Of a stretch of DNA of 64,000 nucleotides, positions 1 to 64,000 are shown piece by piece (within the stretch, counting starts at the first letter, position 1; every line of letters starts with the position of its first letter). Below the pieces are notes generated by a model, which ran no database searches, was not told where the DNA came from, and saw nothing but the letters and a program-made list of their open reading frames with translations. A program made the translations under genes and the position numbers. The stretch comes from Collinsella aerofaciens (GTDB lineage Bacteria; Actinomycetota; Coriobacteriia; Coriobacteriales; Coriobacteriaceae), in assembly GCF_020181355.1 (NCBI RefSeq), contig NZ_CP084004.1, positions 806,001-870,000 on the forward strand, in the 5' to 3' direction.

Positions 1-74
1 CGGTGCAAATTATACCCTCATGGCAATGTCGCTTACGTGTATCTTTGGCAGGCGGGAAAAGTGACCTGCCAAAA

Positions 75-252
75 AGGGACAGGTTTATTTTGGTCGGTTT
101 TATCAGGCAAAACGGCAAAGGGGGCCGGCCTCGCGCTTCGTTGAGGCCGGCCCCCTTTGGGGCGTTATGCATGTATGGTGGCAGCATGTTTATTGCGATG
201 TATCGACTGCGGCGTTTCCGCAGATAAAAGCTGCCAAAATAAACCTGTCCCT
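75..252. repeat. Inverted-repeat element with central hairpin (178 bp)
   Basis: Arms at 75-104 and 223-252 are reverse complements over about 30 bases with four mismatches; the first 19 (AGGGACAGGTTTATTTTGG) match perfectly. A second, perfect 15-bp stem lies inside at 117-131/144-158. No credible gene is present in 1-264. The arms-plus-hairpin layout recurs in other repeats of this window, with different sequences. Confidence 0.75.
117..158 (-). terminator. Strong hairpin, possible pth terminator
   Basis: A perfect 15-bp GC-rich stem (117-131 with 144-158) with a 12-base loop, with short A and T tracts at the stem ends. It lies downstream of pth on the minus strand, but also forms the core of the surrounding inverted-repeat element, so its role as terminator is inferred. 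Confidence 0.5.
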
Positions 253-264
253 AAATGGTAGGTT

Positions 265-894
265 TTAGTGCTTCCCGTTGGCGGAAGCGGCGCCGTTTAC
301 GTGATCGCGGGCGTAGATTACGCCGTGGACGATGGCCAGACCGGCGGCATCTGCGGCGCGGGCGCAGGTGTCCTGGAAATCCTCGGCTTCGCGGGCGCGC
401 AGCTGCTTGAGCACGTAGTCTGCCACGGCCATCTTGCCGGGAGGGTTGCCGATGCCGGTGCGGATACGGCTAAAGTCGCGGCTGCCCATCTTGTCGATGA
501 TGGAGCGCAGGCCGTTATGGCCAGCATGGCCGCCGCCCACCTTAACACGCACGTCGCCGGCGGGAATATCGAGCTCGTCGTGGATTACGAGTAGCTCCTC
601 GGCCTTGATTTTGTATTCGCGGCAAAGCTTGGAGATGGGGCCACCCGAGGTATTCATGTACGACTGCGGCTTGACCAGCACGATCTGGCGCTTGCCGCCC
701 TCTTCCTCGGCATCGTTGATATTGATGAGCGCGACCTCGGCGCCTGCTTGGTTTTTCCAGTACGTGACGCCGGCCTGACGGGCCAGCTCGTCGATCGCCT
801 TAAAACCGGCGTTGTGGCGGGTCTCGGCATACTCATCGCCAGGGTTGCCAAGTCCGGCAACCATGCGAATCTTAAGCGGCTGTGCAGCTGCCAT
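265..894 (-). CDS. pth: Peptidyl-tRNA hydrolase
   Basis: Pth releases tRNA from peptidyl-tRNAs that drop off the ribosome, an essential cytoplasmic recycling step. The protein is about 209 residues, normal for the bacterial Pth family. It opens with the family signature VAGLGNPGDEYAETRHNAGF, holding the active-site histidine and the conserved asparagine, and carries VKPQSYMNTSG, the HDELDIPAG segment and GGGHAGHNGLRSI. I chose the ATG at 894 because an AAAGG ribosome site sits six bases upstream; an ATG at 900 would abut that site. The C-terminal ~20 residues are alanine- and glycine-rich and unconserved. The gene stands alone on this strand, with a repeat element on either side. Confidence 0.97.
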   Translation of the reverse strand: MAAAQPLKIRMVAGLGNPGDEYAETRHNAGFKAIDELARQAGVTYWKNQAGAEVALININDAEEEGGKRQIVLVKPQSYMNTSGGPISKLCREYKIKAEELLVIHDELDIPAGDVRVKVGGGHAGHNGLRSIIDKMGSRDFSRIRTGIGNPPGKMAVADYVLKQLRAREAEDFQDTCARAADAAGLAIVHGVIYARDHVNGAASANGKH

Positions 895-1008
895 GTTCAT
901 CCTTTCGTTGATTTGTCGCCTGCTATGGTGAGCGACCCTGTTGCCGCTGTCAAATGGAGGGCAATTGAGGTTGTTTGGGGGCGTTTGGACAGCCGTCGAA
1001 ATCCAAGG

Positions 1009-1212
1009 TGGACAGTTAGTTCAGATACGTATAAGTTCCGAGGACTCGAAGTGCTCAATTCAATACTGAAACGTTGTTTTGGAGCTTTAGTTAGTCCATA
1101 TGGCGCTGTTTTGAAGTCTATCCTGCCTTCAAATAGGGCGAATGGTATAGAGATAACTGCAAAACAGCCTAATTCAATGTGTCCATTTATACGTATTTGA
1201 ACTAACTGTCCA
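1009..1212. repeat. Inverted-repeat element, family A copy 1 (204 bp)
   Basis: The outer 26 bases (1009-1034 and 1187-1212) are reverse complements with one mismatch; the shared core is ACAGTTAGTTCAGATACG. The interior is AT-richer than its surroundings and has no credible ORF. It fills most of the 895-1245 gap between pth and the next gene. The arms, but not the interior, match the element at 2539-2738. Confidence 0.85.
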
Positions 1213-1245
1213 GCCCTGTTTGACGGCGCACGGGTGATTCGCCGT

Positions 1246-2373
1246 TTAGACCGGTGCAAGGCCGATTCCGGCCCGCAGAGCGTTGAGCCAAGCGGCCTGA
1301 CGCTTGCGATGGCCCTTGATACGGTATCGGAATCGGACTCCCGCGAGTCGATGCATCGTTTGGGCGAAGGCTTCGAGTGCAACAAGGTCTTTCATTTGGT
1401 CGCGATTGATAACCAGGACGTGGATGCCCATTGCCTTGAGGCCATTATTTCGATTGCCATCGTGGATGCGAGCGTTTTGAAGCTCATGCCCAATTCCGTT
1501 GTATTCGTTGTCGACTCCGGCTGCCGGGCAATATAGGTCGCAGATGGCATAGGGGATGCCCGAGGACATGTTGACCGCAAGAGTGTCGAAGTCGATTCGA
1601 TAGTTGAGTAGCAGGCCTCCCATGGGCAGACTGCAACATCCGAATCCTCCAAAGCGCATGGGCGCTCCGAGAACGGCAAACATTAGGGATTCGGCTGGGG
1701 ATGCAGATCCGGGTCGGGCAAGTTTGACTGCCGTGCGAAACGATGTGTATGAGCTACTTTTGGCGAAGCGTGCAACCACCTCAAGCTCTTCGATAGTTGT
1801 GGCGGGCTCGCATTTGTAGTGTGCCTGTTCATAGCGGGTTTCGTTCTGTTGCTCGACCACCGACTGGTTGCCCAAGCAATCAAGATCGCCCGTCGCTGCG
1901 CAGCCATCGCCCTTGGGCCAGATGTCGTCATGGGCAATGGGGTATGTTGCCCCGGGAGGAAGGGAGTAGGTTCCGAGCAGCTCCATGAGAAGCATCAAGG
2001 TTTTGGCGACTGATTCATTTTTGGAACAAAGCATGGCTGTCACGGCAGGAGACGTTGCGTAGATGTCGGCCTCGACGTGCATAATTGCACCTTCAGGAAG
2101 CGGAGCGGTGAGAATATGCTGAAGAAGCCGCTTGTCGGGGCGTCTGTTGTCTTCGTCTGAAACGAGAAGATCGAGTAGTTCGAAATCATCTTCATCCCAG
2201 GCATCGAGTATCGAAAGTGCGTCAAAGTCTATCGCGTCATTATTGGGAATGCAGCTAGCCAAGGCCTGTGCTTGCTGTCCACTATCAACGGAGTCCCAGG
2301 GTAGGGCAGAGTACGTCCGTCGTGCGCGACGCATTGCGCGGAGGGCGGAGAAATGTGAAATCACGGTCGTCAT
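1246..2373 (-). CDS. Protein with C-terminal PD-(D/E)XK nuclease-like domain
   Basis: A 375-residue protein I cannot assign to a named family. Residues 1-230 show no recognisable motif. The C-terminal third reads CDLYCPAAGVDNEYNG, then GHE, then DGNRNNGLKAMGIHVLVIN, then a basic tail. This order (acidic residue on a first strand, E-Y on a second, N/R-rich helix, G-I-x-V-L-V strand) is that of Vsr/DUF559-like members of the PD-(D/E)XK fold, which are common in coriobacterial proteins of unknown role. Nuclease activity is an inference. No ribosome binding site is visible before the ATG, so the message may be leaderless. Codon use is less GC-biased than in neighbouring genes, and inverted-repeat elements lie on both sides, which suggests transfer. 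A defence or toxin role is possible but unproven. Confidence 0.6.
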   Translation of the reverse strand: MTTVISHFSALRAMRRARRTYSALPWDSVDSGQQAQALASCIPNNDAIDFDALSILDAWDEDDFELLDLLVSDEDNRRPDKRLLQHILTAPLPEGAIMHVEADIYATSPAVTAMLCSKNESVAKTLMLLMELLGTYSLPPGATYPIAHDDIWPKGDGCAATGDLDCLGNQSVVEQQNETRYEQAHYKCEPATTIEELEVVARFAKSSSYTSFRTAVKLARPGSASPAESLMFAVLGAPMRFGGFGCCSLPMGGLLLNYRIDFDTLAVNMSSGIPYAICDLYCPAAGVDNEYNGIGHELQNARIHDGNRNNGLKAMGIHVLVINRDQMKDLVALEAFAQTMHRLAGVRFRYRIKGHRKRQAAWLNALRAGIGLAPV

Positions 2374-2538
2374 GGCTATAACGTACTAAGTTGGCGGCAG
2401 AATGCGACCGCCATACCGTTCTTTTCGCTCAGCGGGGCGCTGCGCGCCATGAACGGCTGGGTGTTATGAAATCGGTAGAAATCGGTTGAGGGGATTGCAG
2501 GATATTGAGCTCTGCCGCGAAGGTTGACGATAGCTACC

Positions 2539-2738
2539 GGACAGTTAGTTCAGATACGTACAAGGCGGCGGGCGATCGAGGCGTTTCTAAGGGGCTTTAA
2601 GGGCGATTTGAGGGTAAATATGCGGCGGTTGTACTCGAAAACGATGAGCTTTGGACGGCGGGGCATCCGCCGGGGAGCTCAGAAGGCTCCGAACGGTCCT
2701 TTGGAGCTTTAAAAAATACGTATCTGAACTAACTGTCC
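2539..2738. repeat. Inverted-repeat element, family A copy 2 (200 bp)
   Basis: Perfect 22-bp arms (2539-2560 and 2717-2738) share the core ACAGTTAGTTCAGATACG with the element at 1009-1212, but the interior is unrelated and GC-rich, with a small hairpin (CGGCGG/CCGCCG near 2660-2675). It occupies much of the 2374-2825 gap; I see nothing else in 2374-2538. Confidence 0.85.
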
Positions 2739-2762
2739 AGGGAAGGTTGGCGAGGGATGGAA

Positions 2763-2792
2763 AAAGGGCCGGAAGCGAGCTTCCGGCCCTTT
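2763..2792. terminator. Bidirectional terminator after prs
   Basis: A 13-bp stem (AAAGGGCCGGAAG with its complement, loop CGAG) with A/T tracts at both ends, 34 bases past the prs stop on the minus strand. Confidence 0.85.
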
Positions 2793-2825
2793 AAAAACAT
2801 CAAAGATGATGCGATATGCGTTGGA

Positions 2826-3812
2826 TTACAGCGCGAAGTCGCCGCCGACGAGCGTGGAGACGGGCTCCTCGTGGTAAACGGCGGAGATGGCCTGAGCGAA
2901 CTCCTCGGCGACCGAGATGGTCTTGATCTTGCCGCCCACCTCGACGGGAATGGCGTCGGTGACGACGCACTCGACGATCGGGGCGTCGTTCAGGCGCTCG
3001 ATGGCCGGACCGGAGAAGATGCCGTGGGTGGCGCAGACGTAGATGTCGCCAGCGCCCATAGCCTTGAGCTCCTTGACGTTGGCGCACAGGGTGCCAGCGG
3101 TGTCGATCATGTCGTCGTTGATGACGCAGGTCTTGCCCTTGATGTCACCGATGATGCCCATGACCTCGGCGGCGTTGTGGCGCGGACGGCCCTTGTGGGC
3201 GATGGCCAGGTCGCAGCCGAGCATGTCGGACAGCTTCTTGGCGGCCTTGGCGCGACCCACGTCGGGGGAGACGACAACCAGGTTGTCGGTGTCGAAGTGC
3301 ATGTCGTTGTAGTACTGGCCAAACAGCGGCAGTGCGGACAGGTGGTTAACTGGGATATCAAAGAAGCCCTGGATCTGACCCTGGTGCAGGTCGAGGGTGA
3401 TGATGCGGTCGACACCGGCGCGCTCGAGCAGGTTGGCGACGAGGCGGGCGGTGATGGGCTCGCGCGGGCCGGCCTTGCGGTCCTGGCGGGCATAGCCGTA
3501 GTGGGTGATAACGGCGGTGATGGAGCGGGCGGATGCGCGCTTGGCAGCGTCGGTGGCGATGAGCAGCTCCATGAGCATGTCGTTGACGTTGCCGCCAGCC
3601 ACGGACTGAATCAGGAAGACGTCGGCGCCGCGGACGGTCTCGTCGTAGCGGGCGTAAATCTCACCGTTGGCGAACTGCTTTAGCGTAAGGCCCGAAAGCT
3701 CGACCCCAAGGTACTCAGCAATCTTCTGAGCGAGGGGACGGTTGGAGGAACCGGAATACACGCGGATGGACTTGCGCATATTCTCCGACTTCTCGGGATC
3801 ATTAATCGGCAT
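2826..3812 (-). CDS. prs: Ribose-phosphate pyrophosphokinase (PRPP synthetase)
   Basis: Prs transfers pyrophosphate from ATP to ribose 5-phosphate, making PRPP for purine, pyrimidine, histidine, tryptophan and NAD synthesis. The protein has 328 residues, near the usual 310-320. It shows the flexible-loop region GYARQDRKAGPREPITA, the metal-binding segment LDLHQGQIQGFFDIP and the PRPP loop DDMIDTAGT near residue 230. A GGAGAAGG ribosome site lies just before the ATG. It follows glmU on the same strand, but a terminator lies between the two, so prs probably has its own promoter in 3813-3956. The glmU-prs order is common in Gram-positive bacteria and supports the calls. Confidence 0.97.
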   Translation of the reverse strand: MPINDPEKSENMRKSIRVYSGSSNRPLAQKIAEYLGVELSGLTLKQFANGEIYARYDETVRGADVFLIQSVAGGNVNDMLMELLIATDAAKRASARSITAVITHYGYARQDRKAGPREPITARLVANLLERAGVDRIITLDLHQGQIQGFFDIPVNHLSALPLFGQYYNDMHFDTDNLVVVSPDVGRAKAAKKLSDMLGCDLAIAHKGRPRHNAAEVMGIIGDIKGKTCVINDDMIDTAGTLCANVKELKAMGAGDIYVCATHGIFSGPAIERLNDAPIVECVVTDAIPVEVGGKIKTISVAEEFAQAISAVYHEEPVSTLVGGDFAL

Positions 3813-3956
3813 TACCCTTCTCCTTTATACATCGAATGCCATATAGATGCCTTTTTGCATTGTAACCGTGCGGCGGGGTTTATCGAGTCTTGATAACGTC
3901 TTTACCGTCAACGGACACGAACCGACCACTCATCCGGTCGCGCAGGTCACGATAGA

Positions 3957-3989
3957 AAAAGGAGCCGTCCCCATGGAACAGCTCCTTTT
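3957..3989 (-). terminator. Rho-independent terminator of glmU
   Basis: A 9-bp stem AAAAGGAGC/GCTCCTTTT; read on the minus strand, it ends in a run of T just after the glmU stop. Confidence 0.8.
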
Positions 3990-4004
3990 GTGCTTGGTAA
4001 AGCG

Positions 4005-5417
4005 TTATGCCTCGTCGTCCTCGTGCAGACGGCGGCGATAATCGGCGGCCCAGCCCTCAATATTTACCTGACGGGCGCGGCCCAGACCGAGTGCGTCGGC
4101 CGGAACCGGCTCGGTGATGACGGAGCCGGCGGCCACGAGCGCACCGTCGCCAATCTGGGCGGGCGCGACCATCATGGTGTCGGAACCGATGAAGGCATCC
4201 TTGCCGATGACGGTCTTGTGCTTGTGGACGCCGTCGTAGTTGCAGGTGATGGAGCCCGCGCCCACGTTGACGCCGGAGCCCATGGTGGTGTCGCCGATGT
4301 AGGACAGGTGGGGCACCTTGGAACCCTCGCCGATCGTGGACTTCTTGATCTCCACGTGCGTGCCGGCCTTGGAGCCGTCGAGCATGTGGGTGCCCGGGCG
4401 CAGGTAGGCGCGCGGGCCGCAGTCGACGCCGTTCTCGATGACGGCCTCGATGGCGATGGTCTCATCGATGGTGCAGCCGCTGCCGACGGTGGTGTCGGTG
4501 AGGCGACTGTTGGGGCCGAGCTGGCACTCCTCGCCCACGGTGACGTGACCGATCAGATGCGTCTGCGGCCACACGATGGTGTCGCGGCCGATGACGGCAT
4601 CGGGGCCGATCCAGGCCTGCGTGGGGTCGATGAAGGTAACGCCCTCGGCCATCCAGTGCTCGTTGATGCGGTCGCGCGCGATGGCGGTGAGCTGCGCGAG
4701 CTGGATGCGGCTGTTGACGCCCAGGCCGTCGCGGTAGTCGTCGCAGTGGAAGATGGAGACTGCCTGGCCGTGGCCCTTGAGGATCTCGAGCATGTCGGGC
4801 AGATAGTACTCGGACTGCGCGTTGTCGTTGCCGATCTCGTCAATGTGCGCGGCGAGCTGCGCGCCGTCGAAGGCGTAGCAGCCGGCGTTGCACTCGAGCA
4901 GCGTGGCGGCCTGCTCGGGTGTGCAGTCCTTCTGCTCGATGATGCGTTCGATCTGGCCGTCGGCACCCAGCTTGATGCGGCCGTAGCCGAAGGGGTCGGG
5001 CGGGGTCATGGTCATGACGGTGCAGGCGAGCTCGCCGGTGGCGACGGTCTGCGCGAACTTGGCGACGGTGTCGGCGGTGATGAGCGGCAGGTCGCCGTTG
5101 AGCACGACGACGGGGCCTTGCGTGATGCCGCAGGCCTCGAGCGCGACCTTCACGGCGTGACCGGTGCCCAGGCGCTCGGTCTGCTCAACGCACTCGACCT
5201 TGGTGGCGCTGTTGGCATAGGCGCCGTCGATGAGGGCGCGCATCTCGTCGGCGTGGCTGCCGATGACGACCACGACGCGGCTGCAGCCGGCCTTGATGGT
5301 GGCGTCGACGATCCACTGGACCATGGGCTTGCCCAGGATCTTGTGCGAAACCTTGCAGTGGTTCGACTTCATGCGGGTGCCCTCGCCGGCAGCGAGGATA
5401 ATTGCGGTTGCGTCCAT
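4005..5417 (-). CDS. glmU: Bifunctional GlmU: N-acetylglucosamine-1-P uridyltransferase / glucosamine-1-P acetyltransferase
   Basis: GlmU acetylates glucosamine 1-phosphate and joins it to UTP, giving UDP-GlcNAc for peptidoglycan. The protein is about 470 residues. The N-terminal nucleotidyltransferase opens with ATAIILAAGEGTRMKS and has LNGDLPLI. The C-terminal left-handed beta-helix is visible as hexapeptide repeats (IGEGSKVPHLSYIGD, MGSGVNVGAGSITCNYDG) from about residue 270 on. The open frame extends further upstream, but I start at 5417, where an AGGAG site sits eight bases before an ATG opening the conserved MDATAIILA. The added upstream residues would be unrelated to GlmU. Confidence 0.96.
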   Translation of the reverse strand: MDATAIILAAGEGTRMKSNHCKVSHKILGKPMVQWIVDATIKAGCSRVVVVIGSHADEMRALIDGAYANSATKVECVEQTERLGTGHAVKVALEACGITQGPVVVLNGDLPLITADTVAKFAQTVATGELACTVMTMTPPDPFGYGRIKLGADGQIERIIEQKDCTPEQAATLLECNAGCYAFDGAQLAAHIDEIGNDNAQSEYYLPDMLEILKGHGQAVSIFHCDDYRDGLGVNSRIQLAQLTAIARDRINEHWMAEGVTFIDPTQAWIGPDAVIGRDTIVWPQTHLIGHVTVGEECQLGPNSRLTDTTVGSGCTIDETIAIEAVIENGVDCGPRAYLRPGTHMLDGSKAGTHVEIKKSTIGEGSKVPHLSYIGDTTMGSGVNVGAGSITCNYDGVHKHKTVIGKDAFIGSDTMMVAPAQIGDGALVAAGSVITEPVPADALGLGRARQVNIEGWAADYRRRLHEDDEA

Positions 5418-5610
5418 GTGATCTCCTGTTACGTTATAGAGACGTGTGTTTGGAAACGATACACGGCGCAATATGATACCGCAGGCATATGTTGAGCGCG
5501 TAGCGATTGGCTCATGGCGGCCGATGTCGGTGCCGCCGGCGTGGCGTTTGCGCTGCTTGCGTGCGGCGTTGGCGGTGCTGCGGAGCTGTCGTTTGAGCGA
5601 GGGGACGGGG

Positions 5611-6504
5611 GTGCCCGTGGACAACATACAAGAGGAGTTTGGCGGCGAGCCCGTCGCGGCATTCTCGATGTCGCATCCGGCTGTGCCGGCCCTCTACATG
5701 GTGCTGACGCTGGGGCTCACCATGTTCTCGATGCAGCCGGTGCTGATTGCGCTGTCACTTGCGGGCGGGCTGGCGTATGGATTTGCGACGCGCGGGGCTG
5801 CCCGCACGCTGGGCGCACTCCGCTGGCAGCTGCCGGTGATTTTGATTATCGCGCTGGTCAATCCGCTGTTTAGCGCCTCGGGCTCGACGGAGCTGTTCCG
5901 TATTGGCATGCGCGCGGTGTATCTGGAAAGCATGGTATACGGCCTGTGCATGGGCGGGCTGTTTGTGGCGAGCGTGCTGTGGTTTGAGGCCGCGGCGTCG
6001 ATGCTCGAATACGACAAGGTGCTCGCGCTGCTGGGCAATGCCGCACCGGTGATTGCGCTCATGATCTCGATGTGCATGAGGCTTATCCCGCAGTTTTTAC
6101 GCCGCGGTCGTACGGTGCTGGCGGTGCAGGATGCGATTGATGTGCCGGGCCGCGCGCCCACCGATCCCGTGCGATCGCGCCTGCGGGCGTCGAGCGTGTT
6201 GATGGGCTGGGGCATGGAAGATTCGCTGGAGCGTGCGGACGCCATGCGCTCCCGTGGGTGGGGCGCCGCGACGCGTCGAACGACGTATGCGCGGTATCGG
6301 CTGGGGCGCGGCGATGTTGCCGCGCTGGTTGGACTTGCGCTGTTTGGCATGGCCACGACGGCAGTGGCGTGGACTGCGACGATGCAGTATTCGTTTTACC
6401 CGCAACTATCGGTGCCGGCGCCGTGGCTGGGCTATGTCGTGTACGCTGCCTGGATGATGCTGCCTTGCGCGTCGCACGCGATTGATGAGAAGAGGTTTGG
6501 CTGA
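5611..6504 (+). CDS. ecfT: ECF transporter transmembrane component (EcfT/CbiQ family)
   Basis: EcfT is the membrane scaffold that couples the two ATPases of an energy-coupling-factor importer to its substrate-binding S protein. The translated region has about six hydrophobic segments and the family signature near the C-terminal third, ADAMRSRGWG, matching the ARxxRG coupling motifs. The stop overlaps the start of the ATPase gene (TGATG), so the two are translationally coupled. The start is uncertain: GTG at 5611 follows a GAGGGGACGGGG stretch; GTG 5617 and ATG 5668 are alternatives. The open frame continues upstream to 5446, but that part is arginine-rich with no sign of coding. Confidence 0.85.
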   Translation: MPVDNIQEEFGGEPVAAFSMSHPAVPALYMVLTLGLTMFSMQPVLIALSLAGGLAYGFATRGAARTLGALRWQLPVILIIALVNPLFSASGSTELFRIGMRAVYLESMVYGLCMGGLFVASVLWFEAAASMLEYDKVLALLGNAAPVIALMISMCMRLIPQFLRRGRTVLAVQDAIDVPGRAPTDPVRSRLRASSVLMGWGMEDSLERADAMRSRGWGAATRRTTYARYRLGRGDVAALVGLALFGMATTAVAWTATMQYSFYPQLSVPAPWLGYVVYAAWMMLPCASHAIDEKRFG

Positions 6505-8147
6505 TGGCTCGGTTGGATAGGAGCTCGGCGGCGGGTGTGGCATATGGCTCGGCCGCGCCGGCGATTGAGGTGCGAGGCCTTAGTTTTGCCTATCCCGGGG
6601 CCGAGGCACCGGTGCTCGAGGGGCTTGATTGGCGTGTTTCCCAAGGTGCGTTTGCACTGCTTGTTGGCGGTACCGGTTCGGGCAAGTCGACGCTGCTGTC
6701 GCTGCTCAAGCCCGAGATCGCGCCGGCGGGTACGCGCTCCGGCGAGCTGCGCGTGCTGGGCGAGCCCGTCGCCGACATGGATGTGCGGGCATCGGCGGAG
6801 CGCGTGGGCTATGTGTTCCAGGATCCCGAGAACCAGATCGTGTGCGAAACCGTGTGGCACGAGATGGCGTTTGGCCTGGAAAACTTGGGGCTAGCACGTG
6901 ATGAGATGCGCCGTCGCGTAGCTGAGACCAGCTATTTCTTTGGGCTGGAAGATTGGCTTCACCGCGATACTGACACGCTTTCGGGTGGTCGCAAACAGTT
7001 GCTGTCGTTGGCGGCCGTTCTGGCGTTGCGCCCGCGCGTGCTGCTGCTCGACGAGCCCACGTCTCAGCTTGATCCGGTTGCGGAGAAGAATTTCCTGCAC
7101 GCGCTGTTTCGTGTGAATCGCGAGCTGGGCTGCACGGTTGTTGTGGCGACGCATCAGCCGCGGCCGATGCTCGAGTATGCGACGTGTACGCACCGGATTG
7201 AGGGCGGTCGCGTGCGCGAGGTGGCGGATATGTCTTCTTTGGGACGCCGAGAATCGCTGTTTTCCGATGACATGTTGGGGTGGGGTGCCATCCGATGTGC
7301 AAAAAACGGAGTATTCAGCAGGCGTGAGGACAATTTGGGTTCTCTGGAGCCGCCCGGGGACGTATCGAGCGCGAAAAAAAGTTCGGAATTGGACAAATCG
7401 TCCGAATTTGTGGCGCAAACGTCGCTCGAGAACGGCTCGGAAGCCTTCTCGCGCACGGATGGAAGCAGAATACTCCAAAAAATGCACGGCGGGTCGGCTA
7501 CCACCCTGTCGGAAGGCTGGTTTCGCTACGATCGAGCGTCCGGCTGGGTGTTGCGTGGGCTCGATGCGTCGTTTTCGGCCGGTGCGGTGCATGCGGTTGT
7601 TGGCGGTAACGGCTGCGGCAAGTCGACGATGCTCTCGGTGCTGGCGAAGACCGCCAAGCTGCAGCGCGGCCGCATGGTGCGCGGAGCGGCCTCGGCGGCG
7701 CTGCTGCCTCAGAATCCCAAAGCATTGCTGGTTGCCGAGACGGTTCGCGATGAGCTGATGGAATGGGCCTCGACCTGCGGATATGACGAGAACTTGGCGC
7801 GGGAGCGTGCGGCGAGCTTGGGGTTGTCGGGTCTGGATGGACGCCATCCGTACGATCTTTCGGGCGGGCAGCGTCAACTGCTTGCATTGGCAAAACTGCT
7901 GCTAATCGGCCCCGAACTGCTATTGCTCGATGAGCCCACCAAGGGTCTAGACCTGTTCAGCCGCCGCATCATTGCCCGCGCCCTGCGTGACCATGCGAAG
8001 GCTGGCGGCACCGTCATCATGGCTACGCACGATTTGGACTTTGCCGAGCAGGTAGCCGACGACGTCGTCATGATGTTTGACGGCGAGATTGCCTGCATGG
8101 AGCCGCCGGCCGACTTCTTTGCCGATAACGTGTTTTATAGGGCGTGA
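6504..8147 (+). CDS. ECF transporter ATPase, two ABC domains fused (EcfA-EcfA')
   Basis: This 547-residue protein holds both ATPases of the ECF module in one chain. Domain 1 (about 15-240) has Walker A GGTGSGKST near residue 55, signature LSGGRKQ and Walker B VLLLDEPTSQ. Domain 2 (about 335-545) has GGNGCGKST near 367, LSGGQRQLLALAK and LLLLDEPTKG. Both sites look catalytically complete. The linker, about residues 265-328, is polar and serine/glutamate-rich, and its DNA (7297-7487) is an inverted-repeat element read in frame. The gene overlaps ecfT by one base and ends four bases before the S-component start. The T-AA'-S order resembles dedicated (group I) ECF importers. Confidence 0.92.
   Translation: MARLDRSSAAGVAYGSAAPAIEVRGLSFAYPGAEAPVLEGLDWRVSQGAFALLVGGTGSGKSTLLSLLKPEIAPAGTRSGELRVLGEPVADMDVRASAERVGYVFQDPENQIVCETVWHEMAFGLENLGLARDEMRRRVAETSYFFGLEDWLHRDTDTLSGGRKQLLSLAAVLALRPRVLLLDEPTSQLDPVAEKNFLHALFRVNRELGCTVVVATHQPRPMLEYATCTHRIEGGRVREVADMSSLGRRESLFSDDMLGWGAIRCAKNGVFSRREDNLGSLEPPGDVSSAKKSSELDKSSEFVAQTSLENGSEAFSRTDGSRILQKMHGGSATTLSEGWFRYDRASGWVLRGLDASFSAGAVHAVVGGNGCGKSTMLSVLAKTAKLQRGRMVRGAASAALLPQNPKALLVAETVRDELMEWASTCGYDENLARERAASLGLSGLDGRHPYDLSGGQRQLLALAKLLLIGPELLLLDEPTKGLDLFSRRIIARALRDHAKAGGTVIMATHDLDFAEQVADDVVMMFDGEIACMEPPADFFADNVFYRA
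7297..7487. repeat. Inverted-repeat element inside the ECF ATPase gene
   Basis: Arms at 7297-7316 and 7468-7487 pair as GTGCA...GGAGTATTC with its complement, with mismatches only in a central A-rich block. A smaller IR (TTCGGA/TCCGAA, near 7381-7405) lies inside. The segment is AT-richer than flanking ABC sequence and encodes exactly the non-conserved linker between the two ATPase domains. Confidence 0.65.
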
Positions 8148-8151
8148 TGGG

Positions 8152-8865
8152 ATGACGGATTATCGCGTCGCGCGCTTGCTTGCAAAACTGGAGGTCCCGC
8201 TGTTGTTGGCGGTGCCGGCGGTGATGGCTGCCGCGTTGCTGTCGGGTGTTGAGCAGGCAGCATTGGCCATGCTGGTTGTGGTGGCGCTGGTGCTCGCGCT
8301 GTTCTTTGCGGGTTACGAGGCATCTCGTCCGGGTTTGCGCCAGATTATGCCCACGCTGGTTCTGGCAGCATTGGCCGCGGCGGGGCGCATCTTGTTTGGC
8401 CCCATTCCCGACTTTAAACCCGTGAGTGCCATCGCCATTATCGCGGGGGCGACGCTTGGTCGCCGCAATGGTTTTATGGTCGGTGCGTTGGCGGCGCTGA
8501 CCAGCAATTTCTTTTTTGGGCAGGGCATGTGGACGCCGTGGCAGATGTATGCCTGGGGGCTCGTGGGATACGTTGGCGGTGCGCTGGCGCATGCCGGCGC
8601 TTTTGATCGCGCCGATGGCACCGTGCGTATGCCGGCGCTGCTGACCTACGGCTTTGCTTCGGGTTTGCTGTACGGCGTTGTGATCAACGCCTACGACATT
8701 ATCGGTTTTGTTCAACCGCTCACGTGGGCGGGTGCCATGGCACGTCTTGCCACGGCAGTGCCGTTCGATATCACACACGGCCTCGCGACCTGCGTGTTCT
8801 TGGCTGCCTTGTACAAGCCTTGGTGCCGTCGCATTAACCGTGTCGTCGTGAAATACGGGCTGTAA
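8152..8865 (+). CDS. ECF transporter S component (substrate-binding membrane protein)
   Basis: A 237-residue membrane protein with about six hydrophobic helices, encoded four bases after the ATPase gene. The central region FGPIPDFKPVSAIAIIAGA and the following TSNFFFGQGMWTPWQM segment are typical of ECF S components that capture vitamins or their precursors before docking on EcfT. The substrate cannot be told from the sequence, and I see no riboswitch upstream that would name it. I start at ATG 8152 because upstream codons belong to the ATPase in another frame. The module T-AA'-S is complete and probably one transcript. Confidence 0.85.
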   Translation: MTDYRVARLLAKLEVPLLLAVPAVMAAALLSGVEQAALAMLVVVALVLALFFAGYEASRPGLRQIMPTLVLAALAAAGRILFGPIPDFKPVSAIAIIAGATLGRRNGFMVGALAALTSNFFFGQGMWTPWQMYAWGLVGYVGGALAHAGAFDRADGTVRMPALLTYGFASGLLYGVVINAYDIIGFVQPLTWAGAMARLATAVPFDITHGLATCVFLAALYKPWCRRINRVVVKYGL

Positions 8866-8891
8866 GGCATTTCGCGTTCCCTCACGAGCTT

Positions 8892-8950
8892 GCGGTGGAA
8901 TGGTTCTCGTTTTTGGCTATTTGCTGCCCAAACAGGAACTATTCCACCGC
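8892..8950. other. Hairpin between ECF operon and xth
   Basis: A 15-bp inverted repeat (8892-8906 with 8936-8950, one mismatch, core GCGGTGGAAT) with a 29-base loop in the convergent gap between the S-component and xth. There is no T run, so an ordinary terminator is doubtful; a repeat or bidirectional stop is possible. Confidence 0.5.
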
Positions 8951-9015
8951 ACCTTATAGAGGGAGAGGGGTCACATGATCTGTTTTCCTCTGTCCCCTAG
9001 AGGAATTACTTGGGG

Positions 9016-9834
9016 CTAGAGCTCTAGCGTGAGGGTGACGGGGCAGTGGTCGCTGCCAAAGATGTCGCCGCGGATGCCGGTGTCGCGAACGTTGGCGGCG
9101 ATCGAATCGCTTACCAGAAAGTAATCGATGCGCCAGCCGGCGTTGTTCTTGCGGGCATTAAAGCGATAACTCCACCAGCTGTAGACGCCCTCGACGTCGG
9201 GGTTTGCCGCGCGCCAGGTATCGGTAAAGCCGGCGTTGAGCAGCTCGGTAAACTTGCCGCGTTCCTCGTCCGAAAAGCCTGCGTTGCCGCGGTTGGACTT
9301 GGGGTTCTTAAGGTCGATCTCCTCATGCGCCACGTTAAAGTCGCCGCAGGTTACGACGGGTTTGCCGGTCTCGCGCTCGAGCGCGTTCAAAAAGCCGCGG
9401 TAGGCATCGTCCCAGGCCATACGCACGTCGATGCGCGCGAGCTCATTTTGTGCGTTGGGCGTGTAGACATCCACAAACCAGAATTTGTCGAACTCGAGCG
9501 CGCAGACGCGGCCCTCGGTTGCGACTTGGGCGACGAGCACGGCCGCCTCGCCTCCGCCGGCGTAGGGCAGCAGCGCATCGGCGCGCAGTACGCGCAGCGG
9601 CTCCTGGCGGCTAAAGACCGCGGTGCCCGAATAGCCTTTACGCTCGGCGTAGCTCCAGGTTTGGTGATAGCCGGGCAGGTCAATATCGACCTGGCCTTCT
9701 TGCAACTTGGTCTCTTGCAGTGCCAGGATATCGACGTCGAGTTCTTGCGCGATCTGGATAAAGCTCGGGTCCTTTTTGAGCACGGCGCGCAGGCCGTTGA
9801 CGTTCCACGAGGCGAAAGTGTAAGTCTGAGGCAT
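9016..9834 (-). CDS. xth: Exodeoxyribonuclease III (AP endonuclease)
   Basis: This enzyme cleaves DNA at abasic sites and removes 3' blocks in base excision repair. The 272-residue protein has the endonuclease/exonuclease/phosphatase fold: FASWNVNGLRA near the N-terminus (Asn of the metal site), LALQETKLQ (catalytic Glu), GDFNVAHEEIDL (Asp and Asn), and GSDHCPVTLTL at the C-terminus (Asp-His pair). A GAAAGGA ribosome site precedes the ATG. The gene is single, facing away from the sirtuin gene. Confidence 0.96.
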   Translation of the reverse strand: MPQTYTFASWNVNGLRAVLKKDPSFIQIAQELDVDILALQETKLQEGQVDIDLPGYHQTWSYAERKGYSGTAVFSRQEPLRVLRADALLPYAGGGEAAVLVAQVATEGRVCALEFDKFWFVDVYTPNAQNELARIDVRMAWDDAYRGFLNALERETGKPVVTCGDFNVAHEEIDLKNPKSNRGNAGFSDEERGKFTELLNAGFTDTWRAANPDVEGVYSWWSYRFNARKNNAGWRIDYFLVSDSIAANVRDTGIRGDIFGSDHCPVTLTLEL

Positions 9835-9969
9835 GGTGTCCTTTCGACGGGGTTGGCAGGCTTAAGATTAGCGCAACAGGGGCGGGGTGGGATCCGCGCA
9901 TGCTGACTTAAAGGCCGCATGCTGGGACGTCGCTCAACGCTGCCCGACTAACAAGGACGGAGGACTCAT

Positions 9970-10722
9970 ATGACGCAGGCAATATCGGACCCCAGGCAGG
10001 CCTCCGCCGCGCTGGCGGATCTGTTTGACACCCACAAGCGCGTGGTCTTCTTTGGCGGCGCTGGTGTTTCCACGGCAAGTGGCATCCCCGATTTCCGCAG
10101 CGTGGGCGGCCTGTATCACCAGCAGTTTGCCTATCCGCCCGAGACCATGCTGTCGCATAGCTTTTACGAGGCGCATCCGGCCGAGTTCTTCGACTTCTAC
10201 CGCACCAAGATGATCGCGCTTGGCGCCAAGCCCAATCGCTGCCACACCAAGCTGGCCGAGCTGGAGCGCGCCGGCAAGCTGAATGCCGTGGTGACGCAAA
10301 ATATCGACGGCCTGCATCAGATGGCCGGCTCGCAGCGCGTGTTCGAGCTGCATGGCTCGGTCCACCGCAATGTCTGCCAGACGTGCGGCGCAGTCTACAG
10401 CGCCGAATGGATTTGCTCGCGCGAGCACGAGGACGCCGCGGGCGTGCCCGTGTGTCCTGCGTGCGGCGGGCGCATTAAGCCCGATGTGGTGCTCTACGAA
10501 GAGCCGCTCGACGAGCATGTGTTGACCGGTGCCGTTGCCGCCATCGCCGCGGCCGATGCCCTCATCGTGGGCGGGACCTCGCTCGTGGTGTATCCGGCGG
10601 CGGGCCTTACGCGTTACTTTACCGGCGATACGCTGGCCATTTGCAACCTTGCTCCCACCGATCAGGATGCAAATGCCGACCTGCTGATTTCTTGCGACAT
10701 CGCGGCCGCGTTTGCGTTCTAG
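9970..10722 (+). CDS. cobB: NAD-dependent protein deacylase (sirtuin, CobB/SIR2 family)
   Basis: Sirtuins remove acyl groups from lysine using NAD+. In this 250-residue protein the NAD site GGAGVSTASGIPDFRS appears near residue 27, followed by TQNIDGLHQMAG, the catalytic histidine in FELHGSVHRN, and two Cys pairs (CQTCG, CPACGG) that bind structural zinc. RIKPDVVLYEE and GGTSLVVYPAAGL complete the family pattern. A GGACGGAGGA ribosome site stands before the ATG. It is separated by about 95 bases from the folate gene; no functional link is evident. Confidence 0.95.
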   Translation: MTQAISDPRQASAALADLFDTHKRVVFFGGAGVSTASGIPDFRSVGGLYHQQFAYPPETMLSHSFYEAHPAEFFDFYRTKMIALGAKPNRCHTKLAELERAGKLNAVVTQNIDGLHQMAGSQRVFELHGSVHRNVCQTCGAVYSAEWICSREHEDAAGVPVCPACGGRIKPDVVLYEEPLDEHVLTGAVAAIAAADALIVGGTSLVVYPAAGLTRYFTGDTLAICNLAPTDQDANADLLISCDIAAAFAF

Positions 10723-10817
10723 CCCGCGCGCGCGGATACAATAGAAAGACTGAGTGCAAAGCGACCCCGCCGCCAGCTCCCCAAGCTCGGCGGCGTGGGC
10801 ATTTTAGGAGGATGTTC

Positions 10818-12566
10818 ATGGCGAACGACAGCAAGACATGGCGGTGCGGAAAGTACGAGCTCAGCTTTGACCGTCCGCGCATCATGGGCGTCCTCAACGT
10901 GACGCCCGATTCGTTTAGCGATGGCGGGGAGCACTTCGACCCGGATGCTGCCATCGAGTACGGCCTGGCGATGCTCGACGCCGGCGCCGACATCATCGAC
11001 GTGGGCGGCGAGTCCACGCGCCCCGGCTTTACCCCGGTCAACCCCGACGAGGAGGCTCGCCGCGTGCTGCCCGTGGTGCGCGCGCTGGCCAAGGAGGGCG
11101 CCATCGTCTCGATCGACACGCGTCATGTGGCGGTTGCCAAGGCGGCCGTGCGCTGCGGCGCCTCGATCGTCAACGACGTGACCGGCTTCACCGATCCCAA
11201 GATGGTCGAGTTTGTTAAGACGAGCACCTGCGGCGTCATCGTGATGCATGCCGGCGAGGTCGCCGCGCCCACCCGCACGCACGCAACGGTGCAGCTCGAT
11301 ACCTCGGCAGCGGCGTTTGTTGCCGAGAAGGCGCGCGAGGCGGCTGCCGAGGCCGCGCGTGAGGCCGAGAAGCCGGCTCGCCGCCGTCGCGGCAAGCTGC
11401 TGGGTGAGCCCAAGGTTGAGGCCAAGCTTCCGGGCGGCGTGGTGCAGCCCTCGTTGCCGTTTGGCGAACCGGAGCCCACGTCCGAGCCCGCAACCGAGCT
11501 GGGGCAGGAGACGCCGGCCGCCGAGCAGGTTGCTGCCGCCGAGACCGTCGCGCCCGCGCCCGAGGCCGCGCCCGCAGCCACCGAGGTCGCATCGGAGTCC
11601 AATGACCACCTGGCAGCCATGATGCGCCGCAGCGCCCGCCGCGAGGAAGCCTACGTGCCCACCTCGCAGCTCCGCCGCTTCACCCTGCCCGATTCGGCGC
11701 CCATCATGCGCCGCGTTATGGGCTTTCTGTCCGACCAGGCCCGCACGCTCATCCATGCCGGCGTGTCTCGCGACCGCATCTGCATCGATCCTGGCCCGGG
11801 CTTTGGTAAGTCGGCTAACGAGGACATCGTCATCCAGCGCGAGACTGCCAAGATGGCGTCGCTGGGCTACCCGCTCATGTGCGCCGTGTCGCGCAAGCGC
11901 TTTGTGGGCGCTGTCTCGGGCGTGACCGAGGCCGCCGCGCGCGATGCCGCCACGTTTGGCGTGTGCCTGGGCGCCATCCAGGCCGGTGCCAACATCGTGC
12001 GCGTGCACGACGCCGCGGGTTTTGCGCAGTTCCTGAACGGTTACTGGGCCGTCGCCAAGCCGCAGCCGCGCCGTGCGTTTGTGGCCGTGGGCTCCAACCT
12101 GGGGCATCGTTGCGACAACATCCGCGCCGCGCGCGACATGATCGCCGAGATTCCGCTCACCTGCGTGTCCAACTCCTCCAAGATCTACGAGAGCGAGCCG
12201 GCCTACGAGACGCGCCAGGACGCGTTTGCCAACGCTGTCATCGAGATTAAGACCGAGCTGGCGCCGTTGGTGCTGCTCGACGAGCTCATGAAGATCGAGG
12301 TCGAGCTGGGGCGCGACCGCTCCAAAAAGGTCAAGGTCAACGGCCCGCGCACCATCGACCTGGACCTGCTGTGGATGGACGGCGAGACCCACGGCGGCAA
12401 AAAGCTGCGCCTGCCGCATCCGCTCATTGGCGAGCGCGACTTTGTGCTGGTGCCGCTCGAGGACCTGATGCACGACCCGGCGCGGTTCTTCCGCTACAAC
12501 GGCGTCGAGGTCAAGGAGCCCGAGGACCGCGTGGGTCATATCGTGGGCGAATTGGGGCGTATGTAG
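10818..12566 (+). CDS. folP-folK: FolP-FolK fusion: dihydropteroate synthase / HPPK
   Basis: Two successive folate enzymes are fused in 582 residues. The N-terminal DHPS begins IMGVLNVTPDSFSDGGE, has GGESTRPGF and later IDPGPGFGKS and SRKRF. The C-terminal HPPK (from about residue 415) has VAVGSNLGHRCDNI, YESEPAY, the pterin/ATP region KVNGPRTIDLDLLWMDG and LRLPHPLIGERDFVL. Between VIVMHAGEV (~residue 145) and the next conserved DHPS helix lies an insertion of roughly 115 residues, very rich in Ala, Glu and Pro and probably disordered. No FolB (aldolase) is next to it. TTAGGAGG sits seven bases before the chosen ATG; an in-frame ATG at 10812 is too close to it. Confidence 0.93.
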   Translation: MANDSKTWRCGKYELSFDRPRIMGVLNVTPDSFSDGGEHFDPDAAIEYGLAMLDAGADIIDVGGESTRPGFTPVNPDEEARRVLPVVRALAKEGAIVSIDTRHVAVAKAAVRCGASIVNDVTGFTDPKMVEFVKTSTCGVIVMHAGEVAAPTRTHATVQLDTSAAAFVAEKAREAAAEAAREAEKPARRRRGKLLGEPKVEAKLPGGVVQPSLPFGEPEPTSEPATELGQETPAAEQVAAAETVAPAPEAAPAATEVASESNDHLAAMMRRSARREEAYVPTSQLRRFTLPDSAPIMRRVMGFLSDQARTLIHAGVSRDRICIDPGPGFGKSANEDIVIQRETAKMASLGYPLMCAVSRKRFVGAVSGVTEAAARDAATFGVCLGAIQAGANIVRVHDAAGFAQFLNGYWAVAKPQPRRAFVAVGSNLGHRCDNIRAARDMIAEIPLTCVSNSSKIYESEPAYETRQDAFANAVIEIKTELAPLVLLDELMKIEVELGRDRSKKVKVNGPRTIDLDLLWMDGETHGGKKLRLPHPLIGERDFVLVPLEDLMHDPARFFRYNGVEVKEPEDRVGHIVGELGRM

Positions 12567-13268
12567 ATGATCGAGATGAATGCTGTTGCCGCCGGCACCG
12601 AGCTCGACGCGGCGCGCGACGCGGGCCGCGAGGGCGTGTCCGCGGGCTGGTGCGCGTGGAGCGCGGGCGATGCTTCGCTGACGTTTTCGCTGGTCGTGCG
12701 TCCGGATGTGAACATGCATGCCTTCCACGGCCTGCCGTTTGTGGCCGCGATGGGCATGATGGACGCGCTCGTGGGCACGGCTTCGACGCCGGGGTTGGGC
12801 CTTGCCGGTAAGGTGGGTATCCAGTGGCCGAGCGATATCGTGTGCGGTGCGCCCGCGTTTGAGACGTCGCTCGCGCGCGTCGCCGTCAACGGCGGTGCCG
12901 GTGCTGCGGGCATGTTCGGTGCCGTGACGGTGGATATTGAGCGTTCGGCGTTGAGCGAGCTCGGTGTGGGTGTGGCTGACGAAGCGCTGGTCGAGGCGCT
13001 GGCCGCCGCCATGCTGGCCCGCGTGGACGCCTGGGCGGTTGTTGCCAACACGCCGCAAGGCGCCGCGGGGCCGCTGGCTCCCGTGCTGGGCGAGTACTTC
13101 GACATGGTGCCGCTGCTGGGCCGCCAAGTTGCGGCGGTGTCGCCCAACGGTTTGCCGCTTGCGGTCGGTGTGTTTGCGGGCCTGGACATCTGGGGCCGAG
13201 CGACCATCAAGACCGATGCCGGCGAGCAGGAGTTTCCGCCCGAGGCTGTACGAATTCGCGGACTGTAG
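12567..13268 (+). CDS. Biotin protein ligase-like protein, motifs degenerate
   Basis: A 233-residue relative of the BirA catalytic domain. GREGVSAGWCAW aligns with the biotin-loop motif GRGRxGRxW, IQWPSDIV with KWPND, and SLARVAVNGG with KLAGILVE; the C-terminal segment WGRATIKTDAGE resembles the BirA C-terminal barrel. The glycine/arginine pattern of the biotin loop is largely lost, and the lysine of RKLAG that contacts biotinyl-AMP is not obvious. No DNA-binding N-terminus is present. Ligase activity is therefore uncertain; a decayed or repurposed paralogue is possible. Its ATG follows the folP-folK stop with no gap, so it is translated with that gene. Confidence 0.65.
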   Translation: MIEMNAVAAGTELDAARDAGREGVSAGWCAWSAGDASLTFSLVVRPDVNMHAFHGLPFVAAMGMMDALVGTASTPGLGLAGKVGIQWPSDIVCGAPAFETSLARVAVNGGAGAAGMFGAVTVDIERSALSELGVGVADEALVEALAAAMLARVDAWAVVANTPQGAAGPLAPVLGEYFDMVPLLGRQVAAVSPNGLPLAVGVFAGLDIWGRATIKTDAGEQEFPPEAVRIRGL

Positions 13269-13292
13269 CGTCTCGGCTTCGCCAGAGCCTAC
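13266..13292. terminator. Short bidirectional hairpin between convergent genes
   Basis: An imperfect stem built around TAGCG...CGCTA and GGCT...AGCC spans the stops of the biotin-ligase-like gene and coaX. It is weak, and overlaps the coaX stop codon. Confidence 0.35.
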
Positions 13293-14062
13293 GCTAACTC
13301 CTGCATGCGGCGGTAGATTTCGCAGATGCCTTTGATGGTGAGTTGGCCGTCGACTATGTCGAAGGCGTCGGTCGAATCGGCGACGATGCTGGCGAGGCCG
13401 CCCGTGGCGATAACGGTGGCATCCTCGCGGCCCAGCTCGCGCTTCATGCGCGCGACCAGGCCCTCAGCCATGGCGGCGGCGCCCGTTACGGCGCCGACCT
13501 TGATGCACTCCTCGGTATCGCGGCCGATGGCGTGCTCGGGCGCCTCGAGCGGAACGCTGGCGAGCTTGGCGGCTCGGGCGGCGAGCGCGTCCATCGAAAT
13601 GCGGATGCCCGGCGCAATCGCTCCGCCAATGTAATAACCGTCCTCATCGATGACGTCGATATTGGTCGCGGTGCCAAAGTCCACCACGATTGCCGGCGCG
13701 CCGTAGAAAGTTTCGGCCGCAACGGCGTTAGCGACGCGATCGGCGCCTACGGCCTGGGGACGCGCCGCGCGCAGCTTGGTCACCGCGGCCGTCTGCGGTC
13801 CGATGACGATGGCGTCTGCGGCAATGCGGTCGGCCACGGCGTGCCATTCGCGCGAGAGCTGCGGCACCACGCCTGCAAAGGCGATCGCGTCGACCGCGTC
13901 GAGCGAAAGGCCGTACATCTTGAAGAAACCCATCAGGCGCACATGGATCTCGTCGGCGGTATAGGAGCGGTCGGTGGGCATACGCCACGACTGCACCAAC
14001 TCGTCTCCGTCAAACAGGCCCATGGCCGTCTGCGTGTTTCCCATATCGATAGCGAGCAGCAT
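13289..14062 (-). CDS. coaX: Type III pantothenate kinase
   Basis: CoaX phosphorylates pantothenate, the first step to coenzyme A. The 257-residue protein has the ASKHA-fold motifs: LLAIDMGNTQTAMGLFDG at the N-terminus (phosphate loop), FAGVVPQLS, GADRVANAVAA, and VVDFGTATNIDVID with GGAIAPGIRISMDAL. The open frame reaches 14440, but those codons run into the tRNA region; I start at 14062, where GGGAG lies seven bases before an ATG opening the conserved domain. Type III enzymes have high Km for ATP and resist CoA feedback (family knowledge). Confidence 0.95.
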   Translation of the reverse strand: MLLAIDMGNTQTAMGLFDGDELVQSWRMPTDRSYTADEIHVRLMGFFKMYGLSLDAVDAIAFAGVVPQLSREWHAVADRIAADAIVIGPQTAAVTKLRAARPQAVGADRVANAVAAETFYGAPAIVVDFGTATNIDVIDEDGYYIGGAIAPGIRISMDALAARAAKLASVPLEAPEHAIGRDTEECIKVGAVTGAAAMAEGLVARMKRELGREDATVIATGGLASIVADSTDAFDIVDGQLTIKGICEIYRRMQELA

Positions 14063-14258
14063 GTCTACTCCCGGTGTTGGCATAAAAGGACGCGCACCAT
14101 TGTATACGCGCCGCCGACGGCGCTCGGCTGCGATTCGTTTACGGTGATAGGGGCTGAGGGGTTTAAATATGAAGGAATTATGCTCTACGAGATTTTCCTT
14201 GCCGTTTACCGAACTCCCGCGTAATATTCTTTCTTGCGCACATGAGGCGCCCAGACAT

Positions 14259-14335
14259 TGCGGGGTGGAGCAGTCTGGTAGCTCGCCGGGCTCATAACCC
14301 GGAGGTCGTAGGTTCAAATCCTGCCCCCGCGACCA
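14259..14335 (+). tRNA. Initiator tRNA-fMet (CAT anticodon)
   Basis: A full 77-base cloverleaf with encoded CCA. The anticodon is CAT in the loop CTCATAA, the anticodon stem has three consecutive G-C pairs (GGG/CCC), and the T arm reads GTAGG-TTCAAAT-CCTGC. The first position is U opposite G72, so the 1-72 pair is not Watson-Crick. These three marks identify an initiator rather than elongator tRNA. Confidence 0.95.
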
Positions 14336-14344
14336 AGAACTTGC

Positions 14345-14375
14345 AGCTCGTCGGCCTAGCCGGCGAGCTTTTTTG
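14345..14375 (+). terminator. Terminator after tRNA-fMet
   Basis: A 10-bp stem (AGCTCGTCGG with CCGGCGAGCT, one G-T pair) followed by a run of T, ten bases past the tRNA. Confidence 0.85.
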
Positions 14376-14423
14376 TTATTTCGGGACCGTGTTTTCGGTC
14401 CAATTCTCGGCCTCTCAAACAAA

Positions 14424-14644
14424 ATCTCGATCTGTAACATCTAGACCCGATTTGGGCGGCTAGGTGTTACAGACCGAGATATACCGGTGGGTTGGGTCGT
14501 GTTTGTCTAAATCTGTAACACGAGGGACGGATTTTGCCGAGTTGATGTTATAGATTGAGATTTTCTAGCAGGCGGGTTTGGTTTATCTCGATCTGTAACA
14601 GTAAGACCCGGTTTTGCCGCGTAACTGTTACAGATTGAGATAAA
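14424..14644. repeat. Three tandem palindromic repeats (family E units 1-3)
   Basis: Units at 14424-14480, 14505-14562 and 14582-14644. Each has arms of the form CTCGATCTGTAACA with the complement, enclosing about 25 bases that often contain GACCCGRTTTTGSCG. Unit 3 has a 22-bp stem with one G-T pair. Stem bases adjoining the loop differ between units yet still pair (CTAG/CTAG in unit 1, CAGT/ACTG in unit 3). A fourth unit lies at 56998-57054. With the tRNA terminator they account for most of the 14336-14787 gap; the rest, 14645-14781, shows nothing clear. Confidence 0.85.
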
Positions 14645-14787
14645 CCGACGGGCCGCCCCGCTCTGCCCCATCCACCTGCCGCCACCTGATATTCGCCGAT
14701 TTCCGTTGTGCTGCTGTGCCTCCATGCCATATCCTCTAGACAACTACGCGGCAACATCGCCGCCGCGCCTACAAGAGAGGAATGTCC

Positions 14788-16818
14788 ATGACCGCACCTG
14801 CATCCAAGCTGCTTCAGCCCATTACGGTTGGCCCCCTTGAGCTCAAAAACCGCATTATGTTTCCGCCGCTGACCACCGGCTACGAGGAGCGTGACGGCTC
14901 CATTGGCGAGCGCAGCCTGGCTTTTTACGAGCGTTTGGCCCGTGGCGGCGTGAGTTACATCGTCATCGGCGACGTTGCTCCCGTCATGACCGCAAGCCCC
15001 ACGCCCAAGCTGGCGACCGACGCCCAAATCCCCACGTTTAAGGCCCTGGCCGATGCCGTCCACAAGCACGGCGCCAAGGTCGCGCTGCAGCTGTTCCACC
15101 CCGAGTACGACGTGCCCGGTGTCGGCCGCATGGTCATGGGATCCATGGCCGCCGCCAAGGCCGCGCAGGAGGCCAAGGCCGCCGGCGACGAGGAGACCTT
15201 TGCCGCCAAGATGGCCGAGTCCAACGAGATCCGCAACCAGGCCTACGCCAAGCTGCACCACGACATGCAGCACTTTGTGAACGAGGCGAGTGTGGAGCAG
15301 CTCACCCAGATCAAGGAGGCTATCGCCGCCTCGGCCGCTCGCGCGCAGCAGGCCGGGATCGATGCCATCGAGGTCCACGGCGACCGCCTGGTAGGTTCGC
15401 TGTGCTCGGCCATCCTCAACCAGCGCACCGACGAGTACGGCGGCTCGTTCGAGAACCGCGTTCGCTACGCGCTGGAGGTCGTCGCTGCCATTAAGGAAGC
15501 CGCGCCGCAGCTGATGGTGGAGTACAAGCTCCCCGTGATCATGGAGAACCCCGACGGCACGCCGCGCGGCAAGGGCGGCCTGCAGCCCGACGAGGCCTGC
15601 GAGTTCGCCAAGCTGCTCGAGGGCGCGGGCATCGATATGATCCAGGTCGCACAGGCCAACCACACCGGCAACATGGGCGACACCATTCCGCCCATGGGCG
15701 CCATGCCCTACAACTGGACGCTGCCCGTGGCCGAGCGCGTCAAGGCCCTGGTCTCCGTGCCGGTGGCAACCGTGGGCCGCGTGGTTTCGGTCGAGGCCGG
15801 CGAGAAGATTCTGGAAGACGGCGCCGCCGACATCATCGCCTATGGCCGCTCGCTCATGTGCGACCCCGACATTGCGCTGAAGGCCGCCACGGGTGAGCCC
15901 ATCCGCGAGTGCCTCAACTGCAACAAGGGTTGCGTCGATGCGATTCAAAACCGCAAGTACATTTCGTGCGTGCTCAATGCCGAGAACGGCGACGAGGCGA
16001 CCATCGCCATCAAGCCGGGCGAGGGCGACAAGAAGATCGCCGTGGTGGGCGGCGGCATCGCCGGCCTGGAGGCCGCGCGCGTGGCGGCCAAGCGCGGCTA
16101 CGACGTGACCGTCTGCGAGGCGAGCGATCATCTGGGCGGCCAGATTGTGCTGGCGGCTGCGCCTCCGCGCAAGGACGAGATTATGCGCTCGGTCGAGTAC
16201 TACGAGAAGATTCTGCCTGGCCTGGGCGTGAAGGTGGAGCTCAGTCATGCCGCTACCGCTGAGGACCTCAACGCCGCCGACGCCGCGATTGTGGCCGTGG
16301 GCGCGCACGACGTGGTCATCCCCGTTCCGGGCGCCGACTCGGAGAAGGTCGTCTCGAGCTGGGACGTGCTGGCCGGCAAGGTGGAGCTCAGCGGCCGCGT
16401 CGCCGTCATTGGCGGCGGCCTGGTGGGCACCGAGACTGCCGAGTACCTGCTGCAGCACGGCTGCGAGGTGGCGATCGTGGAGATGCTCGACAAGATTGCC
16501 GCGGGCGAGTCCGAGACCATTCTGCCGCTGATTATGAGCGACTTTGCAGAGCACAACGTGGAGCAGCATGTTAAGACCCGCCTGACCGCCATTACCGACG
16601 AGGGCGTGGAGGCTGTTCGCACCACCGAGGACGGCGCCGAGGAGCCGGTGAAGATCGCCTGCGATTACGTGGTGATGGCCGTGGGCTCCAAGGCCAACGC
16701 GTTTGACCTGGATGGCGTGACGGTGCCCGTGACCTGCGTGGGCGACTGCTCGGGTGAGCGCACCGCCGACATTGCGAGCGCCATTCGCACGGCGTATCAC
16801 GCGGCCAACGAGCTGTAG
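14788..16818 (+). CDS. FMN/FAD iron-sulfur oxidoreductase (old yellow enzyme / 2,4-dienoyl-CoA reductase family)
   Basis: A 676-residue flavoenzyme. The N-terminal TIM barrel (to about 340) has the OYE features IMFPPLTTGYEERDG, EVHGDRLVGSLCS, NQRTDEYGGSFENR and a Gly-rich FMN site near YGRSLMCDPD. An iron-sulfur cluster motif, CLNCNKGC plus a later Cys, follows near residue 375. The C-terminal half has an FAD site (AVVGGGIAGLEAARVAA) and an NAD(P) site (VAVIGGGLVGTETAEYLL). This layout matches DCR, trimethylamine dehydrogenase and the gut bile-acid enzymes BaiCD/BaiH. The substrate is unknown; in gut coriobacteria it might be an enone, steroid or plant phenolic. GAGAGG lies seven bases before this ATG; another ATG at 14782 is too near it. 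Confidence 0.88.
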   Translation: MTAPASKLLQPITVGPLELKNRIMFPPLTTGYEERDGSIGERSLAFYERLARGGVSYIVIGDVAPVMTASPTPKLATDAQIPTFKALADAVHKHGAKVALQLFHPEYDVPGVGRMVMGSMAAAKAAQEAKAAGDEETFAAKMAESNEIRNQAYAKLHHDMQHFVNEASVEQLTQIKEAIAASAARAQQAGIDAIEVHGDRLVGSLCSAILNQRTDEYGGSFENRVRYALEVVAAIKEAAPQLMVEYKLPVIMENPDGTPRGKGGLQPDEACEFAKLLEGAGIDMIQVAQANHTGNMGDTIPPMGAMPYNWTLPVAERVKALVSVPVATVGRVVSVEAGEKILEDGAADIIAYGRSLMCDPDIALKAATGEPIRECLNCNKGCVDAIQNRKYISCVLNAENGDEATIAIKPGEGDKKIAVVGGGIAGLEAARVAAKRGYDVTVCEASDHLGGQIVLAAAPPRKDEIMRSVEYYEKILPGLGVKVELSHAATAEDLNAADAAIVAVGAHDVVIPVPGADSEKVVSSWDVLAGKVELSGRVAVIGGGLVGTETAEYLLQHGCEVAIVEMLDKIAAGESETILPLIMSDFAEHNVEQHVKTRLTAITDEGVEAVRTTEDGAEEPVKIACDYVVMAVGSKANAFDLDGVTVPVTCVGDCSGERTADIASAIRTAYHAANEL

Positions 16819-16892
16819 TTGAACATCGCGGCCAGGCGGGGCGGTAGCACGGATCCGTCTCGCCCGGCTGTGTCCCGTCGGGTGTCAACCGG

Positions 16893-16927
16893 TGCGGGGC
16901 CTGCAAGCGCAGCAGGTCCCGCCCTTT
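16893..16927 (+). terminator. Terminator of the oxidoreductase gene
   Basis: A stem formed by GCGGGGCCTG and CAGGTCCCGC with a short loop, followed by TTTTT. Confidence 0.8.
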
Positions 16928-16930
16928 TTG

Positions 16931-17258
16931 TTTTGCTCCGATGAATGGCAATGCGCGGTAATCATGAGGAGTGAGGACGTCTACTGCCTTGCAGATCACT
17001 CAAAAATATTGGGGGAGGGGTTAATAACTATATCCTCTATACCAAAGGACATAAAGAGATGCCAATTTTGTTGACAAGCGAATGACGATTAGCTGCGAGT
17101 CAGCTACCAGCGTAAATAATCGATAAAGAAATGTCGTAATTTGGTGCCAAATGCCCAGATAACGCCGCGTCTATTTTAATTAACTGCTTTGAGCAAACGG
17201 TAAAATGCTACTATCTAACTTGCACGTAAGAAAGCAGATTAACGGTTAAGGCTAAGAA
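16931..17258. promoter_or_regulatory. AT-rich intergenic region before the OrfA-like gene
   Basis: About 330 bases, much richer in A/T than the surroundings and without a credible gene. Nearest the next gene, TTGAGC (17189-17194) and TATCTA (17212-17217) stand 17 bases apart and could be a weak promoter. TTGACA at 17071 has no good partner. Confidence 0.35.
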
Positions 17259-17663
17259 GTGGCAGGTATGTCGGAAGCAACTAGGACTCGCACGCATGCG
17301 CCTGAGGTTAGGCAGCGCGCCGTCGAGGCCCTCCAAGAGGGGGTCGGTCATCGCGCCCTCGCCGCGGAGCTTGGCATTCCCCAGGCCACGGCTCGTCAGT
17401 GGGCCCGCGCGTATGCCGTGGGCGGTGCCGACGACGTTCTCAACGCCGGTTCGCATCATCACACCTATTCGTACGAAGTTAAGCTCGCCGTGGTCAAGGA
17501 CCGCTTGGAAAACGGCTTAACGGTTCGCGAGGCCATGATCAAACACAAGATTCCAAGCGAGTCTTCGGTTAAGGCCTGGTGCCGCCAGTATCGCGAGAGC
17601 GGTGAGTCCGCACTGGTCGATAAGCCGCGAGGTCGCAAGCCGCGCGTTAAAAAGGCGGAATAG
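17259..17663 (+). CDS. Solitary IS3 OrfA-like helix-turn-helix protein
   Basis: A basic protein of 134 residues with two helix-turn-helix units: VRQRAVEALQEGVGHRALAA followed by LGIPQATARQWARAY, then a second around VKAWCRQYRESG, ending in the lysine/arginine-rich tail KPRGRKPRVKKAE. It resembles OrfA of IS3-family elements, including the OrfA at 55438-55929, but no OrfB integrase frame follows and I see no terminal repeats. It has its own terminator. A domesticated DNA-binding protein, possibly regulating the downstream ech operon, and a transposon remnant are both possible. GTG 17259 follows AAGG by eight bases; ATG 17268 is the alternative start. Confidence 0.7.
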   Translation: MAGMSEATRTRTHAPEVRQRAVEALQEGVGHRALAAELGIPQATARQWARAYAVGGADDVLNAGSHHHTYSYEVKLAVVKDRLENGLTVREAMIKHKIPSESSVKAWCRQYRESGESALVDKPRGRKPRVKKAE

Positions 17664-17675
17664 CAAACGGGATGG

Positions 17676-17697
17676 TGCGCCCACAGGGGCGCATTTT
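17676..17697 (+). terminator. Terminator after the OrfA-like gene
   Basis: Stem TGCGCCC/GGGCGCA with loop ACAG or similar, followed by TTTTT. Confidence 0.75.
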
Positions 17698-17843
17698 TCT
17701 TGCCGCCTCTCTGCTCCAAAGCGGACGTGCCCTTGCCCCGTACGCCTAAAACTCCCCAGTTGACCGAAAACCTGCCACCGCAACCCCGTAATTGAGCTAT
17801 AACGTTAAACAATTGCAGCGTTTTTGCATGGGGGAGTGATGGT

Positions 17844-20726
17844 ATGACGCTACTGTATTTCCTTACCCTGTTTCCGCTGGTACCGGCGCTGGGCATGCTG
17901 CTCGCGCGCGGTGACCGCACCCGCGATGCGGTGGGGCTCATAGGCTCCGGCATTATTATGGCGGTGACAGTTGTAGTCGCCGTCATGTTTTTTGGCACGG
18001 GTCCGCAGAGCTTTGAGGTTGCCCCCGGCACCTCGCATGTGCTCTCGATCATCAGTTCCGTTATCGACGTCATCCTGTGCGCCGTCATCCTGTACAACGC
18101 GTACAAATATAGGAACGCGCTCACCACGGTGCTCAGCGTAGTCCAGTTGGTGGGCTCGCTCGCCTTTGCAGCCATGACGCTGCCCGCGACCGAAGCCGTC
18201 ACCGCAACCCCGCTCTACCTGGACTACATGAGCGTGATCATGGTCCTCGCCGTCGGCATCGTCGGCAGCCTTATCTGCGTGTATGCCCTGGGCTACATGA
18301 AGGACTTCCAGGCCCACGACGAGCACGAGGCTGCGCTGCGCGGGCAGACCGCGCCCGACCGTCGCCCGCAGTTCCTGGCGCTTATGTTCCTGTTCCTCTC
18401 AGCCATGTTCGTCATCGTGACGAGCGACAACCTTGAGTGGCTGTTCTGCGGCTGGGAAATCACCACCGTGTGCTCGTTCCTTATGATTGGCTACACGCGC
18501 ACGCCCGAGGCCATCAAGAACGCCTTCACCCAGATCATCCTCAACATGCTGGGCGGTATCGCGTTTTTGGCCGGACTCATGTACCTGCACGTTAACAGCA
18601 TGCCGCTGACCATCTCGGGCATGATCGAGCTTTCCGGCGCCGGAACCGCGCAATCTGCGCTGCTGGTGATGCCGGTCATTCTGTTGTCGCTCGCCGCGCT
18701 CACCAAGGCCGCACAGATGCCGTTCCACACGTGGCTGTTGGGTGCCATGGTTGCCCCCACGCCCACGAGCGCCCTGCTGCACTCGTCAACCATGGTCAAA
18801 GCCGGCGTGTTCCTGATGGTCAAGCTGAGCCCACTCTATGCCATCTATCCCGTGACCGGCTTTATGGTCACGAGTGTGGGTGCCATCACGTTTTTGCTCG
18901 CTGCCCTCATGGCCATCTCGCAGAGCAACGCCAAACGTGTGCTCGCGTACTCCACCATTTCCAACTTGGGCCTTATCAGCGCCTGCTTGGGTGTCGGCGC
19001 GCCCGAGGCCGTATGGGCCGCCATCTTCCTAATCCTGTTCCACACGGTGGCAAAGTCGCTGCTGTTCCTGTGCGTGGGCACGGCCGAGCATCATATCGGC
19101 AGCCGCAATATCGAGGACATGGACGGTATGTTCAGCCGCATGCCGCACCTGACGCGCCTTATGATGCTGGGCATCATGGGCATGTTTGTGGCGCCGTTTG
19201 GCATGCTCGTGTCCAAGTGGGGCGCCCTGGTGGCGTTTGCGCAGACCGGCAACGTGCTCATGATCATGGTGCTGGCCTTTGGCTCGGCCGCGACGTTCTA
19301 TTTTTGGGGCAAGTGGCTTGCCAAGCTTTCGGGCGTCGACCCCACGGCTCAAAACGTCGAGGTCAATGTCCATAAGACCGAATGGATGGCGCTCAACACC
19401 ATCGCCGCGCTGCTGATTCTGTGCTGCGTGGCGTTTCCGGTTATCTCGAGCGGTCTGGTATCGCCCTATCTCGCCATGGTGTTTGGACGCGTGCCGTACG
19501 TTATTGGCAAGGACGCCATGTATCTGATGGTGGCTATCGTAGCGTTTATCGCCGTGGTGCTGCTGACGTCGTTCCGCGTGAGCAATAAGCCGCACGTCAA
19601 CGTGTACCTTTCGGGCGTGGGAACCGACAAATATCGCCATTTCCGCGGCTCGATGGGACGCGAGGTGAAGGCCGAAAAGCGCAATTGGTACTCGGAGGAC
19701 GCCCTTGGCGAGAAGCGTATTGGCCCCGCGGGTAGCGTCGTGTGCTGCAGCATTATCTTGTTTGCGCTGCTGTGTTGCGCGTGGATTGGGCCCGAGCGGC
19801 TTGCCATGAGCGCGCCCTCGGTGTTGCGCGGCAAGTATTTTGAAGGTTCGGGCGTCGTGGGCATCTTTATTGGCACCGTGGCGTTTGCCTTGATTGCGCC
19901 TTTGGTTGGTGGCCTGATCGACGGCGTTGACCGTAAGCTTTCGGCTCGCATGCAGGGCCGCGTGGGCCCGCGCCTGCTACAACCCTTCTACGATGTGGCC
20001 AAGCTCCTGCGCAAGGCCCCCGCCAGCGTAAACACCATGGACGACACCTACATGGCGTGCGCGCTCATCTTTACCGTGGTGGGCGGCGGCATCTTTGTGT
20101 CGGGCTCCAACACGCTGCTGTGCGCGTTTATGGTTACCCTCGCCGCGATCTTTGTGGTGTTGGCGTCCGCCTCGACGCAAAGCCCGTTTGCTCAGGTCGG
20201 CGCCGACCGCGAGCTGCTGCAGGTCATGAGTTACGAGCCCGCCGTTCTGCTGATGAGTGTGGGCCTGTACCTTGCCACCGACAGCTTCGATTCCATTGCT
20301 GTGACGGGGCAGTCGGCCCCTATCATCGTGTACAGCGCGCCCATTTTCCTCGCGTTGCTCGCGGTGCTTACCATCAAGCTGCGCAAGTCGCCGTTTGACC
20401 TTTCGTACTCGCATCATGCGCATCAGGAGATCGTCCAGGGCGTTGCCACCGAGATGAGCGGCGGCACGCTGGCCAAGATGACCCTTATGCACTGGTGCGA
20501 GACCGTGCTGTTTTTGATGTGGGTGGGCATGTTCTTTGTTTGGGACAACCCCGTGAGCTGGGTTGTAGCCCTGGTCGTGATGGCCGCGACGTATTTTGTC
20601 GAGGTCCTGATCGACAACACCTTCGCACGCAGCACCTGGCGCAGCTGCTTTAGGCTCGGATGGGGCGTGGCGCTGGTGTTTGGCCTGCTCAACCTTATGC
20701 CCATCCTCGTCGACGTATTTATTTAG
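17844..20726 (+). CDS. echAB: Ech hydrogenase membrane subunits fused: EchA (NuoL-like) - EchB (NuoH-like)
   Basis: A 960-residue integral membrane protein uniting two subunits that are usually separate. Residues 1 to about 600 are an NuoL/MrpA-type proton-translocating subunit: many helices, with GWEITTVCSFLMIGYTRTPE, the channel segment KAAQMPFHTWLLGAMVAPTP and SALLHSSTMVKAGVFL. From about residue 640 it is NuoH-like, including SARMQGRVGPRLLQPFYDV, the loop that meets the hydrogenase, and ELLQVMSYEPA. It opens a five-gene operon in the order echAB-C-D-E-F, matching Ech hydrogenase. Such complexes couple ferredoxin-driven proton reduction to ion pumping. GGGGGAG precedes the start. No break or frameshift is visible at the junction. 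Confidence 0.9.
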   Translation: MTLLYFLTLFPLVPALGMLLARGDRTRDAVGLIGSGIIMAVTVVVAVMFFGTGPQSFEVAPGTSHVLSIISSVIDVILCAVILYNAYKYRNALTTVLSVVQLVGSLAFAAMTLPATEAVTATPLYLDYMSVIMVLAVGIVGSLICVYALGYMKDFQAHDEHEAALRGQTAPDRRPQFLALMFLFLSAMFVIVTSDNLEWLFCGWEITTVCSFLMIGYTRTPEAIKNAFTQIILNMLGGIAFLAGLMYLHVNSMPLTISGMIELSGAGTAQSALLVMPVILLSLAALTKAAQMPFHTWLLGAMVAPTPTSALLHSSTMVKAGVFLMVKLSPLYAIYPVTGFMVTSVGAITFLLAALMAISQSNAKRVLAYSTISNLGLISACLGVGAPEAVWAAIFLILFHTVAKSLLFLCVGTAEHHIGSRNIEDMDGMFSRMPHLTRLMMLGIMGMFVAPFGMLVSKWGALVAFAQTGNVLMIMVLAFGSAATFYFWGKWLAKLSGVDPTAQNVEVNVHKTEWMALNTIAALLILCCVAFPVISSGLVSPYLAMVFGRVPYVIGKDAMYLMVAIVAFIAVVLLTSFRVSNKPHVNVYLSGVGTDKYRHFRGSMGREVKAEKRNWYSEDALGEKRIGPAGSVVCCSIILFALLCCAWIGPERLAMSAPSVLRGKYFEGSGVVGIFIGTVAFALIAPLVGGLIDGVDRKLSARMQGRVGPRLLQPFYDVAKLLRKAPASVNTMDDTYMACALIFTVVGGGIFVSGSNTLLCAFMVTLAAIFVVLASASTQSPFAQVGADRELLQVMSYEPAVLLMSVGLYLATDSFDSIAVTGQSAPIIVYSAPIFLALLAVLTIKLRKSPFDLSYSHHAHQEIVQGVATEMSGGTLAKMTLMHWCETVLFLMWVGMFFVWDNPVSWVVALVVMAATYFVEVLIDNTFARSTWRSCFRLGWGVALVFGLLNLMPILVDVFI

Positions 20727-20738
20727 GAGGCGGCATCC

Positions 20739-21341
20739 ATGGATCATAAAATGTCGCGCTCGCCGTGGGTTATTCATTACGACGGCTCGAGCTGCAACGG
20801 ATGCGATATCGAGGTGTTGGCCTCGCTCACGCCGCTGTTCGATGCGGAACGCTTTGGCGTGGTCAACACCGGCAACCCCAAGCATGCGGACATCTTTTTG
20901 GTGACGGGGTCGGTCAATGTCCAGAACCTGCCTGTCGTGCGCCAGATTTACAACCAGATGCTCGAGCCCAAGTGCGTGGTGGCCTGCGGCATCTGCGCGT
21001 GTTCGGGCGGCGTGTTCCGCGATGCCTATAACGTGACCGGCGGCGTGGACCGCGCAATTCCCGTGGATGTGTACGCGCCTGGGTGCGCCATTCGCCCCGA
21101 GACCGTGATCGATGCCATCGTGGAGGCGTGCGGCATCCTGGACCAGAAAGAGGCCGTGATGCGCGCCGGCGGCGATCCGCTTACCGTGGGCGGCGCCGCT
21201 ACTTGGGACGGTGGCGTTGAGCTGGGCGAGGACGGGTTTGTGGCTGCGGGGGCCGGGGCCGGGGCCGTCGCCGGTGACGGCGTCGAGGTCAACGTGTCCA
21301 CCAGGTCCGCCGCGCCCGCCGCTGCAAAGGAGGCCGAGTAA
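20739..21341 (+). CDS. echC: Ech hydrogenase small subunit (NuoB-like, EchC)
   Basis: The 200-residue small subunit carries the proximal [4Fe-4S] cluster that passes electrons to the nickel site. The four ligands are visible in SSCNGCDIE, VVACGICACSGG and YAPGCAIRPE. The conserved domain ends near residue 150; the remaining ~50 residues are Gly/Ala-rich (a run of GAGAGAVAGDG type) and look like a flexible tail absent from most EchC proteins. TAGGAGG lies eight bases before the ATG and contains the stop of echAB. The stop overlaps the start of echD. Confidence 0.93.
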   Translation: MDHKMSRSPWVIHYDGSSCNGCDIEVLASLTPLFDAERFGVVNTGNPKHADIFLVTGSVNVQNLPVVRQIYNQMLEPKCVVACGICACSGGVFRDAYNVTGGVDRAIPVDVYAPGCAIRPETVIDAIVEACGILDQKEAVMRAGGDPLTVGGAATWDGGVELGEDGFVAAGAGAGAVAGDGVEVNVSTRSAAPAAAKEAE

Positions 21342-22057
21342 TGCAAAAGGCTATCTATACCATCGTCGGGATCGACGAGCTCCTGTCGCATGTCCAGGCG
21401 CTCAAGGGCGTTGGCGCGCGCTTTGTGCAGATGCACGCCGAACGCAACGTCGACGACGGCACGTATCGCCTGGTCTATACATTTATCAACGTTCGTGCTG
21501 CTCAGGAGCATATTGTGCAGGACGGCAACTATGCGATCGAAAACCTGGTGGTTGAGGGAATTGATCAGTACCAGGAGATTCCGTCTATCAGTTCGTACTA
21601 TCCGGCGGTATTCCCGTTTGAAAACGAGGCCCACGACCTGTTTGGTCTTGCCATTACCGACATGCAGATCGACTTTAAGGGCTTTTTCTACCAGGTCTCG
21701 ACTGCCGAGCCCATGAGCGTTATCACGCCCGAGGTGAAGGCCGCGCGCGAGAAAGCCATGAAGGTCCGTGCGGCTGCCGAGGCCAAGGCGCGCAAGGTCG
21801 CGGCCGAGAAGGCCGCCACGGCTGCGGCTGCTGCAGGGGAAGGCGCTGCGAGCGCCGGCGATGCCGCGGGCGTCGCTGCTCAGCCCGCTGCGACTGCCGG
21901 CTCCGATGCCCAGCATGACGATGCCGCTGCCAAGGCCGCGCTCAAGGCTGCCGAGATGGAGGCAAAGCTCGCTGCCATGGATCCCGAGAAAGCGGCCAAG
22001 GTCCGCGCGGCGCTTGCCGCCAAGGCCGCCCGCGACAAGCAGAAAAAGGAGGCGTAA
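21341..22057 (+). CDS. echD: Ech hydrogenase NuoC-like subunit (EchD) with long Ala/Lys tail
   Basis: The first ~130 residues are the 30-kDa complex I/hydrogenase subunit fold, with SISSYYPAVFPFENEAHDLF, matching the family signature around E-x-E-x-x-D-L-F-G. This subunit helps hold the large subunit on the membrane arm. Residues ~140-238 form a low-complexity, highly charged alanine/lysine/glutamate tail predicted to be helical or disordered, almost as long as the domain itself and not usual for EchD. The start overlaps the echC stop. Confidence 0.88.
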   Translation: MQKAIYTIVGIDELLSHVQALKGVGARFVQMHAERNVDDGTYRLVYTFINVRAAQEHIVQDGNYAIENLVVEGIDQYQEIPSISSYYPAVFPFENEAHDLFGLAITDMQIDFKGFFYQVSTAEPMSVITPEVKAAREKAMKVRAAAEAKARKVAAEKAATAAAAAGEGAASAGDAAGVAAQPAATAGSDAQHDDAAAKAALKAAEMEAKLAAMDPEKAAKVRAALAAKAARDKQKKEA

Positions 22058-22062
22058 GGTCC

Positions 22063-23151
22063 ATGGCTCATCGCTCCGTAATTCCGTTTGGCCCGCAGCA
22101 CCCGGTGCTGCCCGAGCCGCTTCATCTGGACCTAGTGATCGAGGACGACCGCGTCATCGAAGCAATTCCGCAGATCGGCTTTGTGCACCGCGGACTCGAG
22201 AAGCTCACCGAAAAGCGCGATATGCATCAGTTTGGCTACATCGCCGAGCGCATCTGCGGCATCTGCGCCGTGGGCCATAGCTGTGGCTACGCCAGCGCCT
22301 GCGAGCGCATGCTCGGCATCGAGGTGCCTGGTCGCGTGCAGTATATCCGCACCATTCTGCATGAGCTTTCGCGCATTCACTCGCACCTGCTGTGGCTGGG
22401 CCTGCTCGCCGATGCCTTTGGCTTTGAGGCGCTGTTCTATCGTTCGTGGACGCTGCGCGAGCAGATTCTCAAGATCTTTGAGAGCACTTGCGGCGGTCGC
22501 GTGATTCTGTCGATTAACGAGATTGGCGGCCTTAAACACGACATTGAGGATTCCGAGCTGGCGGGTATTGTCCAGACGCTCGACGCTATGCGCCCTGACT
22601 ACGAGGCCGTGGTGCATACATTTTTGGACGACAATAGCTGCGGCGAGCGCCTGCATAGCGTGGGCGTGATCAGCAAGAAGGACGCGCTGGATCTGTCGAT
22701 GGTCGGCCCGTTCGGTCGCGCCTCGGGCGTGGATTATGACGTGCGCATGTTCGGTGACGGTGCCTATGCGGACTTGGCTGCGTTTGAGCCGATTGTTGCC
22801 ACCGATGGCGACTGTTATGCCCGCTGCCAGGTGCGTTGTGCCGAGGTTACGCAGGCCATGGACATTATCAAGGAGCTTGTCGGCAAGATTCCGCACGACG
22901 GTATCGGCGGGCGTACCAAGCTCACGCCGGCCGACGGCGCGCGCGGCGAGGTTGTGATTGAGCAGCCGCGCGGCGAGGCGTATTACTATGTGCGCGGCAG
23001 CGGCACCAAGAACCTGGACCGTTTTCGCGTGCGAACGCCGACGTCGCAAAACCTGGCGGGTCTGACGCATGCGCTGCAGGGCGTGCTCCTTGCCAACGTG
23101 CCCATGATTATCCTGACCATCGACCCCTGCATTAGCTGCACGGAAAGGTAG
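22063..23151 (+). CDS. echE: Ech [NiFe]-hydrogenase large subunit (NuoD-like, EchE)
   Basis: The 362-residue catalytic subunit of a group 4 [NiFe] hydrogenase. Both nickel-binding CxxC motifs are present: RICGICAVGHSCGYA near residue 65 and DPCISC at the very C-terminus, so this is a hydrogenase and not a complex I NuoD. The chain ends three residues after the last ligand (CTER-stop); there is no C-terminal extension to be cut off after nickel insertion, as known for some CooH/Ech-type enzymes. It follows echD by five bases with AAGGAGG upstream. Maturation (hyp) genes are not in this window. Confidence 0.94.
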   Translation: MAHRSVIPFGPQHPVLPEPLHLDLVIEDDRVIEAIPQIGFVHRGLEKLTEKRDMHQFGYIAERICGICAVGHSCGYASACERMLGIEVPGRVQYIRTILHELSRIHSHLLWLGLLADAFGFEALFYRSWTLREQILKIFESTCGGRVILSINEIGGLKHDIEDSELAGIVQTLDAMRPDYEAVVHTFLDDNSCGERLHSVGVISKKDALDLSMVGPFGRASGVDYDVRMFGDGAYADLAAFEPIVATDGDCYARCQVRCAEVTQAMDIIKELVGKIPHDGIGGRTKLTPADGARGEVVIEQPRGEAYYYVRGSGTKNLDRFRVRTPTSQNLAGLTHALQGVLLANVPMIILTIDPCISCTER

Positions 23152-23158
23152 GCGCGGC

Positions 23159-23500
23159 ATGAGTTTACTGACATTTGCCAAGACGGCCTTGGGTTCTATG
23201 GTCAAGCGGCCGGTCACGGTGTGCTATCCGCAGGAGAAGCTGACGGCGCCCGAGCGCTTGCGCGGGCATATCGTCAATGACATGGACGTGTGCATCTGCT
23301 GCGGCATGTGCGCACGGCGTTGCCCGGCGGGCGCGCTCGCGGTCGATCGCAAGGGCGGAACGTGGTCGATCGACCCGTATGCCTGCGTGGTGTGCGGTGA
23401 GTGCATCGAGAGCTGCCCCAAGCACTGCCTGACTATGGACACCGCCCGCACCCCAGTCGCAGCGGACAAGACTCCCACAGTAGAAACCAAACCGGAATAG
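23159..23500 (+). CDS. echF: Ech hydrogenase ferredoxin-like subunit (NuoI-like, EchF)
   Basis: A 113-residue protein with two [4Fe-4S] motifs, CICCGMCARRCPAGAL and CVVCGECIESCPKHCL, that relay electrons between ferredoxin and EchC. Length and position as last gene of the operon match EchF. It begins seven bases after echE and is followed by a very strong terminator. The last ~15 residues are a Pro/Thr/Lys tail. Confidence 0.93.
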   Translation: MSLLTFAKTALGSMVKRPVTVCYPQEKLTAPERLRGHIVNDMDVCICCGMCARRCPAGALAVDRKGGTWSIDPYACVVCGECIESCPKHCLTMDTARTPVAADKTPTVETKPE

Positions 23501-23521
23501 CGCCGGAATAGAGCTGGAATA

Positions 23522-23555
23522 GGGGCCGGTGGGGCAAAAATGCCCCACCGGCCCC
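23522..23555 (+). terminator. Terminator of the ech operon
   Basis: A perfect 15-bp stem (23522-23536 with 23541-23555) with an AAAA loop, 21 bases after echF. There is no T run, but the stem is among the strongest in the window. Confidence 0.75.
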
Positions 23556-23586
23556 GCGCTTAAACGCGCGGCTGGGCCGCCGCAAA

Positions 23587-23740
23587 CAAAACTATGCCGG
23601 TTTACGGGGCTGGATGGCGAACCTCCGACCATACGGAAAAACACAAAAACAAAACCGCAGGTAGATAGCCTGCCGTTTTTCAAAAAATGAGGGTATGGAT
23701 GAGGGTCCCGACTTTTGCCCCGTAATCCGGCATAGTTTTG
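23587..23740. repeat. Palindromic element, family D copy 1 (154 bp)
   Basis: Arms of 24 bases (23587-23610 and 23717-23740, one mismatch; core ACTATGCCGGTTTACGGGG). The interior has a second hairpin around CAAAACCGCAGG...CCTGCCGTTTT and the segment GGGTATGGATGAGGGTCC. Two further copies lie at 30027-30190 and 30281-30434. It fills the middle of the 23501-23980 gap. Confidence 0.85.
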
Positions 23741-23848
23741 AAATGGCACCATATCCGTAACAGCCTTTGATCTTCCGTGGACGGAGGAAAACGAGCCCTT
23801 TTGTCCCGTCGATCTTGAGTCGCATCCGTTTTCCTGCGAAAACCCTCG

Positions 23849-23928
23849 TGTCTCAACTTTGGTGAGACATTTGTCTCACGCCCAAAACCGAATCTGGAAC
23901 GTGTGTCACCTGCCCAAATTGTGTCTCA
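23849..23928. promoter_or_regulatory. Operator-like cluster of TGTCTCA sites before the adhesin gene
   Basis: A perfect palindrome GTGAGACA-TT-TGTCTCAC at 23862-23879, with further TGTCTCA half-sites at 23849-23855 and 23922-23928. All lie within 135 bases of the adhesin start. A dimeric repressor or activator site is the natural reading; the protein is unknown. Confidence 0.55.
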
Positions 23929-23980
23929 TTTCGTAACTTTAGGCTGTTGCAAGGTCTGAGACCGCGAGAAGGGAGACGCG

Positions 23981-26900
23981 ATGAGTAAGTACACGAGGGG
24001 TCTCTTGGCGGTGATACTGGCCGTAGTGCTGGTGTTGCCAGCCGCAGCATTCGCCATGCTGCCCGAGGCCAACGCCAGGTCCAGCACAGGAATGGACGGA
24101 CCGACAGTAAACGGGACGGTCGTCGACCCCGATACTAGCGGACGCTGGGAAATCTGGGCAGCCGGCCACGGCGGTAATAAAGTAACAACCCAAAACGTCG
24201 GTCGAATCTGGACCGACAAGACGGTCAAGGCAACCGAGGAAAACGAAGAGTCGGACTTTTTGACCACGCTTTCGGCGATGTCCTCGACGTCTAATTCAAC
24301 CGTGACGGTCACCACGCCGCTTGACATCGTGATGGTGCTGGATGCCTCTGGCTCTATGGATCACGCTATGGGCGATACTGACGACACTAAGCGCATTACA
24401 GCTCTGAAGAACGCTGCCTATAGCTTTATTGATACCATCGCCAAGCAAAACGAGGGTATCGAGGGTGTCGATAGGCAGCACAGGGTTGCCATTGTTAAGT
24501 TTTCGGGTGATAAGACCGATAAGATCGGCAACGACACGTACGATAAATGGGAATATGGCAGAACTAATACTTACAACTACTCCCAGGTAATGGCGGGCTT
24601 GACCAATTGCTCTGGCGCCGGCGTGACTGATCTTAGGGAAACAATTAAGGCAATCAAACCCGCCGGCGCCACGCGCGCCGATAATGGTCTGCAGCTGGCA
24701 GAGGGCATCACTTCTGGTCGCGCAGATGCCAAGAAGATCGTTGTGTTCTTTACCGACGGCAAGCCAACGAGCTACGACGAGTTTGATTCTAAGGTCGCTA
24801 ACGATGCCGTGACGGCTGCCAAGAACATGAAGGACAGCAAGGCCACCGTTTATACTATCGGCATCTTTGATGGCGCGGACCCCAGCGCTGGTATCCAGGA
24901 TTCGGGAAAAAGCCAAAAAGAGAACAAGTTCATGCAGGCCGTTTCGAGCAACTACCCCAATGCCACGGCATGGGATGCTCATGGTGCACGCGCTGAAAAC
25001 TCCGACTACTACAAGTCGGCGACCAATGCAGAAGAGCTCAAGAAGGTCTTTGACGACATCTCACAGGCCATCACATCGGAGGCGCCTTATCCGACCGAAA
25101 TCCATAAGGGCTACGACGAGACCAAGTCCGGCTACATCACGTTTACCGACGAGCTGGGCGACTTTATGCAGGTCGACAGCTTCACCGAGGTCGTCATCAA
25201 CGGCACGCCGTTTACCAAGACGGACAAAACGGTCAATAAAGAAACCAATACCGACACCTACGAGTTCACCGGCAAGGCAAAAGACCTGCTCATTACCGTG
25301 CAGCGTGCTGGTGATGACAATCCCCAGAAGGGCGATGTCGTAACGGTCAGCATTCCTGCGTCGTTGATTCCGCTGAGCCACTTTAAGACCGTAGACGGCA
25401 AGCTTTCGGTCGACAGCGCTCAGCCTATCCGCGTGAAGTACACCTCGAGCGTGAAGAGCACTGCGCTCGACAACCTGTTTACGCCCGAGAAGGTAACGGG
25501 GCTCAAGGATTACATCGAGAACAATACGACCGTTGCCAACGGCGCCAAGACCGTGAATTTCTACGCGAACAAGTGGGCTGCCGGCGATCTGGGCAATACG
25601 GTTGCGACCTTTGAGCCGGCCGACACCAACCGCTACTACTACTTCCAGAAGCAGACGCCCATTTACACGGACAAGGATTGCACGCAGCCTGCAAAGAATT
25701 CGCTGGCAGATACCGGCACCTATTACTACAAGGATGAGTTTGAGGAGCAGGGCGAAAACGGCGAGGCCAAGCCCGCCTCTGCCGTCATCGAGTTTATCGG
25801 CGGCGACGCTGCGAAGTTTGACGGCGCTATTGTTGCTGACGAGGACGGCAACCTTTCGTTTAGCGTGGGAACCGCGCGCCTAGCCTTTATCGACGAGCTC
25901 CACACCACCAAGGAGAGTGTGGGCGGCAACAACACTGGTACCGCGACCGACGTTCTTAATCCCAAGTGGAACAACATATCCGCCAAGGCGACCGCGACGC
26001 ATGTCAACTCCTACCTGGGCAACAACGGCAAGATCAGCTATAAGTACGACATGACGCCGGTAACGGTGGATACCAAGGATGCCAAGGCCGGCTTTGGCCT
26101 GACCAAGGTACTCGAGGGCCGCGACTGGACGAAGGAGGACACGTTTGAGTTTGGGCTGACGTCCGAGAACGGTGCCCCGATACCCGAGTCCGCGACAGCG
26201 CCCGTGACCGCGTCTGTGACCAAGGACGATCTGGACGACAAGGGTAAAGCTGTCATCGACTTCGGCACGATCAAATACACCGAGCCCGGCACGTACGTCT
26301 ACAGGGTCAGCGAAAAGAACGCCGGGACCACGGTCGATGGCATCGCCTACAGCAAGAATGTTGCGGAAATCACCGTGACGGTGACGCCCAACAAGAAAGG
26401 TGAGCTCAGCGCTGAGGTGAAGGTGACCTCGGGCAAGGCCATGTTCGAAAACGCTTACGCTACGAATCCTGTTGAGTCCAGCGTTACCGACAAGATTGAC
26501 GTAACCAAGGTCCTGACCGGGCGCGACCTTACAGCCGGCGAGTTCAGCTTTGAGCTGCGCGAGGTTAAGGGCGAGGACTCCGAGCTTATCGAGACCGTTG
26601 AGAACGCTGCCGACGGTAAGGTGACGTTCAGCCCCATTGAGTACACCGAGATCGGCCAGCACACCTACACGCTGCGCGAGGTCCCGGGCGACGCCGGCAA
26701 CGGCATCACCTACGACGGCAAGACCTACACCATCGAGACCGTCGTCAAGGACAACGGCGACGGCACGCTCGGTGTAGAGCACAAGCTGAAGGACGTCGAC
26801 GAGGCGAAGTTCAACAACGGCTACAAGCCGAATCCTGACGAGTTCAGCGTCACCGACGAGATCAAGGTCACCAAGGTCCTGACCGGCCGCGACATGACTG

Positions 26901-29887
26901 AGGGCGAGTTCTCCTTCGAGCTCGTCGAGGGCGAGGGCAAGGACGCCAAGGTCGTCGCCACCGGCAAGAACGCCGCCGACGGCACGATTACGATGAGCGC
27001 CGTGAAGTACACCAAGCCCGGCAAGCACACCTACACGCTGCGCGAGGCCAATGGCGGAACCACCAGCAAGGGCATCACCTACAGTGACGCCAAGTACACC
27101 ATCGAGACCACCATTACGGACAATGGCGACGGCACACTCAAGGCCGAGCACGTCCTGAAGGGTACCAAGCCCGCCGAGTTCAAGAATACCTACAGCGTGA
27201 CCCCGATCGACGCAGAGCTCGACTTTGACCTGAGCAAGGCCATCGACGGTCGTGACTGGACGGATGCAGACAAGTTCAGCTTTACCATCACCGCTCCCGA
27301 GGGCACCCCGCTGCCCGACCCCGCAACCGTAACTGTGAGCAAGAAGGACGCGAAGGACGGCATCGCCGCCATCAACTTCGGCAAGATCAGCTACACGGCT
27401 GCCGGAACCTATAAGTACGAGATCCGCGAGAACGCGGGCAGCGCGGCAGGCATGACGTATGACGGACATGTCGCGACCGCCGAAGTGACCGTGACTGATA
27501 ACGGCAAGGGCGTCCTGACCGCCAACGTCACCAAGAAGGAAAGCGGCCGCTTCACCAACACGTACCGCTCTGAGCTCGATTACGCCGCGGCCGGCGGCCT
27601 TAAGCTCAGCAAGACCCTCTCCGGGCGTCCCATGACCGAGGGCCAGTTCACCTTTACCGTGACGCCTGCCGACGAGGCTTCGGCCATCGCGCTCGGCCTG
27701 CACGAGGGCGCCAACGTGTACAAGTCCCCTGCAACGGCAGAGGCAACGGTTGGTCTGATCGACATCCTGGCTGACCATGAGGTCAAGTTTACGCAGGCCG
27801 ACGCGGGCAAGACCTTTACATACACCGTTGCCGAGAAGAACGACGGCCAGCCCGGTTACACCTACGACGACGCCGAGCGCACCGTGACGATCGCTATCGC
27901 CGACGATGGCGCTGGTACGCTTACCGCTACGACGACCGTTTCTGGCGGACCCAATGGCACGCCTGTGGCGGTCCACAAGAGCGGCGAGAATAAGGTCGAG
28001 AGTGCCGTGGCCCCGTTCGTCAACAGCTATAGTGCCACGACCACCGCGACTGGCGGGGCCGGTGCCCAGATCGTCGCCACCAAGACTCTGGCCGGACGTC
28101 CGATGGCCAACGGCGAGTTCTGCTTCGGTATTGCCTATGCGGGTGAGAAGGATGCCATTGAAGGTACCTTCGCCAACAACATCAACGGCCAGGTGAGCTT
28201 TGGCACACTGCATTACACGACTGAGATGCTCGCCGATTTGGTGAGCGCCGGACGCGCCATCCGTACCGACACGGATGCCAAGCTTGCGTGGACTATCAAC
28301 TACACAGCGTTTGAGTACACGTCCCCGCTCGAAGCAAAGGGTATTACTGCCGCAACGCCGAGCTTTAGCTTTAAGGTCATCGTCGTCGACAACGGTGACG
28401 GTACCTTGACGGCAAAGCCCGACTACGGTGGTACCGAGCCCGTGTTCGAGAACGTCTACGGCGCCGAGGCCGCGGATGCCGCACTCGCCGGCACCAAGAA
28501 GCTCCAGGCTGCCGAGGGTCTGACCCCGGCCGATATCACGGGCAAGTTCACCTTCACCGTGACTGCCGACGAGGTTGGTGCCCCGATGCCCGAGCACACA
28601 GCCGTGACCAACGACGCGGCCGGCAACGTGGACTTCGGCAAGATCCACTTTACGCTCGAGGACCTCAACCGTGCTCTGGGCGTGACGACCGATGCTTCTG
28701 ACGACGCATCGAGCGATGCCGAGGCCAACGCCGACGAGGCCGAGGTTGACGCCGACGCTGCCGACACCGACGAGTCCAACGACGAGTCCGAGCCCGCAGC
28801 CCCCACCGCTCCGCGCTCGCACACCTTTACCTACACGGTGACCGAGTCCGGTAGCGCCCCTGGCGTGACCAACGATGTCAACGCCACGCGCAAGGTTTCC
28901 TACACCGTGACTGACGACGGTGCCGGACATCTGAAGGTCGTGCGCGAAGGCGACGACGGTGCTGCCTTCACGTTCACCAACACCTACAGCGTGACGCCTA
29001 CCGATTCTGTGGTGACCGATCAGGTCAAGACGGTCAAGCGCCTAACCGGACGCGACCTTGCAGCTGGCGAGTTCACGTTTGAGCTGCTCGAGGACGACGT
29101 GGTTGTCGCTAGCGGCACCAACGACGTCAACGGCAACGTTACGTTGAACCCGATCCGCTACGAGGCGCCCGGCACGCACACGTACACGCTGCGCGAGGCT
29201 TGCCCCAACGCGCTCGGCCTGTACAAGGGCGTCACCTATGACGGCACGACCTACACCGTCGTGACCACCGTCTCCGACAACGGCGACGGCACGCTGACCG
29301 CGACGCACAAGCTCGAGGGAACTACCGAGTCCGCTGGCTTTACCAACAAGTATCATGCCATGCCCACCCAGGTCTCCATCGGCGCCATCAAGGTGCTCGA
29401 GGGACGCGAGCTCAAGAAGGACGAGTTTAGCTTTAAGCTCGTTGGCGAGGACATCGAGTCCACCGTTACCAACGATGCCGACGGCAAGATCAACTTCGAC
29501 AAGTTCGAGTACGACGAGCCCGGTACGTACGTCTACACCATCAGCGAGGTCAAGGGCGACGAGGCCGGTATGACCTACGACAAGTCCGTCTTTACCGCGA
29601 CCGTCAACGTGGCCGATGATGGCGAGGGTAACCTCAAGGCGAATGTCGCCTTTGCCAAGGGCGACAAGAGCGTCGAGGGTATCGTGTTCAACAACACGTA
29701 CAAGAAGCCCGAGACACCCGTGCCGACACCCGATCCCGGCACGCCCAAGACCGTGACGAACATCGTCAAGACGGTCAAGGGTTTCCTGCCCACCACGGGT
29801 GACCAGCAGGCCGCCGCACTGCTCATGGCATTTGTTATCGCCATGGCCGGCGTCGGAGCCCTGGTCTGGGGTATCCGTAAGCGCTAG
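23981..29887 (+). CDS. Giant LPXTG surface protein: VWA domain plus nine pilin isopeptide repeats
   Basis: A 1968-residue wall-anchored adhesin or pilus protein. It has a signal peptide (basic start, hydrophobic 8-28, AFA). A von Willebrand A domain (~113-365) has MIDAS residues D121-A-S-G-S125, a Thr near 228 and FFTDGKP near 258. Residues ~365-690 are an unassigned stalk. From ~695 to ~1910 come about nine repeats of ~130 residues of the FctA/Spy0128 type, opening K-x-L-x-GRD or GRPM, with EFSFEL strands and closing F-x-N-x-Y; Lys and Asn would form intrachain isopeptide bonds (family knowledge). Repeat 7 is degenerate with a ~40-residue Asp/Glu/Ala insertion. A Pro-rich spacer, LPTTG (~1935), a hydrophobic helix and IRKR complete the sortase signal. 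No sortase gene is in the window. GAAGGGAG precedes the ATG. Confidence 0.93.
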   Translation: MSKYTRGLLAVILAVVLVLPAAAFAMLPEANARSSTGMDGPTVNGTVVDPDTSGRWEIWAAGHGGNKVTTQNVGRIWTDKTVKATEENEESDFLTTLSAMSSTSNSTVTVTTPLDIVMVLDASGSMDHAMGDTDDTKRITALKNAAYSFIDTIAKQNEGIEGVDRQHRVAIVKFSGDKTDKIGNDTYDKWEYGRTNTYNYSQVMAGLTNCSGAGVTDLRETIKAIKPAGATRADNGLQLAEGITSGRADAKKIVVFFTDGKPTSYDEFDSKVANDAVTAAKNMKDSKATVYTIGIFDGADPSAGIQDSGKSQKENKFMQAVSSNYPNATAWDAHGARAENSDYYKSATNAEELKKVFDDISQAITSEAPYPTEIHKGYDETKSGYITFTDELGDFMQVDSFTEVVINGTPFTKTDKTVNKETNTDTYEFTGKAKDLLITVQRAGDDNPQKGDVVTVSIPASLIPLSHFKTVDGKLSVDSAQPIRVKYTSSVKSTALDNLFTPEKVTGLKDYIENNTTVANGAKTVNFYANKWAAGDLGNTVATFEPADTNRYYYFQKQTPIYTDKDCTQPAKNSLADTGTYYYKDEFEEQGENGEAKPASAVIEFIGGDAAKFDGAIVADEDGNLSFSVGTARLAFIDELHTTKESVGGNNTGTATDVLNPKWNNISAKATATHVNSYLGNNGKISYKYDMTPVTVDTKDAKAGFGLTKVLEGRDWTKEDTFEFGLTSENGAPIPESATAPVTASVTKDDLDDKGKAVIDFGTIKYTEPGTYVYRVSEKNAGTTVDGIAYSKNVAEITVTVTPNKKGELSAEVKVTSGKAMFENAYATNPVESSVTDKIDVTKVLTGRDLTAGEFSFELREVKGEDSELIETVENAADGKVTFSPIEYTEIGQHTYTLREVPGDAGNGITYDGKTYTIETVVKDNGDGTLGVEHKLKDVDEAKFNNGYKPNPDEFSVTDEIKVTKVLTGRDMTEGEFSFELVEGEGKDAKVVATGKNAADGTITMSAVKYTKPGKHTYTLREANGGTTSKGITYSDAKYTIETTITDNGDGTLKAEHVLKGTKPAEFKNTYSVTPIDAELDFDLSKAIDGRDWTDADKFSFTITAPEGTPLPDPATVTVSKKDAKDGIAAINFGKISYTAAGTYKYEIRENAGSAAGMTYDGHVATAEVTVTDNGKGVLTANVTKKESGRFTNTYRSELDYAAAGGLKLSKTLSGRPMTEGQFTFTVTPADEASAIALGLHEGANVYKSPATAEATVGLIDILADHEVKFTQADAGKTFTYTVAEKNDGQPGYTYDDAERTVTIAIADDGAGTLTATTTVSGGPNGTPVAVHKSGENKVESAVAPFVNSYSATTTATGGAGAQIVATKTLAGRPMANGEFCFGIAYAGEKDAIEGTFANNINGQVSFGTLHYTTEMLADLVSAGRAIRTDTDAKLAWTINYTAFEYTSPLEAKGITAATPSFSFKVIVVDNGDGTLTAKPDYGGTEPVFENVYGAEAADAALAGTKKLQAAEGLTPADITGKFTFTVTADEVGAPMPEHTAVTNDAAGNVDFGKIHFTLEDLNRALGVTTDASDDASSDAEANADEAEVDADAADTDESNDESEPAAPTAPRSHTFTYTVTESGSAPGVTNDVNATRKVSYTVTDDGAGHLKVVREGDDGAAFTFTNTYSVTPTDSVVTDQVKTVKRLTGRDLAAGEFTFELLEDDVVVASGTNDVNGNVTLNPIRYEAPGTHTYTLREACPNALGLYKGVTYDGTTYTVVTTVSDNGDGTLTATHKLEGTTESAGFTNKYHAMPTQVSIGAIKVLEGRELKKDEFSFKLVGEDIESTVTNDADGKINFDKFEYDEPGTYVYTISEVKGDEAGMTYDKSVFTATVNVADDGEGNLKANVAFAKGDKSVEGIVFNNTYKKPETPVPTPDPGTPKTVTNIVKTVKGFLPTTGDQQAAALLMAFVIAMAGVGALVWGIRKR

Positions 29888-29899
29888 GCACGCTGGCAG

Positions 29900-29925
29900 C
29901 GCCCGGGGCCAAAAGGCCCCGGGCG
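29900..29925 (+). terminator. Terminator of the adhesin gene
   Basis: An 11-bp GC-only stem (CGCCCGGGGCC and complement) with an AAAA loop, 12 bases past the stop. Confidence 0.75.
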
Positions 29926-29966
29926 GCCGGCGGGGAGCCAGAACACAGCCCCCACCCCCACCCCCA

Positions 29967-30001
29967 GCCGCCACGGAGACGTCTCCCTTCTCCGTGGCGG
30001 C
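29967..30001. other. Second hairpin after the adhesin gene
   Basis: A 12-bp stem GCCGCCACGGAG/CTCCGTGGCGGC with an 11-base loop, followed by ACTTTTGT. Its start (GCCGCCACG) is also the start of the arm of the repeat at 30027, so the two may be related. Confidence 0.5.
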
Positions 30002-30026
30002 ACTTTTGTGCGTAGGGGAGGAAGGG

Positions 30027-30190
30027 CCGCCACGAAACCGGCCCATCTACTACGTTTAGTCCCTTACCCCCAACCATGCCAAAAAACGCGAAAACAAAAC
30101 CGCAGGTAGAACGCCTGCGGTTTTGCTCAAAACGAAGGTATGGTCAGGGGTATCGAGTCAAACGTAGTAGATGGGCCGGTTTCGTGGCGG
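30027..30190. repeat. Palindromic element, family D copy 2, different arms (164 bp)
   Basis: Perfect 31-bp arms (30027-30057 and 30160-30190; core CCCATCTACTACGTTT) that are unrelated to the arms of copies 1 and 3. The interior is clearly the same: CCCCAACCATGCC, the central hairpin CAAAACCGCAGG/CCTGCGGTTTTG and GGTATGGTCAGGGG. Confidence 0.85.
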
Positions 30191-30280
30191 GCGGTTCCGG
30201 CTGATCCCCTGGGGACGGAAGAAAACAGATTATTTTGGTCCCGCGAGGATTGCGGAGGCGCTCGTGCAGGGCTGCCCGAA

Positions 30281-30434
30281 CAAAACTATGTCGGTTTACG
30301 GGGCTGAGTCACGAGTCCCCAACCATGCCGATATTCGTGAAAATAAAATCGCAGGTAGACGAGCCGTCATTTTGCAGAAAACGCGGGTATGGATGGGGGT
30401 CCTGAGTTTAGCCCCGTAAACCGGCATAGTTTTG
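30281..30434. repeat. Palindromic element, family D copy 3 (154 bp)
   Basis: The same length, arms and orientation as copy 1 at 23587-23740 (arms 30281-30304 and 30411-30434). The interior hairpin is weaker. With copy 2 and two hairpins it accounts for most of the 29888-30494 gap; 30191-30280 holds nothing recognisable. Confidence 0.85.
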
Positions 30435-30494
30435 AAATGGTATTAAATCGGTGGCAGCCATTTTGCTATGCCGGGGCGGTCAGTCGTTGGGCAA

Positions 30495-31124
30495 CTACCC
30501 TCGCAGGTAGGCGATGGCGATCTGCGTGCGGTTGCGCAGGCCCATCTTTGCAAGGATCGAGCTGATGTGGTTGCGCACGGTGCCTTCGCCCATGTAGGCG
30601 GTGGCGGCGATCTCCTTGTTGTCGAGGCCGCGGGCGATGAGCTCGGCGACTTCGAACTCGCGGTCGGTTAGGCCGGCAAAGGCTGTGGGCCGGCGGGGCG
30701 CGTCGGCTTCGGTGCCCGCCCCATTAAAATCGATATCCTCGATCGCCTTGCCCTCGAGCACGCGTTTGCCATCCATGACCTGTGCCAACGCCGGCGGAAT
30801 GGCGGCGACATCGGTCTTGATCAGGTAGCCGCGGGCGCCCAGTTTAAGCGCCGACACAATGTACTCGTCATCCGAGAATGTCGTCAGAAACACCACGCGC
30901 GCCGTGGGGTCGCGCTCAAGGATTTCGCGTGCCGCCGAAAGGCCGTCGCGTCCCGGCATCTGAATGTCGAGCAGCGCGATGTCGGGCGCGTGCTCGCTGT
31001 AGAGCGCGACCGCCTCGTCGCCATTGGCGCCGGTGCCCACCACTTCGATCTGCGGCTGGGCGCCCAGGATAATCTTGAGCGAATCGACCACTAAGCGGTC
31101 GTCGTCGACAACGATGAGCCTCAT
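30495..31124 (-). CDS. LuxR/NarL-family response regulator
   Basis: A 209-residue two-component regulator. The receiver domain has the acidic pair in VVDDD (8-9), the phosphate-accepting Asp in ALLDIQMPG near residue 53, T in FLTTFSD and K in LIKTD. The C-terminal LuxR helix-turn-helix shows LTDREFEVAELIARGLDNKE and GTVRNHISSILAKMGLRNRT. Its start overlaps the stop of the histidine kinase gene, its partner. It probably controls the divergent ABC exporter at 32464-35791, by analogy with LiaSR/DesKR-type loci. Confidence 0.93.
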   Translation of the reverse strand: MRLIVVDDDRLVVDSLKIILGAQPQIEVVGTGANGDEAVALYSEHAPDIALLDIQMPGRDGLSAAREILERDPTARVVFLTTFSDDEYIVSALKLGARGYLIKTDVAAIPPALAQVMDGKRVLEGKAIEDIDFNGAGTEADAPRRPTAFAGLTDREFEVAELIARGLDNKEIAATAYMGEGTVRNHISSILAKMGLRNRTQIAIAYLRG

Positions 31125-32266
31125 CGGTCCTCATCTCCTTGCTGTTTGGGAACGGTGGCAAACACGCGCCAGCCGCCGGCGCTGGCACGCGGGCCGGCGG
31201 TGAAGGTGCCGCCAAGCGCCTCGATGCGCTCGCGCATGGAGGCGAGCCCCATGCCCTCCGCAGCGCCGCGGCCGCTTGCTTGGACCCCGCCCGCGCCATC
31301 GTCGGTAACGACAAGCTGGTAAAACGACGGATGTTCCATGCATCGTACGGTGACGGTCTGGGCGCAAGCGTGGCGCATGGTATTGGAGAGTGCCTCGCGC
31401 AGGACCGCTGCAAAGCAGTTGGCGACATTTGCGGGCGCATGCTCGGCCAAAACTTCAAGCTCAATCTGCGGGCCGCCGTCCGAGCGCGCGCCTTCAACAA
31501 TGCGTTCGAGCTGCACGGAAAGGTCGACGGCGTTGTCGTTGAGCGCGTGGACGCTGGTGCGCACAAGCTGGAGCGCCTCGTCAACCGTGCGTTTAACGTC
31601 GGCGAAATCGGCGGCGACGCCAGGCTCGTCGGCGTGGACCACGCGTAGGGCTTCGGCCTGCAGCGAGGCGCGCGTGAGCTGGTGCCCGACGTTATCGTGG
31701 ATCTCGCGCGCGATGCGGGCGCGTTCGGCGAGTGTCGCGAGCTCGACTTCGTAGTCCTGGCGGTCGGCAAGGTCGCGGTTGCGCGCTTCGAGCGCGAGGG
31801 CTCGTTCTTGCAGCCCGTCGCGGGTACGGCGCATGCGCTGTTGCTCGCGCTCCAGCTGGGCGGTACGTAGCGATAGCAAGGTGGCGGCAACCGAAAGGAT
31901 GGCGGTCAGCAGGAGCGTTCGGGTGGTGAGCGCGCCGCCGCGAAGGTCCGCGACAAGCGCGCAGACAAACACGGCGCCAATCGCCAGCGCGGGCCAGATG
32001 CGTTCACGGCGCACGCGTCGCGCGATGTCATAGAGGGCGAGGGGCGCAAACGGCACAAACGGCGGTATAAAGACGGCCGCGATGATGTAAACGTAGCTCG
32101 CGGCCTCGCTTGCACGGCGCGTGCGTTCATCCTGTGCCACCTCGGCCAGCGAGGTGGCAATAACGCCAAGGCAAAACGCCGCGACTAGGCGAGCGTCCAC
32201 AGCAAGACCCATGGCGGCCGCAATACAGCACGCCAGCACGATCGATTTGTCGAAAAGCCTGTTCAT
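31121..32266 (-). CDS. Sensor histidine kinase (HisKA_3 / DesK-LiaS type)
   Basis: A 381-residue membrane kinase. About five or six hydrophobic segments fill residues 1-130, followed by a coiled coil (~135-180). The dimerisation/phosphoacceptor segment reads RARIAREIHDNVGHQLTRAS, with His in the E-I-H-D motif of HPK7 kinases. The ATPase domain has the N box LREALSNTMRHA and glycine box GMGLASMRERIEALGG. The frame stays open upstream to 32428, but I start at the ATG at 32266, just before the first membrane helix; no strong ribosome site is visible. It overlaps the regulator gene by four bases. Confidence 0.92.
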   Translation of the reverse strand: MNRLFDKSIVLACCIAAAMGLAVDARLVAAFCLGVIATSLAEVAQDERTRRASEAASYVYIIAAVFIPPFVPFAPLALYDIARRVRRERIWPALAIGAVFVCALVADLRGGALTTRTLLLTAILSVAATLLSLRTAQLEREQQRMRRTRDGLQERALALEARNRDLADRQDYEVELATLAERARIAREIHDNVGHQLTRASLQAEALRVVHADEPGVAADFADVKRTVDEALQLVRTSVHALNDNAVDLSVQLERIVEGARSDGGPQIELEVLAEHAPANVANCFAAVLREALSNTMRHACAQTVTVRCMEHPSFYQLVVTDDGAGGVQASGRGAAEGMGLASMRERIEALGGTFTAGPRASAGGWRVFATVPKQQGDEDR

Positions 32267-32463
32267 ACGGGTATTGTACGCGAAGCCGCGCGTGGTGGAG
32301 GGGCCGCCTGCGCAACTGTGACATTCCTCCCATGCGGCAAATCGGGGGCGTCGGCAGGCCACGCGGCCAAGCCTCGCACTCGTGACAAAGCTCACTGGTG
32401 CGCGCCGGCGGCTCCTGCGATGATGCAATCGTACCGGGCCGCAATCAACGGAAGGGCCGCCTC

Positions 32464-33402
32464 ATGACAGACATCGTCCACGTCGAAAACCTCGTCAAGC
32501 GCTATGACGATCTTATCGCGCTCGACCACTTTAACCTGAGCATCGCCCCCGGCGAGATCTTTGGCCTGCTCGGCCCCAACGGCTCGGGCAAAACCACGTC
32601 CATCAACTGTATCCTGCAGCTGCTTGCCTACGATAAGGGCACCATCGAGTTGTTCGGCGAGCCCATGACGCCCGCCCGCTACGACCTCAAGCGCCGCATC
32701 GGTGTGGTGCCGCAGCAGGTGGCGGTGTTCGACGAGCTCACCGTGCGCGAGAATATCGACTATTTCTGCAGCCTTTACGTTAGCGACCGTAAGCGCCGCC
32801 GTGCGCTCGTGGACGAGGCGATCGACTTTGTCGGCCTGGGCGACTTTGCCAAGTTCCGCCCCGGCAAGCTCTCGGGCGGCCTGGCACGTCGCCTCAACAT
32901 TGCCTGCGGCGTTGCGCACAAGCCCGAGCTCATCTTCTTTGACGAGCCCACGGTGGCAGTCGACCCGCAGAGTCGCAACGCCATCCTGGAGGGCATCTGC
33001 CGCTTGCGCGACGAGGGCGCTACGGTGGTGTATACCAGCCATTACATGGAGGAAGTCGAGCAGATTTGCAGCCGCATCATGATCATGGACGGCGGCCGCG
33101 TGCTGGCGCAGGGCACCAACGACGAACTCAAGCGCATGATTCAGATGGGCGAGCGCGTGACCGTCGAGGTCGGCGCCGTCGAGACCGCCACGGTTGAGCG
33201 CCTGCGCGCCCTCGAGCATGTGCTTTCGGTTGGGCTGTCGGGCGGCGAGCTCGTCTGCACCTGCGAAGCGAGCCCGCACAATCTGGTCGACATCCTCGAT
33301 ACGCTGCGCGCCGCCGACGTGGCGCTCGGCCGCGTGTGGAGCGAGCCGCCGACTCTCAACGACGTGTTCCTCGAGATCACCGGCCGCGAGCTGCGCGACT
33401 AG
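32464..33402 (+). CDS. ABC transporter ATP-binding protein
   Basis: A 312-residue ATPase of the exporter (CcmA/DrrA-like) type. Walker A GPNGSGKTT is near residue 38, the Q loop at VVPQQVAVFDELTVRENI, the signature LSGGLARRLNIA and Walker B LIFFDEPTVAVDP follow, with a switch His in YTSHYMEE. Residues ~225-312 are the C-terminal extension common in drug and lantibiotic exporters. It leads a three-gene operon with two ABC-2 permeases and is divergent from the two-component pair at 30495-32266. An AAGGG site lies about nine bases before the ATG. Confidence 0.93.
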   Translation: MTDIVHVENLVKRYDDLIALDHFNLSIAPGEIFGLLGPNGSGKTTSINCILQLLAYDKGTIELFGEPMTPARYDLKRRIGVVPQQVAVFDELTVRENIDYFCSLYVSDRKRRRALVDEAIDFVGLGDFAKFRPGKLSGGLARRLNIACGVAHKPELIFFDEPTVAVDPQSRNAILEGICRLRDEGATVVYTSHYMEEVEQICSRIMIMDGGRVLAQGTNDELKRMIQMGERVTVEVGAVETATVERLRALEHVLSVGLSGGELVCTCEASPHNLVDILDTLRAADVALGRVWSEPPTLNDVFLEITGRELRD

Positions 33403-33411
33403 GGGACAGCC

Positions 33412-34599
33412 ATGTTCAACACCATTATCATTACGGTCAAGACGCTGCTGCGCCGGCCGAGCACGTGGGTTTGGGGCGCGATCTTTCCCGTCGCGCTTTC
33501 CACGATGTTCATGTTTATGTTTGCGAACCTCAGCTCCGACGGCAAGATCGACCCGGTGCCGGTGGCCGTTGTCGCTGACGAAGCCTGGGACGCCTCGACC
33601 TTTAAGGATGTGGCGACGTCGCTTGCCAAGGAGGGCGACGACCAGCTGCTCGAGATCCACGAGTGCGACGATGCAGCCGACGCGAACCGTGCGCTTAAGG
33701 CCGGCGAGGTCGCGGGCATCTATACGGTCGACGACGCGGGCACGCCCAAGCTCACGCTGCTTTCGAGCTATGACAACTCGCGCGCCTCGTCGGTGCTCAC
33801 CGACCGCAGCATTCTGGAGACGGTGGCAAGCTCGTATACGCAAAATGCCGAGCTCATGTCCCAGATTGCCCAGGACAACCCGGCGGCGTTCGCCGACCCG
33901 GAGGCGGTTGCGCGCGCCCTGTCGCTAGAGGGCGGCACCCGCCGCGTTAGCCTGACGCGCACCACGCCCGATGGCACGGTCATCTACTACTACGCGCTCT
34001 TTGGCCTGGTTGCGATGATGTCTGCCGAGTTTGCTGCCTTGAGCGTCGTCGATTTGCAGCCCAATCTGTCGGGCCTTGGCGCGCGCCGCTGCGTGGGCGG
34101 CCTTTCCAAGACGGCGTCGCTGGCCGGCATCTTTGTCGGCTCGTGGCTGGTCTCCTTCGCCTCGATGACGATCGCGATTGGCTATGTGCGCCTGGTCGTG
34201 GGCGTCGACTTTGGCGGGCGCGAGGGACTGTGTCTGGTGGGCGGCGCCGCTTCCGCGCTTGCCGCCACGGGCCTGGGGCTCTTTGTGGGCACGCTTCCCG
34301 TTAAGGGCGGCAAGGCGTCCAAGTCCGGCATCCTTACGGGCTTTGCTACCACGTGCGCCCTGTTCGCCGGCCTCTACGGCGAGCCGGCGATGGCGCTTGC
34401 CGACGACGTCGCCCGCGCCTGCCCTGCCGAGTGCTGGCTCAACCCCGTCAAGCTTATCTGCGACATGTTCAACCGCCTGTATTTCTTTGAGGACCTGGGC
34501 CCCTTTGCCGTTCGCGCCGGCGCACTGGTCCTTATGGCGCTGCTGTTCGTTGCCGCCGCCACGCTGATCTTTGGAAGGAGCCGCTATGAGCACCTTTAA
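33412..34599 (+). CDS. ABC-2 type permease (subunit 1)
   Basis: A 395-residue membrane protein. One N-terminal helix is followed by a large extracytoplasmic domain (~40-195, rich in Asp/Ala/Lys), then about five helices from residue 185 to the end, as in ABC-2 exporters of the YhgE/Pip or DrrB type. It starts nine bases after the ATPase gene with GGGGACAG upstream, and its last codons overlap the start of the second permease. The substrate is unknown. Confidence 0.88.
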   Translation: MFNTIIITVKTLLRRPSTWVWGAIFPVALSTMFMFMFANLSSDGKIDPVPVAVVADEAWDASTFKDVATSLAKEGDDQLLEIHECDDAADANRALKAGEVAGIYTVDDAGTPKLTLLSSYDNSRASSVLTDRSILETVASSYTQNAELMSQIAQDNPAAFADPEAVARALSLEGGTRRVSLTRTTPDGTVIYYYALFGLVAMMSAEFAALSVVDLQPNLSGLGARRCVGGLSKTASLAGIFVGSWLVSFASMTIAIGYVRLVVGVDFGGREGLCLVGGAASALAATGLGLFVGTLPVKGGKASKSGILTGFATTCALFAGLYGEPAMALADDVARACPAECWLNPVKLICDMFNRLYFFEDLGPFAVRAGALVLMALLFVAAATLIFGRSRYEHL

Positions 34600-35791
34600 G
34601 ACCGCGCTTCGCATGGCGCTGGCGCACCCGTTCTACCTGCTCATCTATACGGTGTTCATCTCGCTCATGGGCGTATTCATCGCGGCATCGGTGAGCTGGA
34701 ACTCGTCGCAGCTCACCGAGTACAAGCCCTACGATGCCAACGTGATTGTGGTCGACCGCGACGACAGCGACCTTTCGCGTGCGCTTACCAAGCATCTGGG
34801 TTCGCGCTTTGAGCTGGTCACGGGCGTCGGCGACGACACCTACGACCTTGCGGACGCGCTCTCCAAGAGCAACAGCGCCAAGGGCAGCGCCGACTGCGTG
34901 TTCTTTATCCCGGAGGGGTTTGAGGGCGACCTCGTTGCGGCCGCTCGCGCGGGGGAGTCCCTGCCCAAACTCGACGTGACGTACGGCTCCGGCACCATGG
35001 CGGCGGCGCTTTCGTCTGCCGAGGCCTCGCGCTGGATCTCGCTCGCGGGCGCTGCGGCGGCACTTGAGCCCACTGCCTCCAACGGTGACGTCGCCAAGGC
35101 GGCCGAGCATGCGGCCGCGAAGCGTGCGGAGGTCGAGATCGATCAGGTCAAGGTCGACTCGACGGCCGCCGCCACGCTCGAGTCGTATTTCAACTTTGGT
35201 GCGTACGCGATTATCTCGTCGGTCATCGTGTCAGTGGGTCTGGTGTTCTCGGGCATGAACGAGCCCGAGCGCGTGCGTCGTATGGATGCCGGTCCAATCT
35301 CCGAGCGCCGGCGCTCGCTTGCCGTGTTTGCGGCCGCCGCCGTGATCACCGTCTGCATCTGGTTTGTGTCGAGCATGATGGGCGTCGTGGGCTTTGCCGG
35401 TGCGGTCGCTGAGGTTGGCGTGGACCGTGTGTGCTTGGCGCTGGCAGCGACGTTTGCCCTGGCGTGCACGCCGCTGGCCGTTGGCTTTGCGCTGTCGAGC
35501 CTGGGTGCGCGCGAGGAGCTGCTCAACGGCGTGGGCAACTTACTCGGCATGCTCATGACGTTTTTGGGCGGCGCCTGGATGCCGCTGTCGCTCATGGGCT
35601 CGGCCGTGCAGACCGTGGCGCATTTTGTGCCGACATATTGGGTGAACGACGCGATCAGCAAGGCGCTCGCCTCGGATTTAACGTCCACCGTGCTGGGCGA
35701 CATCGCCTGCGACCTGGGCGTCACGGCACTCTTCGCCGTGGCCATCGCCGCCGCAGGCCTCGCCCTCGCACGCACCAAATCCCGCGTCTAG
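34586..35791 (+). CDS. ABC-2 type permease (subunit 2)
   Basis: A 401-residue paralogue of the upstream permease with the same layout: N-terminal helix (MALAHPFYLLIYTVFISLMG), a soluble outer domain (~45-205) and about six C-terminal helices. A GGAAGGAG ribosome site at 34573-34580 fixes the ATG at 34586; the start lies inside the upstream gene, so the two permeases are probably made in equal amounts as a heterodimer. A hairpin follows the stop. Confidence 0.88.
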   Translation: MSTFKTALRMALAHPFYLLIYTVFISLMGVFIAASVSWNSSQLTEYKPYDANVIVVDRDDSDLSRALTKHLGSRFELVTGVGDDTYDLADALSKSNSAKGSADCVFFIPEGFEGDLVAAARAGESLPKLDVTYGSGTMAAALSSAEASRWISLAGAAAALEPTASNGDVAKAAEHAAAKRAEVEIDQVKVDSTAAATLESYFNFGAYAIISSVIVSVGLVFSGMNEPERVRRMDAGPISERRRSLAVFAAAAVITVCIWFVSSMMGVVGFAGAVAEVGVDRVCLALAATFALACTPLAVGFALSSLGAREELLNGVGNLLGMLMTFLGGAWMPLSLMGSAVQTVAHFVPTYWVNDAISKALASDLTSTVLGDIACDLGVTALFAVAIAAAGLALARTKSRV

Positions 35792-35793
35792 CC

Positions 35794-35828
35794 ACCTAGT
35801 CATTTAAGAGCGTCCCCAATGACTAGGT
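35794..35828 (+). terminator. Hairpin after the ABC operon
   Basis: An 11-bp stem ACCTAGTCATT/AATGACTAGGT with loop TAAGAGCGTCCCC. The loop and one arm reappear after another gene at 44306-44337. No T run follows. Confidence 0.55.
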
Positions 35829-35909
35829 GTCGCGCTTGACTTTGACCCTACTTTAACGGGTACCATCCTCTTATGTCTGTAACGCCATATAGACCGAGGG
35901 GATAGATCT

Positions 35910-37115
35910 ATGACCGCAACTGCACCCGCAGCACCCGCTAAGGTGTACTTCACCAACCTGCGCACGCATGCTCGCGAGAGCCAGCTCGACAAGCTCAAGC
36001 GCCTCATCCGTCACGCCGGAATTGAGCAGATCGACTTTGAGAACAAGTTCGTCGCCATCAAGATTCACTTTGGCGAGTTGGGCAACCTGAGCTTTTTGCG
36101 CCCCAACTACGCTCGCGCCGTCGCGGATGTCGTGAAGGAGCTGGGCGGCAAGCCCTTCCTCACCGACTGCAACACGCTCTATGTGGGTAGCCGCAAAAAC
36201 GCGCTCGAGCACATCGACACCGCCTACCAGAACGGTTTTACCCCGTATGCCACGGGTTGCCAGATCATCATCGCCGACGGTCTCAAGGGCACCGACGAGG
36301 CGCTCGTCCCGGTCGAGGGCGGCGAGTACGTGCGCGAGGCCAAGATCGGTCAGGCACTCATGGATGCCGATATCGTGATTAGCCTCACCCACTTTAAGGG
36401 CCATGAGCAGGCCGGCTTTGGCGGCGCCATGAAGAATCTGGGCATGGGTGGCGGCAGCCGTGCCGGCAAGATGGAGCAGCATGCCGCCGGCAAGCCGAAC
36501 GTCGCGACCGAGCACTGCGTTGGCTGCCGTGCCTGCGAAAAGATCTGTGCGCACAACGCCATCTCGTTTGACGATACCCGCGAGCGCGAGCTTGCCAACG
36601 GCAACACCCGCACGGTGCACGTGGCCGCCATCGACCACGATCGCTGCGTGGGTTGCGGACGCTGCATTGCGGCATGCAACCAGGACTGCATCAAGCCCGG
36701 CTATGACGCTGCGGCCGACGTGCTCAACTGCAAGATCGCCGAGTACACCAAGGCCGTCGTCGACGGCCGCCCGAGCTTCCACATCTCGCTTGCCATGGAT
36801 ATCAGCCCCAACTGCGATTGCCATCCCGAAAACGACACGCCTATCGTCAACGATATCGGCATGTTCGCGAGCTTCGACCCGGTCGCCATCGACCAGGCCT
36901 GTGCCGATGCCGTCATGGCATCCGAGCCGCTGCCCAACACCGAGCTCACCGATAGCGCCGCCAAGATGGAGCATAACCACGAGCATCTGGAGGGCGAGCA
37001 GGCCAAGGACCCCTTCTGCATCACGCATCCCGACACCGACTGGCGCGCCTGTATCGCACACGCCGAGAAGATCGGCCTGGGCACGAGCAAGTACGAGCTC
37101 ATCGAGGTCAAGTAG
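35910..37115 (+). CDS. DUF362 protein with two [4Fe-4S] clusters
   Basis: A 401-residue cytoplasmic protein. The DUF362 domain covers about 10-190, including KIHFGELGN, FLTDCNTLY and the glycine-rich HFKGHEQAGFGGAMKNLGMG. A ferredoxin insert follows with CVGCRACEKICAHNAI (~208) and CVGCGRCIAACNQDC (~250). The rest returns to DUF362 sequence. The family is widespread in anaerobes; its reaction is unknown, and electron transfer is inferred from the clusters. GAGGGG lies nine bases before the ATG. It is a single gene with its own terminator. Confidence 0.9.
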   Translation: MTATAPAAPAKVYFTNLRTHARESQLDKLKRLIRHAGIEQIDFENKFVAIKIHFGELGNLSFLRPNYARAVADVVKELGGKPFLTDCNTLYVGSRKNALEHIDTAYQNGFTPYATGCQIIIADGLKGTDEALVPVEGGEYVREAKIGQALMDADIVISLTHFKGHEQAGFGGAMKNLGMGGGSRAGKMEQHAAGKPNVATEHCVGCRACEKICAHNAISFDDTRERELANGNTRTVHVAAIDHDRCVGCGRCIAACNQDCIKPGYDAAADVLNCKIAEYTKAVVDGRPSFHISLAMDISPNCDCHPENDTPIVNDIGMFASFDPVAIDQACADAVMASEPLPNTELTDSAAKMEHNHEHLEGEQAKDPFCITHPDTDWRACIAHAEKIGLGTSKYELIEVK

Positions 37116-37163
37116 CGCCTAGTTATTGGACAAATGAAGCGCTTTTCTGGCGCAAGTAGAGCA

Positions 37164-37200
37164 AAAGCCGCCCGTGGGCACAGCGCTCACGGGCGGCTTT
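37164..37200 (+). terminator. Terminator after the DUF362 gene
   Basis: A 13-bp stem AAAGCCGCCCGTG/CACGGGCGGCTTT. The gap 37201-37366 beyond it shows nothing I recognise. Confidence 0.8.
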
Positions 37201-37366
37201 CCGGAAGTATGCGGCAAATTTCGAGACCGCCGAGCACACGACGTTTTTTGGCAACAAAACCCCTGATAAATTGTTGGTAAAACTGCGGTCTGGACGGGCT
37301 TCCCGAGATTTTCCCCGCACTTCCGAAAATAGGGGGTCAGATAGACCAGTAAACCGTACTATTTGC

Positions 37367-38332
37367 CTAAAAATACTCGTCGAGGAAGTTGTTGACTGTG
37401 TTCCAGTAGAGCTCGGGGTCAACTTGCGCACTCTTGGCGTGGGTGGCGCCATGGATGGTGAGCTTTTGCTTGACCTTGCTGGCGCACGCGTCGTAGTTTT
37501 GGTCGAGCATGCTGTACGGCACAAAGGTGTCCTGGTCGCCGTGGATAAACAGCATGGGAACCGTCGCGTGTTTGAGTTGCTCCACGCTGCTCGCCTTATG
37601 AAAGTCGTAGCCCGCGCGCACGTTGCACACCAAGTCTGCTACATCGAGCAAGGGAAAGCTGGGCAGGCCGAACACGTCCTTGAGCTGCAGAGAAAACTCG
37701 TCCCAAACACTCGTATAACCGCAGTCCTCGATAATGCATTTCACGTTTGCGGGCAGAGATTCCCCCGCGACGTTCATGGCGGTTGCCGCACCCATCGACT
37801 CGCCAAAGACCAGGATGCGCGCCTCGGGGTCAGCTGCGACGATCCGCCCAATCCATGCGACGATGTCGAGGCGCTCGGGCCAGCCCATGCCGATATAGTC
37901 GCCGCCGGAGCGCTCGTGGGCGCGGGCGGCGGGTGCGAGTACGTTCATGCCGCGGTCATGGAATCGTTTGGCGTATCGGGCCATGCCGATGGGCTCGTTG
38001 GTATATCCATGTAGGCAGATAGCGTAATCGTGCGTGCTCTCTGGGGCGGCAAAATACCAAGCGGCGAGCTCGGTTCCGTCATCTGCGGTAAGGCTGCTGC
38101 TCTTGCGGTTGTCCTTAAACCACGCCCGCGCCTCGGTGTCCTCGGCATCCATCTGTTCGCCCTTTTCGGCGTCCTTGCCATCCTGCATCATCTTCATGGT
38201 GTATGGCGCGCGGGGATTCAGCGCGAAGTCAAACAGAAAGTTGCCGGCAAATCCGAGCAGCGCAACGACAACCACCAGCGCAACGATGCCGGCTATCTTG
38301 AGCTTTCGATGGGAACGTGCGTTTTGAGCCAT
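37367..38332 (-). CDS. Membrane-anchored alpha/beta hydrolase
   Basis: A 321-residue hydrolase. A single N-terminal helix (~12-35) after a basic start would anchor it with the catalytic domain outside. The fold shows the oxyanion region CLHGYTNEP, the nucleophile elbow VFGESMGAATA (Ser), HGDQDTFVP (Asp) and GATHAKS (His), so the triad is complete. It resembles YqkD/BAAT-like extracytoplasmic esterases; the substrate is unknown. A pair of palindromes in the divergent promoter region may control it. Confidence 0.9.
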   Translation of the reverse strand: MAQNARSHRKLKIAGIVALVVVVALLGFAGNFLFDFALNPRAPYTMKMMQDGKDAEKGEQMDAEDTEARAWFKDNRKSSSLTADDGTELAAWYFAAPESTHDYAICLHGYTNEPIGMARYAKRFHDRGMNVLAPAARAHERSGGDYIGMGWPERLDIVAWIGRIVAADPEARILVFGESMGAATAMNVAGESLPANVKCIIEDCGYTSVWDEFSLQLKDVFGLPSFPLLDVADLVCNVRAGYDFHKASSVEQLKHATVPMLFIHGDQDTFVPYSMLDQNYDACASKVKQKLTIHGATHAKSAQVDPELYWNTVNNFLDEYF

Positions 38333-38352
38333 GCGGTATTCTCCTATAAGAT

Positions 38353-38411
38353 GTTAATACATCAACATTTAATGCAAGCGCATTATGGACGTTCGCCGTT
38401 GATGCGTCAAC
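38353..38411. promoter_or_regulatory. Two related palindromes in the hydrolase/hlyIII promoter region
   Basis: GTTAATACATCAAC (38353-38366, complement GTTGATGTATTAAC) and GTTGATGCGTCAAC (38398-38411) are two versions of one 14-base palindrome, 45 bases apart, between divergent genes. They look like paired operator sites. Confidence 0.5.
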
Positions 38412-38518
38412 AGGCAAAGAATGGGTAAACAAAGGGTCACGTATGGTGCAAATTTCGCACGTACCTAGACGCTTTGATATAGTGTTGAGAACTCTTTACG
38501 TTGGAGGATGTAACCGGC

Positions 38519-39202
38519 ATGTCCGATTCGAGCGACAGTTCTAAGCCGCGACCCAAGACCGCGGCCGTTCCACACTACACGGTGGGCGAGGAGATCATGA
38601 ACTCCGTCACCCATGGTGTCGGCTGCCTGCTGGGTATCGCGGGCCTGGTGCTCCTGATCGTATTCGCCGCCCTGCGCGGCGGAGGCCCGGCCCATATGGC
38701 CGCGGCGATTGTCTATGGCGTCAGCATTATCCTCGAATACCTAGCCTCCACGCTCTACCACGCGATTCAGCCCGCGCGCGCCAAGCGCGTGTTTCGCATC
38801 ATCGACCACAGCTGCATCTACCTGCTCATAGCCGGCAGCTATACGCCGTTTTGCCTCATCACGCTCGCAAACGACGGCGGCGCTGTGCTGTTCTTTGCCG
38901 TATGGGCCATCGCCATCATCGGCATCGCCCTCGAGTGCTTCCTACGCGAGCGCCAGCCGCATTGGGTAAGCGGCCTGGTCTACCTGCTGATGGGCTGGCT
39001 CGTTGTCTTTAAGCTGCCCGAACTTGTTGCGCTGCTCAATCCCGTGGCACTTGCCCTGCTCGCCGTCGGCGGCGTGTGCTACACCGCGGGCGTGCCGTTC
39101 TATATCGCCAAAAACGTGCGCTATCTGCACAGCGTGTTTCACCTGTGGGTGCTCGCCGGCAGCATCTTCCAGTTCATGGCGGTGATCCTCTTCGTAATCT
39201 AG
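38519..39202 (+). CDS. HlyIII / adiponectin-receptor family membrane protein
   Basis: A 227-residue protein with seven hydrophobic helices. Family residues for a zinc site are visible: the SxxxH of ASTLYHAI, the D of IDHSCIYLLIAGSYTPF and the HxxxH of LHSVFHLWV. The family (called hemolysin III in bacteria) relates to eukaryotic progestin/adiponectin receptors with ceramidase-type folds; the name hemolysin should not be taken literally. GGAGG is 11 bases before ATG 38519; the frame's earlier start contains no conserved residues. Confidence 0.92.
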   Translation: MSDSSDSSKPRPKTAAVPHYTVGEEIMNSVTHGVGCLLGIAGLVLLIVFAALRGGGPAHMAAAIVYGVSIILEYLASTLYHAIQPARAKRVFRIIDHSCIYLLIAGSYTPFCLITLANDGGAVLFFAVWAIAIIGIALECFLRERQPHWVSGLVYLLMGWLVVFKLPELVALLNPVALALLAVGGVCYTAGVPFYIAKNVRYLHSVFHLWVLAGSIFQFMAVILFVI

Positions 39203-39312
39203 CGACCATGCCTGCGCGCCCGCGTTCTCGTTTGGGCGCCGGTGCAATTGCCGTATCCGCCATCAACGTTTTAACCTGACGTCCCGAATCTTGGAGGTTC
39301 GAGAAACTCCCG

Positions 39313-40686
39313 ATGGACATAACCATCTCCCTTATCACCACCCTCGTTTTGACCCTCATCAACGGCTACTTCTCTATGTCCGAGATGGCGCTCACCACGG
39401 CCAAGCGCGCCGTGTTGGAGCACGAGGCCGAGGAAGGCGACAAGCGCGCCGAGCGTGCCATTAAGCTGGCTGCCGACTCCGACCAGCTGCTCGCCACCAT
39501 CCAGGTCGCCATCACGCTCGTGGGCTTCGCCTCGTCCGCCGTCGCCTCGACGAGTCTGTCCGACCCGCTCGCCACGTGGCTCATGAGCTTTGGCATCGCG
39601 CCGCTCTCCGCCATCGCGCGCGGCCTGGCGCCGGTCATCATCACCGTCGCGGTCGCCTTCGTGTCCATCGTGATCGGCGAGCTCGTCCCCAAGCGCATCG
39701 GCCTGGCCAATGCCGAGGGCGTGTCCAAGCAGGTCGTGGGACCGTTGTCGTTTTTCCAAAAGATCGCCCGTCCGCTCGTGTGGCTGACCGGCGCCTGCTC
39801 CGATGGCCTGGCCCGCATCCTGCGCATCAAGAGCGCCGACGACCGCCAAAACGTCTCGGAAGAAGAGATCAAGTACATGGTCTCGGAGCAGGACGACCTG
39901 CTCGACGAGGAAAAGCGTATGATCCACGAGATCTTTGACTTGGGCGATACCGTTGCCCGCGAGGTCATGGTGCCGCGCGTGGACACCACCATGTGCGAGG
40001 ACGACGAGACGGTCGCCGACGTGCTGTCCACCATGCGCCAGACCGGCTTCAGCCGCATCCCCGTCTATCACGAGGATCCCGACAACGTCGCCGGCATTGC
40101 GCACATCAAGGACCTGATCCAACCCGCGCTCGACGGCAAGGGTGACCAGCCCATCGCCGGCTTTTTGCGCGACGCCACCTTTGTGCCCGACACCAAGGAC
40201 ATCCTGCCGCTACTGTCCGAGATGCAGACCTCGCACGACCAGATCGTGGTGGTCGTGGACGAGTACGGCGGCACGGCCGGCATTATCACCATCGAGGATA
40301 TCGTCGAGGAGATCGTCGGCGAGATCGAGGACGAGTTCGACCCCGACAACAAGTACCTCACGCGCCTTTCGCGCCGCGAGTGGCTCGTTGATGGGCGTTT
40401 TTCGTGCGATGACGCGATTGAGCTTGGTTGGCCGCTCGAGGAAAGCGATGATTATGAGACCATCGCCGGCTGGATTTTGGAGCTTTGCGACTCGGTGCCC
40501 GACATCGGAGAGGTGTTTGAGGTCGCGGGGTACAAGTTTAAAGTTCAGTCGATGCGTGGCCAGCGCATCTCGCTCATTCGCGTGATCGCTCCGGCCGAAA
40601 CCGATAAGAAGGATTCCGAGTCTTCGGCAGAGAAGCCGGCGGCGTCGGGTGCGGGCTCTGTGGATCCGCACGATGGCGACGAGTAG
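39313..40686 (+). CDS. CNNM/CorC-family protein (DUF21 - CBS pair - transporter-associated domain)
   Basis: A 457-residue protein with a DUF21 membrane domain (1-~190; NGYFSMSEMALTTAKR, then IVIGELVPKRIGL), two CBS domains (~205-335; REVMVPRVDTTM, VDEYGGTAGIITIEDIVEE) and a C-terminal CorC/HlyC domain (~350-440). Members are now linked to magnesium or other cation efflux and homeostasis, which would fit the magnesium genes 4-7 kb downstream. The last ~30 residues are polar and low-complexity. It is followed 24 bases later by the CphA-N-like gene. Confidence 0.9.
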   Translation: MDITISLITTLVLTLINGYFSMSEMALTTAKRAVLEHEAEEGDKRAERAIKLAADSDQLLATIQVAITLVGFASSAVASTSLSDPLATWLMSFGIAPLSAIARGLAPVIITVAVAFVSIVIGELVPKRIGLANAEGVSKQVVGPLSFFQKIARPLVWLTGACSDGLARILRIKSADDRQNVSEEEIKYMVSEQDDLLDEEKRMIHEIFDLGDTVAREVMVPRVDTTMCEDDETVADVLSTMRQTGFSRIPVYHEDPDNVAGIAHIKDLIQPALDGKGDQPIAGFLRDATFVPDTKDILPLLSEMQTSHDQIVVVVDEYGGTAGIITIEDIVEEIVGEIEDEFDPDNKYLTRLSRREWLVDGRFSCDDAIELGWPLEESDDYETIAGWILELCDSVPDIGEVFEVAGYKFKVQSMRGQRISLIRVIAPAETDKKDSESSAEKPAASGAGSVDPHDGDE

Positions 40687-40710
40687 GGCAAGGAAGAGTA
40701 GGGGAGAGTT

Positions 40711-41544
40711 ATGGCAGGCCTGTTCAACATCCTTAAGGTCACCGTCAGCGAGGACAAGATCTGCGCGCATGTGCTGGTGAACCCCGGCATGCCGCTCATG
40801 ACCTCGGAGGATATCGAGGCCACGGCGCGCGTGTATTACCTGGTGCCGGCGATTGCCAAGCACCTGTGCCTGGGTGATTCCGGTCGCGAGTTCCAGGACT
40901 GCATGGGCCAGACCGAGCTCTGCCACCTGCTGGAGCACGTGACGGTTGAGCTCATGAACGAGACCGGTCTTGCCGGTAGCATCTCGTGCGGCCGCACGCG
41001 CGTAAGCGAGCACGACGAGCGCGTCTTTGAGGTTGAGCTTTCGTGCCCCGATGACGCGCTGGCCATTGGTGCGCTGTCGTCGGCCACCTTTATGATGGAC
41101 TGGGCGTACCTGCACGCCGACCAGCCTGCCCCCGACGTGGAAGGCACGGTCGCGGGTCTGCGCAACCTGGTGTTGGGCATGCGCGCCGAGGCCGAGGGCA
41201 AGGATCCTCACGAGGCCGTCGCCGCTGCGAACGGCGAAGATGCTGCCGAGGACGAGGGCGCTGACGAGGGCGATGTGCCGGTCGACGCCGAGCTCGTTGC
41301 CGATGCGACCGCCGAGCCCGTTCCCGCCGAGCCCCAGGGCGTCCCCAACTTTGACGACGAGCCCCAGGTGGCGATTGATACCGAGGGCGCGGTTGCCGAG
41401 AACCACGAGGCCTCCGCTGCCGTCTTTGGCGGTGCTGCGACGGTTCCGGCAGGACCTGCGCATGAGGGCGGCCTGCCGCTCGTGGACGGCGCCGGCGAGG
41501 ACCCGGGTGCCACGGTGGCCATGCCGGCTATGCCCCAGGAGTAG
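40711..41544 (+). CDS. Free-standing cyanophycin-synthetase N-domain-like protein
   Basis: A 277-residue protein. Residues 1 to ~150 resemble the N-terminal domain of cyanophycin synthetase (CphA): HLCLGDSGREFQDC, then E69-L-C-H72-L-L-E75-H76, and a later ELSCPDDALAIGA region. The ATP-grasp and ligase domains of CphA are absent. Residues ~160-277 are low-complexity and strongly acidic (Asp/Glu/Ala/Pro), probably disordered. In some CphA enzymes the N domain is a hydrolase that trims polymer (family knowledge); the E-x-x-H-x-x-E-H pattern could bind a metal, but activity here is inference. The assignment rests on motif memory, not an alignment. GGGGAGAG precedes the ATG. Confidence 0.5.
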   Translation: MAGLFNILKVTVSEDKICAHVLVNPGMPLMTSEDIEATARVYYLVPAIAKHLCLGDSGREFQDCMGQTELCHLLEHVTVELMNETGLAGSISCGRTRVSEHDERVFEVELSCPDDALAIGALSSATFMMDWAYLHADQPAPDVEGTVAGLRNLVLGMRAEAEGKDPHEAVAAANGEDAAEDEGADEGDVPVDAELVADATAEPVPAEPQGVPNFDDEPQVAIDTEGAVAENHEASAAVFGGAATVPAGPAHEGGLPLVDGAGEDPGATVAMPAMPQE

Positions 41545-41680
41545 GCCTACGCGTTTATCACCATCACGTACCTGCGCCTTTGCCGTACGCAGATGAGCGG
41601 AGCGGCAAGTGATGCGCTGCGGGTATAATGGACAGCATTCAAACGGTGGGCACCGACGTGCCCGCAGGAGAGGAATGATC

Positions 41681-42070
41681 ATGGGTAAGACTTTCAGCTT
41701 TGTCTCCGGCGCACTTTTTGGTGCCGCTGCCGGCGCTATTGTCGGCGTTGCTCTGGCCCCGCGCTCGGGCGCCGAGACCCGCGCCATGGCTGCCGATATC
41801 GCCAACGACGCCTGGGACAATATGCGCGACACCTACGAGCACAGCGCCGAGGAGGCCCGTGCTGCGGTGAATGACTTTGGCCCGATGGTCGACGCCAAGA
41901 CCGACGACCTGCGCGCCAAGGTCGACCTGGCCCGCGAGCGCATGGACCAGCTGCGCGAGCAGCTCAACGACGCCATTTCGGGCGGCAACGTGACGCCTGC
42001 CGCCGACGTCGTGGTCGAGAACGCCGTCGAGGCTGATACCGAGGCTGCGGAGCCCTCGACCGAGGCATAA
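41681..42070 (+). CDS. YtxH-domain membrane protein
   Basis: A 129-residue protein with one N-terminal helix, SFVSGALFGAAAGAIVGVALAP, followed by the typical YtxH turn RSGAETRA, and a long amphipathic, probably coiled-coil helix (~35-105). The C-terminus is acidic. YtxH proteins are envelope- or stress-associated, with function unknown. GCAGGAGAGGA fixes ATG 41681. The stop overlaps the start of the PRC-barrel gene. Confidence 0.82.
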   Translation: MGKTFSFVSGALFGAAAGAIVGVALAPRSGAETRAMAADIANDAWDNMRDTYEHSAEEARAAVNDFGPMVDAKTDDLRAKVDLARERMDQLREQLNDAISGGNVTPAADVVVENAVEADTEAAEPSTEA

Positions 42071-42825
42071 TGCGCGCCGGGGATTTTGTCGGCGCCAAGA
42101 TCTATCGCAAGCCTACTGAGGACAAGCGTACCAAAAAGGACGGCACACCGCGCAGCCCTAAAAAGCTCGGAAAGATTCACTTTCCGGTCTTTACCCCGGG
42201 CGGTACGCGCGTGGTCGGCTTTATGGTCCGCCAGTCCGATATCGCGGGTATGATCGAGCGTCCCGACCGATTCGTAGCGCTCGACGCCATTGGTGTCTAC
42301 GAGGGCGCCATCGCGGTTGACGACGTCAAGGACACGTACGATACCGCTGCGGCCAAGCGCCTCGACATCAACCTGGACGATTGCATCATCTGGGTCGGTA
42401 TGGACGTGCGCACGGAATCGGGCGACGTCGTGGGCTATTGCTCGGACGTTGAGTTCAAGCCGCGCTCGGGCATCGTGCAGGCATTCTATGTGACCGCCGG
42501 TGCTGCTTCGAGTGTTTTGGTTGGTGACACGCAGGTGCCGCCGACGATGCTGCGCGGCTACGAGAACGGCGCGATGGTCGTCTCGGACGAGGTCAAGTCG
42601 CTCGGGTATTCGGGCGGTGCGGCTGCCAAGGCCGCCGAGGCCAGCGTCGTGGTGGGCGACAAGGTCAAAAAGGGCGCCAAGGTGCTCGACGACAAGGGAT
42701 CGGTTGCCGTGGACAAGGGCAGTCGCGCACTGGGCAAGCAGCTCGGCAAGACGCGCGGCATGTTCAAGGCCTTTAAGGACGAATACCAAAAGGCGAGCGG
42801 AGGCTCGTCAAAAGCTACAAAATAG
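42070..42825 (+). CDS. PRC-barrel domain protein
   Basis: A 251-residue protein. Residues ~1-80 and ~105-165 fit PRC-barrel halves: LGKIHFPVFTPGGTRVVGFMV and GMDVRTESGDVVGYCSDVEF. The C-terminal third is Ala/Lys/Gly-rich and basic. PRC barrels occur in RimM, in reaction-centre H subunits and as adaptor domains; the MgtE-like protein 2 kb downstream also seems to begin with one. It is coupled to the YtxH gene by overlap. The function is unknown. Confidence 0.75.
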   Translation: MRAGDFVGAKIYRKPTEDKRTKKDGTPRSPKKLGKIHFPVFTPGGTRVVGFMVRQSDIAGMIERPDRFVALDAIGVYEGAIAVDDVKDTYDTAAAKRLDINLDDCIIWVGMDVRTESGDVVGYCSDVEFKPRSGIVQAFYVTAGAASSVLVGDTQVPPTMLRGYENGAMVVSDEVKSLGYSGGAAAKAAEASVVVGDKVKKGAKVLDDKGSVAVDKGSRALGKQLGKTRGMFKAFKDEYQKASGGSSKATK

Positions 42826-42847
42826 CGACGTACCAAATGATGGGAGG

Positions 42848-42875
42848 CAAGCCGGAGACCTGTTGCTCCGGCTTG
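42848..42875 (+). terminator. Hairpin after the PRC-barrel gene
   Basis: A 10-bp stem CAAGCCGGAG/CTCCGGCTTG with an 8-base loop. The T content downstream is modest. Confidence 0.6.
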
Positions 42876-42897
42876 CTGTGTTTATGGGGGAGGGCAC

Positions 42898-44304
42898 ATG
42901 CGCCAAAACGGATCCAACTTAAACGAGCGTTCGGGTGCGCGTCCGACGGCGCGCCGCGATTTGGGGCAGCTGCCCAGCGGTCAGCGCAAGCGTCACCGTA
43001 AGCCCGGCGCGATGTACCTCAACCATAGCCGCGGGTTTAGCGACCGCAGTGCGCGCATCGGCAACAGCCGTACGCCCCGTCGTTCGTCTCGCCTGCCCTA
43101 CGCGCTCATCGCCGTGGGTTGCGCGCTCGTGCTGTTTATCGCTGCCGTCGTGGGCTACGTCAACCGCAGTGTGGACGTGGAGCTCAACGGCCAGAAGACC
43201 GCGGTGCGTGTGGGCTCTACGCTGCAGAATCTCATCGACGACCAGGAGTTGACTGACACCTACGACGCAGGCGACCTGCTGGCCGTCGATGACAGCGTGC
43301 TCAAGCGCCATGGGGGCGAAAAGCTGTCGGTGAAGGTCGACGGCAAGCGCGTGAAGCAGGGCAAATGGGATAGCCGCGAACTCGAGGGCGGCGAGAAGGT
43401 GACGGTCAAGGATGGCCGTAACACTTACGAGAAGCACGAGGTTCAGGCTACGGTTATCGAGCCCAAGCTCAAGGTCGAGGGCACGGGCGCTATCGAGTAT
43501 GTGCAGACATGGGGTGTCCAGGGCCGATCCGAGGTGTGGGTTGGTGAGCAGTCAGGCAAGACGCAAGACCGCGGCGAGGTTGTGCCCGCCGCCGATTGCG
43601 TTGTTACGTGCGCCTGCGTGGCGCCCAAGGGCAACAAAAAGTACGTGGCACTGACGTTTGACGAGGGTCCGAGCGGCGCCACCAAACAGATCTTGCAGGT
43701 GCTCAAGGAAAAGGGCGTCACCGCGACGTTCTTCCTTTCGGGCGATGCGGCCGAGGCCTCGCCTGCCACGGCCAAGGCGATTGTCGACGCCGGGTGCGAG
43801 ATCGGATCCAACAGCTACAGCGACGATTCGCTCAAGGGTCAGGACCGTGAGGCGGTACGCGAACAGATCACGAAAGGCACCGATGCGATTAAGTCGGCGA
43901 CCGGCGTGAAGACGATGCTGCTGCGTGCTCCCTACGCTGCCTTTGACGAACAAAACTGGATTGATGCGATGGACCTGGTCTCCGCCGTGGTCTCGTGGAA
44001 TATTGACTCGGGCGACTGGCTGCTCAACGGTGCCGACGAGCAGGTCTCGACGGTGCTCGATTCGGTGACGCCGGGCAATATCGTGCTGCTCACCGATAGA
44101 GACGAATGCGCCGAGCAGACACTCGAGGCGCTGCCGCAGATTATCGACGGCCTCATTGCCGACGGCTACAAGATCGTGACGCTCAGCGACCTGGTCAAGA
44201 CGGACACGTCGTTGAGCAAAAAGCTCACCTCGCTGACGAAGGCCACCATGCCCAAGGACGCCGTGTTCCCCCAGCTTGCCGAGGACGACGACACCACAGA
44301 GTAG
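42898..44304 (+). CDS. NodB-like polysaccharide deacetylase homologue with altered metal site
   Basis: A 468-residue protein. A basic N-terminus leads to one membrane helix (~62-82), then a DUF348/G5-like region (~85-240), then a NodB domain (~248-440). Motif 1 is TFDEGP (residues 253-258) in place of TFDDGP, so the metal Asp is Glu. Motif 2, normally H-(S/T)-x-x-H, reads N305-S-Y-S-D309: both histidines are gone. Motif 3, LRAPY, is kept. The protein is thus probably a weak or inactive deacetylase, or one using other ligands, perhaps a cell-wall binding or scaffolding protein. GGGGGAGGG precedes the ATG. Confidence 0.82.
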   Translation: MRQNGSNLNERSGARPTARRDLGQLPSGQRKRHRKPGAMYLNHSRGFSDRSARIGNSRTPRRSSRLPYALIAVGCALVLFIAAVVGYVNRSVDVELNGQKTAVRVGSTLQNLIDDQELTDTYDAGDLLAVDDSVLKRHGGEKLSVKVDGKRVKQGKWDSRELEGGEKVTVKDGRNTYEKHEVQATVIEPKLKVEGTGAIEYVQTWGVQGRSEVWVGEQSGKTQDRGEVVPAADCVVTCACVAPKGNKKYVALTFDEGPSGATKQILQVLKEKGVTATFFLSGDAAEASPATAKAIVDAGCEIGSNSYSDDSLKGQDREAVREQITKGTDAIKSATGVKTMLLRAPYAAFDEQNWIDAMDLVSAVVSWNIDSGDWLLNGADEQVSTVLDSVTPGNIVLLTDRDECAEQTLEALPQIIDGLIADGYKIVTLSDLVKTDTSLSKKLTSLTKATMPKDAVFPQLAEDDDTTE

Positions 44305-44305
44305 T

Positions 44306-44337
44306 CATTGGGTAGTCGTTTAAGAGCGTCCCCAATG
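44306..44337 (+). terminator. Hairpin after the NodB-like gene
   Basis: Stem CATTGGG/CCCAATG around a loop ending TTTAAGAGCGTCCCC, the same loop motif as at 35805-35817 after the ABC operon. Confidence 0.5.
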
Positions 44338-44339
44338 GC

Positions 44340-44632
44340 TATGTCACGGATGCGTCAGCGTTTGGTATGCCTGCAATGTGCAGCGCATAAATTCGATGCC
44401 GCAGGGCGATGCTGATGCTATAGTTACTGCGGTTAATGAGGGTCAAGAGAAAGGTTACAGGTGAAATCCAAACCTCGACCATACAGTCGATGACCCCATG
44501 CAGGTGCTTTTTGCGCATGCACGGGGTGTAAGCGTCGAGCGGCGTGCCGCCCGCGCATGCGTATACATATCCAGAAGCCCCCGGACGCCGCACGCGCGGC
44601 CGCGTTCGGAGGAATAATGATGGGGAGCACCA
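44340..44632 (+). promoter_or_regulatory. Long leader of the magnesium operon with hairpins and a short upstream ORF
   Basis: About 290 bases between genes. CCCCATGCA (44494-44502) pairs with TGCACGGGG (44518-44526) around a T-rich loop, next to shorter TCGAC/GTCGA stems, so the message could fold extensively. I could not match it to the M-box or other known magnesium riboswitches. GGAGG at 44608-44612 serves a ten-codon ORF (44617-44649, MMGSTIELSE) that overlaps the gene start in another frame. Confidence 0.45.
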
Positions 44633-46477
44633 TTGAATTATCTGAGTGAGATGCTCAAATTGCCGGTCTTGGACGTCGATGGCGAAAAGCTCGGCGTGGT
44701 CAACGATTTTGGTATTGCTACCGGCGAAGTTTTTCCACACGTGACGTCGCTCGCGTTCCGCGGTCCCGGCAAGACGCCGTTTATGATCAGCTGGCGCAAA
44801 TGGGTCGACCGTATCGACGAGACGGGTGTACACCTTAAGACGTCGGCCACCGAAATCCGTTTTTCGTACCTGCAGCCGACCGAACTCTTGCTTGCCCGCG
44901 ACGTGCTCAACAAGCAGATTGTCGACACGCAGGGCATGAAGGTCGTGCGCGTAAACGACATCAAGTTTTCCATGTCGGGCGAAAACCAGCTGCGCCTGCT
45001 GGGCGCCGAGGTCGGTGCCCGCGGTCTGCTACGCGCCATCAGCCCCGCGCTCGAGCATATCGTCGAAGGCTTTATGAAGCACCTGGGCAAGCCGCTCAGT
45101 GAGGACATCATCGCTTGGTCCTACATGGACCTGCTCGACCGCTCGACCAAGAACATTCAACTCTCGGTGTCGCACAAGACGCTCGGCGAGCTGCACCCTG
45201 CCGACATCGCCGACATTATCGAGCAGCTCGACCCGCGCCTGCGTGCGCAGGTGTTTGCGCAGCTCGATACTGCCCAGGCCGCCGAGGCCATCTCGGAGTT
45301 CGATGACGACGAGCTTATGACCGAGATGCTCGAGGGCCTGTCCGATACCGACGCATCGTCGATGCTGGCCATGATGGACCCGGACGACGCTGCCGACCTG
45401 ATCGACGAACTCGATTATGAGAAGGCCGAGAAGCTCCTGCGCCTGATGGGCGTCAAGGAGGAGAAGGCGATTCGTAATCTGCTGGGCTACGAGGACAACA
45501 CCGCCGGCCGCATCATGACCTCGGAGTTTGTCTCGCTGCCCGCCACGGCAACGGTCGGTGACGCCATCGAGGCGATTCGCAAGCTCGACGAGGACTTTGA
45601 GAGCGTCTATTACGTCTATACCGAGGACCCGAGCGGCATGCTGACGGGCGTGCTTTCGCTGCGCACGCTGATCGTGGCCGACCGCGACGCCACGCTGGGC
45701 CAGCTCGCCTATCGCGATCTGGTCTACGTGTCACCCGACGAGGACCAGGAAGACGTGACGGACGAGATGACCAAGTACGACCTGGTTGCCATCCCTGTCT
45801 GCGACGAGAACCGTCATATCCTGGGCATCGTGACCTTCGACGACGCCATGGACGTTATTGCCGAGGAGCATCAGGAGGACCTGCAGATCGCCGGTGTCGG
45901 CTCGGGCGATAGCGCGTCGGACGACTCGACGAACGTGCTCAGCTGGTTCGTGCATCGTCAGTACTGGGTCGTCGTGTGGGGCATCGCCTCGTGCATCATG
46001 GCAACGGTGCTGGGGACGGCGCTGGGCTCCGCGCATTTGGTGGTGTTCCCCATGTGCGCCATGCCGCTCGTGTTGCTGGCTGCCTCGCGTATGGTGTCGT
46101 TCGTCAAGAACTACTTCCTGGAGTATGACGGTCACGACGACGAGCCCAAGCCGTATCTGGGGTTCTTCTTCCAGAGCACGGGCATGGGCCTGATTCTGTC
46201 ACTCGTGACCTATCTGTGCGCCCAGCTGGTGCGCACCGCTGCGTTCCCCGATGCGCCCATGTTTGAGGAGCAACTCTTTACCGGGTGCTTTAATATCGCT
46301 GCCATCATTTGCCTGGTTGGCAACATGAGCGCCGTGATTTACCTGATGGTGCTGTTCTGGCGTGACGAGCATGACCTCAACACGTCGGGCACCGCCATGA
46401 ACGTTATTGCCGTCATGATCTCGTGCGTAGCGTACTGCGCCGCTGCGGTGCTGCTCACCATGTCGGTCATGGGTTAG
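44633..46477 (+). CDS. MgtE-like protein: PRC-barrel, MgtE_N, CBS pair, divergent 5-helix membrane domain
   Basis: A 614-residue protein. The N-terminus (YLSEMLKLPVLDVDGEKLGVV) looks like a PRC-barrel module; ELHPADIADIIEQLDPRLRA starts a MgtE_N superhelix (~180-275); GRIMTSEFVSLPATATVGDA begins a CBS pair (~290-410). These parts sense Mg2+ in MgtE. The C-terminal ~165 residues have five hydrophobic helices but lack the GNxGxQ and other pore motifs of MgtE, so transport is doubtful. The start is a TTG with GGGAG five bases before; no ATG fits this frame. The Nramp-type gene follows eight bases after the stop, suggesting that this protein regulates or partners that transporter. Confidence 0.8.
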   Translation: MNYLSEMLKLPVLDVDGEKLGVVNDFGIATGEVFPHVTSLAFRGPGKTPFMISWRKWVDRIDETGVHLKTSATEIRFSYLQPTELLLARDVLNKQIVDTQGMKVVRVNDIKFSMSGENQLRLLGAEVGARGLLRAISPALEHIVEGFMKHLGKPLSEDIIAWSYMDLLDRSTKNIQLSVSHKTLGELHPADIADIIEQLDPRLRAQVFAQLDTAQAAEAISEFDDDELMTEMLEGLSDTDASSMLAMMDPDDAADLIDELDYEKAEKLLRLMGVKEEKAIRNLLGYEDNTAGRIMTSEFVSLPATATVGDAIEAIRKLDEDFESVYYVYTEDPSGMLTGVLSLRTLIVADRDATLGQLAYRDLVYVSPDEDQEDVTDEMTKYDLVAIPVCDENRHILGIVTFDDAMDVIAEEHQEDLQIAGVGSGDSASDDSTNVLSWFVHRQYWVVVWGIASCIMATVLGTALGSAHLVVFPMCAMPLVLLAASRMVSFVKNYFLEYDGHDDEPKPYLGFFFQSTGMGLILSLVTYLCAQLVRTAAFPDAPMFEEQLFTGCFNIAAIICLVGNMSAVIYLMVLFWRDEHDLNTSGTAMNVIAVMISCVAYCAAAVLLTMSVMG

Positions 46478-46485
46478 GTGGTCGC

Positions 46486-47748
46486 GTGCAAAATACCAAG
46501 CAAAAGTCGGGCACCAAGCAAAAGTTGACCATCGCGGCCATCTTTGGCGCTATGGGTCCCGGTCTGCTGGCGGCGCTTTCGGGCAATGACGCCGGCGGCA
46601 TTGCAACGTATTCCAGCGCGGGCGCCAGCTATGGCTACAAGATGCTCTGGATGCTTCCCGTCATGACTGTGCTGCTCATCGTGACGCAGGAGACCGCGGC
46701 GCGCTGCGGCTGCGTCACGGGCAAGGGCCTGGCATCGCTCATTCGCGAGCGCTTTGGCGTGCGCAAGAGTGTACTTGCTATGGCGGCGCTGTTGATCGCC
46801 AACACGGCTGTGACCATTTCGGAGTTCGCGGGCATCGCCAGCGGCCTTGCTCTCTTTGGCGTGCCGGCGAGCATTTCGGTGCCGCTGGTGGCGCTGCTGG
46901 TGTGGATGCTTACCATGTCGGGCAGCTTCCAGCGCATCGAGAAGATTCTGCTGCTGGTGAGCTGCGTGTTCGTGACCTATATTGTCGCCGCGTTTATGGC
47001 TGGCCCCAACTGGGGTGAGGTCGCGGTCGACCTGGTCGTGCCTAACATTCAAAATGACCCCAGCTACGTGTCGCTCGTGGTCGCAACGATCGGTACCACC
47101 ATCGCGCCGTGGATGATTTTCTTGGCGCAGAACAACGTGGTCGATAAGAACGCGGGCGAGGACGATATCGTGCTGCAGCGCATCGATACCGTGAGCGGCT
47201 CGCTTGCCGCCGATGTCATTGCCGGCTTTATTATCATCACGACCGGTACGGTGTTGTTCCCGGCGGGTATTCAGATTAGCGATGCTGCCGATGCCGCCCG
47301 CGCGTTGGAGCCTATTGCGGGTCAGTGGTCCACGGTACTGTTTGCCTCGGGCCTGGTCGCGGCGAGCTTCTTGGCTGCCTGTGTGCTGCCGGGCGTTACG
47401 TCGAGCGCTATCTGCGAGGCATTTGGCTGGGAGCGCGGTGCCGACCGCAGCTGGGACGAGGCTCCGGTCTATCGCGGCATCATTACGGCCATCATTGGTA
47501 TCTCTGCCGTGCTGGTGCTTATGCCCGGCGTCGATCTGTTCCAGATTATGATGACCTCGCAGGTCATCAATGGCGTGCTACTGCCCGTGGTTCTGGTGTT
47601 CCAGGTGGTTATTGCCGCTGACCGTCACATTATGGGTGCCAACCGCAACGGCCGCGTGTGGAATGTGCTCACTTGGGCGACTATCGGTGTGATTACGGTG
47701 CTCACGGTCGTCATGTTTGTTCTGCAGGCGATGGGCTACAGCGCTTAA
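46486..47748 (+). CDS. Nramp-related transporter, magnesium-type (NRMT-like)
   Basis: A 420-residue SLC11/Nramp-family membrane protein with 11 or so helices. The metal motif of helix 1, DPGN in Mn/Fe transporters, is D35-A-G-G38; the helix 6 motif MPH is replaced by A-P-W (TTIAPWMIFLAQNN, ~205). The loss of the Asn and of the soft-metal-selecting Met is the pattern described for Nramp-related Mg2+ transporters, first characterised from the coriobacterium Eggerthella lenta. Mg2+ as substrate is therefore a reasoned inference. I start at GTG 46486; the longer frame overlaps the MgtE-like gene. It shares a transcript with that gene and ends at a good terminator. Confidence 0.85.
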   Translation: MQNTKQKSGTKQKLTIAAIFGAMGPGLLAALSGNDAGGIATYSSAGASYGYKMLWMLPVMTVLLIVTQETAARCGCVTGKGLASLIRERFGVRKSVLAMAALLIANTAVTISEFAGIASGLALFGVPASISVPLVALLVWMLTMSGSFQRIEKILLLVSCVFVTYIVAAFMAGPNWGEVAVDLVVPNIQNDPSYVSLVVATIGTTIAPWMIFLAQNNVVDKNAGEDDIVLQRIDTVSGSLAADVIAGFIIITTGTVLFPAGIQISDAADAARALEPIAGQWSTVLFASGLVAASFLAACVLPGVTSSAICEAFGWERGADRSWDEAPVYRGIITAIIGISAVLVLMPGVDLFQIMMTSQVINGVLLPVVLVFQVVIAADRHIMGANRNGRVWNVLTWATIGVITVLTVVMFVLQAMGYSA

Positions 47749-47766
47749 CGCCCACTTTTGCTTCCG

Positions 47767-47800
47767 AACAGGCCGCAGCGATGGGCTGCGGCCTGTTTTT
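47767..47800 (+). terminator. Terminator of the magnesium operon
   Basis: A 12-bp stem AACAGGCCGCAG/CTGCGGCCTGTT running into T6. Confidence 0.9.
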
Positions 47801-47833
47801 TGTCTGCTATAGGGTGTTAGTTATATAGCAATG

Positions 47834-49339
47834 GGTGGCGCGCGCAGACGTGGTGTAAGAGCGTCCTGAGGTCCGTCGCTGCAAGTCCCGATATTACTCC
47901 TTCTTGAGACCGCGCCTCTCGACTATCTCGTCCACTATCTCCCTGGCGCGCCGCCCGAGCGCGCGGCGCCTCCCCTCTGTCGGGGCCGGCCTGTCCGCGG
48001 GCTCGGCGAAGCCCTCGGCGGCCGAGGCCTCGGAGAACACGCGCTGCTGGGACCACTGTCCCTTGGTCTCCATGAGGCTCGCGCACGTCAGGCGCAGCAT
48101 CGACTCCCTCGAGGGGAAGGACTGCACGACCCTGTAGCGGCGCTTGATCTCGCGGTTGGCGCGCTCCTGGACGTTGTTGGTGCGGAGCTTGGCCCAGTGC
48201 GCCCTGGGGAAGGCCGTGAACGCCAGCGCGGAGTCCTCGGCCTGCTCGAAGACCTCGCCGGCCCTGGCGGACACCGACGCCACCCAGGGCGCCGCCTCGG
48301 CCCACACGCAGCGCGCGAGGTCGGGGTCGTCCTGGTAGACCGCGGCGTGCACGAGGTCCCTGACGGCCGCCTTGGAGTCCTCGGGCCTGCCCGAGCAGGC
48401 GCTCTGGAGGTTGCGCTGCAGGTGCGTCACGCAGCGCTGCCAGGCGCAGCCCTGGAACAGGCGCGAGACGGCGGCCACGAGCCCGGCGTGGCTGTCGGAG
48501 ACCACGAGGCGAACGCCGGCCAGCCCGCGCTCGCGCAGCCCGCCGAGGAATGCCGCCCAGGAGTCCTCGCTCTCGGTGTCGACCACGTCGCAGCCCAGGA
48601 AGTGCTTGCGCCCGTCGGCGCCCAGCCCGATCGCGGTCACGACGCCCTGCGAGACGACCGACGAGCCGACCCTGCAGCTCATGTAGGTGGCGTCGAGCCA
48701 CAGGTAGCAGCACGGCGTGCCCGACAGGTCGCGGCGGCGGAACTCCGCCACCTCGGCGTCGAGGTCGGAGCAGAGGCTCGAGACCTCCGAGCTCGACAGC
48801 GAGGATATGCCCAGCTTGGACGCCACGCGCTCGACCTTGCGGGTGGACACGCCGCATACGTACATCTCCTGCACGATGGCGGCCACCGAGGTGTCGACGC
48901 GCGACCATCGCGCGAGCATGCCCTCGGGGTAGTAGGTGCCGTGCCTGAGCTTGGGTATCTCGAGCTCCACGTCGCCCACGGCGGTCTTGAGCGACCTGGG
49001 GCGGTAGCCGTTGCGGCTGTTCTCCCTGCCGTCGCTGCGCTCGTTGCGGCTCGCGCCGCACATCTGCTGGGCCTCGGAGTCCATCAGCGCGTTCATCACG
49101 CTGCCCAGCACCCTGCACGCGAACTCGCGCGCGTCGCCGCACTCCTGCCAAAGCCTCGCCGCCTCGAGGGCCTCGTCGCGGCCGAGGCGCAGTACACTCT
49201 CTTCTTGGGGCATCGCCTTTCCTTCCATTCGTCACCTTCATTACTCCAACGACGAATTCTAGGCGGTGTCCCCTCCCTTTCAAGAAAGGGCGGAGGCGGG
49301 GCATGCCCCGCCTCTTACACCACATCTCTGCGCGCTACC
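47834..49339. mobile_element. Complete IS256-family insertion sequence with 8-bp target duplication
   Basis: A 1506-bp element. The 26-bp terminal repeats (47834-47859 and 49314-49339) match at 22 positions, ending GTGGTGTAAG inward. The host sequence TAGCAATG is duplicated at 47826-47833 and 49340-49347, the 8-bp size usual for the family. It holds one intact transposase, so it may still be active. It landed at the edge of the inverted-repeat element at 49348-49571. Confidence 0.92.
47894..49228 (-). CDS. IS256-family (mutator-type) transposase
   Basis: A 444-residue transposase. Catalytic acids fit the family: Asp in YLWLDATYM (~175), Asp in RLVVSDSHAGL (~240) and Glu in VQERANREIKRRY (~340). 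The segment CAWQRCVTHLQRNL between the last two is the diagnostic mutator signature C-x2-H. The C-terminal ~60 residues are Ala/Arg-rich. No frameshift or stop interrupts it. AAGG lies eight bases before the chosen ATG; an ATG at 49213 is an alternative. Confidence 0.95.
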   Translation of the reverse strand: MEGKAMPQEESVLRLGRDEALEAARLWQECGDAREFACRVLGSVMNALMDSEAQQMCGASRNERSDGRENSRNGYRPRSLKTAVGDVELEIPKLRHGTYYPEGMLARWSRVDTSVAAIVQEMYVCGVSTRKVERVASKLGISSLSSSEVSSLCSDLDAEVAEFRRRDLSGTPCCYLWLDATYMSCRVGSSVVSQGVVTAIGLGADGRKHFLGCDVVDTESEDSWAAFLGGLRERGLAGVRLVVSDSHAGLVAAVSRLFQGCAWQRCVTHLQRNLQSACSGRPEDSKAAVRDLVHAAVYQDDPDLARCVWAEAAPWVASVSARAGEVFEQAEDSALAFTAFPRAHWAKLRTNNVQERANREIKRRYRVVQSFPSRESMLRLTCASLMETKGQWSQQRVFSEASAAEGFAEPADRPAPTEGRRRALGRRAREIVDEIVERRGLKKE

Positions 49340-49347
49340 TAGCAATG

Positions 49348-49571
49348 GACAAAAAATGCCAAATATGAGTACTGTTGCTAAGTGAATAGCATTTACATCC
49401 TAAAAGATAATGAACATAGCCTTTAGTATGTTCATTAAAATTGGCTCCAATACGCCTTAAACCAGTCAGGTTGGCTGCTTTAGGGGGTTGTAGGGGTCGC
49501 TCGGACGTCATTTTGGGTGGTTTTGCCTGCTACTAAAATGGTAACAGTACTCATATTTGCCCTTTTTTGCC
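49348..49571. repeat. Inverted-repeat element, family C (224 bp)
   Basis: Arms of 29 bases (49348-49376 and 49543-49571) match except for a few positions; core CAAATATGAGTACTGTT. A perfect 10-bp hairpin AATGAACATA/TATGTTCATT lies inside. The interior is AT-rich, with no gene. The rest of the gap, 49572-49746, shows nothing clear. Confidence 0.8.
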
Positions 49572-49746
49572 CACAGACCTTTGAGGGTGCGGCGAAAAGG
49601 GCTTGTTTTGATTGTTTGGGGCAGGCACGAGGCGCGGAAACGATGTCTGGAGCGACGGAGCGGCTTGGAATTCATCCGCAGAGGTCTTCATTGGCCGCGC
49701 CAGGAGTGCCTCCAGGTGCCGGTAGTTAAGGAGCGCCCCTAACTGC

Positions 49747-49782
49747 CGCAGGGGGCGTCGGCCACGGCCGACGCCCCCTGCG
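49747..49782 (-). terminator. Strong hairpin after the acyltransferase gene
   Basis: A 16-bp stem (CGCAGGGGGCGTCGGC and complement) 25 bases beyond the acyltransferase stop on the minus strand. Confidence 0.7.
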
Positions 49783-49806
49783 GGTGTAAACAGATTTTGC
49801 TGCGCG

Positions 49807-52023
49807 TTACTTGTCGGTGCCCAGCTTGTGCGGCTTGTAGGCGAGGGCATTGACGAGTGCGTCGGCGGCGGACTTGACGGCTGCCGGCTGCGGATCGTTG
49901 ACATGGTCCTCGGGGTGCACGGGCAGGTCTTTCTTGACCGCATCGTGGATCAAGTTGAGGTACTCAGTCACGCCAGTGGTCGATAGGTGCGTGCCATCGC
50001 CATCGAACAGGTCGTTGCGGTTGGCACTGTATCCGTACCAATCGATAACGCGCACGTTCTTGTAGCGCGTAGCGGCGTTGGCGATGGCCTGGTTGGTAGA
50101 GCCAACCCACGGCTGCGGGCTGCGCGTGTTCACAAACACCACAATACGCTTATCTCCTGCATCGGCCATGATGGCGTCGATCTGGTCGTCGGTTACCAAG
50201 CCGTTGGTGCCCAGGGCAAAGACCACGATCTTGCCGGCAAGGTTCTGCTGGATATAGCCCTCAAATGTCGCGCGCCCCGCATCAAACTGGCGGCCCTTTT
50301 CGGCATCGATATGGCTGTGCGGGAACACGCCGTCAAAGGTGTCTACGGCACGCAGCGACACGGAGTCGCCGATCATAAGCAGATCGTAGGAGCCATCGGG
50401 GAAGCCGTCGTTGTCCTTGTCGGTGTCGTCGGCCGCCTGCTGGTCGGTGGGCGCGGTGTTCTTGGCTTCCTTGTTCAGAACTTCGGCGCCCTCGCCGCTC
50501 AGCGCAGACGTCTCGGGCACAAAGATCAGGCCGCCCAGTGCAACGACCAACACGACAGCGCAGGCTGCGCAGGCAGGGACGTGCGTGCGCACCCAGTTGG
50601 CGGGCGTGGTGGTGCCATCGCGGAACTCGGATACGGTGCGGCCGAAGGCGCCCTTCCTAAACGGCGTCTCGATAAAGCGATATGAGCATTCGGCCACGGC
50701 GACCACCAACAACACCTGCAAAATGTACTGCCACCACGGTGTATCGTTGATGTTGGCGACCGGGTTCATGAGCAACAGCAGCGGATAGTGCCACAGGTAG
50801 ATGCTGTACGAGCGTTTGCCAATCCACACGAGCGGCTCGGCGGACAGCGCACGGGCAACCATTCCCTGGGGCTGCACGCAGGCCGCGATGACCATGAGCG
50901 TGAGGATGGAGCACAGCAGCGTGCCTCCGCGATACTGGAACGCGGTGTAGCCGTTGGTGAGCGCGACCATGGCGGCAAGGCCAACCAGACCCACGAGGCC
51001 CAACACATCGATGGATGCGGGCGAGGACCAAAAGCGCACGAGGGCGCTCGGCTGTGCCGGGGCGGTCTCGGCTGCTTCGTCGGCCTTCTCGCCAGGCTTG
51101 CCCTCGGCGTTCTTGCCGTGCTTGGCGGCGCCAGCTAGGCGATTGAGCCCCAAACGACGAGCGAGACGCACCGGCGCCAGGTCGCGATCGGGGATAAAGG
51201 CCATCCAGGCACCCAGCAGCAGCGAGAACACACGGGTGTCGGTGCCGTAGTACACGCGGCTGGGGTCGGCGGCAGGGTTATAGAGCACCATCATGGCGAT
51301 GGCGGAGACAGCAGCTAGGCCCAGAACCACGCGGCGCGTGTTGGGCTTGCTCACATGCATGGATACCATGGCAAACAGCAGTGGCGGCCAAATCAGGTAG
51401 AACTGTTCCTCGATGGCAAGCGACCAAAAGTGCGTGAGTGGCGAGGGGTCGCCCAGAGCATTGAAGTACGAGACGTTTTGGGCAATCTGCCACCAGTTGT
51501 TGAAGAACAGCAGCGACGGCAGGATGTCGGGGCGCATCTTGGTGAGCATCACGTGGTTAAAGATGGTGCACAGCGCGCAGGTCACCACCACGACGGTCAC
51601 CACGGCAGGGACCAGGCGACGGATGCGGCGAATCCAGAAGCTCTTAAGGTCGATGCGGCCGGTCTTAGCGACTTCGTTGAGCAGCAAACGCGTGATCAGA
51701 TAGCCCGAAAGCACAAAGAAGATCGTGACGCCGAGCAGGCCGCCCTGAGCCCACGTGAGGTTGAGGTGATAGAGCACCACCGCGACGACGGCGAGCGTAC
51801 GCAGACCGTCGAGTGCAGGGATGTAGCGGGACTTGGGGCGAGCAGGCGTCTGCTCCGCGGCGGGAGTGTTGGCGCGGCCCGCGTTGTTGGCAGAAGCGCG
51901 ATGGGGGCTCGCGGTGCGTCGCGGTTCGTTGGCACGGCGTTCGCCCTTCACGCGTTCGTGCGGCGCCGGCTCGTTGCCCGTGCGGCGTCGACCGCGCGAG
52001 CCCGATTGCGAGAGTTGTTCCAT
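49807..52023 (-). CDS. OatA-like acyltransferase: membrane acyltransferase-3 domain plus SGNH domain
   Basis: A 738-residue envelope enzyme. Residues 1-~68 are basic and disordered. From ~70 come about ten helices of the acyltransferase-3 family (YIPALDGLRTLAVVAVVLYH, LSGYLITRLLL, HFWSLAIEEQFYLIWP with the conserved His and Glu). The outer C-terminal domain (~540-735) is SGNH-like: MIGDSVSLRA holds the Ser, and DGDGTHLSTTG the Asp-His pair. The layout equals OatA, which O-acetylates peptidoglycan and gives lysozyme resistance; another glycan target is possible. No ribosome binding site is obvious before the ATG. Confidence 0.9.
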   Translation of the reverse strand: MEQLSQSGSRGRRRTGNEPAPHERVKGERRANEPRRTASPHRASANNAGRANTPAAEQTPARPKSRYIPALDGLRTLAVVAVVLYHLNLTWAQGGLLGVTIFFVLSGYLITRLLLNEVAKTGRIDLKSFWIRRIRRLVPAVVTVVVVTCALCTIFNHVMLTKMRPDILPSLLFFNNWWQIAQNVSYFNALGDPSPLTHFWSLAIEEQFYLIWPPLLFAMVSMHVSKPNTRRVVLGLAAVSAIAMMVLYNPAADPSRVYYGTDTRVFSLLLGAWMAFIPDRDLAPVRLARRLGLNRLAGAAKHGKNAEGKPGEKADEAAETAPAQPSALVRFWSSPASIDVLGLVGLVGLAAMVALTNGYTAFQYRGGTLLCSILTLMVIAACVQPQGMVARALSAEPLVWIGKRSYSIYLWHYPLLLLMNPVANINDTPWWQYILQVLLVVAVAECSYRFIETPFRKGAFGRTVSEFRDGTTTPANWVRTHVPACAACAVVLVVALGGLIFVPETSALSGEGAEVLNKEAKNTAPTDQQAADDTDKDNDGFPDGSYDLLMIGDSVSLRAVDTFDGVFPHSHIDAEKGRQFDAGRATFEGYIQQNLAGKIVVFALGTNGLVTDDQIDAIMADAGDKRIVVFVNTRSPQPWVGSTNQAIANAATRYKNVRVIDWYGYSANRNDLFDGDGTHLSTTGVTEYLNLIHDAVKKDLPVHPEDHVNDPQPAAVKSAADALVNALAYKPHKLGTDK

Positions 52024-52210
52024 AAAACATCATCCAATGACGAGAATAATCAGCACGCCTTCATTGTAGCTGCCTGCTCCTGTGAATGCTTGCTGCTGGC
52101 GCAAGCTCAAGCACGCGTCCACATCAAAGTGAACTAAAGTTATAGGGGGTGCGAGAGCGCACGATCGACGGCCGGCGGTGGGCACAAAGCCTAAAGACGA
52201 GGAGGTTTCC

Positions 52211-53173
52211 ATGGCGGATCACAGCATCGTTGCGGTGTTCGGCAGCATGAACATGGACCTTTCGGTGGCGTGCGAGCGCATGCCGCGCGCGGGCGAGACC
52301 GTCGGCGGCAGCGGTTTTATCACCAACGCCGGTGGCAAGGGCGCTAACCAGGCCGTCGCCGCCGCGCGCATGGGTGCGCGCACGTGCATGATCGGCGCGG
52401 TTGGGCGCGATACGTTTGGCGATGCGCTGGTGGCGGGACTTCAGGATGCCGGCGTGGGCGTTGAGTTTGTGGCGCGTCGCGATGACGTGGAGACCGGTAC
52501 CGCGACCATCATTCGCTGCGAGAGCGATAACCGCATCGTGCTGTCACCGGGCGCTAACCATGCGCTTGCGGGTGAGGATGTGGCCTGCGCGCTGAGGCGT
52601 CTGGTGGCCCATGAGCTCGACGGCGACGCCAGCGAGATTGCCCAGGCTGCCGGAAGCGTCTTTATCGCCCAGGGTGAATGTGACCTTGCAGCGACGGCCG
52701 ATGCGCTTGTTTGCGCTCACGAGCTGGGGTTCTATGCGGTCTTTAATCCGGCGCCTGCTTGTGAGTTGCCTGCGGAGGTCTGGCCTGCGGTCGACTTGGT
52801 CTGCCCCAACGAGACCGAGTGCCAGGTGCTGACGGGCATTCTGCCCACGGATGATGCGAGTTGCGTCGCCGCGCTCAATGCGCTGCTCGACAAGGGCGCC
52901 GGAGCTGCGGTCATCACGCTGGGTGGTGCCGGCTCGGTTACGCTCGGTGATGACGGCGAGCTGCTGCGCATGCCGGCGCTTTCGAGCACGCTAGTCGATA
53001 CCACGGCCGCCGGCGATACGTTTATCGGCGCGTTGGCGGCGGCTCGCCTAGAGGGCCTGCCGCTCTTTGAGTGCATGGCCGCGGGTGCTCGCGCCTCGGC
53101 AGTGACGGTGTCGCGCCTGGGCGCTCAGCAATCGATTCCCACGCGCGCCGAAGTTGAACATTGGTTTGGTTAA
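52211..53173 (+). CDS. rbsK: Ribokinase (PfkB family)
   Basis: A 320-residue sugar kinase. The PfkB N-terminal pattern is GSMNMDLSV, then GGSGFITNAGGKGANQAVAAARMG, the ribokinase form. The catalytic base is in the anion-hole motif DTTAAGDTFIGAL near residue 265. ACPNETECQ-type sequence (VCPNETECQVLTG) also fits. GAGGAGG precedes ATG 52211. The next gene is a nucleoside hydrolase, so ribose freed from nucleosides could be phosphorylated here. Confidence 0.93.
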   Translation: MADHSIVAVFGSMNMDLSVACERMPRAGETVGGSGFITNAGGKGANQAVAAARMGARTCMIGAVGRDTFGDALVAGLQDAGVGVEFVARRDDVETGTATIIRCESDNRIVLSPGANHALAGEDVACALRRLVAHELDGDASEIAQAAGSVFIAQGECDLAATADALVCAHELGFYAVFNPAPACELPAEVWPAVDLVCPNETECQVLTGILPTDDASCVAALNALLDKGAGAAVITLGGAGSVTLGDDGELLRMPALSSTLVDTTAAGDTFIGALAAARLEGLPLFECMAAGARASAVTVSRLGAQQSIPTRAEVEHWFG

Positions 53174-53203
53174 ACGATAAAGACGGAGAAGCGGAGTAGA
53201 ACA

Positions 53204-54178
53204 ATGGCAATCAAGAAGCTGATCCTTGATCTGGATATGGGAGTGGACGATGCGATGGCGCTGGCCTATGCCATCGCGAGCCCCGAGGTAGAGCTCGTGG
53301 GCATCACCACGTGCTTTGGCAACGTGCGCGTCGAGCAATCGGCGCACAATTGCCTGGCGGTGCTCGATCTGCTGGGTCGCCCCGAGGTTCCGGTGTACCT
53401 GGGTGCCGACCGTCCTCTGCAGGCGACTGAGCCCTATACGCCGCCGGCGTCCACCGCGCTCATTCACGGCAAGAACGGCATCGGCGGCGCGAGCGTGCCC
53501 GCGTCGCCCTACGAGCCGGTGGGGGCGACCTCGGCCGACGGCAACGCTGCGGTCGATTATCTGATCGATGCCGCGCGCACCTATGGTCCCGATCTGGTCT
53601 ACGTAGCGACTGGCCCGCTCTCCAACCTGGCGCTCGCCCTGGAGCGCGATGCGGCGGCGATGATGTCCATCGGCCGCGTGGTCGTGATGGGCGGCGCCCT
53701 TACCGTGCCCGGTAACGTGAGCGCGGGCGCCGAGGCCAACATGGCGAGCGACCCCGAGGCAGCCGACGCGGTGCTGCGCTCGGGCCGTAAGCTCACCATG
53801 GTGGGTCTGGACGTGACGCATCGCGTGGTACTCACACGCCGCGACATTGCCGGCTGGACGGGCTCGGGCACCATGGCGGGATGCGCATTTGCGAGCATGG
53901 TCGAGCACTACATTGGCTCGTACGAGATGAACGCACCCTACCTGGGTGGTTGTGCGCTGCACGATCCGCTGGCCGTTGCCGTGGCGATCGACCCCACGCT
54001 CGTAGGTGCGCTCGGCTGCAACCTGCGTGTTGATCTGCTGGGCGAGTACCGCGGTCGCACCATCTGCGATGAGCGCCGCCTGTCCGATCCGGACAAGAGC
54101 GCGCTTGTGGCACTGACCGTGGATGCTCCGCGCTTCCTGTCCGAGTTCAAGACGCGTATGGCCCGTGTCCTTGGCTAA
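53204..54178 (+). CDS. Nucleoside hydrolase (IUNH family)
   Basis: A 324-residue enzyme that splits ribonucleosides into base and ribose. The calcium site LDLDMGVDDAMAL opens the chain; GPLSNLALAL and VMGGALTVPGNVS (~160-175) and the C-terminal His in LGGCALHDPLAVAVAI (~245) complete the family set. It lies 30 bases after rbsK and probably shares its transcript. The exact base specificity cannot be read from the sequence. Confidence 0.93.
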   Translation: MAIKKLILDLDMGVDDAMALAYAIASPEVELVGITTCFGNVRVEQSAHNCLAVLDLLGRPEVPVYLGADRPLQATEPYTPPASTALIHGKNGIGGASVPASPYEPVGATSADGNAAVDYLIDAARTYGPDLVYVATGPLSNLALALERDAAAMMSIGRVVVMGGALTVPGNVSAGAEANMASDPEAADAVLRSGRKLTMVGLDVTHRVVLTRRDIAGWTGSGTMAGCAFASMVEHYIGSYEMNAPYLGGCALHDPLAVAVAIDPTLVGALGCNLRVDLLGEYRGRTICDERRLSDPDKSALVALTVDAPRFLSEFKTRMARVLG

Positions 54179-54186
54179 GTTGTCTT

Positions 54187-54255
54187 TTGGACGGGGCTTT
54201 TTTGACTGGTATGATTGGTGCGACCATTCGAACCAGCTAAAAGAGCCCCGTCCCA
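54187..54255. other. Long branched hairpin between the nucleoside hydrolase and luxS
   Basis: Outer arms TTGGACGGGGCT and AGCCCCGTCC flank T- and A-runs; inside, ACTGGT pairs with ACCAGC and TGGT-GCG-ACCA forms the tip. Almost the whole 69 bases can fold. It could terminate rbsK-rih and lies just before luxS. Confidence 0.6.
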
Positions 54256-54565
54256 ATTTGACTATCGAGAGGATCTGCCATGGAGCGCATCGCCAGCTTT
54301 TCCGTTGATCATCTGCTGCTTGAGCCCGGCGTGTATGTGAGCCGCATCGACCGCGATCCGGCGACCGGTGCCGCCGTCACCACGTTTGACCTGCGCCTGA
54401 CCACGCCCAACAAGGAGCCGGTCATGAACACGGCCGAGTGCCACACCATCGAGCACCTGGGCGCGACGTTCCTTCGCAATCATGCCGAGTGGTCGAGCCG
54501 CATTGTCTACTTTGGCCCCATGGGCTGTGAACTGCGTCCCAAATCTTGGACGCCCTAAATAGCGA

Positions 54566-55378
54566 CTAGGCCGCGAGGGCCTGATTCCGGAACTCCTCCG
54601 GGGTCAGGCCCTTCAATCTTACCTGCCTCCGGCTCGTGTTCCAGTGGACTATGTATTCCTCCAGGTCGCGTTTGAAATCCTCGAACGTCTCCCACTCGCG
54701 GCCCCGGTAGAACTCGTCCTTGACGTGGCCGAAGAGCTGCTCGGTGGCGGCGTTGTCGATGCAGTTCGCCTTCCTGGACATGCTCTGGACGATGCCGGCG
54801 GCCTCGAGCCTGGATGTGTACGAGGCGTGCTGGTACTGCCAGCCCCGGTCCGAGTGCATGGTCGGGGCGGCGCCCTCGGGGATCTTGGACAGCAGCTCGT
54901 CGAGCATCCTGACCTGCTGGGCCATGTCGGGCGTGGTCGATATGTCGCTCGCCACGATCTCCTTGGTGCAGAAGTCCAGCGTCGGGGCCCAGTAGGCCTT
55001 GCCGCCCGCCACCTTGAACTCGGTGACGTCCGTTCCCAGCTTCCGCCACGGGGCCCCGGCGTCGAAATCCCTCGCGATCACGTTCTCGAACGTCCTGCCG
55101 ACGACGCCCCTGTACGAGTTGTACCTGTGGTAGGCCGTCTCGCGTCTGATACCGCAGCGAATCCCCATCTCGCGCATCATCTTGAGCACGGTCTTGTCGG
55201 CTATCACGGTCCCCTCTTCCGCCCTGAGGCACATCGCTATCTGCCGGTGCCCGCAGCCGTTGGCGGTGCGCGAGAAGATCTCGGCGGCCGCCTCCCAGAG
55301 CTCGGGGCGCGTGGGCCTCGGCGGGTGCGCGAGGGCGTAGTAGTAGGTCGACCGCTTGAGCTCGGCGCATGCGAGCAA
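54566..55378 (-). CDS. IS3-family transposase OrfB (rve integrase)
   Basis: The catalytic half of the transposase, 270 residues in this frame. DDE residues: Asp in KLGTDVTEFK (~115), Asp in PTMHSDRGWQYQ (~175) and Glu in NAATEQLFGHVKDEF (~213). An N-terminal HTH_21 region (GCGHRQIAMCL) precedes. The frame is open upstream as far as the T7/A7 run at 55472-55478 and is in the -1 phase relative to orfA, so OrfAB is probably made by programmed frameshifting there; the start at 55378 may not be used. Confidence 0.93.
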   Translation of the reverse strand: MLACAELKRSTYYYALAHPPRPTRPELWEAAAEIFSRTANGCGHRQIAMCLRAEEGTVIADKTVLKMMREMGIRCGIRRETAYHRYNSYRGVVGRTFENVIARDFDAGAPWRKLGTDVTEFKVAGGKAYWAPTLDFCTKEIVASDISTTPDMAQQVRMLDELLSKIPEGAAPTMHSDRGWQYQHASYTSRLEAAGIVQSMSRKANCIDNAATEQLFGHVKDEFYRGREWETFEDFKRDLEEYIVHWNTSRRQVRLKGLTPEEFRNQALAA

Positions 55379-55437
55379 GTGCCCGAGCGCGTGCCCCTCG
55401 GCGCGCAGGGCCGCGACCGCTTCGGCCTTCGCCCTGG

Positions 55438-55929
55438 TCAGAGCCCGTCCCTCTCGACCAGGGCGCGTAATTTTTTTAGGTAGGCCACCTCGGCCTCGAG
55501 CCTACGGCACCGCTCCTCGAGCTCCTCCTCGCGGGTCCGCGGCCTCGCCTTGGAACCCTTCGGCCGGCCCTTGGGCCTCGGGCGCAGGGCCTCCGCGCCG
55601 CCCCGGCGGTATAGCGCGCACCACTTCTTGAGCGGCGACATCGACATTATGCCGAACGCCGCCATCGCCTCGGTCTTCGTCATGCCGCCGTCGACGACGG
55701 CGGAGGCGGCGGCGACCTTCTGCTCGTATGTGTACCTGCCCTGCTTTCCGTCCATGCGCAGCAGCACCTCGCTCCCGAATGCGCGGTATATCTCCTGCCA
55801 TCTTCTCACGGCTTCCACGGGAAGCGAAAGGGCAATCGCGGCAGATTTATACCCGTGCCCGAGCTCGAAGAGCCCTATGGCCGCCTTCCTGGCCTCGATA
55901 TCATGCTTCACTCTCAAATCAACGCGCAT
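55438..55929 (-). CDS. IS3-family transposase OrfA
   Basis: A 163-residue DNA-binding protein: two helix-turn-helix units (AIGLFELGHGYKSAAIALSL and KTEAMAAFGIMSMSPLKKW), a basic stretch (RPKGRPKGSKARPR) and a C-terminal leucine-zipper-like helix (EELEERCRRLEAEVAYLKKL). The slippery CTAAAAAAATTA falls within the last leucine-lysine-lysine codons, as in IS3 members. ATG 55929 opens the conserved part; an upstream extension would run through the terminal repeat into luxS. Confidence 0.92.
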   Translation of the reverse strand: MRVDLRVKHDIEARKAAIGLFELGHGYKSAAIALSLPVEAVRRWQEIYRAFGSEVLLRMDGKQGRYTYEQKVAAASAVVDGGMTKTEAMAAFGIMSMSPLKKWCALYRRGGAEALRPRPKGRPKGSKARPRTREEELEERCRRLEAEVAYLKKLRALVERDGL

Positions 55930-56281
55930 AAAGAAAGCCTCCCATTTCTCATGTCCAAGAAATGGGAGGCAGTTCACTGCCGCACGGGCTTTTACCTCGT
56001 TGTGTTTGGCGAGGTGACGAGCGAGGAGATCCTGCCGCTCGTGCGTGAGCTGTTCGAGTTTGTCGCCGACTTTGAGGGCGATGTCCCCGGTGCCGCTCCC
56101 GAGGAGTGCGGCAACTACCTGGACCAGAACCTCCCCATGGCAAACTGGCTCGCGCGCCGTTACCTCGACCGCGACCTGGCCGATATCGACGAGAAGCATC
56201 TGCACTATCAGCAGGCGTAAGGGCTTTGTCGTCCAAAACGCGCGCATTGGGCGCCTTTTTGTTGATTGGTCGGGACAAGCG

Positions 56282-56339
56282 TTCAAAATCGCTCATGTAT
56301 GTTCTAGAATGTTCGTATAGTCACATTTACGAACAGGAG
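56282..56339 (+). promoter_or_regulatory. Promoter with operator palindrome for the DUF4867 gene
   Basis: TTCAAA (56282-56287) and TAGAAT (56305-56310) are 17 bases apart. A perfect inverted repeat TGTTCGTA-N10-TACGAACA (56310-56317 and 56328-56335) starts at the -10 box and touches the AGGAG ribosome site. Repression by a LacI/GntR-type dimer is plausible. Confidence 0.6.
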
Positions 56340-56344
56340 TGAAC

Positions 56345-56989
56345 ATGCATATCTACTCTGTCAACGATCCCGAGTTCAAATCCTATGGCAACGTTTGGGA
56401 TGGCGTTCCGTCCGAGCTCACGTCGCCCGTGCTCGAGGCGCTTTCTGCCACGCCCATCCCCGAGGGCAGTAAGTACGTAGCAAGCGCGCCGGAGCTCGAG
56501 GGCGTCAAGGATGCCGATAAACTGGGCTTTCTCATGTTTGGCGGCCGCCCCTTCCAACTGGGCTGGTGCAACGGACACAACACGCAGCTCAACTGCCTGG
56601 AGTATCACCGCGCCAGCGAGTTTAACCTGGGCGCCCGCGATTTTATCCTGCTCGTGGCACATCGCTGGGAGATCGAGGACGGCAAGCTCGACACCGCGTG
56701 CGTCAAGGCGTTCCGCGTGCCGGCGGGCAAGGTTGTCGAGGTTTTCAACACCACGCTCCACTACACGCCGTGCATGGTCGACGACGGTGGCTTCCAGGTG
56801 ATGGTGGCGCTTCCCGCCGGCACCAACGGCCCGCGCCCCGAGGCCGCGGCCGACATGCCCACGGCCGGCGACGCTTACTGCTATTGGAAGGCCGACAAGT
56901 GGGTTCTCTGCCATGCCGACAGCCCCAAGGCTGCCGAGGGCGGCTACGTAGGCCTCATCGGCAAGAACCTCGACATCGCCTGCGACTAG
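56345..56989 (+). CDS. DUF4867 family protein
   Basis: A 214-residue protein that matches the DUF4867 family in my reading (HIYSVNDPEFKSYG at the start, then LGWCNGHNTQLNCLEYHRASEFN with conserved His, Glu and Cys, and FRVPAGKVVEVFNTTLHY). The pattern suggests a cupin-like barrel; members often sit in sugar-utilisation loci, possibly as isomerases or mutarotases, but no activity is established. ATG 56345 has AGGAG six bases upstream, next to an operator palindrome. A beta-glucosidase gene follows 265 bases later. Confidence 0.75.
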   Translation: MHIYSVNDPEFKSYGNVWDGVPSELTSPVLEALSATPIPEGSKYVASAPELEGVKDADKLGFLMFGGRPFQLGWCNGHNTQLNCLEYHRASEFNLGARDFILLVAHRWEIEDGKLDTACVKAFRVPAGKVVEVFNTTLHYTPCMVDDGGFQVMVALPAGTNGPRPEAAADMPTAGDAYCYWKADKWVLCHADSPKAAEGGYVGLIGKNLDIACD

Positions 56990-56997
56990 AATCTTCC

Positions 56998-57054
56998 ATC
57001 TCGATCTGTAACATCTAGCGGGCTAAATCGTCTCTACCTGTTACAGATCGAGAC
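56998..57054. repeat. Palindromic repeat, family E unit 4
   Basis: Arms CTCGATCTGTAACA and its complement, perfect over 14-15 bases, around a 25-base interior. Same family as the three tandem units at 14424-14644, about 42 kb away. Confidence 0.85.
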
Positions 57055-57068
57055 AAACCGGGCCCAAG

Positions 57069-57101
57069 CCGCCACAAAGGTGCCTGTCCCCTTTGTGGCG
57101 G
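57069..57101. terminator. Hairpin after the DUF4867 gene
   Basis: A perfect 12-bp stem CCGCCACAAAGG/CCTTTGTGGCGG with a 9-base loop, followed by TTTGG. Confidence 0.55.
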
Positions 57102-57242
57102 TTTGGGGCGGCGGTATCAGAAAGTGTCAGACGGGGGCGGCTGCCGGGCCGCCGTGTGCGAAAAGAAGTGTCGGCCTGCGTCGCTGTCGTTGGGCGAGGC
57201 CCTATTTGCGGGGATACTGAAACCACGACAAGCAGCGTATGA

Positions 57243-58685
<1,443 letters not shown>

Positions 58686-58714
58686 GCTTTCCCGATAACC
58701 GTAGCCTCCTAACC

Positions 58715-58750
58715 AAGGCGCCCGGCGAGTATGTGCTCGCCGGGCGCCTT
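58715..58750 (+). terminator. Terminator of the phospho-beta-glucosidase gene
   Basis: Perfect 15-bp stem AAGGCGCCCGGCGAG with its complement and a 6-base loop. Confidence 0.75.
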
Positions 58751-59820
58751 GCCGTCTGCGGATTTTGGGACATGCGGCCCGCTTTTTCGACCCATCTGTC
58801 GGTACACTAAAAGCACTATGGGTACCCGCGAGCGACATATCGGCAACGCGGCCGCCCGATCCGCACCCGTGGCGGATCCCAGGGGCGGCAGGCTCTTCGC
58901 CATGCCGCGATTCCTTGTTGGCATAACACATCAGGTGTACCGCCACCGCGTCTTTGCTATCGCCGGTGTCATCACCGCGATGTTCCTCATGCTTTTGGCA
59001 GTCTTGCCGGCGCTGTTCGCCTTCGACCCTAAACTTTCTAACGCCGCGCCCGCCTATAGCGAGGTGTCCGAAGAGGTCGTGGATGCGCTCGTCCATTCGA
59101 GCTCTCTCCCGTTGCTTGTCGCCGCAATTGTATTTTCGATTTGGGGCGTATCGGTCTATCTTCGCTGTTTGGACTATGTGTTGCGCCGCCGCCTTGTTGC
59201 CATTGCCACCATTTGCACCCTGTGGATGATCGAAGTCATTCTCAAGTACAAGTCGTTCACGCCGTTCTATGCCACCGTGCTGTGGTACCTGTACTACGTG
59301 CCCATGACGCTCATTCCGCTGCTCTACCAGTTGTGTGGTCTGCGCCTTGCGGGCCTGGAGCAACACCGCCTGGGTCGCCGCTACTGCGCTGCGCTGTGGA
59401 TTGTGGCCATCCTGCTTATCGGATTTGTGCTCACCAACGATTTTCACCAGCAGGTCTTCCGCTTTGACCGCACAAGCGACACCTGGAGCAACGACTACAC
59501 GTACGGCTGGGGATATTTCGCCGTCCTCGTGTGGACGGCCTTTAACTTTGTGGCCTTTTTTATCCTGGTGGGCCGGTCCTCGTCCTTTCGCATGGTTGAT
59601 TTCCGATCTCAGCCGAACACATTGAGCAAATAGGCCATTCCCGCAGTTAGCTGAACGCCCCCGCGGCCCCTCCTGGGGTCCGGGGGCGCCGTTTTCCCAG
59701 TTGAAGGAACGGTGGAGATGTGTTTCGATGGGTCCGGTGGCCATGCTCCGCCCTCCGCCCGGCACCTCTTCCCAGACTCAGCCGGACGGCCGGTCCGTCT
59801 ATTCCGTTTTTTCCTTCAGG

Positions 59821-61113
59821 CTAGGACAGCGGGGCATCGCCCCTCTCTGCGCGCGCCCGCCCTATCAGTCCCGGCGTCAGGTCGAGCTCGCCGAGCGGCA
59901 CGTCCTCCACGCCGTAGGCGTCCAGCAGCGCCGCCGCGTCGTCCCCGAGCATCGCCCTGAAGGCGCGGGCGGGCGTCGTGAAGCCGAGCGCGCCGCGGGG
60001 CTCGGAGTTCACGTGCGACATGGCCAGCGCCAGGTCGGCCGGGGAGAGCCGGTCGAACCTGATTCCGGCGCCCTTGGGCAGCAGCTTCCTTATCTCGACG
60101 TGGTTGCGCTCGCAGGCGCCCTTCTGGTCGCTTCGCCCGGGGTCGCAGTAGAACAGCCTCGTCTCGCCCGGCCCCTCGCCGAGCAGCGCCGCGATCGCCG
60201 CCTCGTCGGAGAACTCGGCGCCGTTGTCGGTGAGCACGGCGCGGAAGACCCTGCCCATGCCGTCGGCGCCGAGGACCTCCCTGATATCGCCCAGGGCGTC
60301 CGCGACGCACCCGGCGGTCTTCTCCTCCAGCGGCAGCGCGAGCTGGAGCCTGCTGGGGCGGTGCAGCAGCGTGAGCAGGCAGGCGGAGTCCTCCCGCGCG
60401 CCCTCGACCGTGTCCATCTCCCAGGCCGCGGCGCACGCGTCCTCCCCGAGGGCGAGGAACGCGGCATGCGACCTGCGGGCGGAGTGGCGCGTGGCCGCCC
60501 GGCCGGCGGCGCTCTTCCTCGGCCTGTAGCCGACCTTGCGCCTGAGCTCCATGTTGGTCATGCCGTCGTAGCCCGCCGAGACCCAGCGGTAGATGGTCGA
60601 CGGCGACAGGTCCACCGGGCCGCCGTTGCGCGCCGCCATCTGCTCGGGCGAGAGCCCCCGGCGCAGGCAGTCCCTTATCGCCTCCAGCCTGGCCGCCGCG
60701 GCGGGCTCGTCGGCGTCTATCCCGCGCCTGGACGAGACGAGGACCGAGTCGGCGCACAGCTGCGCGGCCCGGGCCTCGTAGAAGACGTGGGGGCGGCGCT
60801 TGCAGCCGATCGCGCGGTACCGGCCGCAGCCGTTGCAGCATCGCGGCCACGCGGCCAGGCGCGGGCAGGCCGCCGACAGGTCGGCGGAGGCGTCCACGCG
60901 CTCGCCGCGCCTGGACTTCGGCGCCGTCACGAACCTGTGCGACGCCACCTCGGCGCTCACCGTCGAGGGCGACCTGCCCAGCTCCCTCGCGATCTCCCTG
61001 CACGAGGCCCCGCGCTCCAGCATCCTCTGGACCGTGTCCCGCTCGTGCCTCGTGAGCCTTCCGTAGGCCCTCGGGACCGCCCTCGCGGAGCCCCTATTCT
61101 TCTTTCCGGACAT
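59821..61113 (-). CDS. IS30-family transposase
   Basis: A 430-residue transposase. An N-terminal helix-turn-helix (LTRHERDTVQRMLERGASCR, then IARELGRSPSTVSAEV) is followed by the rve-type catalytic core: Asp in WEMDTVEGARE (~235), Asp in AVLTDNGAEFSDE (~292) and Glu in GACERNHVEIRKLLP (~330), matching the IS30 DDE signature. The open frame continues to 61173, inside a palindrome; I prefer ATG 61113, preceded by GGAGGA. No internal stop. Confidence 0.93.
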   Translation of the reverse strand: MSGKKNRGSARAVPRAYGRLTRHERDTVQRMLERGASCREIARELGRSPSTVSAEVASHRFVTAPKSRRGERVDASADLSAACPRLAAWPRCCNGCGRYRAIGCKRRPHVFYEARAAQLCADSVLVSSRRGIDADEPAAAARLEAIRDCLRRGLSPEQMAARNGGPVDLSPSTIYRWVSAGYDGMTNMELRRKVGYRPRKSAAGRAATRHSARRSHAAFLALGEDACAAAWEMDTVEGAREDSACLLTLLHRPSRLQLALPLEEKTAGCVADALGDIREVLGADGMGRVFRAVLTDNGAEFSDEAAIAALLGEGPGETRLFYCDPGRSDQKGACERNHVEIRKLLPKGAGIRFDRLSPADLALAMSHVNSEPRGALGFTTPARAFRAMLGDDAAALLDAYGVEDVPLGELDLTPGLIGRARAERGDAPLS

Positions 61114-61164
61114 GCCGTCCTCCGATCTCCCGGGGCCGGCCGGTCCGGCCCTCAGGGTATCGGG

Positions 61165-61204
61165 TTCCCACATTCATCCGCACATGTGCGGATGAATGTG
61201 GGAA
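61165..61204. promoter_or_regulatory. Perfect 40-bp palindrome upstream of the IS30 transposase
   Basis: Bases 61165-61184 are the exact reverse complement of 61185-61204, with no loop (centre CACATGTG). It is 52 bases before the transposase start and 27 bases inside the right end. A related sequence TGTTCGGATGAAG stands in the terminal repeat. Confidence 0.85.
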
Positions 61205-62354
61205 GTGTTCGGATGAAGTTGATAATCAAGGCGTCCTTTCGCATCCAACGTTTCTCGGGCACGGCGGCGCTCGTGCTGCTGGGCGGCGCGTTCTTTGCCA
61301 TCTCATATGCGTTGCGCGTGCCCTGGGCATGGAGGCTCAACTTCTCGCTCGTCTATTGCGTCTTGTGCGTGGTGGCGATGGAAATCTGTCTCGATTGCGG
61401 TGTCGTTCCGTCATATCACGACATCGCCGGCATTTTCGACACCTTGCCGCTTGACCTCAAAGTTCTAACGCGCGACTTGCAGGAAGTCTATGCCACGCCA
61501 GTGTCAAAGCCAATGCCGGTGGGCGTGCGCGAGGAGTTGCGGACCCAGGCGCACAGCCGCGCCCATGCCTTTGTCGTGGCGTCCGACCCCGATGTGATGT
61601 GCCGTGCCTTTCCACTGCTGGGCGGATCGGCCCTGCTTGCCCAAGACGTGTCGGATCTCAACGAGCTTAACCGTGAACTGGCACATCGTCGTATGGAGCT
61701 GCAGCGTCAAAATGAGCTGCTCGCCGCCGACTACGACCTTAAGACGCACCTGGCAGACCAAGAGGCCGAGACCTTGCTGGTCCAAGACGTGGACCAGGCG
61801 CTTGCCCGCGCGCTCGAAGGGATGTACGACCTGCTGAGCTCGCTACCGCCGTTGACCGATGAATCGTCTTCGCACGAGCGTTACCGCATGCTGCAGCGCG
61901 CCAAGATGCTCGTCGCCTATTGCAAGCGCAAGGGGTCGCTCACGTTGGCACAGCACGGGGAGAGCGGTTTTGATCGCGACCGCATTCAGCTCATTGCCAA
62001 CGAGCTCGCAAGCGACCTGCGCACCATCGATATCGATTGCGCCTCGATTATCGCCATACGGCGCCCGATGCACGCCAGTACGGTAAGCGCCCTGTACGAC
62101 TGCGTGTATGACTTTGCGTTTTTTGCCTACACCACCGACCATCCGGCGCTTATGTATCACTTGGGCGATCATGACCGATGCAGTGTCGAGCTGCGTGCCG
62201 CGCTTTTTTCCAACGATGATGCAGATCTTTCGCAGACGCCCGCTGCGCAAGAGCTCGAAAGCGCTCTACAAGGGCGCAACGTGGCATACCGCCTTGAGGG
62301 CGAGCCCGGCCAGCTGCGCATGATCGTCTTGATGCCGAGGGCGGGTGAGTGACG

Positions 62355-63848
62355 ATGCAGATTTCGCTCATTCTTCCCCAAATCGTTGCGCTCGATGTTG
62401 TCTTTGCCCTGGCTGCGTGTCTGCAGACGATCCACGTCCCGCTCATCGCATCGCGCCGTTCGTCCTATAACCGTAAGGTGATTTGCGCCTACGAGGCGAG
62501 CCTTGTGCTTCACCTGATGATTTCGGCGCTCATCTTATTCGCGTCGTCTGGCTCGTATCTGGTGGCACCGCTTGACGTTTGCGCCAGGGCAATGGGCGGA
62601 TCGCTGTGGCTCAATGCCGTGATCTTTGCCTACGGCGTGGTGCTTATGGTGCACTATCGTCGCCTCGTCATGCTGGCCGAACTGTTGCTCGTTGTCGCCG
62701 TGACGCCGCCGGTGGTTTTTGCCATGGGCTCGGCGTGGACCGTTGTCCTTATCGCAGAGGGAGCGTTTTTCCTGTTTCGTTCCATCGCGGCGCTCTTGAT
62801 GGACGTCCGTAACCGCCAGGAGGATATCACCGCGTTCTCGACGATCGAGACCATCAACGTGATTCCCGTGGGCATCCTGTATCTGGACCCGAGGGGCCGT
62901 CCGCTGCTCATGAACCGCTGCATGCGCAAAAACCTAGTGGAACTTCATATGCCCACCGATCTAGGTGACATGAGCGGCACATGGAACGACCTGCGCAAAC
63001 TCAGCATGCAAATGCCCGAAAGCAGTAGGAACCGTGTGCGGATTAACTTGGATCGTTTTGGTGATGCTCGCGCGGTGATCGAGATTTCTCCCGCCGAGAT
63101 TCGCCTATTTGTGCACGACGAGGTTATGGTTTCGGGCCGCCTCTTTGAGCGCATTATCGGACTGGACGTGACGGAATACGCACACGCCTACGACCGCTTG
63201 GCGCAAGCAAACCACCTACTTGAGCTTGCGGGCCAAGAGCTCCAGTCCCAGATCGAAGAAGTTAAAAAGGTTGCCGACAATGCGGCCTACCTACGTATGC
63301 GCGCCCGCGTTCACGATGTGATCGGGCAGCGCCTGTCCATTCTCCATCGCTATTTGGAGGAGGGGCGCCTGGACGACGAGTCGCTCGAGCAGATTGACCC
63401 GTTGCTGCGCTCAATTGCCGCCGATTTGCGCAGTGGCGGTGCCAGCGAGCCTGCAGAGCAGCTGGGTGATATCGTCCATGCTTTTGGCTTGGTGAGTGTG
63501 CAGATCGATGTCGAGGGTGCGCTGCCTGAGGACGCGCGTGTCGCCGCCGCATTTTTGCAGATTATTCGCGAGGCCTCGACCAATGCCACCAAGCATGCGC
63601 AGGCGCATCGGGTCCATGTGCGCCTGTGGCAGGAGGGGGCGGATGCTGACGGCATCGCGCACATGACGATTTCTAACGACGGGTCCCCGGCCTCCGTATC
63701 GTATCGCGAGGGAACGGGTATCCCAGGTATGAGGCATGTCGCACAAGATCTGGGTGGCAGCCTAGAGGTCCATGCCGTCCCTCCCTTTACGCTTGCGGTG
63801 TCCATCCCGCTCAACGCCAGCGCCACAGCTCAAAGGAGAAGCTCATGA
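62355..63848 (+). CDS. Sensor histidine kinase (HisKA_3-like)
   Basis: A 497-residue membrane kinase with about six N-terminal helices (to ~155), a PAS-like linker (~165-290; GILYLDPRGRPLLMNRCM), the phosphoacceptor segment RMRARVHDVIGQRLSILHRY (His in V-H-D) and an ATPase domain with IREASTNATKHAQAHRV (N box) and EGTGIPGMRHVAQDLGG (G box). This is the HPK7/LuxR-partner type. It follows the broken 7TM sensor gene by two bases, and its stop overlaps the regulator's start, so all three were probably one unit; the insertion upstream may lower its expression. Confidence 0.9.
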   Translation: MQISLILPQIVALDVVFALAACLQTIHVPLIASRRSSYNRKVICAYEASLVLHLMISALILFASSGSYLVAPLDVCARAMGGSLWLNAVIFAYGVVLMVHYRRLVMLAELLLVVAVTPPVVFAMGSAWTVVLIAEGAFFLFRSIAALLMDVRNRQEDITAFSTIETINVIPVGILYLDPRGRPLLMNRCMRKNLVELHMPTDLGDMSGTWNDLRKLSMQMPESSRNRVRINLDRFGDARAVIEISPAEIRLFVHDEVMVSGRLFERIIGLDVTEYAHAYDRLAQANHLLELAGQELQSQIEEVKKVADNAAYLRMRARVHDVIGQRLSILHRYLEEGRLDDESLEQIDPLLRSIAADLRSGGASEPAEQLGDIVHAFGLVSVQIDVEGALPEDARVAAAFLQIIREASTNATKHAQAHRVHVRLWQEGADADGIAHMTISNDGSPASVSYREGTGIPGMRHVAQDLGGSLEVHAVPPFTLAVSIPLNASATAQRRSS

Positions 63849-64000
63849 TCCGCGTCCTTATAGTCGAAGACCAGGCCATCCTGCGCGAGAGCCTGGCGCG
63901 TTCCGTTGGCGACCAGCCCGATATGACCGTTGTTTCCGCCATTGCCGATGCTTCCGAGGCCTTGGGTGTCGCGCTCAAGGAGCGCCCGGACATGATACTG
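63845..64000 (+). CDS. Response regulator, 5' part only
   Basis: The first 52 codons of a response regulator: IRVLIVEDQAILRESLARSV gives the acidic pair of the receiver pocket; the frame runs off the window just before the expected phosphoacceptor Asp (ERPDMIL). A LuxR-type output domain is likely from the kinase type but not visible here. The ATGA overlap with the kinase gene shows coupling. Confidence 0.88.
   Translation, partial: MIRVLIVEDQAILRESLARSVGDQPDMTVVSAIADASEALGVALKERPDMIL

Follow-up and report, generated by a model that had tools for sequence, protein, structure and literature searches.

Nramp-related magnesium transporters with an MgtE-like companion have been described before. 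According to the available text of Shin et al. 2014 (PMC4072509), most NrmT genes adjoin a homologue of the MgtE channel's cytoplasmic domain, as in C. acetobutylicum Ca_c0685 and A. capsulatum Acp2976-2977, often behind an M-box, and a cytoplasmic feedback role was speculated for the MgtE-like gene. That role was left open in 2014, and the same text contains results counting against feedback, as Ca_c0685 and Ca_c3329 function without the MgtE-like gene, while co-expression of the A. capsulatum pair gave no better rescue and its Nramp acts as a Mn transporter. The locus described here has the same arrangement, an MgtE cytosolic-domain gene beside an Nramp-related transporter, and differs in that the M-box is absent, its place being held by a leader ORF, and in that the MgtE-like protein retains a channel domain with a dead pore, where that of Shin et al. 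is described as a cytoplasmic-domain homologue. The first-pass annotation, which knew of no described system of this form, was hence wrong on this point; the pairing is already known, and what is new are the decay of the channel, MgtA neighbours and fusions, and a leader ORF with Shine-Dalgarno pairing.

The window, a stretch of 64,000 nucleotides from Collinsella aerofaciens, encodes on its forward strand, on which all features given below lie, the sensor (44633..46477, 614 aa) and, 8 bases past its gene, the transporter NRMT (46486..47748, 420 aa, GTG start). The sensor gene starts with TTG; at the aligned position, relatives use ATG or GTG. A start of the module at 44617, as first annotated, was rejected, since the ATGATG found there is out of frame and followed by a stop after ten codons. 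Pfam places a PRC domain at aa 2-61 and MgtE_N at aa 187-289 (45191..45499; PF03448, 86 bits; D251, corresponding to MgtE D91, is invariant), followed by CBS, and as PF03448 and PF00571 both score above cut-off, the MgtE sensing domains are present. A simple hydropathy scan shows five hydrophobic segments, for which the window sensor does not reach the threshold of the MgtE membrane domain PF01769; with 220 bits it also stays below the cut-off of 232.75 of the NCBIfam equivalog TIGR00400 for MgtE. Pfam domains and motif columns thereby bear out the initial description of a two-gene module whose PRC/MgtE_N/CBS sensor has no MgtE pore motifs.

The membrane domain of the sensor (aa 425-614, 45905..46474) had been called divergent, which holds for its five segments and missing pore motifs; by profile comparison it is not foreign, but a decayed MgtE channel with homology end to end. 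Two lines of evidence underlie this assignment: profile alignment, where hhalign gives 95-97% across 171-177 columns, and the sister sequences L124, L125 and L136, which match PF01769, whereas L146 and L034 do not reach the threshold. Neither the GGN filter of helix 2 nor an equivalent of the pore aspartate D432 of helix 5 occurs in any of 51 aligned sensor rows, 49 of which are readable at both sites (GGN is gapped in one row, D432 in two), and both are also missing from 16 outer relatives of the sensor, whereas the genuine MgtE rows aligned for comparison show GGN in 12/13 and the pore aspartate in 13/13. The sensing acids are largely kept. Counted over 49 sensors (without L066, the broken sensor of G040, and near-copies of the window; one further sensor count leaves out L151 and L066), the equivalents of D91, D247, E258 and D259 in MgtE numbering are present throughout, D250 is D or E in all, and E59 is E or D in 45, while D95 (30 D, 5 E, 14 A) and D226 (29 D, 20 N) are variable. 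The variation of D95 and D226 among many five-helix forms and a partial loss of E258/D259 equivalents in one-helix forms count against a feedback role. Measured against the MgtE Mg2+ channel (2yvx) as described in the available part of PMC5882242, the sensor shares MgtE_N, CBS, a homologous membrane domain and most Mg2+-site acids, and differs by its additional N-terminal PRC/linker region and by the absence of filter and pore aspartate. In all 10 sensors of the Eggerthellaceae-type family f3 (f numbers are our family labels), the membrane domain is cut to one helix with NRMT still adjoining, and therefore the channel is not needed in f3; in one genus the sensor has no membrane helix at all.

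The second gene likely encodes an NRMT importer that transports Mg2+, as judged by homology. Its product matches the Nramp family of Pfam with 296 bits and carries GNDAGGI and TTIAPW (DAGG / TxxAPW) at the metal site, where a separate MntH-like Nramp of the same genome has DPGN and MPH. The best solved-structure match is 7qia (E 4e-149, 500 bits; runner-up 107 bits), which we take to be EleNRMT of Ramanadane et al. 2022; the protein is thereby nearer to a solved NRMT than to MntH. These motifs and the 7qia match agree with the first reading of the downstream protein as a magnesium-type Nramp. 7QIA is named as an NRMT structure in the accessible text of PMC9606685, and the replacement of DPGN / MPH by DxxG / TxxA defines NRMTs in that of PMC8806188 (Ramanadane et al. 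2022), so that clade and binding-site motif are common to EleNRMT and the window NRMT. The available text of the latter paper mentions no partner protein and contains neither 'genome' nor 'operon', whereas the window NRMT adjoins the sensor. A search of the window's genome for MgtE, CorA and, at E<=1e-150, MgtA returned no other Mg2+ importer of these three families.

Pairing of sensor and NRMT goes far beyond chance. Among 148 Coriobacteriia searched, 127 genomes have a strong NRMT match (E<=6e-69), and the sensor is located upstream on the same strand in 125 of them and directly downstream in one, the sole exception having no sensor and just a fragment of NRMT where a contig ends; with 126/127 genomes, this neighbourhood survey shows that the pairing first seen in the window is conserved elsewhere. 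The two genes also adjoin at 76/80 named-record loci, where nine loci with an extended NRMT ORF overlapping the sensor were counted as NRMT downstream. An M-box precedes the operon by 200-330 nt at 21/24 Coriobacteriia loci outside f1, f2 and f3, and is also found before a plasmid-borne pair of Alicyclobacillus. Two observations count against a feedback role: f6 genomes and G144 have the sensor without any Nramp and away from MgtA, and f32 and relatives, 15 genomes from elsewhere in the Actinomycetota, have the sensor unlinked from NRMT, whose neighbour is a PRC-only gene instead.

The sensor was furthermore encountered with MgtA, a P-type ATPase. The two genes are neighbours in two MAGs (L035, L175), and sensor and MgtA are joined in frame to a single protein in two other assemblies (L123, L233), the sensor membrane domain being missing from these fusions. 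An assembly error as their cause was rejected, because the second fusion is 65% identical without a DNA match. No further fusion was among the matches listed for 396 Coriobacteriia, where the best two candidates per genome were scored, and no PRC/MgtE_N/CBS extension of MgtA was among the matches listed in further searches. Judging from these sequences, the occurrence with an unrelated Mg2+ pump in other Coriobacteriia suggests that the sensor is portable. MgtA is also present in 8/8 sensor-bearing genomes without Nramp, which lends the link little weight because most f6/f7 genomes have MgtA, even the sensor-less G006 and G416.

We propose, with a probability of about 0.65, that the MgtE with its dead pore serves NRMT, and elsewhere MgtA, as a portable Mg2+ feedback subunit, while the leader RNA sets expression. 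NRMT would import Mg2+, and the sensor, by sequence a former MgtE channel, has lost its pore and retained the cytosolic Mg2+ sensor together with the acids that in MgtE couple Mg2+ binding to the membrane helices. Most likely residing beside NRMT in the membrane, it would be Mg2+-bound when the cytosol is replete and would then keep NRMT closed or slowed, as MgtE closes itself. We infer that the sensor alters NRMT because the pair is conserved, relatives carry the M-box, and MgtA occurs as neighbour and fusion mate; on these grounds, the earlier idea of a sensor half controlling a transporter of another family is supported as to regulation, whereas actual gating would go one step further. Such an arrangement suggests a portable safety valve for Mg2+ uptake and a gating that is transferable from one transporter fold to another, unrelated one. 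As NRMT uptake is reported to be proton-independent in the available text of PMC9606685, a valve of this kind would be necessary for a passive carrier. A wider version of this proposal is more tentative, and we give it somewhat less than an even chance: the pore-dead MgtE would gate unrelated transporters, namely NRMT via its dead channel domain, a single helix or a soluble form and MgtA as neighbour or fusion, and in the Coriobacteriales families f1, f2 and f3 a Mg2+-sensing leader-peptide attenuator would have replaced the M-box.

The retained membrane domain with its full-length MgtE homology, charged residues (R...D/E) in helix 2 kept by many lineages, and the persistence of the sensor without NRMT in G144 and f6 would also fit a sensor that is itself a Mg2+ channel with altered pore, next to NRMT as a second, independent importer of the operon. 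The absence of both pore motifs throughout the alignment and outer relatives, the single helix of f3 sensors beside NRMT and the loss of the membrane domain in the MgtA fusions nevertheless render this quite improbable. It is rather unlikely that the sensor acts as a Mg2+ buffer, chaperone or general reporter which is co-expressed with importers without acting on them directly, since the in-frame MgtA fusion in two diverged proteins and the near-absolute NRMT adjacency in Coriobacteriia point to direct action, although chaperone activity is the alternative offered by Shin et al. 2014 (PMC4072509, available text) and the separated sensor genes of f32 and relatives would agree with it.

That Mn2+ and not Mg2+ is the metal moved and sensed by the module seems hardly credible. 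The A. capsulatum NrmT with its adjoining MgtE fragment rescued Mn2+, and Mg2+ uptake weakly, according to the available text of PMC4072509; against this stand the M-box of other Coriobacteriia families, the NRMT structure as nearest solved match, the separate MntH-like Nramp, the lack of another Mg2+ importer of the three families searched in the genome, and a partner swap that goes to MgtA. For the feedback subunit that we favor, the MgtA fusion and the lost channel domain open the role of the sensor to direct tests.

Neither an M-box (RF00380) nor another Rfam element was detected in the window leader, including at a relaxed threshold. The operon is preceded by a conserved leader ORF with ribosome-binding site, MKSKPRPYSR* (44461..44493, GTG start), whose peptide is kept while start codon, stop codon and synonymous proline codons vary. 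By pattern, it was found 57-173 nt before the sensor in 58/63 sensor genomes of f1 and f2, with variant leader ORFs in 4/5 of the remaining ones. In the family of the window and in its relatives, this ORF and the RNA pairings around it appear to take the M-box position of other families; the leader ORF is a new candidate for an element of Mg2+ control among gut bacteria, in which this is a major group. Like the mgtL and mgtP leaders of Salmonella, as described in the available text of PMC6460261, it is a short ORF with alternating prolines and, probably, competing stems before a Mg2+ importer, whereas peptide and phylum are different and the anti-Shine-Dalgarno design is translational instead of transcriptional. 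As the Eggerthellaceae-type leader ORF has one or two prolines only, proline sensing may fail there.

In the minimum free energy fold, the 5' arm of stem A, GGGTCA (44440..44445), is paired to TGACCC (44491-44496) at the stop of the leader ORF, and the anti-Shine-Dalgarno segment GGTGCTTTTT (44503..44512) to GGGGAGCACC (44622..44631), the sensor gene's Shine-Dalgarno region. Hairpin B (ACCCC...GGGGT, 44493..44527), seen in local folds directly 3' of the leader ORF, overlaps bases of stem A and contains the anti-Shine-Dalgarno segment, and the three pairings would probably compete. Leader ORF and pairings would mask the ribosome-binding site of the sensor gene and set the expression of the pair; we further infer that the leader senses Mg2+, and likewise the direction of switching. 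An RNA equilibrium model counts against such a switch, as the Shine-Dalgarno region is masked in every state tested, and does not support its release by a ribosome paused on prolines (more open in 8/39, less in 4/39). For 29 leaders aligned with MAFFT, RNAalifold yielded only four pairs, because spacers vary, so that permutation tests, which still include shared ancestry, were used instead. Single-leader shuffles of the anti-Shine-Dalgarno pairing were weaker, with p<=0.05 in 24/50 and no significance for the window species alone. In the permutation tests on three groups of leaders (21, 18 and 29), two of which are split by start codon and not strictly by family, matched pairs exceeded permuted ones (P=5e-5), so that the segment co-varies with the Shine-Dalgarno region. 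Only three near-copies of the window leader (L003-L016) were retained, giving 39 of 50 distinct leaders. For stem A, among 39 leaders, the own 5' arm fits the own stop region better than those of other leaders (P=5e-5), and the arm GGGTCA/GGGTTA tracks the leader stop TGA/TAA.

The sensor gene (44633-46477), which encodes PRC, MgtE_N and CBS domains, is separated by 8 bases from the gene of the Nramp-related Mg2+ transporter NRMT (46486-47748), an Nramp match likewise located on the forward strand. In line with the first-pass annotation, five hydrophobic segments were found at the C-terminal end of the sensor in a hydropathy scan, and the transporter carries the motifs GNDAGGI and TTIAPW. Its top match among solved structures is the NRMT structure 7qia (E 4e-149), while one further Nramp of the same genome features DPGN/MPH motifs and scores MntH-like. 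As the genome contains no MgtE match, no CorA match and no MgtA match at E<=1e-150, NRMT is the sole Mg2+ importer found among the families tested. A CNNM/CorC-type protein is encoded about 4 kb upstream (39313-40686), with a similar-looking ORF at the matching place in G144 (L033:111-1484), and the minus-strand ORF immediately downstream of the module (47894-49228) appears transposase-like by eye.

The membrane domain of the sensor had been described as divergent and devoid of MgtE pore motifs, which holds true; the domain is nevertheless homologous to the MgtE channel domain and has decayed from it. Although Pfam PF01769 finds no match in the window sensor, profile alignments based on five reference sequences, all taken from a single alignment, related it to genuine MgtE membrane domains across 174-177 columns at a probability of 96-97% (P between 2e-9 and 4e-11), three NRMT stretches serving as control remaining below 1%. 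Sister proteins from other Actinomycetota reach PF01769 with 61 (L124), 44 (L136) and 32 bits (L125), while L146 does not. Neither the selectivity filter GGN nor an Asp within two columns of the pore site D432 was found in 51 aligned sensors (49 with letters at both), and the same applies to 16 further relatives. Among the Mg2+-site acids of MgtE, taken from PMC5882242, the equivalents of D91, D247, E258 and D259 are retained in 49/49 five-helix sensors and those of D95 and D226 are variable, with column identity reaching 0.67-0.77 in the cytosolic part versus 0.39 in the membrane part. The membrane domain is reduced to one helix in 10/10 sensors of f3, a family of our genome search that, judging from named loci (Eggerthella, Gordonibacter, Slackia), would correspond to Eggerthellaceae, and sensors L035 and L186, both of one genus, have no membrane helix. 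Sensors that retain the membrane domain also retain E258/D259, whereas those without it have lost part of these acids, which suggests that the dead domain may still move with Mg2+.

In an unrooted tree of 85 sequences, in which the fork beside MgtE is weak, five-helix sensors, one-helix forms (100/99), L035 and a sensor-MgtA fusion form one group (98/91), separate from genuine MgtE (100/100); soluble forms from other Actinomycetota fall outside.

The pairing is conserved across Coriobacteriia. A sensor match at E<=1e-90 was present in 129/148 genomes and a strong NRMT match in 127/148, and in 125 of these 127 the sensor comes first on the same strand; one genome shows the reversed order and in one other NRMT is a contig-end fragment. 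Three genomes (G008, G014, G144) contain the sensor without NRMT. In f9 and f12, an MgtE match without NRMT was seen in nine genomes, with GGN present in 8/8 MgtE sequences examined from them. Among 80 named-record loci, NRMT lies downstream of the sensor in 75 and upstream in 1, the remainder being MgtA upstream (2), a fusion (1) and a locus ended by the contig edge (1). The first-pass annotation knew of no described system of this form; PMC4072509, however, already contains such a gene pair together with the feedback idea. Two more Nramp-like proteins (L038:4291-5571 and L039:4107-5369) with DDDPSGI and TTITPY motifs and 30-32% identity to NRMT probably represent an Nramp outgroup. In 15 genomes with the pseudo-MgtE gene elsewhere, including L180, L181, L182 and L183, NRMT adjoins a PRC-only protein of ~200 aa (15/16 strong NRMT matches, the 16th, G265, lying beside a sensor); both proteins also occur in L142, L144 and L145. 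The PRC part may be a docking piece.

MgtA takes the place of NRMT beside some sensors, although these cases are few and mostly MAGs. In G014 (L035), MgtA (TIGR01524 1151 bits, cut-off 611) is followed 23 bases downstream by the helix-free sensor, and the same order recurs in G415 (L175), although there MgtA is truncated by the edge of the contig; the named records matching both loci are MAGs. On L123, a contig that may be mis-binned, a single ORF of 1317 residues comprises sensor (1-412) and MgtA (435-1313, 1077 bits for TIGR01524). A second fusion in another MAG, L233, is cut by the contig end and shares 64.7% identity over 1229 residues with the first without a DNA match. G144 and ten f6/f7 genomes, 11 in all, lack an Nramp of any kind; eight of them contain the sensor, and 8/8 also have an MgtA match, some partial, a co-occurrence tempered by MgtA being common in f6/f7 anyway. 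Among the titles and abstract starts listed from the open-licence literature, none reported a sensor-MgtA fusion or a leader peptide in these genera, nor did those on PRC with Nramp or MgtE-like genes or on NRMT follow-ups address the new points.

Outside f1 (the family of the window), f2 (Atopobiaceae, to judge from Atopobium and Olsenella loci) and f3, an M-box riboswitch precedes the operon by 200-330 nt in 21/24 Coriobacteriia loci. It also precedes the sensor in 6/14 loci from other Actinomycetota bins and the pair on an Alicyclobacillus plasmid, whereas 0/7 f1-f3 loci, window included, have one. In L124, pseudo-MgtE (4218-6068) stands directly behind an M-box (4050-4217), with no NRMT adjoining.

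In f1-f3 we instead found a short leader ORF, encoding MKSKPRPYSR in the window (44461-44493), MK(xK)PRPHS(R/S) in f1 and MKPRPHSR in f2, each followed by a stop. Its DNA pattern occurs in 133/396 genomes, once each in nearly all; at least two hits appear fortuitous, and the pattern in reverse, used as a control, occurs in 15 genomes. In 58/63 f1 and f2 sensor genomes the pattern precedes the sensor on its own strand at a distance of 57-173 nt, and 4/5 of the others have variants, one recognised by eye; the last, G144, shows no leader ORF up to a distance of 330 nt and is likewise the one that lacks NRMT. One f81 and one f82 genome likewise carry the leader before the sensor, while f83-f87 gave no match to the pattern. 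A related ORF, MKVRK(S/P)KPHSx plus stop, is present in 8/10 f3 loci and, with a longer spacer, in a ninth (L086); a set of 29 distinct leaders carries it. The prolines change synonymously; start and stop codons are variable. A precedent is mgtL, in which, according to PMC6460261, mgtA expression is linked to translation through alternating prolines; as f3 leaders have only one or two prolines, sensing there may rest on the peptide rather than on proline. A second short ORF (ATGATG...TGA, 44617-44649) runs across the start of the sensor gene in a different reading frame; not seen in the remaining same-family leaders compared, it is present in the close relatives L003-L016.

The segment behind the leader ORF pairs more strongly with the Shine-Dalgarno (SD) region of its own sensor gene than with the SD regions belonging to other leaders, as judged by duplex energy in groups of 21 (f1 type, GTG/TTG start), 18 (f2 type, ATG start) and 29 distinct (f3 type) leaders (P=5e-5, the lowest value attainable with 20,000 permutations; ancestry remains in these tests). 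The longest complement gave P=0.0015 in the f1-type group and 5e-5 in the f2- and f3-type groups. Joint changes of leader and SD include GGTGCTC/GAGCACC, GCGTGCTCC/GGAGCACGC and GGCGCT/AGCGCC, as well as ATTCCCTT/AAGGGAAT from the f3-type set. In the window species leader/SD pairing alone is no better than in shuffles, and modelled stalling in the leader ORF did not show SD opening. A second stem is formed between the leader-ORF stop and sequence on the 5' side of the ORF (39 leaders, P=5e-5, ancestry remaining), with TGA/TAA stops tracking GGGTCA/GGGTTA. The window leader forms a more stable fold than its shuffles do (z -3.2) and contains both pairings in its MFE structure.
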